Source of the DNA: a virus
Virus record (IMG/VR): IMGVR_UViG_3300037584_001641
Location: 1-35,847 of that record
Length of the DNA stretch: 35,847 bases
Direction: 5' to 3' (one strand)
The notes under the pieces were generated by a model that was not told the DNA's origin, searched no databases, and was given only the letters and a program-made list of their open reading frames with translations. Made by a program: the position numbers and the translations under genes. How positions within the stretch are numbered: position 1 is the first letter of the stretch; every line of letters starts with the position of its first letter. This document shows, in pieces, positions 1 through 35,847 of this stretch.

Positions 1-269
1 AACAATACAGTTCAAACATACAAATGTTATCACAACAAAAAGGATCACTTTTAAGAGATAAAGTGAGACTTGAGTCTGTTACAGGGAAGAATGCTTTCTT
101 CGACCAAATTGGTTCTGTAACTGCAACTGTAAGATCGACTAGACACTCGAACACTCCTCAAGCAGATACTCCTCACTCAAGAAGAAGAGTTAGCTTGGTT
201 GATTACGAGTTCGCAGATCTTGTAGATGATCTAGACAAAGTAAGAATGTTAGTAGATCCAACTTCTAGC
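1..269 (+). repeat. Contig-end repeat, left copy (matches 35579-35847)
   Basis: Bases 1-127 are identical to 35579-35705. Bases 128-269 align without gaps to 35706-35847 but differ at 15 positions (first 128, last 260). All 15 changes fall in 13 codons and none alters the protein. An exact 127-base overlap that starts at the first base is the mark of a de Bruijn contig end with k = 127, here at a point where two strain variants split. Confidence 0.9.
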
Positions 270-833
270 TATGCACAAGCTGCTGCTTATGCAATGGGTA
301 GAGCAATGGATGATGCTATCATCGCTGCTGCAACTGGTTCAGCTGATACTGGTGTAGCTGGAGGTACTGCAGTAGCTTTACCTTCTGGTCAAAAAATTGC
401 TGAGTCTGGAACTGCTGGTTTAACTATCGCTAAGTTAAGACAAGCAAAAGAGATCATTGACTTAAACAGTGTTGATCCTTCGCTAAAAAGATACATCGTA
501 GTATCTCCAAAACAGATCACAGATCTATTAGGAACTACTGAAGTAACTAGCAGCGATTTTAACACAGTAAAAGCATTAGCATCTGGTGATGTTAATACTT
601 TCTTAGGTTTTGATTTCTGTGTAACTAACAGATTAACAATCGCTTCAAGCAAAAGAAAATGTTTTGCTTTCGTGCAAGATGGTCTTGCATTAGCTGTAGG
701 TAAAGACTCTACTGCTAGAATCGATGAAAGATCTGACAAGGGTTATGCAACTCAAGTTTACTATTCTGCTGCATTCGGTGCAACTAGAATGGAAGAAGCT
801 AAAGTTGTGGAAATACTTGCTCACGAAGCATAG
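1..833 (+). CDS. Major capsid protein, 5'-truncated at the contig start
   Basis: This is the main head shell protein of the podovirus. The open frame enters from base 1 (codons begin at base 3), so the methionine at base 24 is internal. The true start is on the other contig end at 35548, after a clear AAGGAG. Joining the two ends gives about 287 residues, a short but plausible HK97-fold capsid protein. Position supports the call: scaffold and portal lie upstream, tubular protein A downstream. The product is rich in Ala, Thr and Ser and has no signal peptide or membrane segment. Codon choice in this N-terminal part differs from the copy at the other end only synonymously. The call rests mainly on gene order and on the scaffold-capsid-tubular A succession typical of T7-like phages. 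Confidence 0.85.
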   Translation, partial: QYSSNIQMLSQQKGSLLRDKVRLESVTGKNAFFDQIGSVTATVRSTRHSNTPQADTPHSRRRVSLVDYEFADLVDDLDKVRMLVDPTSSYAQAAAYAMGRAMDDAIIAAATGSADTGVAGGTAVALPSGQKIAESGTAGLTIAKLRQAKEIIDLNSVDPSLKRYIVVSPKQITDLLGTTEVTSSDFNTVKALASGDVNTFLGFDFCVTNRLTIASSKRKCFAFVQDGLALAVGKDSTARIDERSDKGYATQVYYSAAFGATRMEEAKVVEILAHEA

Positions 834-846
834 TAAATAAAATTTT

Positions 847-876
847 AGGGGGTGAAAGCGAGAGTGGAAACCCCCT
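847..876 (+). promoter_or_regulatory. GC-rich hairpin just after the capsid gene
   Basis: AGGGGGT (847-853) pairs perfectly with ACCCCCT (870-876) around a 16-base purine-rich loop, 13 bases after the capsid stop codon. No T-run follows, so it is not a classical intrinsic terminator. T7 also carries a leaky terminator right after its capsid gene. Here the structure could stabilise the capsid mRNA 3' end or reduce read-through into the tail genes. It stands out against very AT-rich flanks. Confidence 0.6.
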
Positions 877-883
877 GGAATGC

Positions 884-1084
884 ATGAAACAAATTAAAAA
901 TTTAAAAACTGTTTTACATCTAAGGAAAGGCAATCATATCTACAGATATGTATTGGTAGACAGATTTAAGTATGGTCCAAAATATCATTATGGATTTGAT
1001 ATTAAGGAAGAAAGATTAGAAGAAGAAATCCATGCCTTAGAAAAAGATAGACATATAAGGCGAAAGTATATTATAAGGAAGTAA
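884..1084 (+). CDS. Small basic protein of unknown function between capsid and tail genes
   Basis: This 66-residue product is rich in Lys, Arg, Tyr and His, with a C-terminal half of alternating Glu and Lys/Arg that should be helical (roughly residues 40-60). I do not recognise a family. It begins eight bases after the capsid hairpin and only a weak GGA sits upstream, so initiation may depend on that structure. It stops two bases before tubular protein A, whose ribosome site AAGGAAG lies in its last codons. Membership of the head-tail operon suggests a minor virion or assembly role, which is inference only. Confidence 0.6.
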   Translation: MKQIKNLKTVLHLRKGNHIYRYVLVDRFKYGPKYHYGFDIKEERLEEEIHALEKDRHIRRKYIIRK

Positions 1085-1085
1085 T

Positions 1086-1667
1086 ATGGCATCAGTAGTA
1101 GACATTTGTAATGGAGCATTAAATCAACTAGGTGCTTCCACAATATTATCACTTACAGAAGATTCAAAAAACGCAAGACTTTGTAACGCAAGATACACAC
1201 AAGTTAGAGATAGTTTGTTTAGATCTCATCCCTGGAATTGTTTAATAAAAAGAGTTGAACTTGCAAGAGACACTGACACTCCTTCTTGGGGTTTTAGTTA
1301 TCAATTTACTTTACCTGCAGATTGCTTGAGAGTTCTTACAATTTTAAATTATGATTATGATTATAAAGTTGAAGGAAGAAAAATTTTAGCTAATCATGAT
1401 ACAGTTAAAATACAATATGTTTCAAGAGTAACAGATGCTAATCAATATGATGAACTATTAAGAGAAACAATTTCTGCTTCATTAGCTGCAGACATTGCTT
1501 ATGCTGTAACTTCTTCTAATCCTACTGCTTCTAATATGTATAATTTATTTCAAGATAAATTAAAAGAAGCTAGATTTGTAGACGCAACAGAAGGTCAAAA
1601 TAATAACCCAGACAATGGTCAATCAGATATTATTGGTGCATCATCTTTTATAAACGCAAGGTACTAA
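1086..1667 (+). CDS. Tail tubular protein A (T7 gp11-like adaptor)
   Basis: At 193 residues this matches the usual size of the T7 gp11 family, which forms the ring between the connector (portal) and the tail nozzle. The N-terminus has the family's look: an opening DICNGALNQLG followed by a helical stretch with ARYTQVRDSLFRSHPWNC (about residues 35-52), where an R-x-HPW-type motif is typical. Then come a beta-rich centre and a C-terminal helix containing LxADIAYAVT. The gene follows the small basic ORF by one base and is directly followed by tubular protein B, the same pair and order as in T7. Start ATG at 1086 is served by AAGGAAG. Confidence 0.9.
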   Translation: MASVVDICNGALNQLGASTILSLTEDSKNARLCNARYTQVRDSLFRSHPWNCLIKRVELARDTDTPSWGFSYQFTLPADCLRVLTILNYDYDYKVEGRKILANHDTVKIQYVSRVTDANQYDELLRETISASLAADIAYAVTSSNPTASNMYNLFQDKLKEARFVDATEGQNNNPDNGQSDIIGASSFINARY

Positions 1668-1670
1668 CCT

Positions 1671-3698
1671 ATGGCAAGAGTTGCTGTTCAAATAACGAAC
1701 TTTACAGGTGGTGAATTATCTCCAAGGTTAGATGGTAGAAACGATTTACAAAAATATCCTACAGGATGTAAGACTTTAGAAAACATGATTGTGTATCCTC
1801 ATGGAAGCGCAGCAAGAAGATCTGGTACACAATTTGTTGCAGAGGTAAAAGACTCTACAAAAGAAACAAGATTAATTCCTTTTGAGTTTAGTACAACGCA
1901 AACTTATATGTTAGAGTTTGGCAATCAATACATAAGATTTTATAAAGACAATGGTCAAATATTATCTAGTGGTTCTGCATATGAAATTAGTTCACCTTAT
2001 TTAGAAGCAGAATTATTTGATATTAAATTTGCACAATCTGCTGACGTTATGTATCTTTGCCATCCTAATCATCCTGCAAAAAAATTAGCAAGAACAGGTC
2101 ATACATCTTGGACATTAACAAGTGTTAATTTTACTGATGGTCCATATTTAGATAACAATATTACATCAACAACAATATCAACTTCTGCACACACAGTAGG
2201 AACTGGCAGAACTTTAACTGCTTCATCTACTACAGGAATAAATGACGACACAGGTTTTCAAACAACAGATGTTGGAAGATTAATAAGATTTAGAGATGGA
2301 TATGGAAAGATAACTGCTCGTAGTTCTACAACAGTTGTTACTATAGAAATAATACAAGACATGGGTTCTTCTAGTTCTTCAACAGATTGGTCGCTTGGAT
2401 CATTTTCAGATACCACAGGTCATCCTTCTTGCGTAACCTTCTTTGAACAAAGATTAGTTTTTGCTGCAACATTATCTCAACCACAAACAATATTTTTTTC
2501 TAAATCTGGTGACTATGAAAACATGGATGAAAACAGAGGTAACACAATAGCTGATGATGATGCTATCATTTATACAATTGCTTCTAACCAGGTAAACGCA
2601 ATTAGATTTATGACAGCTACAAGAACTTTAATTATTGGTACTGCAGGTGGTGAGTTTGCAGTTAGTGGGGGATCAGTTGATACTGCTATAACTCCAACAA
2701 ACATTTTAATTAAAAAACAATCTAATAATGGTGCTGCAAACGTAGATGCATTAGCAGTAGGTAACGCAACTTTATTTTTACAAAGAGCAAGAAGAAAACT
2801 AAGAGAACTAGCTTATAACTTTGATGTTGATGGTTATGTTGCTCCAGACTTAACTATTCTTGCCGAACATATTTCAGAAGGTGGATTTAAACAATTGTCA
2901 TATCAACAAGAACCAAATCAAATTATTTGGTGTGCAAGAAACGATGGTCAATTAGTTGGATTAACTTATCAAAGAGAACAACAAGTTGTTGCTTGGCACA
3001 GACATATTTTTGGTGGTGTATTTGGAAGTGGTAATGCAGTTTGTGAAAGTGTTGCTACAATTCCAACAGATGATTCAGAATACCAAACTTATGTAATTGT
3101 AAAAAGAACAATTAATGGTGCAACAAAAAGATATGTAGAATTTATACATCAATATAAATTTGATGAAACAGATGATACTTCATTTAATTTTTTAGACTCA
3201 CAGTTAGAATACAGTGGATCTGCTGTTACAACTATTTCTGGTTTATCTCATCTTGAAGGTCAAACAGTTTCTGTGTTAGCAGATGGATCAACTCATCCAG
3301 ATAAAGTTGTAAGTTCTGGAGAAATAACTTTAACTAGATCTGCTACTAAAGTTAAAGTTGGTTTACCATACACATCATTATTACAAACTATGAGAATAGA
3401 TGCTGGCGCACAAAATGGTACATCACAATCTAAAACAAAAAGAATTTACGAAATCACTGCTAGACTTTATGAAAGTATTGGTATCGAAGTTGGTCCAGAT
3501 CTAAATAATATGGAAAGAATACCATTTAGATCTTCAGCTGATGATATGGATAGTGGTATTGCAGTATTTACAGGAGATAAAGATATAGAATTTAGAGGAA
3601 ACTATGAAACAGATGGTTTTATATTTGTAAGACAAACTCAACCTTTACCTTTAACAATATTGTCATTGTATCCAAAACTTCAAACAAACGATGGATAA
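1671..3698 (+). CDS. Tail tubular protein B (T7 gp12-like nozzle)
   Basis: This 675-residue beta-rich protein opens with the family-typical region NFTGGELSPRLDGRNDLQKY and a nearby CKTLENMIVYPHGSAARRSG stretch (about residues 9-55). Later segments such as YMLEFGNQYIRFYKD and PSCVTFFEQRLVFAAT are also usual in nozzle proteins of T7-like phages. The product builds the lower tail tube that opens on infection. Length is slightly below that of T7 gp12 (about 790). It sits three bases after tubular A and overlaps the next gene by eight bases, which implies translational coupling. Confidence 0.9.
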   Translation: MARVAVQITNFTGGELSPRLDGRNDLQKYPTGCKTLENMIVYPHGSAARRSGTQFVAEVKDSTKETRLIPFEFSTTQTYMLEFGNQYIRFYKDNGQILSSGSAYEISSPYLEAELFDIKFAQSADVMYLCHPNHPAKKLARTGHTSWTLTSVNFTDGPYLDNNITSTTISTSAHTVGTGRTLTASSTTGINDDTGFQTTDVGRLIRFRDGYGKITARSSTTVVTIEIIQDMGSSSSSTDWSLGSFSDTTGHPSCVTFFEQRLVFAATLSQPQTIFFSKSGDYENMDENRGNTIADDDAIIYTIASNQVNAIRFMTATRTLIIGTAGGEFAVSGGSVDTAITPTNILIKKQSNNGAANVDALAVGNATLFLQRARRKLRELAYNFDVDGYVAPDLTILAEHISEGGFKQLSYQQEPNQIIWCARNDGQLVGLTYQREQQVVAWHRHIFGGVFGSGNAVCESVATIPTDDSEYQTYVIVKRTINGATKRYVEFIHQYKFDETDDTSFNFLDSQLEYSGSAVTTISGLSHLEGQTVSVLADGSTHPDKVVSSGEITLTRSATKVKVGLPYTSLLQTMRIDAGAQNGTSQSKTKRIYEITARLYESIGIEVGPDLNNMERIPFRSSADDMDSGIAVFTGDKDIEFRGNYETDGFIFVRQTQPLPLTILSLYPKLQTNDG

Positions 3699-4143
3699 AA
3701 TAATTAATATTGTAAAATATAAAGGTGAGCATGGTCAGTACATTATGAAACAACAAATGAACCATAGTTTAATGGATGAAGATATGAAGTTTAGAGCAAA
3801 CGCAAAATTATTAGAACAAGAAAATTTAGCATTTACAGGTATGATTGATGGTAAACCTATCTTTGCTGCAGGCATGAAAATTATTTGGGATGGTGTTGCA
3901 GAGGGTTGGGTGCTAGCAACTAAAGATGCTTTGGACCATCCTATAGCAGTTGCGAAAGCAATAAAAAAAGATTTTGCACGAATTGCTAAAGAAAATAATA
4001 TCAATAGAGTTCAAAGTGCTGTAAGAGCAAACTATACAACAGGTTTAAAATTTGCTAAATGGTTAGGATTAGAGGAAGAAGGTTTAATGAAAAAATTTGG
4101 TTTTGATGGTTCAGATCAATATATGTATGCGAGGTTATTCTAA
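3691..4143 (+). CDS. GNAT-like virion protein (T7 gp13/DUF2833-like)
   Basis: At 150 residues, the pattern resembles proteins found between nozzle and core genes of T7-like phages that have an acetyltransferase (GNAT) fold. It has a strand pair around FTGMIDGKPIFAAGMKIIWDG (about 49-70), a VLATKDAL segment, a helix, then VQSAVRANYTTGLKFAKWLGLEEEGLMKKFG (about 105-137), where the last part mirrors the GNAT helix-strand end. Such proteins are structural or assembly factors in phages, and acetyl transfer is not shown. It overlaps the nozzle gene by eight bases, and its stop shares a base with the next start (TAATG). Confidence 0.75.
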   Translation: MDKIINIVKYKGEHGQYIMKQQMNHSLMDEDMKFRANAKLLEQENLAFTGMIDGKPIFAAGMKIIWDGVAEGWVLATKDALDHPIAVAKAIKKDFARIAKENNINRVQSAVRANYTTGLKFAKWLGLEEEGLMKKFGFDGSDQYMYARLF

Positions 4144-4637
4144 TGGGTTGGCAAGCAGCAGTAGTAGGCGCAATAGGTGCAGCAACATATAAACAACAAG
4201 GTAAAATTGGAAAATTTAATGAAGCCGTAGGAAATCGTAATGCAAACGTTCTTGAAGCAGAAGCAGCTCAAATAGAAAAAAAAACAGAATTTGATATTGC
4301 TAGATTTAATGAGTCTTATCAAAAATTAGTAGGTCAAGCAGAAGTAGCTTTTGCTAAATCTGGTGTAGTTCAAGGAACAGGCACAGCATATAGGATAGCT
4401 GCAGCAAATGCTAGAGAGAAGGCTCTGCAAGAAAACATTATTAGATATAATGCACAAGTTGCAAAATCTAAAAAACTTGAACAAGCAAACTTTGCAAGAA
4501 TAAATGCTAGTATGGCTTACGAGTCTGCAAAACTTGCAAGACTACAAACAGTTGCATCTTATGGAACAAGTTTACTTAATATGAGTAATTTTGGAACTAG
4601 ACCAGTAGATCAAACAATTCAAGTAGGAGATATGTAA
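4143..4637 (+). CDS. Internal virion protein (T7 gp14-like)
   Basis: At 164 residues this has an Ala/Gly-rich, weakly hydrophobic N-terminus (about residues 4-16) and then a long charged helix from about 30 to 145 in which Ala and Gln recur. That is the composition and size of gp14-type core proteins, which insert into the host envelope during ejection. The gene is coupled by TAATG to the GNAT-like gene before it and to the large core protein after it. Identification rests on size, composition and position between gp13- and gp15-like genes. Confidence 0.75.
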   Translation: MGWQAAVVGAIGAATYKQQGKIGKFNEAVGNRNANVLEAEAAQIEKKTEFDIARFNESYQKLVGQAEVAFAKSGVVQGTGTAYRIAAANAREKALQENIIRYNAQVAKSKKLEQANFARINASMAYESAKLARLQTVASYGTSLLNMSNFGTRPVDQTIQVGDM

Positions 4638-7417
4638 TGCCAAAAATACCTACATTTACAACTCAAGCAACAATAACAGATGATGTTGGATCAGTTCAAT
4701 CTAATATTCAAATGGGTTTAAACCAAACTATTGGTGCTGCTCTAGCACCTGTAACAAAAGAAATTGTTGCACACAAAGTTAAGCAAAAAGATTTTGAAAA
4801 TAAAACTGAAGCATTAAAATTAGAAAATGATTTTATTAGAGAAATGCAAGAAGTTTATACTGAAGCTGGTAATTTGCAAAACGAAGATCAAGCACAAAAC
4901 TTAGTTAAAACTAGATCAAATCTTTTAATAAAAAAATATTCTGGTCTTGCAAGTAATAGAGGAACACAAGATTTATTTAATCAGTATGCATTAAGTGAAG
5001 TTCAAAAAGGAATTTTTAGAACAAGTACAGCAGTTCAAAAAAATACTTTAATTGCACTAGATACTTTAGTTAGTGAAAAAAAATCAAGGTTAATGATTAC
5101 TGCTTTAGATATAAAAGATGGATTTGATTATGAAGTTTTAGAACAAGATTTAGAAAATTTATACACAACTCATTATAAAGGTAAGGTATCTGACGCAATT
5201 CTTAGTAAATTAATTTCTGGAATTCCAAATGAAATTAAAACACTAGAAGCAGACAAAATGATTTCTGAAAATCCAAGAGAAGCAATACAAATGTTAATGA
5301 ATGAAAAAGATTTTGTAGGATTAACATTTGAGTCTAGAAAATCTTTAATAGAAAAAGCTAAAGCAACTCTAGCACCTATGATTAAACTACAGTACAAAGA
5401 TCATCTTGCAATGATTGCTAAAGGTAAAGAAAGTTCTTTTGACATGAATATGGCTTCATTGGTGTTACCTACAAAAACAGTTAATGCAATGATTGCAGAA
5501 GAAACATTAAATAAAGATCGTGCAGTAAATAATAATGTTCTTTTAAATACTCCATTGTCTATGACAGATGATGTTGCAGATGATTTTATAAAAGAAGGTT
5601 ATGAGTTACATGGAGAAGTAAAAGGTCAAGCAAATGAACTTTATATTAAAGAGTTAGTTTCAAATAAAAAGAAAGCACTTAACAGTGATCCTGTTGGTTT
5701 TATAAAAACATTTGATCAAGAAGTAGAACTTGCTTATCAAGAATTAGAAGCAGAAACAGATCCTAATCTTATCAAAAGTAAAAAAACTGCATTAATAGAA
5801 ATGGTTAAAGAAAAACAAAGAGCATTAGAAATACCAGAAAGTGCTATTAGAGTTGCAACCAATGAAGAAATTAACAAAATAAAAACAACACTTACAGACC
5901 CAGAAACTTCAGCTGAAGATAAAATAAACTTTATGATGTTTACACAAGAAATGTATGGCAATGACAATATGGGTAAAGTTTTAAATCAATTGACAGATGT
6001 TAAACTTCCACATGATTACATAGTTGCATTTAGCACAAACAGTGTAGAGTTAAAAAAAGATATTGTTTCTTCAAGCACACAAGATTTAGAAGCATTAGAA
6101 AAATTAGTAAAAGGAAGAATACCAGAAGGTGAAAAATTTAATTCTATAAAACAAAAAGTTGTAAAAGAAATGGAAGATTTTGAAAATGTTCTTGAAGTTC
6201 AAATAGAAGGATCAATAGATAAAACTGAACTTATTCAAAACATGGAAGATACTATTTACAAAGCAGCATTATATAAAATTAAATACAAACAAATGAGTAT
6301 AGGCGATGCAGTTAAATCTGCTTCACAGGAATTTTTAAGAGACTACAGAATACCTGCTTCTCAAACTTACATGATACCTGTAGATGTAAATGGTAAAAGA
6401 ACTAATACAATTTTATTAGAACAAAAAGCAGAAGCTATTCTTTTAGATATAGAATCTAATGGAGAATTTCTAGATGAGTTTCATGGAGAAGATGGTTATA
6501 TGCATTATGCAAAATTTGCAGGAGCAGAAAATTTAACTGAAGAACAAGTTAAAGATAGAATGACAGCTAACATTAAAAAACATTCTAAATGGTTAATGAA
6601 TGCAGATATGACAGGTGTTATTTTATATACAGATTATAATAATACAACAGCTCCAGTTGTTAATGCAAATGGTGATAAGATAGAATTTTTCTTTGTAGAT
6701 ACTGAAAACAACAAAGGTATCATGAGTACAGAATTAAAATTCCCAGTAACAGGTAAAGATATAACTTTAGTAGATGAAAGCGATGGTTTAGATTATTTAG
6801 ATTTTGAATTACCTTCAGACGAAAATCAAAACATAGGTGGAGAAAGCATTACATTAGGAAGTGCAATTGATACTGTTGGAAGTTTATTTGTATCAGAAGC
6901 AAAAGCATCTGAAGTTAATATTACTGTTGGAAAAAGAATTGTGTTAGGTGATAATATTACTAACGAAGAATCTCAAAGTAATTTACAAAAATTTATTAGT
7001 GCTGTTCATGATATAGAAAGTGGTAAAGGAAAAGATTTATATAATCAATCTTCTACTGCTGCAGGAGATTTTCAATTTAAAATGCTAACAGGTGATGGTA
7101 ATAAAGAAGGTTCTGCTTTTCAAACAGGATTACAAAGAGTTATAAATTTATATGAAGCTAAAAATCAGAGTGTTCCTAGTTGGGTTAAATCTGCTAAAGA
7201 ACATAATGATCCTAGAAAATTAACTTACGAACAACAAGAAGAATTATTTTTAATTAACTTACAACAACAAAAAGGAACTGATGCTTTAATAAAAGCAATG
7301 TTAGATGGTAATATGGAAAAAGCAATGGAATTGTATGCAAAATATCATCACACAAATGTTAAAGTTTTAAATGACAAAATTATAAAACAAAAATTTAAAA
7401 AAGCATACAAAGACTAA
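4637..7417 (+). CDS. Large internal virion protein with C-terminal lysin-like domain
   Basis: This is a 926-residue, mostly helical protein in the place of T7 gp15. Its first 700 residues are charged and low in Cys. From about residue 785 the sequence changes character: FISAVHDIESGKG is followed by a TAAGDFQFK stretch and an aromatic-rich helix bundle. This resembles the Glu-containing core of lysozyme or lytic transglycosylase domains, with Glu794 the candidate catalytic residue. In T7 the transglycosylase sits at the N-terminus of gp16, so a C-terminal placement on the gp15-like protein is a rearrangement. It probably opens the peptidoglycan during DNA ejection. The enzyme call is by motif shape only. 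Confidence 0.7.
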   Translation: MPKIPTFTTQATITDDVGSVQSNIQMGLNQTIGAALAPVTKEIVAHKVKQKDFENKTEALKLENDFIREMQEVYTEAGNLQNEDQAQNLVKTRSNLLIKKYSGLASNRGTQDLFNQYALSEVQKGIFRTSTAVQKNTLIALDTLVSEKKSRLMITALDIKDGFDYEVLEQDLENLYTTHYKGKVSDAILSKLISGIPNEIKTLEADKMISENPREAIQMLMNEKDFVGLTFESRKSLIEKAKATLAPMIKLQYKDHLAMIAKGKESSFDMNMASLVLPTKTVNAMIAEETLNKDRAVNNNVLLNTPLSMTDDVADDFIKEGYELHGEVKGQANELYIKELVSNKKKALNSDPVGFIKTFDQEVELAYQELEAETDPNLIKSKKTALIEMVKEKQRALEIPESAIRVATNEEINKIKTTLTDPETSAEDKINFMMFTQEMYGNDNMGKVLNQLTDVKLPHDYIVAFSTNSVELKKDIVSSSTQDLEALEKLVKGRIPEGEKFNSIKQKVVKEMEDFENVLEVQIEGSIDKTELIQNMEDTIYKAALYKIKYKQMSIGDAVKSASQEFLRDYRIPASQTYMIPVDVNGKRTNTILLEQKAEAILLDIESNGEFLDEFHGEDGYMHYAKFAGAENLTEEQVKDRMTANIKKHSKWLMNADMTGVILYTDYNNTTAPVVNANGDKIEFFFVDTENNKGIMSTELKFPVTGKDITLVDESDGLDYLDFELPSDENQNIGGESITLGSAIDTVGSLFVSEAKASEVNITVGKRIVLGDNITNEESQSNLQKFISAVHDIESGKGKDLYNQSSTAAGDFQFKMLTGDGNKEGSAFQTGLQRVINLYEAKNQSVPSWVKSAKEHNDPRKLTYEQQEELFLINLQQQKGTDALIKAMLDGNMEKAMELYAKYHHTNVKVLNDKIIKQKFKKAYKD

Positions 7418-7421
7418 TACT

Positions 7422-8696
7422 ATGATAAATTTTGGATTAGGTAGTTTTGAAACATCCGAACAAGAAATAGGTTCTTTATATAATCAAACTAGAGCTGGTT
7501 TTTGGGAAACTGCAGGTGCAACATTTATGAATGCCTGGAACTACAATCCAACATCTTCTATATTTAGATCTGTAGAACAAACTCAAGCATATCAATCAAG
7601 TAGCGAATATTTAGACAGAGACTTTTTAAATAAAGAGTATGGAGATCTTGGTTTAGTTTTTGAAAAAGATACTAGAGCAGGTTTAGTTGATTACCTGGTA
7701 GAAAGAAAAAAATTAGAAAATGAAAGATCAGAAGTTATTTCTAGAGGTCCAAAAAGTAAACTTGCTAGAAGTTTTTTCTTTTTAGAGTCTTTAGGTACAA
7801 GTTTTCTGGACCCAATAAATATTGCTGCATCATTTGTTCCAATTGTTCGTGAAACAAGATTTGCAAACATGGTAGCAAAATCTGGTAAGAATGTTGCTAG
7901 AATGAAAAAAGGTTTTGTAGAAGGTTTTGTTGGTAACACTGCAGTTGAACCTCTTGTTTATGGTGTAGCAAAATCAGAGCAAGCTAATTATGATGTTTAC
8001 GATTCTTTTGCGAACATAGCAGTAGGTGGATTTATAGGTTCGGCAGCTCATGTTGGGTTTGGAAGAATAGGTGATTTTATTGCAGAAAAAAGAGGTAAGC
8101 CAAATATTTATCAAAAACTTGCTGCGATCTCTCCAGAAAATCAACAAGCATTATTAAGGTATTCTGTTGGTAAAGTTTTGAAAGGAGAGAAGGTAGATAC
8201 TGGAAATGTTATAGTTGAAAAAACTAGAATAGGTGATGAAAGATTAAATAAATTAGAAGAACAAATTGTAGAGTACAAAGGTTTATATAAAAATGCTTTA
8301 GATAATAAAGACAGAAAATCTGCAAAAGTTTACTTGCAGAACTTGCGAAACCTACAAAAAACAGAAAGAGATTTAATTGAAGCTAAAAAAAAAGCAAACG
8401 ATGAAGCTAAACTAAAAGAACAAAAAGAAGGTATTAATGCTAACAATAAAAAACCATTAACACCTGTACAAATAAGTAAAAAAGAAAAAGTAACTTCTGA
8501 GATAGAAGCAGAAGCAGAAAATCTTAATGCATCAACTAAAGTTAGACAAAAACAATTAGATATTAAAGATGAAGATATTGCTCCAATATCTGAAAACAAA
8601 GCTGAAATAGAAAAAATAGATAACAATATAAAAAATAAAACTAAGATAAGAGAAGCTATAGAAGCAGGAACTTATTGTACTAAGAGGAATAGTTAA
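7422..8696 (+). CDS. Internal virion (ejection) protein, N-terminal part of a gp16-like pair
   Basis: This 424-residue product starts with aromatic-rich segments including QTRAGFWETAGATFMNAWN. The middle (about residues 110-230) has a PINIAASFVP stretch and glycine-rich helices such as NIAVGGFIGSAAHVGFG that could enter membranes. The last 150 residues are extremely Lys/Glu-rich and likely coiled coil. Together with the next gene (840 residues, stop and start fused as TAATG) it totals about 1,264 residues, close to T7 gp16 alone. I infer a gp16-type ejection protein made as two polypeptides. Confidence 0.65.
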   Translation: MINFGLGSFETSEQEIGSLYNQTRAGFWETAGATFMNAWNYNPTSSIFRSVEQTQAYQSSSEYLDRDFLNKEYGDLGLVFEKDTRAGLVDYLVERKKLENERSEVISRGPKSKLARSFFFLESLGTSFLDPINIAASFVPIVRETRFANMVAKSGKNVARMKKGFVEGFVGNTAVEPLVYGVAKSEQANYDVYDSFANIAVGGFIGSAAHVGFGRIGDFIAEKRGKPNIYQKLAAISPENQQALLRYSVGKVLKGEKVDTGNVIVEKTRIGDERLNKLEEQIVEYKGLYKNALDNKDRKSAKVYLQNLRNLQKTERDLIEAKKKANDEAKLKEQKEGINANNKKPLTPVQISKKEKVTSEIEAEAENLNASTKVRQKQLDIKDEDIAPISENKAEIEKIDNNIKNKTKIREAIEAGTYCTKRNS

Positions 8697-11218
8697 TGGC
8701 AGATATAAAAAGAATATCTAAATGTTTTCAAGAAGTTAAAAGATTAACTGGTGATCTTATATCTGATGAACAAATTAATGAAATTTTAGATGAAGCTAAA
8801 ATAAAAATTAATGAAAGTAAGTTTGAGAAAGCACAAATAAAAACAGACGAAATTTTAGCAAAAGAAATTATAGATAAATTTGAATACGAACAAGCATTAA
8901 AAAAAAGAAACTTAGCCGACAACAACATGAAGGCTATAGATATTTATCAAAAAATAATAGATGCCGTAGATTTATCTGCTGCGTCTGGAGTTAAATTTAG
9001 ATTAACACCAGAAGAAGGTGTTTTATCAATATTAGTAGGTGGTCAAAAATTTTCTAAAATTGCTAGAGACTCTATTGGATCAAGACAAGTTGCTTCAGAA
9101 GAAATGTACATAACTAAATTTTTTAAATTAATTAATGACATATCACCTACTGCTTGGGATTCTCTTACTTCTGGTAAAATGGATTTGGAAATTATGGATG
9201 AAATAAAAGGTTTAGTTTCTGGTAATGCAGAAGCTGCACAAATTGCAAAAGTTTTAGTAGAAATACAAGCAGATTTAAGAACTCAATTAAATGATTTAGG
9301 AGCAAACATAGGTGAAATAGATGATTGGATTACAAGAATGTTTCACGATACAGAAAAAATGGCTAGAGCTGCAAATGGTTCTAAATTAATTGGAGATCAT
9401 AGAGTTGCATGGAGAGAATATATAAAACCAAGATTAGATTTAAAAAGAACTTTTCCAAATGTAAATGACCCTAAAGAAATAGATAAAATATTAGATGGTG
9501 TTTTTGATAGTTTAATGTCTGGCGATCATACAAAACACGATGGTGCAGGAAGTGTTTTTGGAACAAAAAATGTAACAAATAGATTGAATGCATCAAGAGT
9601 TTTACATTTTAAAAATTCTGCTAGTAGACAAGAATATAGTGTTAAGTTTGGACAACCTTCTTTAAAAGAAAATGTTTTAGGTGTTATAACTACTAGCACA
9701 AGAAACATTGCATTAATGCAAACACTTGGAACTAACCCTAAAGATACTTTAGAAAAAGTTTTAGTTTTATTAAGAAAAAAATACAGAAATGAAGATCCTA
9801 AACAAGTTAGTAAATTAATGTTTAAAAATTTTGAAAATGAATTTAAAGAAATAGATGGAAGTATTAATGGTATTGCAAATGATATTTTAGCAAAAGTAGG
9901 TATGGTTGTTAGATCAACAGGAGCAATGGCAAGACTAGGTATGACACCTATTACTTCTTTTGGTGACTTACCTCAATACATGGGTAGTACAAACTTTCAA
10001 GGTAGAGGATTATTAACTGGTTTATTTGAAGCATTAACAGGATTGTTTAATGCAAACGATAGAGCTGCAATGGAAGTATTACAAGTAGTAAGTAACTCTT
10101 ATTCTGCTACGGCTTATAGAGGAAATGTATATGCTGCAGGTAATGATAGTTGGGGTAAAATGGGTGAACTACAGAATACATTTTTTAAATGGAACTCATT
10201 AAATGGTTGGGTGTCAAGATTAAAAAGTTCAATGATATTAGGATTGTCTAGACATTATGGAATGCAGACTAGCACAAAATTTTCAGATCTAGATTTAAGA
10301 GAAAGAAATTTTTTAACTTTATATGGTATTGATGAAGGTAAATGGGATATGCTTCGTTCAATTGAAACTTTGGCAGTTGACAATAAAAGATATTTAACTG
10401 CAGAAGGTGTCAATGAAATAGCAGATGAAGTTATTATTAATTATGTTGGTAGAAAATTATCTCAAAGAGAAATAAGAAATTTTAAAAAAGATTTAGAATT
10501 AACCTGGAGAAATGTTTTAGTAGATCAAGGTATGCATGGATCTCCAGAACCAGATGCTGCAACTAGAGCAATCATGAACCAGGGTCTAGAAAAAGGTACT
10601 CCAATGGGAGAGACTATTAGATTTGTTATGCAGTTTAAAGGGTTCCCTATCAGTATGTGGAAAAAAATTATTGGTAGAGAATTATATTCTTACGGAGCAG
10701 ATGAGGGTAATTTACCAATGTTAAAAGGTTTAACAAGTCTAGTAATTATGGGTACTATGTTTGGTTATATAGCTATGACAACTAAAGATATGATTAGAGG
10801 TAGATCACCTAGAGATCCTAAGAAAAAAGGTGTTATTTTACAATCCTTTGCTCAAGGTGGAGGTGGTGGTATTTATGGTGATTTCTTAATTAGTGAAATA
10901 CAAAATGAATATGGAAATGGTATATTTGAAACTGCTCTTGGACCAACTGCAGGAGACATAAAAAAATTTTTTGATATGGTTCAAGCTATGAATGAACCTA
11001 AAAAAGCAGGTAAAAAATTTTACGAATTAGTTGAAGGTCATACACCTTTTTTAAATTTGTATTACACTAAAGCAGCATACGATTATTTAATTGGCTATCA
11101 AATTAAAGAGTTTTTAGATCCTGGATACTGGGAGAGAATGAAAGCAAATCATAGTGAAAAAAGAGGTCAAACATATTACATGAAACCAGGTTCGATAGTG
11201 CCAGAATTTAACCAATAA
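8696..11218 (+). CDS. Internal virion (ejection) protein, C-terminal part of a gp16-like pair
   Basis: At 840 residues it is helical and rich in Lys, Asn and Asp, with recognisable large-core-protein landmarks: MFHDTEKMARAA near residue 215, a glycine/threonine-rich turn around MARLGMTPITSFGDLPQYMG (about 410-430), a hydrophobic segment SLVIMGTMFGYIAMTTKDMI (about 680-700), and an aromatic end. Such proteins leave the capsid with the DNA and line the channel through the cell wall. It is linked to the preceding gene by TAATG, so equimolar production is likely. The split from its upstream partner looks natural, since both halves are intact. Confidence 0.65.
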   Translation: MADIKRISKCFQEVKRLTGDLISDEQINEILDEAKIKINESKFEKAQIKTDEILAKEIIDKFEYEQALKKRNLADNNMKAIDIYQKIIDAVDLSAASGVKFRLTPEEGVLSILVGGQKFSKIARDSIGSRQVASEEMYITKFFKLINDISPTAWDSLTSGKMDLEIMDEIKGLVSGNAEAAQIAKVLVEIQADLRTQLNDLGANIGEIDDWITRMFHDTEKMARAANGSKLIGDHRVAWREYIKPRLDLKRTFPNVNDPKEIDKILDGVFDSLMSGDHTKHDGAGSVFGTKNVTNRLNASRVLHFKNSASRQEYSVKFGQPSLKENVLGVITTSTRNIALMQTLGTNPKDTLEKVLVLLRKKYRNEDPKQVSKLMFKNFENEFKEIDGSINGIANDILAKVGMVVRSTGAMARLGMTPITSFGDLPQYMGSTNFQGRGLLTGLFEALTGLFNANDRAAMEVLQVVSNSYSATAYRGNVYAAGNDSWGKMGELQNTFFKWNSLNGWVSRLKSSMILGLSRHYGMQTSTKFSDLDLRERNFLTLYGIDEGKWDMLRSIETLAVDNKRYLTAEGVNEIADEVIINYVGRKLSQREIRNFKKDLELTWRNVLVDQGMHGSPEPDAATRAIMNQGLEKGTPMGETIRFVMQFKGFPISMWKKIIGRELYSYGADEGNLPMLKGLTSLVIMGTMFGYIAMTTKDMIRGRSPRDPKKKGVILQSFAQGGGGGIYGDFLISEIQNEYGNGIFETALGPTAGDIKKFFDMVQAMNEPKKAGKKFYELVEGHTPFLNLYYTKAAYDYLIGYQIKEFLDPGYWERMKANHSEKRGQTYYMKPGSIVPEFNQ

Positions 11219-11230
11219 AGAGTAGAAATA

Positions 11231-11299
11231 ATGATTAAAAGAGAATATAAACAAGAATATTTATTTACAAAACCATCAACATTGTTTAAAGGTTTTTAG
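11231..11299 (+). CDS. Micro-ORF of 22 codons filling the gap before the tail fibre
   Basis: ATG at 11231 runs to TAG at 11297-11299 and encodes a basic, aromatic peptide ending in TLFKGF. It occupies nearly the whole 84-base gap between the ejection protein and the tail fibre in an otherwise gap-free operon. The fibre's ribosome site (AAAGG) lies inside it. It may be a real micropeptide, a leader that couples translation to the fibre gene, or chance. Confidence 0.3.
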   Translation: MIKREYKQEYLFTKPSTLFKGF

Positions 11300-11302
11300 C
11301 AT

Positions 11303-13906
11303 ATGACAATATCATCGACTACAGTAAAAAATTCATATTCTGGAAATGGTAGTTTAGCTACATTTAACTATACATTTAAAATTTTTGCAAACACAGATTT
11401 ACAAGTTATTATAAGATCTTCAACTGCAACAGAAACAGTTAAAACTTTAACAACTCATTATACAGTTACAGGAGCAGGAAATGCTAATGGTGGAACTGTA
11501 GTTTTTACAAGTGGTAATATACCAGCTAATGGAGAAACTGTTGTTATAAGAAGAGCAATTCCACAAACTCAAGCAATTGATTATATTGCTAATGATCCTT
11601 TTCCTGCAGAAAGTCATGAAGAAGGATTAGATCGTGCAACAATGGCAGTACAACAACTGCAAGAAGAAGTTAATAGATCTATAAAATTATCAAGAACAAA
11701 TACAATGAACTCTACAGAGTTTTCTATTGGCTCAACTGATAGAGCAGGAAAAATTTTTGGTTTTGATAGTAATGGTGAACTTGTTGTATCGCAAGAGTTA
11801 GGTACATTTAAAGGTAATTGGTCTGCAGGTACAACTTATGCTGCTAGAGATATAGTTAAAGACACAAGCACAAATAATATTTTTTTAGCAAACACAGGTC
11901 ATACTTCTTCTGGAAGTCAACCTTTAACTACGAATACAGATAGTGCTAAATGGGATTTATTAGTAGACGCAGCTAGTGCTACAAGTGCTTCTTCAACGGC
12001 AACAGCACAAGCTACAATAGCTACTACAAAAGCAGGTGAAGCATCAACTAGCGCATCAACAGCTCTATCTCATAAGAACGATGCTGAAACTGCAAAGACG
12101 GCAGCAGAAACTGCACAAACTGCATCTGAAACTGCAAGGAACGCAGCACAAACTGCTCAAGCAGCAGCAGAAACTGCTTTAGATACTTTTGATGATAGAT
12201 TTTTAGGTGCTAAGTCTAGTGATCCTTCAGTTGATAATGATGGAAATGCTTTAGTTGATGGTGCATTATATTTTGACACAGCTAATGATGTAATGAAAGT
12301 TTATGATTTGAGTAATACTCAATGGAGACAACTTGCATTAACTGGAACTAATCAAACAAATGTAAACACAGTTGCTGGACAAATTTCTCCAACAAATAAT
12401 ATTGCAACACTAGCTGGTTTAAATACTCAAATATCAAATTTAGGTGGATTAACAACAGAGATTACAAATCTTAATAATATAAGAACAGATATTTCTGGAG
12501 TCAACTCAATTGCAGCAAATGTAACTGCAGTTAAAAATAATGAAACAAATATTAATAGCGTACATAATAATAGTGCAAACATTAATACACTTGCAGGAAT
12601 TTCTGGATTATCAACTTTAGCATCAAACAATGCTAATATAACAACTGCTGTAAATAATTTAAGTTCAATAAATAATTTTGCAGAAGTTTATAGAATTGCT
12701 TCATCAGCTCCAACTTCAAGTCTTAATATTGGTGATCTTTATTTTGACACAACGGCTAATGAATTAAAAGTTTACAAATCGTCTGGTTGGAGTGCAGCTG
12801 GTTCTACAGTAAACGGAACATCGCAAAGATTTACTTATAATATTACAAGTGCAGTTTCTTCTGTATCTGGAACGGATGCAAACGGAAATACTTTAGCATA
12901 TGACGCAGGATTTGCTGACGTTTATGTTAATGGGGTTCGTATGTCTAGCGCAGATATTACAATTACTTCTGGTACTTCAGTTGTATTTGCTTCTGCTTTA
13001 TCAAATGGTGATGTAGTTGATGTTGTTGCTTATGGAACATTTAATGTTGCTTCTATTAATGCATCTAACATAACTGCAGGAACTATTAATAATGACAGAT
13101 TACCTTCACCAACATTAGTTGTAAAAGGTGATGGTTCAAGTGCAGAAGGTCAAATACAATTAAATTGTGCGCAAAATTCTCATGGTGTAAAAATTAAATC
13201 ACCTGCTCACTCTGCAGGTCAATCATACACTTTAATATTACCAACTTCAGTTGGATCAAGTGGTCAAGTTCTTGCAAGTAATGGTTCTAACACAAATCAA
13301 TTATCTTGGGTTGACGCAGTAGAAGCAAAACCAACAGTAGCAAACGTATCTCAAACTATTGCTCCTGCAACTGCTACAACAATTAGTATTACAGGAACAG
13401 GATTTGTTTCTATACCTCAAGTAGAGTTTGTAAAAACAGACGGATCAGTAACTGTAGCTAATACAGTTTCATTTACAAACGCAACAACACTTTCAGTTAA
13501 TGTAACTTTAGCAAGTGGCAATTATTTTGTTAGAGTAGAAAATCCAGATGGTAACGCAGGAAGAAGCACAAACAATATTTTAACTGCGTCTACTGCTCCA
13601 TCATTTACTACTGCAGCAGGTTCACTTGGAACTTTTGCAGGAAACTTTTCTGGAACATTATTTACATTACAAGGTTCTTCAGACAGTGCAATTACATTTG
13701 CAGAAACAACTTCTAATTTAAGTGGTGCTAATGTAACACTTTCTTCTGCAGGAGTATTGGCAACAACTGATTTTGGTGGTAGTAGTACAACACCAACGCA
13801 ATATAATTTTAATGTTAGAATTACAGATGCTGAAGGTCAAACTGCAGACAGAAGTTTTAGTATTACTTCTAGCTTCGGTGCAACAGGTGGAGGACAATTC
13901 AACTAA
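11303..13906 (+). CDS. Tail fibre with T7-type N-terminal anchor and Ig-like distal domains
   Basis: In this 867-residue protein, residues 1-150 match the T7 tail-fibre anchor that docks on the tubular proteins: TFNYTFKIF, then a TVVIRRAIPQTQ-type segment and ESHEEGLDRATMAVQQLQEE. A chitin-binding-like module follows (about 172-215, GNWSAGTTYAARDIV). Then comes an Ala/Thr/Glu coiled coil (about 225-295), an Asn-rich repeat zone (about 350-455), and two copies of an LYFDT...KVY...W motif. The last 190 residues look like an IPT/TIG Ig-like domain followed by a cadherin-like one. It recognises the host surface, and the modular end suggests frequent exchange. The gene is coupled by TAATG to the next adhesin. 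Confidence 0.85.
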   Translation: MTISSTTVKNSYSGNGSLATFNYTFKIFANTDLQVIIRSSTATETVKTLTTHYTVTGAGNANGGTVVFTSGNIPANGETVVIRRAIPQTQAIDYIANDPFPAESHEEGLDRATMAVQQLQEEVNRSIKLSRTNTMNSTEFSIGSTDRAGKIFGFDSNGELVVSQELGTFKGNWSAGTTYAARDIVKDTSTNNIFLANTGHTSSGSQPLTTNTDSAKWDLLVDAASATSASSTATAQATIATTKAGEASTSASTALSHKNDAETAKTAAETAQTASETARNAAQTAQAAAETALDTFDDRFLGAKSSDPSVDNDGNALVDGALYFDTANDVMKVYDLSNTQWRQLALTGTNQTNVNTVAGQISPTNNIATLAGLNTQISNLGGLTTEITNLNNIRTDISGVNSIAANVTAVKNNETNINSVHNNSANINTLAGISGLSTLASNNANITTAVNNLSSINNFAEVYRIASSAPTSSLNIGDLYFDTTANELKVYKSSGWSAAGSTVNGTSQRFTYNITSAVSSVSGTDANGNTLAYDAGFADVYVNGVRMSSADITITSGTSVVFASALSNGDVVDVVAYGTFNVASINASNITAGTINNDRLPSPTLVVKGDGSSAEGQIQLNCAQNSHGVKIKSPAHSAGQSYTLILPTSVGSSGQVLASNGSNTNQLSWVDAVEAKPTVANVSQTIAPATATTISITGTGFVSIPQVEFVKTDGSVTVANTVSFTNATTLSVNVTLASGNYFVRVENPDGNAGRSTNNILTASTAPSFTTAAGSLGTFAGNFSGTLFTLQGSSDSAITFAETTSNLSGANVTLSSAGVLATTDFGGSSTTPTQYNFNVRITDAEGQTADRSFSITSSFGATGGGQFN

Positions 13907-15273
13907 TGGCTAATACATATATAAAAAGAGATTTATCAGTTTCAGAAACGATATACAAATGGACATGGTCAGCTTGGGTAAAAAGGTCAGGTAGTTTTGG
14001 TAGTGTTAATACACTTTTTAAAAGCAGACAAGATGGTAATAATTGGGTTCAAGTTTATTTTGGTGATGGTGGTCATGCAGATGAATTACTTGTAGCTGGT
14101 TATAAAAATGGTGGTTATCATTATGCTTATTCAACATCTAGAAAATTTAGAGATGTAAATGCTTGGTATCATATTGTTGTAAATGTAGACAGTTCACAAT
14201 CAACAGCAGGAGATAGAGTAAGAATATATGTAAATGGAGAAAGAGAAACTTCTTTTGCGACATCAACAAATAATTTAAGTAATGGCGATAGTTTAATTTT
14301 TAATACATCAGATAGTGGAACTGGTCATACCATTGGTTCATGGAACACAACTGCTTATTTTAATGGTCTTATGTCTCATGTGCATTATTCTTCTGGTTAT
14401 TCCTATGCACCTACAGTTTTTGGTTCAACAGATAGTACAACTGGAGAATGGAAAATAAATACCTCTCCTAGTTTTACATTAGGTGGAAATGGATACACAA
14501 TTTTAAAAGATGGAAACACAATTACAGACCAGTCATCTAACAGTAATGATTTTACTTTAGGTGGTGGTACACTTTCAAAAACAGAAGATTGTCCAAGTAA
14601 TGTTTTTTGTACAATAAATCCATTAGATAATTATTATGCCAATTCTACAATGACACATGGTAATACTAGAATAACTACAGCAAATTCAAATAGAAGTTAT
14701 AATACAGGAACTTTAGGTGCATCATCTGGAAAATATTATTGGGAAGTAAAAGCTGTATCTAATGTAGGTTCTTCAAATGGTTGTTATTTTGGTATTGCTT
14801 CAACAAATCCAACTAATGATGGAGTTTCAACTGCAGCATCTTTAGGAACTAAACAATATGATTATGGCTATCTTTCTTATGATGGAAAAATTCTTAGTAA
14901 TAACTCATATAGTAATTATGGAAATTCTTATACTGATAATGACATAATAGGTGTTGCTATGGATTTAGATAATAACAAATTATATTTTTCTAAAAATGGT
15001 ACTTGGCAAAATAGTGGAGATCCTACAAGTGGTTCAACAGGTACAGGTGCTATTTCTATTCAAGATCCAAGTGGAACAGTCAATGGTGTTTATACACCTG
15101 GATTAGGAGATTGGTGGGTTAATGGCTTTACAGTAAGTTTTAATTTTGGCAATGGATATTTTGGTGGTACAGCAGTATCTAGTGCAGGAACTAATGCTAG
15201 TAATTTGGGGATATTTGAGTATGATGTGCCAACAGGCTACACAGCTCTTTGTACAAAAGGATTAAACGAATAA
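13906..15273 (+). CDS. LamG plus SPRY domain adhesin (tail-associated)
   Basis: At 455 residues, the first 170 have the concanavalin/LamG signature: an aromatic WTWSAWVKRS opening, a VNAWYHIVVNVD strand, VRIYVNGERE, and a FNGLMSHVHY closing strand. From about residue 260, KYYWEVKAV, YFGIAS, a YGYLSYDGK segment, IIGVAMDLDNNKLYFSKNGTW and a final FNFGN give a textbook SPRY/B30.2 series. Such proteins are common behind tail-fibre genes in marine phages and probably bind glycans or host proteins on the tip. Coupling to the fibre gene supports a tail-tip role. Confidence 0.8.
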   Translation: MANTYIKRDLSVSETIYKWTWSAWVKRSGSFGSVNTLFKSRQDGNNWVQVYFGDGGHADELLVAGYKNGGYHYAYSTSRKFRDVNAWYHIVVNVDSSQSTAGDRVRIYVNGERETSFATSTNNLSNGDSLIFNTSDSGTGHTIGSWNTTAYFNGLMSHVHYSSGYSYAPTVFGSTDSTTGEWKINTSPSFTLGGNGYTILKDGNTITDQSSNSNDFTLGGGTLSKTEDCPSNVFCTINPLDNYYANSTMTHGNTRITTANSNRSYNTGTLGASSGKYYWEVKAVSNVGSSNGCYFGIASTNPTNDGVSTAASLGTKQYDYGYLSYDGKILSNNSYSNYGNSYTDNDIIGVAMDLDNNKLYFSKNGTWQNSGDPTSGSTGTGAISIQDPSGTVNGVYTPGLGDWWVNGFTVSFNFGNGYFGGTAVSSAGTNASNLGIFEYDVPTGYTALCTKGLNE

Positions 15274-15274
15274 T

Positions 15275-16333
15275 ATGGCTTATACTACAATTAATAAATC
15301 TACAGAACATTTTAATACTAAAACTTGGACAGGTACAGGTGATTATACAACTGCTATTACAGGAGTAGGATTTCAACCAGATTGGGTTTGGGTTAAAAAT
15401 AGAGATGTAGGAGATGACCATATGCTTTTTGATGCTGTAAGAGGTGTCACAAAAAGATTATTTTCAAATGCTGATACTGCAGAAGGAACAGATGCACAAA
15501 CATTAACTTCATTTGATAGTGATGGTTTTACAACAGGAACTAGCAGAGCAACTGGTGGAGATAGTGGAAATAAAATGGTTGCATGGAACTGGAAAGCAGG
15601 TGGTGCAGGTTCAGCTAATACAGCAGGAAATACAAACTCTACTGTAAGTGTCAATACTACAGCAGGGTTTTCAATAGTCAAATGGACAGGTACAGGAAGT
15701 GCTACAACAGTTGGACATGGATTAGGTGTTGCTCCAACATGGATTATTGTTAAAAATTTAGCAGATGCTAATGATTGGTTTGTTTATACAAAAGCTATAG
15801 GATATTCTATGTCAAACCCAGACCCAGAAACAGATTATCTTAAATTAAATCAAATTAATGGCAGAGCAGATGACGCTAATGCTTGGAATGATACAGCACC
15901 AACAAATCAAGTATTTAGTGTTGGTAGTGCTTCAAATGTAAATGGAAGTTCTGACCCTATGATAGCTTATTGTTTTACAGATAAAACAGGATATTGTAAA
16001 GTTGGTTCTTATTATGGTAATGGTAATGCTAATGGAACATTTATTTACACTGGATTTAAACCTGCGTTTGTTATTACTAAAAAAACAAGTGGTAATGATG
16101 AATGGAATATAAATGATACTACTAGAGATTCTTATGGTAATCCTTTAGATGCAAATTTACTTGCAAATACAAGTGCCGCTGAAACAGACCATGATAGATT
16201 TGATGCAGTTTCAAATGGGTTTAAAATGCGTACAGATAGTGGTCAATATAATGCAAGTGGTTCAACATACATCTACATGGCATTTGGTCAATCATTAGTA
16301 GGTTCAAACAACGTACCATGTACAGCTAGGTAA
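15275..16333 (+). CDS. Repetitive virion surface protein (DUF7483-like)
   Basis: This 352-residue protein is built from three related units. Each has a Trp- and Gly-rich strand followed by a P-x-[WF]-[VI]-x-[VI]-K segment and then a Trp/Asp stretch. The units lie near residues 15-55 (TKTWTGTGDYT then PDWVWVKN), 130-175 (VKWTGTGSATT then PTWIIVKN) and 245-285 (IYTGFKP then FVITKKT). Proteins of this look are widespread in marine phages and sit among tail-tip genes. Function beyond surface contact is unknown. It begins one base after the LamG/SPRY gene stop and is followed one base later by a small tail gene. Confidence 0.7.
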   Translation: MAYTTINKSTEHFNTKTWTGTGDYTTAITGVGFQPDWVWVKNRDVGDDHMLFDAVRGVTKRLFSNADTAEGTDAQTLTSFDSDGFTTGTSRATGGDSGNKMVAWNWKAGGAGSANTAGNTNSTVSVNTTAGFSIVKWTGTGSATTVGHGLGVAPTWIIVKNLADANDWFVYTKAIGYSMSNPDPETDYLKLNQINGRADDANAWNDTAPTNQVFSVGSASNVNGSSDPMIAYCFTDKTGYCKVGSYYGNGNANGTFIYTGFKPAFVITKKTSGNDEWNINDTTRDSYGNPLDANLLANTSAAETDHDRFDAVSNGFKMRTDSGQYNASGSTYIYMAFGQSLVGSNNVPCTAR

Positions 16334-16334
16334 T

Positions 16335-16559
16335 ATGACAAGAGCAAGAGAAATTTCAAACATACTAGGTAACTTAGATAGTACAGAGGTTTATGGTTTT
16401 AACAAAAATGTTAGTGGTCAATTGATAGTGACTACTACAAACAGTGGTGCAGACAATATAAATGAAAGCACATATGCTGCATTTGATCAAGTATTATTAG
16501 CTTCTGGTGGCTATACTTTTAGCATAAATAATGATGGAAATTTAATTGCAACAATTTAA
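16335..16559 (+). CDS. Small tail-tip associated protein
   Basis: At 74 residues it begins TRAREISNILGNLDS, an opening seen in several marine phage fibre genes, and ends in a short beta-like region (GGYTFSINNDGNLIATI). It is probably a separately encoded piece of a fibre or an accessory of the surrounding adhesins. It has no cysteine, signal or membrane segment. Placement within the adhesin cluster is the main evidence. Confidence 0.6.
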   Translation: MTRAREISNILGNLDSTEVYGFNKNVSGQLIVTTTNSGADNINESTYAAFDQVLLASGGYTFSINNDGNLIATI

Positions 16560-16581
16560 AAATTAGTATAAGGAGAAACAT

Positions 16582-17442
16582 ATGGCTACAATTAATTTAG
16601 GTTCTATAAAATTTAACTGGCGAGGTGCATACAATGCAGGTACTGCATATGCTATAGATGATGTTGTTTCATACAATGGTTCATCATATATTGCAAAAAC
16701 AGCAACAACAGGAAACCTTCCAACTGTTACAGCTAACTGGGATATAATGAGTTCAGCAGGTACTAATGGAACAGACTTAACAACTACATTAACGACACAA
16801 GGCGATATACTTTACAGAGATGGTTCTGGTCTTGCACGATTAGGATATGGAACTACTGGAAAAGTATTAACTACAAAAGGTAGTGGACAAAATCCTACTT
16901 GGGAAACACCATCTGGTGGAATAATTCAATATAAAAATGCTTTGATGACAAGCTCAGTAACAATTAATTATTCTGATGGAAGATATAGAATAACAGCATT
17001 AGATGTGACTTTAGACACAGCTCCTACAACTGGAAATTCTTTATTAATACTAGGAAATATTGCTTATGGTAAAAATAATGGCGACCCAGGTTGTGCTATG
17101 AGATGGGAATATTCAACAGACAACTCATCTTGGTCAAGCAGAGATAGATACGATTTCTTTACTGGTGGTGCTCATGCTGGAACAGACGCAAATGGAAACT
17201 GGACACACTCTGGATCTTATATGTCTGATTGGCAAAGTGGTGCTGATACTGCTCACGCATCATTAAATACGATTGTGACAGCAGCAAATATTGGAAATGC
17301 TAGATATTTTAGAGTAACTGCTAGACAAACTGATAATTCAAACCACGAATTATGTTTTGGTAAAGGTCATGGATTAAACGCTAGTGATAGTTATGCAGCA
17401 TCATCAACTGGAAATTTAACAATAATAGAATTAGGAGCATAA
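16582..17442 (+). CDS. Tail fibre-like protein with N-terminal carbohydrate-binding-type module
   Basis: At 286 residues, residues 10-55 form a compact WRGAYNAGTAYAIDDVVSYNGSSYIA module of the same kind as the one in the tail fibre at 11303, matching chitin-binding-like modules. A phage-fibre linker follows (GDILYRDGSGLARLGYGTTGKVL, about 75-97). The C-terminal 170 residues are Trp, Ser and Asp rich (MRWEYSTDNSSWSSRDRY) and probably form a jelly-roll binding domain. It has its own strong AAGGAG site, spaced for independent initiation. Likely a second receptor-binding protein. Confidence 0.7.
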   Translation: MATINLGSIKFNWRGAYNAGTAYAIDDVVSYNGSSYIAKTATTGNLPTVTANWDIMSSAGTNGTDLTTTLTTQGDILYRDGSGLARLGYGTTGKVLTTKGSGQNPTWETPSGGIIQYKNALMTSSVTINYSDGRYRITALDVTLDTAPTTGNSLLILGNIAYGKNNGDPGCAMRWEYSTDNSSWSSRDRYDFFTGGAHAGTDANGNWTHSGSYMSDWQSGADTAHASLNTIVTAANIGNARYFRVTARQTDNSNHELCFGKGHGLNASDSYAASSTGNLTIIELGA

Positions 17443-17443
17443 C

Positions 17444-17818
17444 ATGGACAGTAATATAATTATAAAAGCATTAAGATACGCAAAAGATAGTCAAGGTTGG
17501 TCGCATAACTTTGCTGTTAAAGGTAATGAAATAAATGAAACTAATTATTCTGAAAGCATTGATTGGTTAAATGGTAAAGATAATGCTGGAGTATCTATTG
17601 TAGTAGATGAACCTCAAATATCTTGGTCTGAATTACAACCATTCATTACACAAGCAGAAGAATATTATACTTCTATTGCTCATCAAAAACCAAGAGCAAA
17701 AGCATATCCATCAATTAGAGATCAATTAGATATGATGTATCATGATCAAGTTAATGATACAACTACCTGGAAAGACGCAATAGCAAAAGTTAAAGCTGAT
17801 AATCCAAAATCAGAATAA
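17444..17818 (+). CDS. Tail protein/fibre assembly factor-like
   Basis: This 124-residue product has the C-terminal landmark YPSIRDQLDMMYHDQVNDTTTW followed by AIAKVKADNPK. The YPS-x-x-DQLDM-x-[YW]-HD motif is common in small proteins next to tail fibres of many phages. They are usually called tail assembly or fibre chaperone proteins, though the role is not firmly established. It starts one base after the fibre-like gene and is presumably co-translated. Confidence 0.7.
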   Translation: MDSNIIIKALRYAKDSQGWSHNFAVKGNEINETNYSESIDWLNGKDNAGVSIVVDEPQISWSELQPFITQAEEYYTSIAHQKPRAKAYPSIRDQLDMMYHDQVNDTTTWKDAIAKVKADNPKSE

Positions 17819-17824
17819 TTAATC

Positions 17825-18037
17825 ATGAAATTTGTATTGGCATATACCTTATGCTCTGCAATTACAGGCATGTGCAATACACCAACAATAACTCCAATGG
17901 AATTTTATAAATGGAGTGATTGTAATAAAGCAGGCGCACTCGCAACTGTAGAAGTTATAAATTATAATTCCGAAAGATTTGATGAAGAAATGTTATATGT
18001 TACTTATTTTTGTAACAAGGTAGGTGATGATGCCTAA
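17825..18037 (+). CDS. Small secreted-looking cysteine protein, unknown function
   Basis: At 70 residues it begins with a short hydrophobic run (KFVLAYTLCSAI, residues 2-13), possibly a weak signal or anchor. Its four cysteines (about 10, 17, 33 and 63) could pair outside the cytoplasm. I do not recognise the family. It overlaps the next gene's start by about eight bases and lies at the entry of the lysis region, so a role in envelope disruption is conceivable but unproven. Confidence 0.6.
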   Translation: MKFVLAYTLCSAITGMCNTPTITPMEFYKWSDCNKAGALATVEVINYNSERFDEEMLYVTYFCNKVGDDA

Positions 18038-18269
18038 AAAAAAGAAATCAGAAGATTTAGTACATGAGTCTCTTGGTCATCGTATTTCTAAGCATGAAGC
18101 AGTTTGTGCAGAAAGAATGAAAACTTTATTCAAAGCAATTGACGAGATGCGTAAAGATATTAAAGATTTAAGACAAGATATGAACAAAGGTAAAGGTGCA
18201 GTTCATGTATTAGTATTCTTGGCAGGCTTGATAGCAGCTATCATTGGCTTCTTTAAATGGAATGGCTAG
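18030..18269 (+). CDS. Coiled-coil protein with C-terminal membrane anchor (lysis region)
   Basis: About 79 residues. There are three possible starts in a row (GTG 18024, ATG 18027, ATG 18030). AAGGTAGG at 18017-18024 gives best spacing to the last two. The body (about 15-55) is a charged helix with RMKTLFKAIDEMRKDIKDLRQDM, likely a coiled coil. The end (about 60-77, VHVLVFLAGLIAAIIGFF) is one membrane span. Tail-anchored proteins of this plan are common in phage lysis cassettes. It could be a holin accessory or antiholin. The next gene starts inside its last codons. Confidence 0.65.
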   Translation: MPKKKKSEDLVHESLGHRISKHEAVCAERMKTLFKAIDEMRKDIKDLRQDMNKGKGAVHVLVFLAGLIAAIIGFFKWNG

Positions 18270-18564
18270 AAGAAAAAAAGCAGTTACAGGCTTAACCTCA
18301 GAACTTTCAGCTCAATTACGTCTTGCAAAAGACCCCAATCTTATTGTATTTACTCCTATTGGTGGACTTGGACCAATAGATATTGTTACTTTAAATATGG
18401 ATACAGGTGAGTATACTGCTTATGATGTTAAAAGTAAAAATTATAGAAAGGTTGACAGTTATACTGCACCAGACGGATATAAAAGAAATCTTAAAGGATC
18501 GTTTATATCCAGAGGAGCAACTAAAGAACAAAAAAAATTAAAAGTAAAAATAATATATGAATAG
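18262..18564 (+). CDS. Putative small PD-(D/E)XK-fold nuclease
   Basis: I take ATG at 18262 (100 residues) rather than the in-frame TTG at 18244 because it overlaps the upstream stop by eight bases, as elsewhere in this genome. The core GPIDIVTLNMDTGEYTAYDVKSKN places Asp40 and Asp55-x-Lys57 on adjacent strands. That spacing fits the PD-(D/E)XK nuclease fold, and Glu13 on the first helix could complete it. It lies between two membrane genes in the lysis block, so the target is unclear; host DNA breakdown or genome trimming are possible. The call rests on motif geometry alone. Confidence 0.5.
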   Translation: MARRKKAVTGLTSELSAQLRLAKDPNLIVFTPIGGLGPIDIVTLNMDTGEYTAYDVKSKNYRKVDSYTAPDGYKRNLKGSFISRGATKEQKKLKVKIIYE

Positions 18565-18572
18565 GAGAAACA

Positions 18573-19004
18573 ATGCCGTTTGAAATGATAACAATGTTAG
18601 GCTCTACTGTGCTTGGAGGAGTAATGAGTATCTGGTCACAAAGTATAAAAGCAAAACAAGCAGAACAAAAAATGTTAATAGAAAGAGCCGAGGTACAACA
18701 AAAAGGTTTTAAAGAAGCAAGAGAATATGACAACAAAGGTTTTCAGTGGACCAGAAGAATTATAGCTTTAGTAGCTGTCTTTGCTATAGTCTTGTTGCCA
18801 AAACTTATGCCAATCATATCAGCTGATACAAGTGTTATTGTAGGTTACTTAGAATTTAAACCTGCGTTCTTCTTTATACCAGAAAAAGAAGTTATGAAAT
18901 GGATAACATTATCATCTAACAGTTTAGTAATTACACCATTAGATACTAATTTAGTGTCTGCAATAATTGGATTGTATTTTGGTGGATCTTTAGTAAAGAA
19001 ATAA
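18573..19004 (+). CDS. Holin with three membrane segments (GTA-type 3TM)
   Basis: At 143 residues, hydrophobic spans lie near residues 5-22 (TMLGSTVLGGVMSIWS), 62-84 (RIIALVAVFAIVLLPKLMPII) and 123-140 (LVSAIIGLYFGGSLV). A charged helix separates the first two (KAKQAEQKMLIERAEVQQKG). This is the layout of the three-span holins named from gene transfer agents. It should form the inner-membrane hole that times lysis. TAGGAG overlaps the previous stop and serves its ATG. No endolysin is recognisable beside it, which is unusual. Confidence 0.75.
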   Translation: MPFEMITMLGSTVLGGVMSIWSQSIKAKQAEQKMLIERAEVQQKGFKEAREYDNKGFQWTRRIIALVAVFAIVLLPKLMPIISADTSVIVGYLEFKPAFFFIPEKEVMKWITLSSNSLVITPLDTNLVSAIIGLYFGGSLVKK

Positions 19005-19005
19005 T

Positions 19006-19122
19006 ATGAGTAACGAAGCACCAACAATGTTTGTATCGCAGTATAGTAAAAAAAAACCTACTTTACTTTCGCAACAAACAGGTAAAAAGAAAAAGAAAAA
19101 GAAATATAAAAAGAAAAGATAA
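19006..19122 (+). CDS. Lysine-tract mini protein, 38 residues
   Basis: ATG at 19006 to TAA at 19120-19122. The C-terminal third is nearly pure Lys with one Tyr and a final Arg, giving a strongly positive tail. The first 25 residues are Ser/Thr/Gln-rich and unstructured. Stop and next start are fused as TAATG, which argues that it is translated. It heads a run of tiny basic late proteins. Nucleic-acid binding is the obvious guess. Confidence 0.55.
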   Translation: MSNEAPTMFVSQYSKKKPTLLSQQTGKKKKKKKYKKKR

Positions 19123-19259
19123 TGGCTAAACAAAAGTTTACACATTTTATACCTAGAGATAAACCTAAGAAGAGGGGTCCAGGAGCGCATAAAAAAAATA
19201 AAAATAAACATGAGAAACGTCAAAAAAAACTTACAAGGTACAAGGGTCAAGGAAGATGA
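19122..19259 (+). CDS. Basic mini protein, 45 residues
   Basis: ATG at 19122 (shared with the TAA before it) to TGA at 19257-19259. Lys, Arg, His and Asn make up well over half the sequence, and the central KKRGPGAHKKNKNKHEKRQ is likely disordered and nucleic-acid binding. ATGA coupling to the next ORF supports expression. No family recognised. Confidence 0.55.
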   Translation: MAKQKFTHFIPRDKPKKRGPGAHKKNKNKHEKRQKKLTRYKGQGR

Positions 19260-19393
19260 TTGATAAAATAATATATAAATTTTTTGGTTTGTTAGATACT
19301 TTTTCTGAATATTTAGACAAAGCATTTTTTCCAAAACCTAAAAAAAAAAATTGCAAGATATGTGGATCTAGATGTAATGGTAAGTGTAAATGA
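19256..19393 (+). CDS. Mini protein with a four-cysteine knuckle, 45 residues
   Basis: ATG at 19256 (ATGA overlap with the gene before) to TGA at 19391-19393 (ATGA overlap with the gene after). The N-terminal 25 residues form an aromatic amphipathic helix (YKFFGLLDTFSEYLDKAFF) and the end holds Cys33-x2-Cys36-x3-Cys40-x3-Cys44, a compact zinc-knuckle-like pattern. A membrane-surface helix joined to a metal knuckle is a notable design for so small a protein. Function unknown. Confidence 0.6.
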   Translation: MIDKIIYKFFGLLDTFSEYLDKAFFPKPKKKNCKICGSRCNGKCK

Positions 19394-19770
19394 AAAATAA
19401 ACCATTAAATATCTCTGAGTCTGCAGCTGTGCAAATGCCAATGAAAACAGTAGCTTCATTGATTTTATTAGTAGCAGCAGGAGTGTTCGCTTATACAGAA
19501 CTTACGGCTAGGTTAGTATCTCTGGAGACATCAAGAGAATTATTTCAAAATGATTTACTTAAAAAAAGTGAACAAGTACCTGTAGACCAAGAACAAATAT
19601 TTTTAATTGAAGATTTATATAAAACTGTAGAAAAAATGGAAGAGACTCAAGAAATGAATATGACTAATAAAGTAAATATAGAATTTTTAAGAGAACAATT
19701 AGATAAGGCTCTAAGAGATATAGAAGATTTAAAAGATAAAGTAAGAGCAAATGGTAATGGAGCGCACTAA
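19390..19770 (+). CDS. Membrane-anchored coiled-coil protein (possible i-spanin)
   Basis: At 126 residues, one membrane span lies at about 19-37 (TVASLILLVAAGVFAYTEL) with a short N-terminal tail. A long charged coiled coil fills most of the rest (about 40-115) and the end is Gly/Asn-rich. This is the plan of inner-membrane spanins (Rz-like), which disrupt the outer membrane at lysis. No lipobox partner is seen overlapping it, so the call is tentative. It is coupled by ATGA and TAATG junctions to both neighbours. Confidence 0.6.
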   Translation: MKNKPLNISESAAVQMPMKTVASLILLVAAGVFAYTELTARLVSLETSRELFQNDLLKKSEQVPVDQEQIFLIEDLYKTVEKMEETQEMNMTNKVNIEFLREQLDKALRDIEDLKDKVRANGNGAH

Positions 19771-19982
19771 TGGAGTTGATTATAGCTTTGCTTATGATTG
19801 TAAATGGAGAAATCAAAGAACACAGAATACAACAATCTATGTCTGATTGTCTTAAAGGTAAAAGAATTGCAATGAGAACAAATAAAAATAATAATATTGT
19901 TTACCAGTGCATAAAGTCGATGGCTGAGTTAGAGTCAAACATCGATGGTAGTAAATCAATTAAAAAATTAATATTAGAATAA
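19770..19982 (+). CDS. Small two-cysteine protein, unknown function
   Basis: At 70 residues it has a short hydrophobic N-terminus (ELIIALLMIV) and two cysteines at about 27 and 47 around a basic stretch (KGKRIAMRTNKNNN). The arrangement resembles small marine phage proteins of unknown role found near lysis and basic genes. It could be exported and disulphide-linked. It is coupled by TAATG on both sides. Confidence 0.6.
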   Translation: MELIIALLMIVNGEIKEHRIQQSMSDCLKGKRIAMRTNKNNNIVYQCIKSMAELESNIDGSKSIKKLILE

Positions 19983-20263
19983 TGGCTATAAGAAGAACAA
20001 CCAAAGGTAAGAATGCAAACTACAGACCAACAAAGTCTGGAGCTGGAATGACGGCTAAAGGTGTAAAAGCATATCGAAGAGCTAACCCTGGAAGTAAATT
20101 AAAAACTGCAGTTACAGGTAAAGTTAAACCTGGATCAAAGGCAGCTAAACGTAGAAAGAGTTATTGTGCTAGATCTCTTGGTCAACTTAAAAGATCTTCT
20201 GCAAAAACAAGAAATGATCCTAACTCTAGAATAAGACAAGCTAGAAGAAGATGGAAGTGTTAG
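19982..20263 (+). CDS. Basic DUF6321-like protein
   Basis: At 93 residues, about a third Lys or Arg. It has the conserved look of a small marine phage family: GAGMTAKGVKAYRRANPGSKL (residues 21-41), TGKVKPGSKAAKRRKSYCARS (about 45-65), and a final RRRWKC. The invariant RKS-[YF]-CAR segment and family-wide charge suggest DNA or RNA binding, possibly in genome condensation or ribosome contact, though no function is established. Linked by TAATG to the gene before it. Confidence 0.7.
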   Translation: MAIRRTTKGKNANYRPTKSGAGMTAKGVKAYRRANPGSKLKTAVTGKVKPGSKAAKRRKSYCARSLGQLKRSSAKTRNDPNSRIRQARRRWKC

Positions 20264-20264
20264 T

Positions 20265-20477
20265 GTGAAAAAAAAAGGATGGAAAAAACAAAAGGTTCAA
20301 TCATTAATTTGTGGTTACTGTCAAGAATGTAATAAACAATTAATGAGTGATGAGGGTGGTTGGATCATTACTGCAAAGAGACAATATTTTTGCCATGATG
20401 GTAAAGATGGTTCTTGCTTTGACAACTATTGTGAGTTAAAACTTAAACAACATAAGGAGAATAATTATGTATGGTAA
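20265..20477 (+). CDS. Small zinc-ribbon-like protein, GTG start
   Basis: A GTG at 20265 directly after the previous stop opens a 70-residue basic protein. Cys16-x2-Cys19-x2-Cys22 and a second group Cys43, Cys51 and Cys56 suggest a treble-clef or ribbon zinc site. The first ten residues are nearly all Lys, Trp and Gly. No ATG exists in this frame before the cysteines. It overlaps the next mini gene by 11 bases and supplies that gene's AAGGAG. Confidence 0.6.
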   Translation: MKKKGWKKQKVQSLICGYCQECNKQLMSDEGGWIITAKRQYFCHDGKDGSCFDNYCELKLKQHKENNYVW

Positions 20478-20574
20478 ATCAAAAGCTAAAAGTAAACTAA
20501 CTGCTAAACAAAAGACTTTACCAAAATCTTTACAAAAAAAGATTATGAAGTCTAAATCTAAAAAGAGAAAATAA
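20467..20574 (+). CDS. Lysine-rich mini protein, 35 residues
   Basis: ATG at 20467 with AAGGAG upstream, ending at TAA 20572-20574. The sequence has a KLTAKQKTLPKSLQKKI core flanked by Lys/Ser runs. The same plan (YGK start, T-x-KQK-x-LP-x-x-LQKKI core, Lys tail) occurs in many T7-like and cyanophage genomes as a tiny conserved ORF, by my recollection. Function unknown. TAATG couples it to the next gene. Confidence 0.65.
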   Translation: MYGKSKAKSKLTAKQKTLPKSLQKKIMKSKSKKRK

Positions 20575-20735
20575 TGAAAAAAGGTTATCACAAAACTAAA
20601 TCTGGTAAAACTGCAAAAAAAGGTTTGTACTACAATATTAACAAACGTAAGAAAGCAGGTACATCAAGAAGCAAAAAAAAATCTACTATATCTTCAAAGG
20701 CTTACAAGAATATGAAGTCTGGATTTAAAAAGTAG
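20574..20735 (+). CDS. Basic mini protein, 53 residues
   Basis: ATG at 20574 to TAG at 20733-20735. It contains KKGLYYNINKRKKAGTSRSK, a relative of the GLW-x-NIH-x-KR-x-R-x-x-AG segment found in small proteins of many phages. The rest is Lys/Ser. It is the last gene of the rightward late block and runs 11 bases into the 3' end of the convergent DnaA-like gene. Confidence 0.65.
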   Translation: MKKGYHKTKSGKTAKKGLYYNINKRKKAGTSRSKKKSTISSKAYKNMKSGFKK

Positions 20736-21249
20736 TTTTTTTTAATTCTTCAAACTCTTCCCAGATACTATTTTCTGGACCCCAATATCTTTTTTTATCT
20801 TGCTTGTTATTTAGCGAGTGTAAAATTGTTGTATGGTCTTGATTAAAAACTCTACTCATTGAAGATAGGCTTACATTATATTGCTCATGCAATAAATTAT
20901 AAAGTATACTTCTAGTTCTAACTATATCTCTTGTTCTACCTTTACTAAAAATATCATTTTTACTCACAGTATATTTTTCGCAAACTTTATCGACAATTTT
21001 ATTTACAACTTCTAAGTTGGCATTTTTAAATTTAATACCAACTTTTCTTTTTATATTGCTATCTACAATTGGTTGATTTTTTTGTAGGAGATCTGCTGCA
21101 TACAAAAATCCTTCCGAGAACCCTACCTCATATAATCTTTCTTCCTGGTTCGTAAGAAGGTAAAATGCTTTCTTTACTTTATATATAAAGTGATTGTTGT
21201 TTATGCTATTTTTGTGTTTTTGATAGTGTGAACTTATATTTATGGTCAT
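20725..21249 (-). CDS. DnaA domain IV-like protein
   Basis: I use ATG at 21249 (174 residues), preceded by AGGGGA, rather than an upstream in-frame ATG at 21282 that lacks a ribosome site. Residues 80-150 match the DnaA C-terminal DNA-binding domain: a helix VVNKIVDKVCEKY, then FSKGRTRDIVRTRSILYNLL, then the signature QDHTTILHS (about 137-145; DnaA has DHTTVLHA). The ATPase domains are absent, and the first 75 residues are unrelated helices. It should bind DnaA boxes and so could place host replication proteins on phage DNA, or block host oriC. Last gene of the leftward recombination block. Confidence 0.85.
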   Translation of the reverse strand: MTINISSHYQKHKNSINNNHFIYKVKKAFYLLTNQEERLYEVGFSEGFLYAADLLQKNQPIVDSNIKRKVGIKFKNANLEVVNKIVDKVCEKYTVSKNDIFSKGRTRDIVRTRSILYNLLHEQYNVSLSSMSRVFNQDHTTILHSLNNKQDKKRYWGPENSIWEEFEELKKTTF

Positions 21250-21296
21250 AGATCCCCTACGTTTTCCTTTCTTTTTTTTCAACTAACGAGTTAATA

Positions 21297-21464
21297 TTAA
21301 GTAGTTCTCATTAACTCTTCTTTTGCCTGCTCTATTTGCCAAAGTAAATTAAAAGAATCTTGTTGATACTTATTTACTTTTACTTTTGCTTCCAGATACT
21401 TCTCATGCTTTTTTGCTTGACGATCCTTTAGCTTCTGCAGGCGCAATCGGATTTGTTCCATCAT
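21297..21464 (-). CDS. Small coiled-coil protein, 55 residues
   Basis: It starts at ATG 21464 (or the adjacent ATG at 21461), right after an excellent AAAGGAGC, and ends at TAA 21297-21299. The product is one amphipathic, Lys/Gln-rich helix with a central KHEKYLEAKVKVNKYQQD. It overlaps the 3' end of the gene before it by 62 bases in another frame, so both ends cannot be freely evolving. Function unknown. Confidence 0.6.
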   Translation of the reverse strand: MMEQIRLRLQKLKDRQAKKHEKYLEAKVKVNKYQQDSFNLLWQIEQAKEELMRTT

Positions 21465-21624
21465 GCTCCTTTGTTACTTTTGTAAAATCAATTTTTAAAT
21501 TATTGATCTTACATTCTACTAACTCACCATTATTTTTTGTGTTAGTAGCCTTCTCTGCATCATCAAAGAGTTCGATCATTTGAAATGAACACTCTCCATT
21601 GATAATTCTTTTAAATTTTTGCAT
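21403..21624 (-). CDS. Small unknown protein of the recombination block
   Basis: At 73 residues it begins MQKFKRIINGECSF and ends in a low-complexity AEAKGSSSKKA tail. The last 20 codons overlap the next gene, and this tail may have arisen by stop-codon loss. The N-terminal part has a beta-like rhythm (RIINGECSFQMIEL, then ELVECKINNLKIDF), perhaps a small barrel. It follows the DUF3310 gene by five bases. No family recognised. Confidence 0.55.
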   Translation of the reverse strand: MQKFKRIINGECSFQMIELFDDAEKATNTKNNGELVECKINNLKIDFTKVTKEHDGTNPIAPAEAKGSSSKKA

Positions 21625-21629
21625 AATTT

Positions 21630-21836
21630 TTAATTTTTTTCAACTTCTTTTTGTATTAAAAAATCTATATACTGTCTTGCTTTTTTAAGATCTTCTACTC
21701 CATTTTTTAATCTCCATCTAGAAATATATTTAATTACATTACCTTCACAAAAATTTAATTTATTAGCAATAATGAAATCAATAGGTTCTATTTTATTCAT
21801 TATGTAATGTATAGGTTGTTTAATTTTATCTGACAT
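21630..21836 (-). CDS. DUF3310 family protein
   Basis: At 68 residues it shows the family's fixed points in order: P-x-HY near the N-terminus (QPIHYIM), IEPIDFI, FCEGNVIKYISRWRLKNGVEDLKKA (about 29-53), and a final YIDFLI. The middle R-W-[KR]-x-KNG-x-EDL motif is diagnostic. These small proteins are very common in replication regions of phages of many hosts, sometimes fused to nucleotide-metabolism domains. The exact activity is not known. Its start lies ten bases beyond a strong hairpin (21847-21892), suggesting separate control from the upstream recombination genes. Confidence 0.85.
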   Translation of the reverse strand: MSDKIKQPIHYIMNKIEPIDFIIANKLNFCEGNVIKYISRWRLKNGVEDLKKARQYIDFLIQKEVEKN

Positions 21837-21846
21837 AATTTTATTT

Positions 21847-21892
21847 AAGCAAGGTGGGGAAAACGGAAAGGGAAAAAAACCCCACCCTGCTT
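21847..21892 (-). promoter_or_regulatory. Strong imperfect hairpin between ssDNA-binding-like and DUF3310 genes
   Basis: On the + strand AAGCA-A-GGTGGGG (21847-21859) pairs with CCCCACC-C-TGCTT (21880-21892) with a single A/C mismatch. The stem is 12 pairs around a 20-base loop that is purine-only on + except for one C. No T-run follows on either strand, so it is not a standard terminator. In leftward transcripts the 3' arm ends about ten bases before the DUF3310 start, well placed to control processing or translation. Confidence 0.65.
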
Positions 21893-21910
21893 GATACCCT
21901 TTAGCCTAAG

Positions 21911-22207
21911 TTAAAAGGTATATTCGTTATTACCACCATCATTAGATTTTGCAATGTTGTTTTTACCTGCTCCACTTGGTGTTAAAATTACTGTCAACTC
22001 ACCTTCTTTAACATTGCCGTCTTGATCTTTAGACGGAAAGGCAGCCTGGTTATACCATTTACCATTTATGTTGACACCAATGGTCCAATTTTTATCTGGG
22101 TGCTTCATATTTTTTGGACCCACATAGACAGGAAGTTTATCTGTTGGTGACTTCCAATCTTTATTTTTAGTTAGGTTGATGTATATTTTATCGGATTGAT
22201 TATCCAT
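21911..22207 (-). CDS. Small protein beside ERF, possible ssDNA-binding protein
   Basis: At 98 residues it is beta-rich with conserved-looking aromatic strands (LPVYVGPKNM, NWTIGVNINGKWYNQAAF, ELTVILTPS). It ends in a loose polar tail with Asp/Glu and a terminal Phe (NDGGNNEYTF). Phage single-strand-binding proteins such as T7 gp2.5 also combine an OB-type barrel with an acidic tail ending in Phe. That tail and the position next to an ERF annealing protein and exonuclease suggest the same job. The acidic content is low and the family is not recognised, so this is a hypothesis. Confidence 0.55.
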   Translation of the reverse strand: MDNQSDKIYINLTKNKDWKSPTDKLPVYVGPKNMKHPDKNWTIGVNINGKWYNQAAFPSKDQDGNVKEGELTVILTPSGAGKNNIAKSNDGGNNEYTF

Positions 22208-22229
22208 GTTTACTCCTTAGTTATATCAA

Positions 22230-22901
22230 CTATTGTTGATTATTGTTTAGTTTGACCTCATGCTCACGAGTTAATTTTGCAATTTGCTCATATGCTTTAA
22301 GGTTATTGTCTTTAAGATACATAACTTGATCTCTTACTTCATCTTTAACTTCTCCTAGTGATCTTGTACTATTCGTAGCAGAGATTTTTGTTATGATACT
22401 TTCTACATCAACCTCATCATCAAGGTATGTAGGTTCTTCTTCAGATTGCTCTGGAGAATTTTCTTCTGGTTCTACTTCGTAACCATCTTCATCTTTAAAA
22501 CCAGTTTTTAAATTTAACGCATTTAGAAACGCATACTTTCTACTGTATGACATTGCTTGACCTGTTCCATACTTGTCAAGACCACCCATTGCAGTACATC
22601 CATCAACTATAATAAAATTTTTTGGATCATCGATGTCTGTTATTTTCATTGTACAGGTTACAATTACATTTTTAGGTGTAACGTCTGTAACATAATTACA
22701 AGTAACATATAATCTATTTTCTAATAGAGCTGCCATTGCAACTCTTTGCACATCATCATGTAATAAAGGATTGAAGTGCATACCACCTTTTTTATCTGCT
22801 TTCTTTACACCAGTTGCTTTGTTGCAAGCATTGTAAAGTTTTTCGTATATATTTTTCATATTTTTTTTATTTATTGTGTACACATTGTTTTCACTACTCA
22901 T
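22230..22901 (-). CDS. ERF-family single-strand annealing recombinase
   Basis: I use ATG at 22901 (223 residues) because it forms an ATGA overlap with the exonuclease stop and has GGGG upstream. An in-frame ATG 15 bases earlier lacks one. The ERF core runs from about residue 10 to 140. It has an N-terminal helix (IYEKLYNACN), a strand pair VTCNYVTDV and VIVTCTMKITD, and the signature GQAMSYSRKYAFLNALNLKTG, which corresponds to the S-x-x-Y-A-R-[RK]-Y-x-L region of ERF proteins. A Glu-rich linker and a helical tail follow. It anneals resected ends made by the partner exonuclease and can circularise or recombine phage genomes. Confidence 0.85.
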   Translation of the reverse strand: MSSENNVYTINKKNMKNIYEKLYNACNKATGVKKADKKGGMHFNPLLHDDVQRVAMAALLENRLYVTCNYVTDVTPKNVIVTCTMKITDIDDPKNFIIVDGCTAMGGLDKYGTGQAMSYSRKYAFLNALNLKTGFKDEDGYEVEPEENSPEQSEEEPTYLDDEVDVESIITKISATNSTRSLGEVKDEVRDQVMYLKDNNLKAYEQIAKLTREHEVKLNNNQQ

Positions 22902-23812
22902 AGTTTGATACCCCATAGTTTATTGATTAATTGTTTTTGTTCATCTGCTAAGTCTTTATAATAAAAGAAATGATTTACGTCTGGTGGCTCCATCATGTTT
23001 GCTAATCTTTCGATGTTACCTTCACAAAACATAATCATTTTTTCCCACAATAAAATTTTATCTATCATGATATTATAAAGATGTTGCAAGTGATCTGCCT
23101 TCATTAACTCATGGCTCTTATCAAAGATGACATAATCTTTGTCATTAACATATACCAGGTAAGGTATTTTCTTTGTTGCCATATAGTAGAATGAAGTCTG
23201 TGTAAGGTTTTCAATTGTAGGTTCAGCTGGTAATTCTTGAGTAATCATGTTCCACTCTTCTTTACCTTTAACCTTCCTTAAATTAGGTGGTTTAGTTTTT
23301 AATTCTATAAATTTTGTTTTAGTTTCATAATCGATACGACCCAGGATAGGTTTAATCATATTAAATTCTTTTAGTTCAACATATCTTTCACAAACTAATT
23401 TTTCTTTTTCGATAATCTGCTGCACAATTTTTTTTGTAATTGGAATACAATCTTCTGCGAACTTAATCATAGCTTCCCTGCCAAACTTATCTTTTGCGTC
23501 AACAGGTTCCTTTAAATTTATAATTTCTTTTTCTTTATTAAAATTTATTTTTAAATCTTTATCCCATTCTGTCTCTTTATTTGTCTTAGTTGTATAAATA
23601 ACGTCTGCAATATTTCTTTGGACCACATTGTTTACTAGGTTGCCAAAGTTTGCTTTGTATCTAATCTTCCAGGATCTTCTGATTTTTTGTGGGAATGAAT
23701 AACCAATAATATTTTTTGCAAAAGGTGTAGACGTACTAGAATAAGACCAATGATCTAATCCTTCGCCACCATTAAATATTGAGAATGCTTTTTTAATTTT
23801 GTTTTTTTCCAT
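22898..23812 (-). CDS. PD-(D/E)XK exonuclease of the recombination pair
   Basis: At 304 residues the catalytic core is visible as GRID (Asp161) followed by KFIELKTK (Glu170-Leu-Lys172), the classic D...E-x-K order of Cas4/RecB/lambda-exonuclease-like enzymes. A helix with Gln near residue 205 (NLTQTSFYYMA) is the usual Q-motif. It should degrade one DNA strand to give the single strands that ERF anneals. First gene of the leftward block, it begins right below a divergent promoter pair (-10 at 23823-23828) and is coupled by ATGA to ERF. Confidence 0.85.
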   Translation of the reverse strand: MEKNKIKKAFSIFNGGEGLDHWSYSSTSTPFAKNIIGYSFPQKIRRSWKIRYKANFGNLVNNVVQRNIADVIYTTKTNKETEWDKDLKINFNKEKEIINLKEPVDAKDKFGREAMIKFAEDCIPITKKIVQQIIEKEKLVCERYVELKEFNMIKPILGRIDYETKTKFIELKTKPPNLRKVKGKEEWNMITQELPAEPTIENLTQTSFYYMATKKIPYLVYVNDKDYVIFDKSHELMKADHLQHLYNIMIDKILLWEKMIMFCEGNIERLANMMEPPDVNHFFYYKDLADEQKQLINKLWGIKL

Positions 23813-23822
23813 TTTTTGCTAG

Positions 23823-23851
23823 GTAATACAGGCATTTATAGTAGTTGTCAA
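23823..23851 (-). promoter_or_regulatory. Leftward sigma70-type promoter for exonuclease-ERF block
   Basis: On the - strand TTGACA (perfect -35, 23851-23846) is followed by 17 bases and TATTAC (-10, 23828-23823). The start codon of the exonuclease is 11 bases below the -10, so the leader is extremely short or absent. Its -35 overlaps the -35 of the opposite promoter by five bases. Confidence 0.75.
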
Positions 23852-23873
23852 CGGAAGATTAAATTTATATAAC
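23845..23873 (+). promoter_or_regulatory. Rightward sigma70-type promoter for the early + block
   Basis: TTGTCA (23845-23850), a 17-base spacer, then TATAAC (23868-23873). A GGAG at 23874-23877 lies directly after, so transcripts beginning at the usual 6-8 bases below -10 would be leaderless or nearly so. The -35 hexamer shares bases 23846-23850 with the leftward -35. Confidence 0.75.
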
Positions 23874-23882
23874 GGAGTGAAA

Positions 23883-24143
23883 ATGAATAAAAAAAAACTA
23901 CCTTATAAAAAGGTGCGAGTAATTTGGCAGGATATTTGCAGCTCAAGTCAATGGTATGATGATTTATCTGATGTTGATAAGTTTAGCTATACTTGGTGCG
24001 AAGATATTGGATACCTATATTATAAAGATTCTAAAGTAGTAAAAATATTTACTTCATTTTTTTTTGATGAGGATAAAATATCTATAGGAAATATAACTGC
24101 TTATCCTAGGTGTGTAGTTAAAAAAATAATTTACGAAAAATGA
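23883..24143 (+). CDS. Early conserved phage protein of unknown function
   Basis: An 86-residue product from ATG 23883, five bases after GGAG; a GTG two codons earlier is less likely. The order V-x-V-IWQDICSSSQWYDD, then YTWCEDIGYLYYKDSKVVKIFTSFF, then ISIGNITAYPRCVVKKI resembles a small phage family with a W-x-D...W...GWL-type pattern, of unknown role. It may be a compact beta-sheet protein. As the first gene after the divergent promoter it should be among the earliest expressed. Confidence 0.65.
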   Translation: MNKKKLPYKKVRVIWQDICSSSQWYDDLSDVDKFSYTWCEDIGYLYYKDSKVVKIFTSFFFDEDKISIGNITAYPRCVVKKIIYEK

Positions 24144-24295
24144 CATATTCTGGAATTTTTGATGAGATTGATTGTAAGAAAGAACTAGAACGAGCAAAAA
24201 AATTTATAAAAAAACAAGAAAATATAATTTTTGCATTAGAAAAAGAAATAGAACAGAAAGAAAACGAGATAAAAATATTAAAAAATAATGGCTAG
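24140..24295 (+). CDS. Small coiled-coil protein, 51 residues
   Basis: ATG 24140 overlaps the previous TGA (ATGA), and the TAG at 24293-24295 overlaps the next start by eight bases. After a ten-residue N-terminus (TYSGIFDEID) the product is a single Lys/Glu helix with heptad-like spacing. Probably a small oligomeric early factor. No family recognised. Confidence 0.6.
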   Translation: MTYSGIFDEIDCKKELERAKKFIKKQENIIFALEKEIEQKENEIKILKNNG

Positions 24296-24677
24296 AGACG
24301 TTTATGCTTTCAGTAATGGAAAATATTCTGATTGGCACAGAAAATATGATGGAATTGCTTATATCGATATTGATAGTGTTGAGTGCTGCGCTTATTGTTA
24401 TGAGCCTTTAGCTATCATTGAGACTTGTTATGATAAAGGTCAAGAATACAAGGCTACAACCCTCTCAAAGATCATCGCAGAACGGCTAAACATACCCTGT
24501 TTTTTAGTATTTTATAAAGAAGTGTCTCCTACTAGCCTAACCTTTAGAGTTAAACGTATACGAAGCCGTAAATCGCAGTTTCAGATCATGAGCGAGGACC
24601 AATGGGTCAAAATCTTGAGATCTTTGCACGACCACCATAAACCAAAATGTAAATCTAAAAAAAGAAAGGATGTATAA
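24288..24677 (+). CDS. Conserved early phage protein with Cys-rich centre
   Basis: At 129 residues, the run DWHRKYDGIAYIDIDSVECCAYCYEPLAIIETC (about 16-48), followed by ERLNIPCFLVFYK (about 65-77), is a conserved pattern I associate with uncharacterised marine phage proteins: DWHR, D-I-D-x-[VI]-E, P-L-A-x-x-ET, and [PA]-x-FLVFY. The acidic residues on consecutive strands with a following helix and FLVFY strand could form a nuclease-like fold, but no D-x-K pair is evident. The C-terminus is basic (KPKCKSKKRKD). Coupled by TAATG to the winged-helix gene. Confidence 0.6.
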   Translation: MARDVYAFSNGKYSDWHRKYDGIAYIDIDSVECCAYCYEPLAIIETCYDKGQEYKATTLSKIIAERLNIPCFLVFYKEVSPTSLTFRVKRIRSRKSQFQIMSEDQWVKILRSLHDHHKPKCKSKKRKDV

Positions 24678-25351
24678 TGAATGTAACAAGGGGATTTTTA
24701 CATATTACTTATAAATTATACCACCACCTGGATATTCTGGATGGGGTAAAGAAATCTTACTGTCTAAATGTATTTTTATCTGTAATGAAGTATGCTTGGA
24801 AGAAAAATGGCTATAAAGCAGGCTTGAGACATGAAACTATTCATAAAGATACAGGTTTATGCAGGACCACTATAAAAGAATGCCTAGAAACTTTGAATAA
24901 ACTTAATGTTGTTAAATCTATTAGAGGTAAATCTGGTAAAACTTATATTGTGAATGAGGTATTTTTGCGAGCCGAAAAACTTTACGAGCCGACCCAGATA
25001 GCCGTCTCACCGACACGAGATAGCCGTAATACGACTACATTAGAAGAAACATTATCCATTAATAATATAGGTAAAATAGTTAAGAGTTTTGCAGGGGATA
25101 CCGAGAGAATATTAGATGAATTATCTAAACTCCCCCTTGATGAATTAAAATCAGAAACTGTTAATGTATACCTGGCTAAACAAGCTATTCAACGTAAAGA
25201 AGATAATGAACGAGAAAGCAAAGCGACTTATGTTAATTCTGATAAAATATTGAGCGCATTGTCCAAGATAAGAAAACAAGCTAATCCAAGATATAGAGAA
25301 AAAGTTGAATACAATAAACGTAATGGTATTAAACCATGGGAAAATAAATAA
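24677..25351 (+). CDS. Winged-helix DNA-binding protein (replication initiator or regulator)
   Basis: At 224 residues, residues 22-95 form a winged helix: a long helix KKSYCLNVFLSVMKYAWKK, a helix-turn-helix RHETIHKDTGLCRTTIKECLETL (about 51-73) and a wing VVKSIRGKSGKTYIVNE. The order matches N-terminal domains of phage replication initiators and ParB/RepA-like regulators. The remaining half is charged and linker-like, with a helical DELSKLPLDEL element. In a phage without polymerase or helicase genes this could load host replication proteins, or control the early block. Coupled by TAATG on both sides. Confidence 0.65.
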   Translation: MNVTRGFLHITYKLYHHLDILDGVKKSYCLNVFLSVMKYAWKKNGYKAGLRHETIHKDTGLCRTTIKECLETLNKLNVVKSIRGKSGKTYIVNEVFLRAEKLYEPTQIAVSPTRDSRNTTTLEETLSINNIGKIVKSFAGDTERILDELSKLPLDELKSETVNVYLAKQAIQRKEDNERESKATYVNSDKILSALSKIRKQANPRYREKVEYNKRNGIKPWENK

Positions 25352-25788
25352 TGCCTGGAAGAGCGCAGCAGAAAGTTTTTTGCCAGGGATTTACCAGAGC
25401 TGGATTAAGAGAAGGTAAGAAAATACCTTGTAGAATGAAAGGTTATCCACTATCTGGAGGTAAAAGGTTTAAATGTAAATATCATGGTTATCAAAACTAT
25501 GATAAATTTAATAAAGCTAATTACACAGATGAAACTAGAATAAAACAACTATCAAAACTAATACAATTTAAGGATTATACAAATGACCAAATCAGAAAAT
25601 ACTATTACACCAAAACCAAACCAAGAATTAATAACAGAGAAAAATCTATCTACCATAGAAGAAAAGTTGGTAAACGGAATGACCCTTACAGAAATACTAA
25701 ACGACAAGCAGTATCCATTCAGTTTGATGAAGTTTTATCATTACTTAAAAAAAAATCCAGAATTAGAAACCAGAATAATAGAAGCTAG
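25351..25788 (+). CDS. HGG-type zinc protein with a long overlapping tail
   Basis: At 145 residues, the first 46 have the pattern CQGFTRAGLREGKKIPCRMKG then KRFKCKYHG (Cys11, Cys27, Cys42, His45). This is a variant of the C-x-x-x-T-[RK]-x-G-x-x-C...C-x-x-HGG proteins often found beside terminase genes; role unknown. The last 206 bases overlap the small terminase gene in another frame. There the product is only basic and polar (Lys, Arg, Asn, Tyr), as expected when the overlap is read in a non-selected frame. The functional core probably ends near residue 75. Confidence 0.65.
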   Translation: MPGRAQQKVFCQGFTRAGLREGKKIPCRMKGYPLSGGKRFKCKYHGYQNYDKFNKANYTDETRIKQLSKLIQFKDYTNDQIRKYYYTKTKPRINNREKSIYHRRKVGKRNDPYRNTKRQAVSIQFDEVLSLLKKKSRIRNQNNRS

Positions 25789-26056
25789 AAAATTAGGTAT
25801 CCAAACTCTTATTGATAAATTAATGCAAGTATTTAGCTATCAAGAAATTGAATCTCCAAACGAAGTTTTATGGATTAGAGAAAAAACAAAATTTATTCAA
25901 TGGGTTGCAGGAAAAATTTCAGATTTATATTCTGACAATAAACCTACTAAACAAAATATTGATACTAAAATGACTATATCCTGGGAAGATAATACTGATG
26001 ATTTGATTGATGTATCTGGGGATATAACAGATATACCCCCAGACAATAAAGATTAA
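25583..26056 (+). CDS. Small terminase subunit (TerS-like)
   Basis: At 157 residues ATG 25583 has AAGGA eight bases upstream. A helix-turn-helix-like N-terminal domain is visible: TIEEKLVNGMTLTEILNDKQYPFSLMKFYHYLKKNPELETRIIEAR (about 25-70). This is the usual layout of phage small terminases, where a G-x-S/T-L-x-x-I element precedes a W/Y-rich recognition helix and an R-x-A-R helix. A helical oligomerisation segment and an acidic tail (DDLIDVSGDITDIPPDNKD) follow. It recognises the packaging site and feeds DNA to TerL. It lies 4 kb from terL, separated by an opposite-strand operon, which is unusual. Confidence 0.7.
   Translation: MTKSENTITPKPNQELITEKNLSTIEEKLVNGMTLTEILNDKQYPFSLMKFYHYLKKNPELETRIIEARKLGIQTLIDKLMQVFSYQEIESPNEVLWIREKTKFIQWVAGKISDLYSDNKPTKQNIDTKMTISWEDNTDDLIDVSGDITDIPPDNKD
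26018..26040. terminator. Weak bidirectional hairpin at the convergent gene ends
   Basis: GGGG-ATAT (26018-26025) pairs with ATAT-A-CCCC (26031-26039) around AACAG, one bulged A. It lies within the last codons of terS and 13 bases beyond the stop of the leftward operon. The + strand has a T-run only about 20 bases later (26058-26064), so termination would be inefficient. It is the only structure found at this junction. Confidence 0.35.
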
Positions 26057-26286
26057 AGTTTTTTTGCAATGTATTGAAATTTAGGGTCATGATTTACATT
26101 CCCATGTTTTATTCTCTTTTGATACAAAGTAATTAACAAATTCTCTGCGTGTCTCATAAAGAAATTTGCTATATCCCTTGTCTCATGATCAAAAAATCTA
26201 TCTTTAGCTAGATAGCCTTCATGATAAGTTATTGACTCCCCTGGTTTAGCCGTTTGCAACCATTTTTCGTACTTCGATAGTCTCAT
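26053..26286 (-). CDS. Small conserved phage protein (YHxGxLAxDR-type)
   Basis: At 77 residues it reads YEKWLQTAKPGESITYHEGYLAKDRF (about 6-31) and then a helical, basic remainder. Proteins with W-L-x-x-AKPG-x-x-x-x-YH-x-G-x-LA-x-DR occur in many temperate and lytic phages, usually among accessory or regulatory genes, without known function. It is the last gene of the leftward accessory operon. Its TAA overlaps the terS TAA in a shared TTAA. Confidence 0.65.
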   Translation of the reverse strand: MRLSKYEKWLQTAKPGESITYHEGYLAKDRFFDHETRDIANFFMRHAENLLITLYQKRIKHGNVNHDPKFQYIAKKL

Positions 26287-26401
26287 ATTTTCCTCTTTGT
26301 TTTAGTTGTTTGTTTTTATAGTGAGTGTAAATTACACCTTTAGCACTCAAAATATTTATTAAAGTTTGTTTTTTTAACTCTTCTAAATTTATTTGTTTCA
26401 T
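26246..26401 (-). CDS. Small protein, 51 residues, overlapping its neighbour
   Basis: ATG 26401 forms an ATGA overlap with the stop of the gene before it. It ends at TAA 26248-26246, 41 bases into the next gene in another frame. The product is basic and partly helical (EELKKQTLINILSAKG), with a Tyr-rich middle. Coupling supports translation. No family seen. Confidence 0.5.
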   Translation of the reverse strand: MKQINLEELKKQTLINILSAKGVIYTHYKNKQLKQRGKYETIEVRKMVANG

Positions 26402-26544
26402 AATTTATTTTTTATTTCCTCTAAATATTCTTCGTTTTCTTTTTGTATTTTTTCCTCTTCTTCCTGTTGTTTTTTTTTCTCTTCAAAAAGTTTAACTTTG
26501 TTTTTAGTTCTTACAAAGTCAATTGCTTCAAAGTCTACTGTCAT
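26398..26544 (-). CDS. Small charged coiled-coil protein, 48 residues
   Basis: ATG 26544 has GAGG upstream and follows the previous stop by one base. An upstream in-frame ATG at 26610 would overlap the previous gene by 65 bases and is rejected. After TVDFEAIDFVRTKN the sequence is a Lys/Glu/Gln helix to the end. Probably a dimeric accessory factor. Confidence 0.55.
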   Translation of the reverse strand: MTVDFEAIDFVRTKNKVKLFEEKKKQQEEEEKIQKENEEYLEEIKNKL

Positions 26545-26545
26545 A

Positions 26546-26716
26546 TTATCCTCTGTATTTAATTTGTTTTCCACTTTCCCAATCATAATGAGTAAATCCA
26601 TAAAATTCATGAAATTGTTTTAAACTCCATGATTCCATAGTTTCTTTCATTTCATTATAATAATCAAATGCACTCGCATAATCTAAAAACATTTTTTTAT
26701 TATACTTTCTTAACAT
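26546..26716 (-). CDS. Small aromatic protein, 56 residues
   Basis: It starts at ATG 26716, two bases after the methyltransferase stop, with a GGGGGT that can serve as ribosome site. A longer in-frame version starting at 26761 would lie inside the methyltransferase and is rejected. The product is rich in Tyr, Phe, Trp and Glu (FLDYASAFDYYNEMKETMESW), likely a compact helical hairpin. Function unknown. Confidence 0.55.
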   Translation of the reverse strand: MLRKYNKKMFLDYASAFDYYNEMKETMESWSLKQFHEFYGFTHYDWESGKQIKYRG

Positions 26717-26718
26717 TA

Positions 26719-27327
26719 TTACCCCCACTGTTCTGCCATTGCTTGAGCAATCCCAGACCAAAATTTTGATCTATCCTTTGAACCTCTTGCAACGTATCTG
26801 TTTTTGTTTTTGTTTGTATTTTTATATCTACTCGTACCACTTTCAATAAATGTTTTTACTTCTGATTTATCGATGATATTTGTAGGCTTTAATTTTGGCA
26901 ATCCTTTTAACCACAATCTAGTTTTTTTTGTGTATGGATGACCAAATTCGTATGGTTGAATTTCCTGGTCATGTTTAGGCAATTCAAATATTTTTGATTG
27001 TACAGGGTTTTCAATTGCAACTTTACAATCTAAATTATAGAAGCACATAAAAAATTTTTTTGCTTCCAAACCTTTATGATAACGCTCTAAATTTAACTTT
27101 CCCTTCTGGGGATATAATCTGCAAGCACCTGCATTTGATAAATAAGTACATGGTGGATGAGCAATTATTAAATCCCAATCTTTATGTAAATGATTTAAAA
27201 CGTCATCTACAATATGATTTCCAGGAATTTCAGTTGGCAAAATATCACAACTCCAGGCTTCATGACCCTTGTTTTTAAATGCTTCTCTTACAATTCCAGA
27301 GTATTCACAAGCTATTAATACTTTCAT
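26719..27327 (-). CDS. Short phage DNA cytosine methyltransferase
   Basis: At 202 residues the N-terminus KVLIACEYSGIVREAFKNKGHEAWSCDI is the S-adenosylmethionine-binding motif I and II pair. AHPPCTYLSNAG (Pro58-Pro59-Cys60) is motif IV with the catalytic cysteine, and VAIENPVQ (Glu106-Asn-Pro) is motif VI. The target-recognition domain is very short, typical of compact phage enzymes that lack a standard variable region. It may protect phage DNA from host restriction or mark it. GGAG precedes the ATG by ten bases. The SAR11-type host setting makes restriction pressure an open question. Confidence 0.85.
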   Translation of the reverse strand: MKVLIACEYSGIVREAFKNKGHEAWSCDILPTEIPGNHIVDDVLNHLHKDWDLIIAHPPCTYLSNAGACRLYPQKGKLNLERYHKGLEAKKFFMCFYNLDCKVAIENPVQSKIFELPKHDQEIQPYEFGHPYTKKTRLWLKGLPKLKPTNIIDKSEVKTFIESGTSRYKNTNKNKNRYVARGSKDRSKFWSGIAQAMAEQWG

Positions 27328-27332
27328 TTTTT

Positions 27333-27707
27333 TTAATCTCCAATTGGTTGATTTAAAAAATTACTCAATTCACAAACTTTACTTCTAACATCATAAAATT
27401 TTCTACTCAAAAAGTCTGGATGGTTCCTATCCATAATTTTATGATCAATATAAACTGAATAATTTGTTGCATGTTGCAATGGAATAAAAGATTGAGTGCC
27501 GTATTTTTTTCTGGACCCACGACCCAATACTCTAACTTTATAGCGATCTTTATTGATAAATTTTCTTATCCCTTTGATGAAATTCCAACCTTCATCATTA
27601 TTTGGGATATTGTGAAAGTAATGCACACAAGCGAATTTTTTCTCTTCCTTCCGTCTTTTAATTTCTGTTGCATTTTTTATAGCTTGAATAACTTCTAAAT
27701 TATTCAT
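27333..27707 (-). CDS. Unknown accessory protein, 124 residues
   Basis: It begins at ATG 27707, overlapping the upstream stop as TAATG, and ends five bases before the methyltransferase. The sequence is mixed alpha/beta with a basic centre (RKFINKDRYKVRVLGRGSRKK, about 49-69) and a C-terminal helix (FYDVRSKVCELSNFL). The RVLGRGSRKKYG segment looks suited to nucleic-acid contact. I do not recognise it. Neighbourhood with a methyltransferase hints at a DNA-related accessory role. Confidence 0.55.
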   Translation of the reverse strand: MNNLEVIQAIKNATEIKRRKEEKKFACVHYFHNIPNNDEGWNFIKGIRKFINKDRYKVRVLGRGSRKKYGTQSFIPLQHATNYSVYIDHKIMDRNHPDFLSRKFYDVRSKVCELSNFLNQPIGD

Positions 27708-27865
27708 TATTCCCCCTTTCTTTTTATATGTTTATAATCAGAGTAATTTGAACACCACTCGTAAAAATCAAAATTTTCACTACTCCAACACTCTGCAAAT
27801 GCAAGGTCGTCTCTTCTCATTTTGTTATATTCTTCTCTAGCTTCCGTTTCAGTTTTTTTAGTCAT
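27707..27865 (-). CDS. Small acidic protein, 52 residues
   Basis: ATG 27865 to TAA 27709-27707, coupled by TAATG to the next gene. A helix TETEAREEYNKMRRDDLAFAE leads to an aromatic segment with Trp27, Trp37 and two cysteines, and a basic end. The start lies inside the last codons of the membrane micropeptide upstream. Function unknown. Confidence 0.5.
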   Translation of the reverse strand: MTKKTETEAREEYNKMRRDDLAFAECWSSENFDFYEWCSNYSDYKHIKRKGE

Positions 27866-27953
27866 TTTTTTTCATATCCCTTCTGTTTTTTATTAATTCT
27901 TTTATAAAATATATTAATCCAAATAATAAAATTACTTTTATTTCTAATGGCAT
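27858..27953 (-). CDS. Membrane micropeptide, 31 residues
   Basis: ATG 27953 with AAGGGA upstream, ending at TAA 27860-27858 inside the next gene's start. The peptide has one hydrophobic span (IKVILLFGLIYFI) followed by a basic cytoplasmic tail (KELIKNRRDMKKND), the standard plan of a single-span inner-membrane peptide. It could be a toxin-like membrane agent, an exclusion factor or a lysis modulator. Confidence 0.45.
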   Translation of the reverse strand: MPLEIKVILLFGLIYFIKELIKNRRDMKKND

Positions 27954-27968
27954 TTTTTCATATCCCTT

Positions 27969-28040
27969 CTATACAGTTATTATTGATACTATGATTAAAA
28001 ATAAAATTATTACATAAAAATAATAATTTAAACTACTCAA
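27969..28040 (-). CDS. Hydrophobic micropeptide, 23 residues, TTG start
   Basis: A TTG at 28040-28038 overlaps the previous TGA (TTGA) and is preceded by GGGGGG, a strong ribosome site; it ends at TAG 27971-27969. Apart from the first four residues the peptide is almost entirely Tyr, Phe, Ile, Leu and Val (FYVIILFLIIVSIITV), enough for one membrane span. It is next to a second micropeptide of the same kind. Confidence 0.35.
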   Translation of the reverse strand: MSSLNYYFYVIILFLIIVSIITV

Positions 28041-28219
28041 ATTTCCCCCCTTTCTTTTTTAAATTCCTGGTAATTTTTTGCTTTTGAATTTAAAATTTCG
28101 GAATATTCATCAACATAATAAGAGTGCGCATATTTATTTTTCTCAATCTCTTTATTAATTGCGCTTATCCTTTCATCTTTCCAATCATTTAAGATTTTTT
28201 CTATTTTTTTATTTTTCAT
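28037..28219 (-). CDS. Small charged helical protein, 60 residues
   Basis: ATG 28219 is fused to the previous stop as TAATG. Lys, Glu, Asn and Tyr dominate (EKILNDWKDERISAINKEIEKN), giving a helix probable throughout. The end codons contain a G-run that doubles as ribosome site for the following micropeptide. No family recognised. Confidence 0.55.
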   Translation of the reverse strand: MKNKKIEKILNDWKDERISAINKEIEKNKYAHSYYVDEYSEILNSKAKNYQEFKKERGEI

Positions 28220-28497
28220 TAATAACCCCTTTCAATTTTGTTATTAATTTTAACTACTGTTGATTTCAATTGTTTTATTAATTTTTCAGTTTCAATTTCG
28301 CTTTTAGTTTTATTGAAATTTAAAAAATTATTTAAATTTAAAGATCTTAAAAAATGGTCTATATGCATATCACCAATTTTAATTTCTTTATTCTTACTTT
28401 TAGAAAATCTTTTTTTTTCTAAAATTTGAAGTGTATCAGTTGCAATTGCTCTATTGTCAATTACACTCTGTATTTTGACTATTTCGTTAAGTGTCAT
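28219..28497 (-). CDS. Unknown accessory protein, 92 residues
   Basis: AAAGGATAA ahead of ATG 28497 is also the stop region of the GP88-like gene, so translation is coupled. The product is helical with a central DMHIDHFLRSLNLNNFLNF segment and a basic end. No cysteines and no membrane span. Function unknown; it is co-transcribed with the GP88-like gene. Confidence 0.55.
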   Translation of the reverse strand: MTLNEIVKIQSVIDNRAIATDTLQILEKKRFSKSKNKEIKIGDMHIDHFLRSLNLNNFLNFNKTKSEIETEKLIKQLKSTVVKINNKIERGY

Positions 28498-28505
28498 ATT
28501 TTTAA

Positions 28506-29162
28506 TTATCCTTTCATTTTTGCTTCAAGTTTCTTTTTTCCGTATGTTTTTACTTTTTCAACTATAATGTTGATTGTGTCTTTTTTATAGCACAACAGAC
28601 AATCTTTACATTTTTGACCTGTACAATTTTGCTCTTCTTTATGTAAATCACCCTTTACAGTATTAAAGGTTTTATCAAAATATTTTGGAATTTTACGCAA
28701 AATATGATTTGTCAATGGTGTTGAGTAAATCAAAATTAAGTTTTTTGGTTTTTCGTTTTTATCAAAAAACGGCTTTATTACATCGAACCTTTTAGACCAT
28801 AAAGAAAAAGTACAATGAGGGTTTTTGATTGCAATATTAACATAATTTTGAAGGTTAATTGTTGCTTTGGTTTTATCTAAATCTAATTCACCATGAGCAT
28901 TAAACCTAAAAAAAGCATTGTTGATAATTGGCAATGCGTCTGGATGTAAAACCTTAGAAGTCAATAAATCGGAATTACGTTGTAGAGCCGTTGCAACACT
29001 TTTTCGATATGTTCTTAACATTTCATTTGAATAACAAAAAGAACATATGTTGTTAGGGTCTTGTTTTTTATATTGTTGGTTACAATAACCATTGGTAACA
29101 GTATTTGTTGAAATAGCTTGAAAGCCTTCTAACTTTCCTGTCATTTTTGATATATGTATCAT
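28506..29162 (-). CDS. GP88-like protein with two cysteine clusters
   Basis: At 218 residues the order fits the phage GP88 family: NGYCNQQY, then NNICSFCYSNEMLRTYRKSVATALQRN (about 38-62), FRFNAHGEL (86-93), NPHCTFSLWSKR (114-125), and a Cys-rich end. Cysteines fall in two groups, Cys27/Cys40/Cys43 and Cys180-x4-Cys185-x2-Cys188-x2-Cys191, able to hold zinc or an iron-sulphur cluster. The family's activity is not established to my knowledge. It is the largest product of the leftward operon, whose promoter carries an iron-box-like palindrome (29610-29626). TAATG joins it to the gene before. Confidence 0.75.
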   Translation of the reverse strand: MIHISKMTGKLEGFQAISTNTVTNGYCNQQYKKQDPNNICSFCYSNEMLRTYRKSVATALQRNSDLLTSKVLHPDALPIINNAFFRFNAHGELDLDKTKATINLQNYVNIAIKNPHCTFSLWSKRFDVIKPFFDKNEKPKNLILIYSTPLTNHILRKIPKYFDKTFNTVKGDLHKEEQNCTGQKCKDCLLCYKKDTINIIVEKVKTYGKKKLEAKMKG

Positions 29163-29314
29163 TATTGATTATCCCTTTTTTTTTGTTCTTTTTGGTATTC
29201 ATCACAGATTTTCTTATATTCATCTGTTTTTTTATAATCATCTATTTGTTTATTAAGATGATTTATAAAAGTCTGTAAACTTTTTAAATAATTATCATTT
29301 ATTATTTTATTCAT
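29162..29314 (-). CDS. Small helical protein, 50 residues
   Basis: ATG 29314 shares bases with the previous TAA, and the stop at 29164-29162 shares bases with the GP88-like start (both TAATG). The product is one polar helix rich in Lys, Asp, Asn and Tyr, with one Cys at residue 37. AAGGG at its end is the GP88-like gene's ribosome site. Function unknown. Confidence 0.55.
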   Translation of the reverse strand: MNKIINDNYLKSLQTFINHLNKQIDDYKKTDEYKKICDEYQKEQKKRDNQ

Positions 29315-29499
29315 TAATTAACCCCTTTCTCATTTTTTGCTTTTTGAACCATATCAACTAATTTTCCTAATGTTGCGACCTGGTTTTGCATTTCTTTTTT
29401 GCCTTCATCATTTAATTTAGAATATAAATCTAAATATAAAGGCAATTGATTTTCCCATGTATTATTTAATTTGATTTCTAGTTTTTGTTTTTTTGTCAT
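29314..29499 (-). CDS. First gene of the leftward accessory operon, 61 residues
   Basis: I choose ATG 29499, seven bases after AAAGG; an in-frame ATG five codons earlier (29514) lacks a ribosome site. The product is helical and amphipathic (NTWENQLPLYLDLYSKLNDEG, then QNQVATLGKLVDMVQKAKNE) and may oligomerise. It lies about 100 bases below the promoter at 29608-29636, so it should be the first product of the operon. No family recognised. Confidence 0.6.
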   Translation of the reverse strand: MTKKQKLEIKLNNTWENQLPLYLDLYSKLNDEGKKEMQNQVATLGKLVDMVQKAKNEKGVN

Positions 29500-29562
29500 T
29501 TTTTTACCTTTCATTTTTTTATAAATTTTTATTTATATTTTTTTTGTTTTGTAGTTGACAGA

Positions 29563-29590
29563 TTGACGCAGTTATAATTGTGGCTAAAAT
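29563..29590 (+). promoter_or_regulatory. Possible rightward promoter toward the late block
   Basis: TTGACG (29563-29568), 16 bases, TAAAAT (29585-29590). The first gene in that direction starts only at 30020, leaving a long leader. A perfect TTGACA sits eight bases upstream at 29555 but is not well spaced from a -10. Tentative. Confidence 0.35.
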
Positions 29591-29607
29591 GTGGCACAGC
29601 TGAAACT

Positions 29608-29636
29608 ACTTTAGAATTGTTCTAAATACCGGTCAA
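29608..29636 (-). promoter_or_regulatory. Leftward promoter of the accessory operon
   Basis: On the - strand TTGACC (29636-29631), a 17-base spacer and TAAAGT (29613-29608). Transcription would begin near 29601 and give a leader of about 100 bases to ATG 29499. The palindrome at 29610-29626 covers most of the -10 and spacer, so a bound protein would exclude RNA polymerase. Confidence 0.6.
29610..29626. promoter_or_regulatory. Perfect 17-bp palindromic operator (Irr/ICE-like box)
   Basis: TTTAGAA-TTG-TTCTAAA is a perfect inverted repeat with a three-base centre. It is the form of a dimer-binding operator and lies on a promoter. From memory, the iron control element bound by the Fur-family regulator Irr in alphaproteobacteria is TTTAGAA-N3-TTCTAAA, an exact match. 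The phage shows no repressor gene, so a host regulator would be the reader. Confidence 0.6.
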
Positions 29637-29662
29637 CCTGGGGTTGTGTTAAATTATTTTTA

Positions 29663-29712
29663 ATGGTCCAGGAATTTATTTTTTATGGTCCAGGAATTAG
29701 AATTGGAATTAG
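29663..29712. repeat. Iteron-like short direct repeats
   Basis: ATGGTCCAGGAATT occurs at 29663-29676 and 29685-29698, exactly 22 bases (two helical turns) apart. GGAATTAG then recurs at 29693-29700 and 29705-29712. Repeats facing the same side of the helix suit cooperative binding by an initiator or small terminase. Confidence 0.55.
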
Positions 29713-29870
29713 TTAAAAGAAGCTATTCAAATTTAAACAAACAAATTTTTTTCTTATGCGTCATCACTAACGGCTTTGAAAATTTAAAATATAAAGAAAT
29801 TTTTACTAACGATAATAAAAGATTATTATTAATGATAATATTTTTTGTCTTTTTGCGTGTAAAATTAAAG

Positions 29871-29909
29871 ATTGCGCGAGGGGGTCACCCCCAGATTATG
29901 CGCGTCAAT
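29871..29909. repeat. GC-rich nested inverted repeat upstream of terL
   Basis: Outer arms ATTGCGCG (29871-29878) and CGCG-T-CAAT (29901-29909) enclose a perfect inner hairpin GGGGG-TCA-CCCCC (29880-29892). The stretch is an abrupt GC island between very AT-rich flanks. AGATT precedes both GCGCG motifs. No T-run follows on either strand. Candidate packaging or origin structure. Confidence 0.55.
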
Positions 29910-30019
29910 TATTATATATATACATATGGATAATTTCAACAGACACACAGACACCTAGCCAGTTATACAGAAATGCTTTTTTTGTTTTATTTTTTTTTCA
30001 AATACACTACATATGGTAT

Positions 30020-30211
30020 ATGGCTTATTTAGACACAGATGATTTTGATTGTATTGCTTATATTGACGAAAAAACCAATGCAGTAACAGTTAAATTCGTT
30101 GGTATACCTAACAAACAATCTGCAGAATTATTTATAAATTATGTAATGGTTACCCTAGGAGTAGACTTTAGACCATTAGATCAAACTGATAGATCAAAAA
30201 TGATACACTAA
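30020..30211 (+). CDS. Small protein upstream of the large terminase
   Basis: At 63 residues it reads DTDDFDCIAYIDEKTNAVTVKFVGI (about 5-29) and then a short helix, giving a beta-beta-alpha look. Its ATG at 30020 has no recognisable ribosome site, only a long pyrimidine run about 20 bases earlier, so initiation may be leaderless or weak. TAATG couples it to terL. Common small neighbour type of marine phage terminases; function unknown. Confidence 0.6.
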   Translation: MAYLDTDDFDCIAYIDEKTNAVTVKFVGIPNKQSAELFINYVMVTLGVDFRPLDQTDRSKMIH

Positions 30212-31482
30212 TGAATATCAAAATACCTTATACACCAAGGAAACATCAAGCATTCTTACATAAACAAATAAACAAACACAGATGGAGTGTGCTAGTTTGT
30301 CACAGAAGGTTCGGTAAAACAGTATGCATGATCAACCACCTAATAAAATCTGCCTTAATGTGTCCACACAAAAACCCAAGATTTGCTTATATTGCTCCTA
30401 CATTCAAGCAAGCTAAAAGCATTGCTTGGGATTATATAAAACAATTTACTGATAAAATCCCATTAACAAAGTTCAATGAAACAGAGTTAAGAGTAGATCT
30501 ACCTAATGGTGCTAGAATAACATTACTCGGAGCAGAAAACTCAGATGGTCTTAGAGGTATCTACTTGGATGGCTGCGTTATTGATGAGTACGCAAATGTT
30601 GAAGGAAAGTTGTTCGCAGAAATAATTAGACCAGCTCTAAGTGATAGGAAGGGGTATTGCGTATTCATAGGAACACCTGCTGGAATGAACAATAACTTTT
30701 ATGATTTATATCAGCACGCACAAAGTGCAGAAGATTGGTTTAACTACAAAGCAAAAGCTAGCGAGACAAAAATAGTCGACCAGGAAGAATTAGACAAAGC
30801 AAAAGAAGTTATGGGTGAAAAGAAATATATGCAAGAGTTTGAGTGTGATTGGGTAGCAAACATTGAGGGTGCAATCTATGGAGAAGAAATATCTAAACTA
30901 GATGACAAAAAACAATTAGCTAGAGTTCCTTATGATCCTACCTTGCCTGTCTCTACTGCCTGGGATTTGGGGGTTGCCGACCACAGTAGTATTATTTTTT
31001 TTCAACAAAAAGGTACAGCAATACAAATAATAGACTACCACGAAGAAAGGGGTCATGGGTTACCACACTATATTCAAATGCTAAACGAAAAACCATACGT
31101 CTACAAAGATCACTTTGCTCCACACGACATTGATGTACAGGAGTTTGGCAATGGTAAAACCAGAAGAGAGATAGCTTATCAGCTAGGAGTTAGATTTAGA
31201 GTAGTACCGAAGCTACCAGTAGAAGAAGGTATTCACGCAGTAACAATGTTGTTGCCAAGATGTTGGATTGATACAGATCATTGCAAAAACTTAATAGATG
31301 CGTTAAGACATTACCACAGGAAGTACATTGACAAAAATAGAATGTTCAGATCGAAACCTGTACATGATTGGAGCAGCCATGCGTGTGATAGCATGAGGTA
31401 TCTCGCTGTTGGCTTGCAAGAATTAAATACTAGACAAATTGCTCCACAAAGTGTAGCAGATAATAGTTATAGGATTATTTAA
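30211..31482 (+). CDS. terL: Terminase large subunit
   Basis: At 423 residues the ATPase half shows Walker A as CHRRFGKT (30-37, a known terminase variant), Walker B as CVIDEY (122-127) and the coupling motif GTPAG (154-158). The nuclease half has Asp252 in STAWDLGVADH, Asp306 in APHD, and Asp393 in SSHACDSMRY, an RNase H-like triad. It pumps DNA into the procapsid and cuts it. The length is that of short terminase families and is below T7 gp19 (586). It opens the late block, and TerS is unusually distant at 25583. Confidence 0.95.
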   Translation: MNIKIPYTPRKHQAFLHKQINKHRWSVLVCHRRFGKTVCMINHLIKSALMCPHKNPRFAYIAPTFKQAKSIAWDYIKQFTDKIPLTKFNETELRVDLPNGARITLLGAENSDGLRGIYLDGCVIDEYANVEGKLFAEIIRPALSDRKGYCVFIGTPAGMNNNFYDLYQHAQSAEDWFNYKAKASETKIVDQEELDKAKEVMGEKKYMQEFECDWVANIEGAIYGEEISKLDDKKQLARVPYDPTLPVSTAWDLGVADHSSIIFFQQKGTAIQIIDYHEERGHGLPHYIQMLNEKPYVYKDHFAPHDIDVQEFGNGKTRREIAYQLGVRFRVVPKLPVEEGIHAVTMLLPRCWIDTDHCKNLIDALRHYHRKYIDKNRMFRSKPVHDWSSHACDSMRYLAVGLQELNTRQIAPQSVADNSYRII

Positions 31483-31484
31483 TT

Positions 31485-31706
31485 ATGGGATCTATTTTTA
31501 AACCAAAAATGCCAGCATTGCCACCACCTCCAGCTCCTGTTGAGCCACCAGAGCCAGAATTATCTGATGAGGAAAAAGCAAAAATTAAAAAAGAACAGGA
31601 TGCTATAGAAAGAAGAAGAAAAGGTAGAAAGTCAACTATTCTTACTGGACCCCTTGGTGTGCAAGAGTCTGAAGAAACTAAACTCAAAACATTGTTAGGA
31701 GATTAA
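31485..31706 (+). CDS. Small Pro-rich head protein with ILTG motif
   Basis: At 73 residues it has a Pro/Ala run (PALPPPPAPVEPPEPEL, about 10-26), a Lys/Glu helix with ERRRKGRK, and the segment GRKSTILTGPLGV (about 47-59). A [GR]-x-[ST]-x-ILTG motif is frequent in small proteins just upstream of podovirus portals. It may be a portal or packaging accessory. The same motif ends the 231-residue protein two genes later. Confidence 0.65.
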   Translation: MGSIFKPKMPALPPPPAPVEPPEPELSDEEKAKIKKEQDAIERRRKGRKSTILTGPLGVQESEETKLKTLLGD

Positions 31707-31707
31707 T

Positions 31708-31875
31708 ATGTTAGAAAAAATAAAAAAAGCTATTAAAAAAATGAAACCTGCTGCAAAAAAAACAGAACCAAAGTTTAATAACATGAATGATTTACAAAAT
31801 GCAGTAGCAGTAAACAGAGAAGTTAAATCTGAAACAAAATCTGAAACTAAATCATCTTTAACTTTCGGAAAGTAA
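31708..31875 (+). CDS. Small Lys-rich head-region protein, 55 residues
   Basis: ATG 31708 to TAA 31873-31875, one base after the previous stop and directly followed by the next ATG. The N-terminal third is a Lys/Ile helix (KIKKAIKKMKPAAKK), the rest polar, with a tandem KSET repeat and an SLTFGK end. AGGA before the ATG supports translation. No family recognised. Confidence 0.6.
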   Translation: MLEKIKKAIKKMKPAAKKTEPKFNNMNDLQNAVAVNREVKSETKSETKSSLTFGK

Positions 31876-32571
31876 ATGTCTGCAAGAGAAAACTATAGAA
31901 CCTCTAATGCTTATACAAGCAACTCTTATAGTTCAACTAAAAGTAAAACTACTACAACAAATACAACAGGTGGTGGAGATAATAACAGAGAAACATACAG
32001 AACAACAACTTATACAAAACCAATAGATCCAAAAGTAAAAGCAAGAAATGATTTAGCATTAAAAGTAGCTAAACAAAAAAAGGATGCAGAAGCATTTAAA
32101 AACATGAAGTATGAACCACCAAAGTTTGTTCCTTCTATAGCTGGAAAAATTTTTTCAAATTTAGTTGGTGAGAAAACTTTTAATGTAAATAAAAGTTATT
32201 ACGAAAAAAATGTTATTGGAAAAGCAAAACCTGGTGGTGGATTTTATGGTGCGTCTACAGAAGATTTTAAAGGTTATATGCAAGGAAGAGGATCTGGTAC
32301 AGTTGATGCAATGGGTAGAACTATATCTAATAATAATGATGGTGGTTCATATGTAGTTGAAAAAAAAATTGGTGGAAACACTATACTTACAGAAACACCA
32401 ACAAGCGCAGAAGTTTCACAAGCTAAAGCAACAGAACAAGTAATAGAAGATGAAGAGACAAGAAAGAGAAGAGTAAAAGCAAAAGGAAGATCACCAACAA
32501 TCCTAACAGGAGTTACTGGCGCAACTGGTGGCTTGACTTTAGGTAAACCAAGTTTATTAGGTAGAGCATAA
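31876..32571 (+). CDS. Head-region protein with low-complexity N-terminus and ILTG motif
   Basis: At 231 residues, the first 60 are Ser/Thr/Asn/Tyr-rich and likely disordered. A helix follows (about 58-80), and Gly-rich segments lead to the end, where RRVKAKGRSPTILTGVTGATGG (about 197-218) repeats the ILTG motif of the earlier 73-residue protein. It could be a portal-associated or packaging factor. TAATG couples it to the portal. Family unknown to me. Confidence 0.6.
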   Translation: MSARENYRTSNAYTSNSYSSTKSKTTTTNTTGGGDNNRETYRTTTYTKPIDPKVKARNDLALKVAKQKKDAEAFKNMKYEPPKFVPSIAGKIFSNLVGEKTFNVNKSYYEKNVIGKAKPGGGFYGASTEDFKGYMQGRGSGTVDAMGRTISNNNDGGSYVVEKKIGGNTILTETPTSAEVSQAKATEQVIEDEETRKRRVKAKGRSPTILTGVTGATGGLTLGKPSLLGRA

Positions 32572-34196
32572 TGGCACAATCAGAAAAATCAAAAATTTTA
32601 TTATCAAGATTTGACAGACTAAAATCACAAAGAGCAAACTGGGAAAGTCACTGGCAAGAAGTTGCAGACTATATGCAACCAAGAAAAGCAGACGTAACTA
32701 AATCAAGATCTAAAGGTGATAAAAGAACAGAATTAATTTTTGATGGCTCACCATTACAATCAGTAGAATTATTATCAGCTTCATTACATGGTATGTTGAC
32801 AAATCCATCAACACCTTGGTTCTCTTTAAAATTTAAAAATCCTTCAATGGAAAATGAAGATGAAGCAAAAGAGTGGTTAGAGTCTGCTACAGAAGTTATG
32901 TACTCTGCATTTAATCAATCAAACTTCCAACAAGAAATATTTGAATTGTATCATGATCTAATTACTTTTGGTACGGCAGCAATGTTTATTGAAGAAGATG
33001 AAGAAGATAATTTAAAATTTTCTACAAGACACATAAATGAAATTTATATTTCTGAAAATGATAAAGGTAGAATAGATACAGTATTTAGAAAGTTTAGAAT
33101 ATCTGCAAGAGCAGCAATACAAAAGTTTGGTAACGTATCAACTAACATTGAAGTTATAGCTAAGAAAGATCCTTATGAAGAAGTAGAAATACTTCATGCA
33201 GTTTTTCCTAGATCAGATTTTAATCCTTCAAAACAAGATAAAGAAAATATGCCTTTCGAGTCTATTTACATGGATGCAGATAGTGGTGATGAATTATCTG
33301 TTTCTGGATTTAAAGAGTTTCCTTTTGTAGTACCTAGATACTTAAAAGCATCACACGAAATCTATGGTAGATCTCCTGCAATGACAGCTTTGCCAGACGT
33401 TAAAATGCTAAATGAAATGTCTAAGACTATAATTAAGTCTGCACAAAAACAAGTTGACCCACCTTTGTTAGTTCCAGATGATGGTTTTTTATTACCTGTA
33501 AGAACTGTACCTGGTGGTTTAAATTTTTACAGAGCAGGAACTAGAGATAGAATTGAACCATTAAACATTGGTGCAAACAATACACTAGGTTTAAATATGG
33601 AAGAGCAAAGAAGAAACTCAATTAGAAATGCTTTTTATGTAAATCAATTAATGATGCAAGATGGTCCACAAATGACAGCAACAGAAGTTATTCAAAGAAA
33701 CGAAGAGAAGATGAGATTATTGGGTCCAGTTCTTGGTAGACTTCAATCTGAATTATTAAAACCATTGATCGACAGATCATTTGCAATCTTAATGAGAAGA
33801 AATTTATTTGCACAAGCACCAGACTTTTTATCTGGTCAAGACATCGAAATTGAATATGTATCACCATTAGCTAAAGCACAAAAATCTACAGAGCTGTCAT
33901 CTATCATGAGAGCAATTGAGATTATGGGTAGCTTATCAAATGTTGCTCCAGTATTCGACCATATCAATATGGATAAATTGGTTAGGCATTTAACTAGCAT
34001 TGTTGGTGTTCCACAAAAAATATTAAAACCACAATCTGAATTAAATGCTGAAAGACAAGCACAAGCACAACAAATAGAACAACAACAACAGCTTCAGAAC
34101 ATACAACAAGTTGCAGAAGCAGGAGAAAAGATAGCACCATTAGCAAAAGCATTACCAGAAGAAGCAAAGGTAGTGGCTAATGCAGATGCAGAATAG
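32571..34196 (+). CDS. Portal (head-tail connector) protein, T7 gp8-like
   Basis: At 541 residues it matches the usual connector length. The N-terminus RFDRLKSQRANWESHWQEVADYMQPRKAD (about 13-41), then ELIFDGSPLQSVELLSASLHGMLTNPSTPWFSLK, are hallmarks of podovirus connectors, as is the mid-protein helix-strand run ending in the QMTATEVIQRNEEKMRLLGPVLGRLQSELL clip-to-stem region (about 362-395). The C-terminus is Gln-rich. It forms the dodecameric ring through which DNA enters. Followed immediately by a Bbp19-like gene. Confidence 0.95.
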   Translation: MAQSEKSKILLSRFDRLKSQRANWESHWQEVADYMQPRKADVTKSRSKGDKRTELIFDGSPLQSVELLSASLHGMLTNPSTPWFSLKFKNPSMENEDEAKEWLESATEVMYSAFNQSNFQQEIFELYHDLITFGTAAMFIEEDEEDNLKFSTRHINEIYISENDKGRIDTVFRKFRISARAAIQKFGNVSTNIEVIAKKDPYEEVEILHAVFPRSDFNPSKQDKENMPFESIYMDADSGDELSVSGFKEFPFVVPRYLKASHEIYGRSPAMTALPDVKMLNEMSKTIIKSAQKQVDPPLLVPDDGFLLPVRTVPGGLNFYRAGTRDRIEPLNIGANNTLGLNMEEQRRNSIRNAFYVNQLMMQDGPQMTATEVIQRNEEKMRLLGPVLGRLQSELLKPLIDRSFAILMRRNLFAQAPDFLSGQDIEIEYVSPLAKAQKSTELSSIMRAIEIMGSLSNVAPVFDHINMDKLVRHLTSIVGVPQKILKPQSELNAERQAQAQQIEQQQQLQNIQQVAEAGEKIAPLAKALPEEAKVVANADAE

Positions 34197-34433
34197 ATGA
34201 AACCAAACAAACAACTGGAACAATTAATAAAAAAACTAAGAGACAATTATCAATATATTTTTAATACAGACGAAGGCAAAGAGGTTTTGTCTGATTTAGA
34301 AAAAAGATGTCATTATCATACTACTACTAATATAAAAGGTGATAGTCATGAAAGTGCATATATGGAAGGTCAACGCAGTGTACTTCTATTTATAAAACAA
34401 ATGCTGCAAAAGGAGAACAAAAATGTCAAGTGA
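34197..34433 (+). CDS. Bbp19-like small head protein
   Basis: At 78 residues the order NTDEGKEVLSDLEKRCHYHTTT...SAYMEGQRSVLLFIKQML matches the Bbp19 family, small phage proteins between connector and scaffold genes (F-x-[TS]-x-EGQ-x-VL-x-DL...C, then A-x-x-EGRR-x-[VL]). The exact role is not known. Its ATG directly follows the portal stop, and it overlaps the scaffold gene by 11 bases while providing AAGGAG for it. Confidence 0.8.
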   Translation: MKPNKQLEQLIKKLRDNYQYIFNTDEGKEVLSDLEKRCHYHTTTNIKGDSHESAYMEGQRSVLLFIKQMLQKENKNVK

Positions 34434-35274
34434 ACAGATAACACAAACTGATGTGCCTGTAGAAGAGACAAAACAAACTACTACAGACACTCCTCAAACA
34501 ATTGAACAACCTTCAACTGTTGCTAAATCTTGGAAAGAAACTATTTCAGAAGAGTTTAGAAACGATCCAAATATTTCTAAGTTTACAGAAATAGATGCAT
34601 TAGCTAAAAGTTATATCAATGCAACTAGAATGATTGGACAAGATAAAGTTGCAGTACCAAATGAAAACTCAACAGACGATCAATGGAATGAAGTTTATAC
34701 TAAACTTGGTAGACCAGAGTCTGCAGATAAATATAAACTAGAAGTAAAATCTGAAACAGCTCCATTAGATGATACTGCAATAAAACAATTTGCAGAAAAT
34801 GCTCATCAACTTGGTTTGAATAACAAACAAGCGCAAGGTATTTTAGAATTTTATAAAAATTCTATGGAAGGTTCTATTCAACAAGCAAGAGTAGACACTG
34901 AAACTGCTCAAGCAAATGCAGAACAAGAACTTCGTAAAGAGTGGGGTAGATCTTATGATGAGAATATAAAAAAAGCTGGTGCTATTGCTAAAGCAAACAT
35001 GAGTGAAGATATTCTTAACATGGAACTAAAAGATGGTACTCGTATTGGAGATCATCCTGCAGTTATAAAAGGTTTTGCAAACATTGCTAATCTTATGTCT
35101 GAAGATAAATTAGTAAGTACAGAAAGTGAAAATGTTGACAGAGGTACAGACTACGAAGCTGAAATATCTAAGATTGTTAATGACAGGGATGGTCCATACT
35201 GGAACAAAGGTCATCCAGATCATGACAAAGTAGTTCAACAAGTATTTACATTAAGAACTATGTTAAATGGATAA
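34423..35274 (+). CDS. Capsid assembly scaffolding protein
   Basis: At 283 residues it is acidic and helical. The first 35 residues are a Thr/Gln/Glu-rich disordered tail. The core SKFTEIDALAKSYINATRMIGQDKVAVP (about 51-78) followed by DQWNEVYTKLGRPESADKYKL (about 87-107) is the widely conserved scaffold motif of T7 gp9-like proteins. A long coiled-coil region follows. It directs procapsid assembly and leaves before packaging. It overlaps the next small ORF by eight bases. Confidence 0.85.
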   Translation: MSSEQITQTDVPVEETKQTTTDTPQTIEQPSTVAKSWKETISEEFRNDPNISKFTEIDALAKSYINATRMIGQDKVAVPNENSTDDQWNEVYTKLGRPESADKYKLEVKSETAPLDDTAIKQFAENAHQLGLNNKQAQGILEFYKNSMEGSIQQARVDTETAQANAEQELRKEWGRSYDENIKKAGAIAKANMSEDILNMELKDGTRIGDHPAVIKGFANIANLMSEDKLVSTESENVDRGTDYEAEISKIVNDRDGPYWNKGHPDHDKVVQQVFTLRTMLNG

Positions 35275-35449
35275 TAAAGAACTAAGATTAGAAATACTTC
35301 GCATTGTTGTAGACAGTGGATCAGAAAATCAAAAATCTAATCCCTTGCCAATATGCGAAGAATACTATACATGGATTTGTAAGCCGAATGAAAATTCGGC
35401 TAACAAAAATAAGACAATTCGTAAGAACCTTATTGACAAGAAGGAATAG
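35267..35449 (+). CDS. Small protein between scaffold and capsid genes
   Basis: At 60 residues its ATG overlaps the scaffold stop by eight bases. The N-terminal helix KELRLEILRIVVDS is regular, and the second half is Asn/Lys-rich with two Cys. The coding region carries a perfect hairpin at 35382-35401, so selection here may be on RNA as well as protein. Function unknown. Confidence 0.55.
   Translation: MDNKELRLEILRIVVDSGSENQKSNPLPICEEYYTWICKPNENSANKNKTIRKNLIDKKE
35382..35401 (+). promoter_or_regulatory. Perfect 8-bp hairpin with GAAA tetraloop upstream of the capsid gene
   Basis: AGCCGAAT and ATTCGGCT enclose GAAA, a GNRA tetraloop, inside the small ORF before the capsid gene. GNRA-capped stems are very stable RNA elements. 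No T-run follows. It could be a processing or stabilising site for the abundant capsid message. Confidence 0.6.
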
Positions 35450-35462
35450 ACTCTAGTCTAAC
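35433..35462 (+). promoter_or_regulatory. Possible capsid gene promoter
   Basis: TTGACA (35433-35438), 18 bases, TCTAAC (35457-35462). The 98-base gap between 35450 and 35547 also holds a small AGTCT-AAC-AGACT stem (35455-35467) and an AGAGA/TCTCT pair with a T-rich tail. The -10 is poor, and the evidence is the perfect -35 and position. Confidence 0.35.
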
Positions 35463-35547
35463 AGACTTTAAATGCAAGAGAAGCCAGAATTTCTGATAAC
35501 GTCTCTGTTTTGTTTTAACATTAACTTAACATTTAAGGAGACATAAT

Positions 35548-35847
35548 ATGTCAACTGAAATAACAAAAGCATTTGTAGAACAATACAGTTCAAACATACA
35601 AATGTTATCACAACAAAAAGGATCACTTTTAAGAGATAAAGTGAGACTTGAGTCTGTTACAGGGAAGAATGCTTTCTTCGACCAAATTGGTTCTGTAACT
35701 GCAACAGTTCGTTCAACTAGACACTCGAACACTCCACAAGCAGATACTCCTCACTCAAGAAGAAGAGTTAGCTTGGTTGACTATGAGTTCGCAGATTTAG
35801 TTGACGATCTAGATAAAGTAAGAATGTTGGTAGATCCTACTTCTAGC
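35548..35847 (+). CDS. Major capsid protein, 3'-truncated at the contig end
   Basis: This is the true N-terminus of the head shell protein. ATG 35548 follows AAGGAG (35535-35540) at a seven-base distance, the best ribosome site in the window, as expected for the most abundant virion protein. The first ten residues (STEITKAFV and on) are missing from the left copy. From residue 11 it matches the left copy, base-identical for 127 bases and then only protein-identical. The reading frame continues off the end. Read together with the left copy the gene is intact. Confidence 0.85.
   Translation, partial: MSTEITKAFVEQYSSNIQMLSQQKGSLLRDKVRLESVTGKNAFFDQIGSVTATVRSTRHSNTPQADTPHSRRRVSLVDYEFADLVDDLDKVRMLVDPTSS
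35579..35847 (+). repeat. Contig-end repeat, right copy (matches 1-269)
   Basis: Exact match to bases 1-127 over 35579-35705, then 15 substitutions to the end. All are synonymous and the alignment has no gaps. Trimming one copy leaves about 35,578 unique bases. Either the molecule closes on itself here, or there are two tandem capsid genes. Confidence 0.9.

What the first reader, a model, noticed from the sequence alone, without database searches (positions are those of the whole stretch)
29610..29626. Perfect iron-box-like (Irr/ICE) palindrome sitting on a phage promoter
TTTAGAA-TTG-TTCTAAA is a flawless inverted repeat covering the -10 and spacer of the leftward accessory promoter. It equals, as I recall it, the alphaproteobacterial Irr iron control element. 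The operon below encodes a GP88-like protein with two cysteine clusters that might hold Fe-S or zinc. A phage that lets a host iron regulator decide when accessory genes are expressed, in an iron-poor ocean, would be new. Even without the Irr link, it is an operator in a genome with no visible repressor.
Basis: partly seen in the sequence, partly recalled or inferred. Interest (0 to 1): 0.8.

Follow-up and report, generated by a model that had tools for sequence, protein, structure and literature searches.

The report
Host iron-regulator (Irr) operator in pelagiphages
Phages of the ocean's commonest bacteria (SAR11) carry, in the control region before their DNA-packaging genes, a close copy of the DNA switch their hosts place before the gene for their iron regulator Irr, which suggests that the host's iron/haem sensor helps time phage gene expression; this is untested at the bench.

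Summary
The palindrome is real: TTTAGAA-TTG-TTCTAAA, window 29610-29626. As a palindrome it is unremarkable (7 perfect 7-3-7 palindromes in the window, 5.4 expected). As a sequence it is not. In 12 SAR11 genomes, boxes of this kind sit before irr and before the neighbouring peroxide-defence gene; a strict pattern hits about twice per genome, mostly there. A matrix built only from those host boxes scores the window site 22.3 bits (host maximum 22.0), next best in the genome 11.5; 0 of 400 simulated genomes reach it.

48 of 75 related pelagiphage loci carry the box upstream of the large terminase; 0 of 88 control regions do. It is the best-conserved block there (1.49 bits per column; flanks 0.4). 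A distant pelagiphage type (HTVC106P) has it directly before the small-terminase start codon.

Best reading: an operator for host Irr, present in at least two phage lineages. Binding, direction of control and iron dependence are inferred. Not supported: a specific link to GP88, a conserved leftward promoter, and that this would be the first phage under a host nutrient regulator (cyanophage Pho boxes; corynephage tox/DtxR). Some relatives carry a Fur-like box instead of, or beside, the Irr box.

The parts
29610..29626 (.). 17-bp operator TTTAGAATTGTTCTAAA, predicted binding site of host Irr
   Evidence: 22.3 bits by a host-derived matrix; conserved upstream of TerL in 48 of 75 relatives
29608..29636 (-). 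possible leftward promoter: -35 TTGACC (29636-29631), 17-bp spacer, -10 TAAAGT (29613-29608); the operator lies in spacer and -10
   Evidence: 9 of 12, not significant by itself; TTGAC stands 4 nt from the box here and 4-6 nt from it in 8 of 12 host promoters of the gene next to irr; not conserved in phage relatives
29553..29590 (+). TTGACAgATTGACGCA element and possible rightward promoter (TTGACG at 29563, 16 nt, TAAAAT ending 29590); a TTGACGCA/TGTCGCA block stands left of the box in most relatives
   Evidence: function unknown
28506..29514 (-). start of the leftward operon: small ORFs 29314-29514 and 29162-29314, then GP88-family protein 28506-29162
   Evidence: Pfam GP88; 7 invariant cysteines in 22 homologues
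30020..31482 (+). start of the rightward packaging/structural operon: 63-aa ORF 30020-30211, then terminase large subunit 30211-31482

Best explanation
The palindrome is an operator for the host's Irr protein, the haem/iron-responsive Fur-family regulator of alphaproteobacteria. Shown by sequence: host irr and its neighbouring peroxide-defence gene carry the same 17-bp box, the phage site matches it as well as the host's own sites do, and the box is kept in the terminase-upstream control region of many HTVC010P-type pelagiphages and at the small-terminase start in HTVC106P-type phages. Inferred: Irr binds there as a dimer on phage entry, covers the overlapping promoter(s) and holds down the leftward and/or rightward operon; the block lifts when Irr is inactivated by haem/iron or when replicating phage genomes titrate it out. 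The phage thus borrows a repressor it does not encode, and its timing becomes tied to host iron status and to phage copy number.
For: SAR11 genomes have two or three Fur-family proteins; one is Irr-like (NCBIfam IrrA 131 bits; next-best non-Irr family 63). All 12 genomes carry such boxes before irr and in the gap before the next gene, which is rubrerythrin in 6 and a haem peroxidase (KatG-like) in at least 4; the Fur and Zur loci do not carry it. In 10 genomes a strict pattern has 21 hits, 18 at this locus. Host-derived matrix: the best site of the whole genome in the window, HTVC035P, 203P, 204P, 100P, 010P, Lederberg, Skadi-4 and HTVC106P. 48/75 relatives against 0/88 control regions; 1.49 against 0.4 bits per column in 36 non-redundant loci; 16/39 HTVC106P-type terS loci with the box just before the start codon; no site of 14 bits or more in 592 kb of other SAR11 DNA. 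Literature: Ca. Pelagibacter encodes Fur and Irr (PMC2864753); Irr binds the ICEs of a rubrerythrin-like gene in Bradyrhizobium and the promoters of mbfA and the peroxidase gene ccpA in Rhodobacter (PMC3413700); an ICE overlapping -35/-10 is derepressed when TTCTAA is mutated (PMC7540006).
Against: No binding or expression data exist for this site. SAR11 Irr falls below NCBIfam's equivalog cut-offs (131 against 150; 121 against 170). rbr rose 1.57-fold under iron limitation in P. ubique (PMC2864753), opposite to simple low-iron repression by Irr, so polarity is uncertain. The promoter hexamers around the phage box are not conserved. Several close relatives lack the box. In a cyanophage, Pho boxes predicted by sequence were judged unreliable without binding tests (PMC10976474). 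HTVC027P raises host irr during infection (PMC12753301) without carrying a box, so irr induction is no sign of titration.
Confidence: 0.75

Rival explanations
1. Decoy: the box mainly titrates Irr away from the host irr and rubrerythrin/peroxidase promoters, raising peroxide and iron handling during infection, with little effect on phage transcription.
For: Those promoters hold most strict host boxes, so a multicopy phage box could draw Irr off them; the box is conserved while the promoter context around it is not.
Against: The box is placed in control regions: directly before terS in HTVC106P-type phages and about 34 bp before the first rightward ORF in a subset (-225 sites). A decoy needs no such place.
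Confidence: 0.12
2. The box is the site of another SAR11 regulator that happens to control irr and its neighbour, not of Irr itself.
For: Binding was inferred from gene neighbourhood, not measured; SAR11 Irr is below the curated Irr cut-offs.
Against: Autoregulatory position, the TTCTAA half-site of the rhizobial ICE (PMC7540006), and rubrerythrin-like and peroxidase genes as Irr targets in other alphaproteobacteria (PMC3413700) all point to Irr; Fur and Zur loci lack the box.
Confidence: 0.07
3. Site of a phage-encoded DNA-binding protein (O-like initiator, DnaA-C protein, small terminase), for instance an origin or packaging element.
For: The region lies upstream of the terminase and the phage encodes such proteins.
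Against: The same box stands at host irr promoters and in a second phage type with a different gene set; relatives annotated with the same protein types lack the box.
Confidence: 0.05
4. Chance AT-rich palindrome without function.
For: About 5 perfect 7-3-7 palindromes are expected per genome of this kind.
Against: Match to the host box (0/400 simulated genomes), position and column conservation.
Confidence: 0.01

Closest known systems
Irr / iron control element (ICE) of rhizobia and other alphaproteobacteria
   Same: 17-bp dyad with TTAGAA...TTCTAA half-sites; found here at host irr and at the neighbouring rubrerythrin or peroxidase gene; Irr present in the host
   Different: Here in lytic-type phages; the SAR11 form often has one A/T-rich half (TTATAA); its polarity with iron in SAR11 is unsettled
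Host PhoB control of cyanophage genes through Pho boxes (S-PM2d, P-SSM2; PMC10976474)
   Same: Marine phage genes under a host nutrient regulator
   Different: Phosphate and a two-component activator there, with binding shown; iron/haem and a Fur-family regulator here, no binding shown yet
Corynephage tox under host DtxR; stx1 of a lambdoid phage under host Fur (own knowledge)
   Same: Phage-borne genes controlled by a host iron regulator
   Different: Temperate phages and single cargo genes there; terminase-upstream control region of pelagiphages here

Membership tests
Irr operator (ICE / Irr-box) | Sequence matches the Irr-box of the host clade | tested here: met
   22.3 bits against host sites of 13.7-22.0
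Irr operator (ICE / Irr-box) | Host encodes Irr | tested here: met
   Irr-like Fur-family gene in all 12 SAR11 genomes searched (family check on one, below the equivalog cut-off); PMC2864753 states that P. ubique has Irr. The host of the window phage itself is inferred from its relatives' hosts
Irr operator (ICE / Irr-box) | Lies at a promoter or transcription start | tested here: inconclusive
   Weak leftward hexamers in the window, not conserved; clear start-codon-proximal position in HTVC106P-type phages
Irr operator (ICE / Irr-box) | Irr binds it | not testable with these tools
   needs a gel shift or DAP-seq
Irr operator (ICE / Irr-box) | Downstream expression responds to iron/haem through Irr | not testable with these tools
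   needs reporter assays or infection transcriptomes at two iron levels
Fur box | TGATAATnATTATCA-type 7-1-7 core as found before the host iron-binding protein gene | tested here: not met
   window site matches 13 of 16 positions; five relatives do carry a 15-16 of 16 match elsewhere in the region

The most novel reading that the evidence does not exclude
SAR11 phages of at least two distant types use the host haem/iron regulator Irr as a borrowed repressor of the packaging (terminase) control region, released by titration as phage genomes multiply or by haem/iron, with a Fur box standing in for it in some relatives: an iron- and copy-number-gated lytic programme.
Probability: 0.35. Interest if true: 0.9.

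Novelty: new variant of a known kind. Interest (0 to 1): 0.75.

Why it matters
Pelagiphages are highly abundant in the sea, and little is known of how HTVC010P-type phages, in which no repressor was found here, time their transcription. A host iron regulator acting on them would link ocean iron status to viral lysis of SAR11, and the prediction is a single 17-bp site that an ordinary gel shift can test. The same work yields a predicted Irr box and Fur box for SAR11 itself.

Tried and rejected
GP88 as the reason for the box: rejected, since distant GP88 genes mostly lack the box; GP88 has 7 invariant cysteines, but its model (pLDDT 79) finds no solved fold at E <= 0.001. The strict ICE pattern with two G/C half-sites in host genomes: no excess over the control; the host form usually has one TTATAA half, found only after looking at the irr promoter itself. 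Paper searches for the printed ICE sequence and for the Rudolph 2006 and Rodionov 2006 papers: not held. A shared conserved promoter for all phage boxes: none found. LexA as the regulator: not tested directly; the three strict host hits away from irr lie beside other genes.

Full report
Observation. TTTAGAATTGTTCTAAA lies at 29610-29626 with perfect arms. Perfect 7-3-7 palindromes alone are not unusual in this AT-rich genome: 7 found, 5.4 expected. The window is an HTVC010P-type pelagiphage, TerL 95% identical to HTVC024P and about 82-93% to other named isolates. The site lies in the 505-bp gap between a leftward operon of small genes (starting at 29514) and the rightward operon that begins with a 63-aa ORF and the large terminase.

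What the host does with such a sequence. SAR11 genomes were reached through a 16S probe. Each of 12 has two or three Fur-family genes. In the loci checked, the best match per genome is Fur-like, the second Irr-like (131 bits to NCBIfam IrrA, below that model's cut-off of 150; the next-best non-Irr family scores 63) and the third Zur-like. Boxes with consensus TTTAGAATnATTATAAA stand directly before irr and in the gap before the next gene in all 12; no comparably good site lies in the Fur or Zur loci. The next gene is rubrerythrin in six genomes and a haem peroxidase, KatG-like by inspection, in at least four; in the remaining two (L231, L236) it runs off the stretch read. In 10 genomes the pattern TTAGAAYNRTTMTAA has 21 hits, 18 of them at the irr locus; the other three lie beside unrelated genes. 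This is the expected target set of an autoregulated Irr: in Bradyrhizobium a rubrerythrin-like gene is an Irr target, in Rhodobacter Irr binds mbfA and the peroxidase gene ccpA (PMC3413700), P. ubique is reported to encode Irr and Fur (PMC2864753), and the rhizobial ICE contains the same TTCTAA half-site and can overlap -35/-10 (PMC7540006).

Test on phages. A matrix made only from the best host box of each of the 24 host promoters ranks the window palindrome first in the whole genome, 22.3 bits, second best 11.5; 0 of 400 Markov genomes reach 22.2 bits, and sites of 14 bits or more are expected 0.1 times per genome. The same holds for HTVC035P (identical box), HTVC203P, HTVC204P, HTVC100P, HTVC010P, Lederberg (two boxes) and Skadi-4; HTVC024P, Greip, HTVC034P and HTVC028P lack a strong site at this place. 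Of 75 loci with at least 700 bp upstream of TerL, 48 have a site of 14 bits or more; of 88 equal-sized regions downstream of TerL, none. The loci are related, so these are not 48 independent events; but in 36 non-redundant loci the box columns hold 1.49 bits on average and the flanks 0.41 and 0.38, so the box is kept while its surroundings diverge. A subset has a second box at -225, about 34 bp before the 63-aa ORF. Background: no site in 592 kb of SAR11 DNA around 16S genes, 6 in 695 kb of unrelated viral DNA.

A second phage type. HTVC106P (TerL 50% identical) has its best site, 21.8 bits, as TTTAGAATTATTATAAA followed by AAACAATG, the start of gp68, a Sf6-type small terminase by Pfam. A host irr start reads TTTAGAACTATTATAAAAAACAATG, one difference in 25 bases. 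Of 39 IMG/VR relatives of this gene, 16 carry the box within about 13 bp of the start codon, and some of the others carry one about 120 bp after the gene. HTVC027P and the part of HTVC103P searched have no site of 14 bits.

Fur boxes. A different dyad, TGA[GT]AATnATT[AC]TCA, stands before a periplasmic solute-binding protein gene in five SAR11 genomes (Pfam on one of them; taken to be the iron-binding SfuC by its place and sequence) and before haem-synthesis-like genes in three (named by inspection). Five phage loci, among them HTVC024P and Greip that lack the Irr box, have a 15-16 of 16 match 354-445 bp upstream of TerL; 0 of 90 control regions do. A small sample, but it points the same way.

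Mechanism. Shown: host and phage share the operator sequence, and it is conserved in position. Inferred: Irr binds it; binding represses. In the window the arrangement TTGACC, 4 nt, box resembles 8 of 12 host promoters of the gene next to irr (TTGAC 4-6 nt from the box), but that hexamer is not kept in other phages, so which of the two divergent operons is controlled is open; in HTVC106P-type phages the position implies the terminase side. Release could come from haem/iron acting on Irr or from titration by phage copies. Against a simple picture: rubrerythrin transcripts rose 1.57-fold in iron-limited P. ubique (PMC2864753), and irr is induced by HTVC027P, which has no box (PMC12753301).

Novelty. 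Phage genes under host nutrient regulators are known (PhoB in cyanophages, PMC10976474; DtxR and Fur on temperate phages, own knowledge). A search for phage, iron, Irr and SAR11 together returned two papers, and the passages read there do not deal with operators in phage DNA. So this is a new variant of a known kind: a Fur-family iron regulator, pelagiphages, and the packaging control region. Most subscription journals are not in the library searched, so an earlier report cannot be excluded.

Noticed in passing
L001, L003, L016, L032, L058, 354-445 bp upstream of TerL: Fur-box-like dyad TTGAGAATnATTMTCAW, the same core as before SAR11 iron-binding-protein genes; present in HTVC024P and Greip, which lack the Irr box.
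   Followed up: partly
window 29553-29570, and left of the box in most relatives: A TTGACAnATTGACGCA / TGTCGCA element 5-14 nt left of the box in most relatives (further left in the window), spacing variable; may be a second operator or part of a promoter.
   Followed up: no
window 28506-29162: GP88-family protein with 7 invariant cysteines (C27, C40, C43, C180, C185, C188, C191) in 22 homologues, likely a metal site; no solved fold matches.
   Followed up: partly
L227, L232, L233, L234: In these SAR11 genomes the box-bearing gene after irr is a haem peroxidase (KatG-like) in place of rubrerythrin: a swap of peroxide-defence enzymes under one operator.
   Followed up: partly
window 24019-24035 and similar sites in HTVC010P, HTVC024P, HTVC035P, HTVC100P, Greip: A weaker site ATTATAAAGATTCTAAA (11.5 bits) recurring across genomes, in or near a coding region; perhaps only codon conservation.
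   Followed up: no
window 29660-29720: Direct repeats TTTTTAATGGTCCAGGAATT / TTTTTTATGGTCCAGGAATT right of the box; similar GGTCCAGGAATT repeats in L019 and L032.
   Followed up: no
window 35548-35847 and 1-300: The end of the window repeats its start (major capsid gene), with a few differences in reading, so the record is probably a circularly permuted or terminally redundant genome although classed as linear.
   Followed up: no
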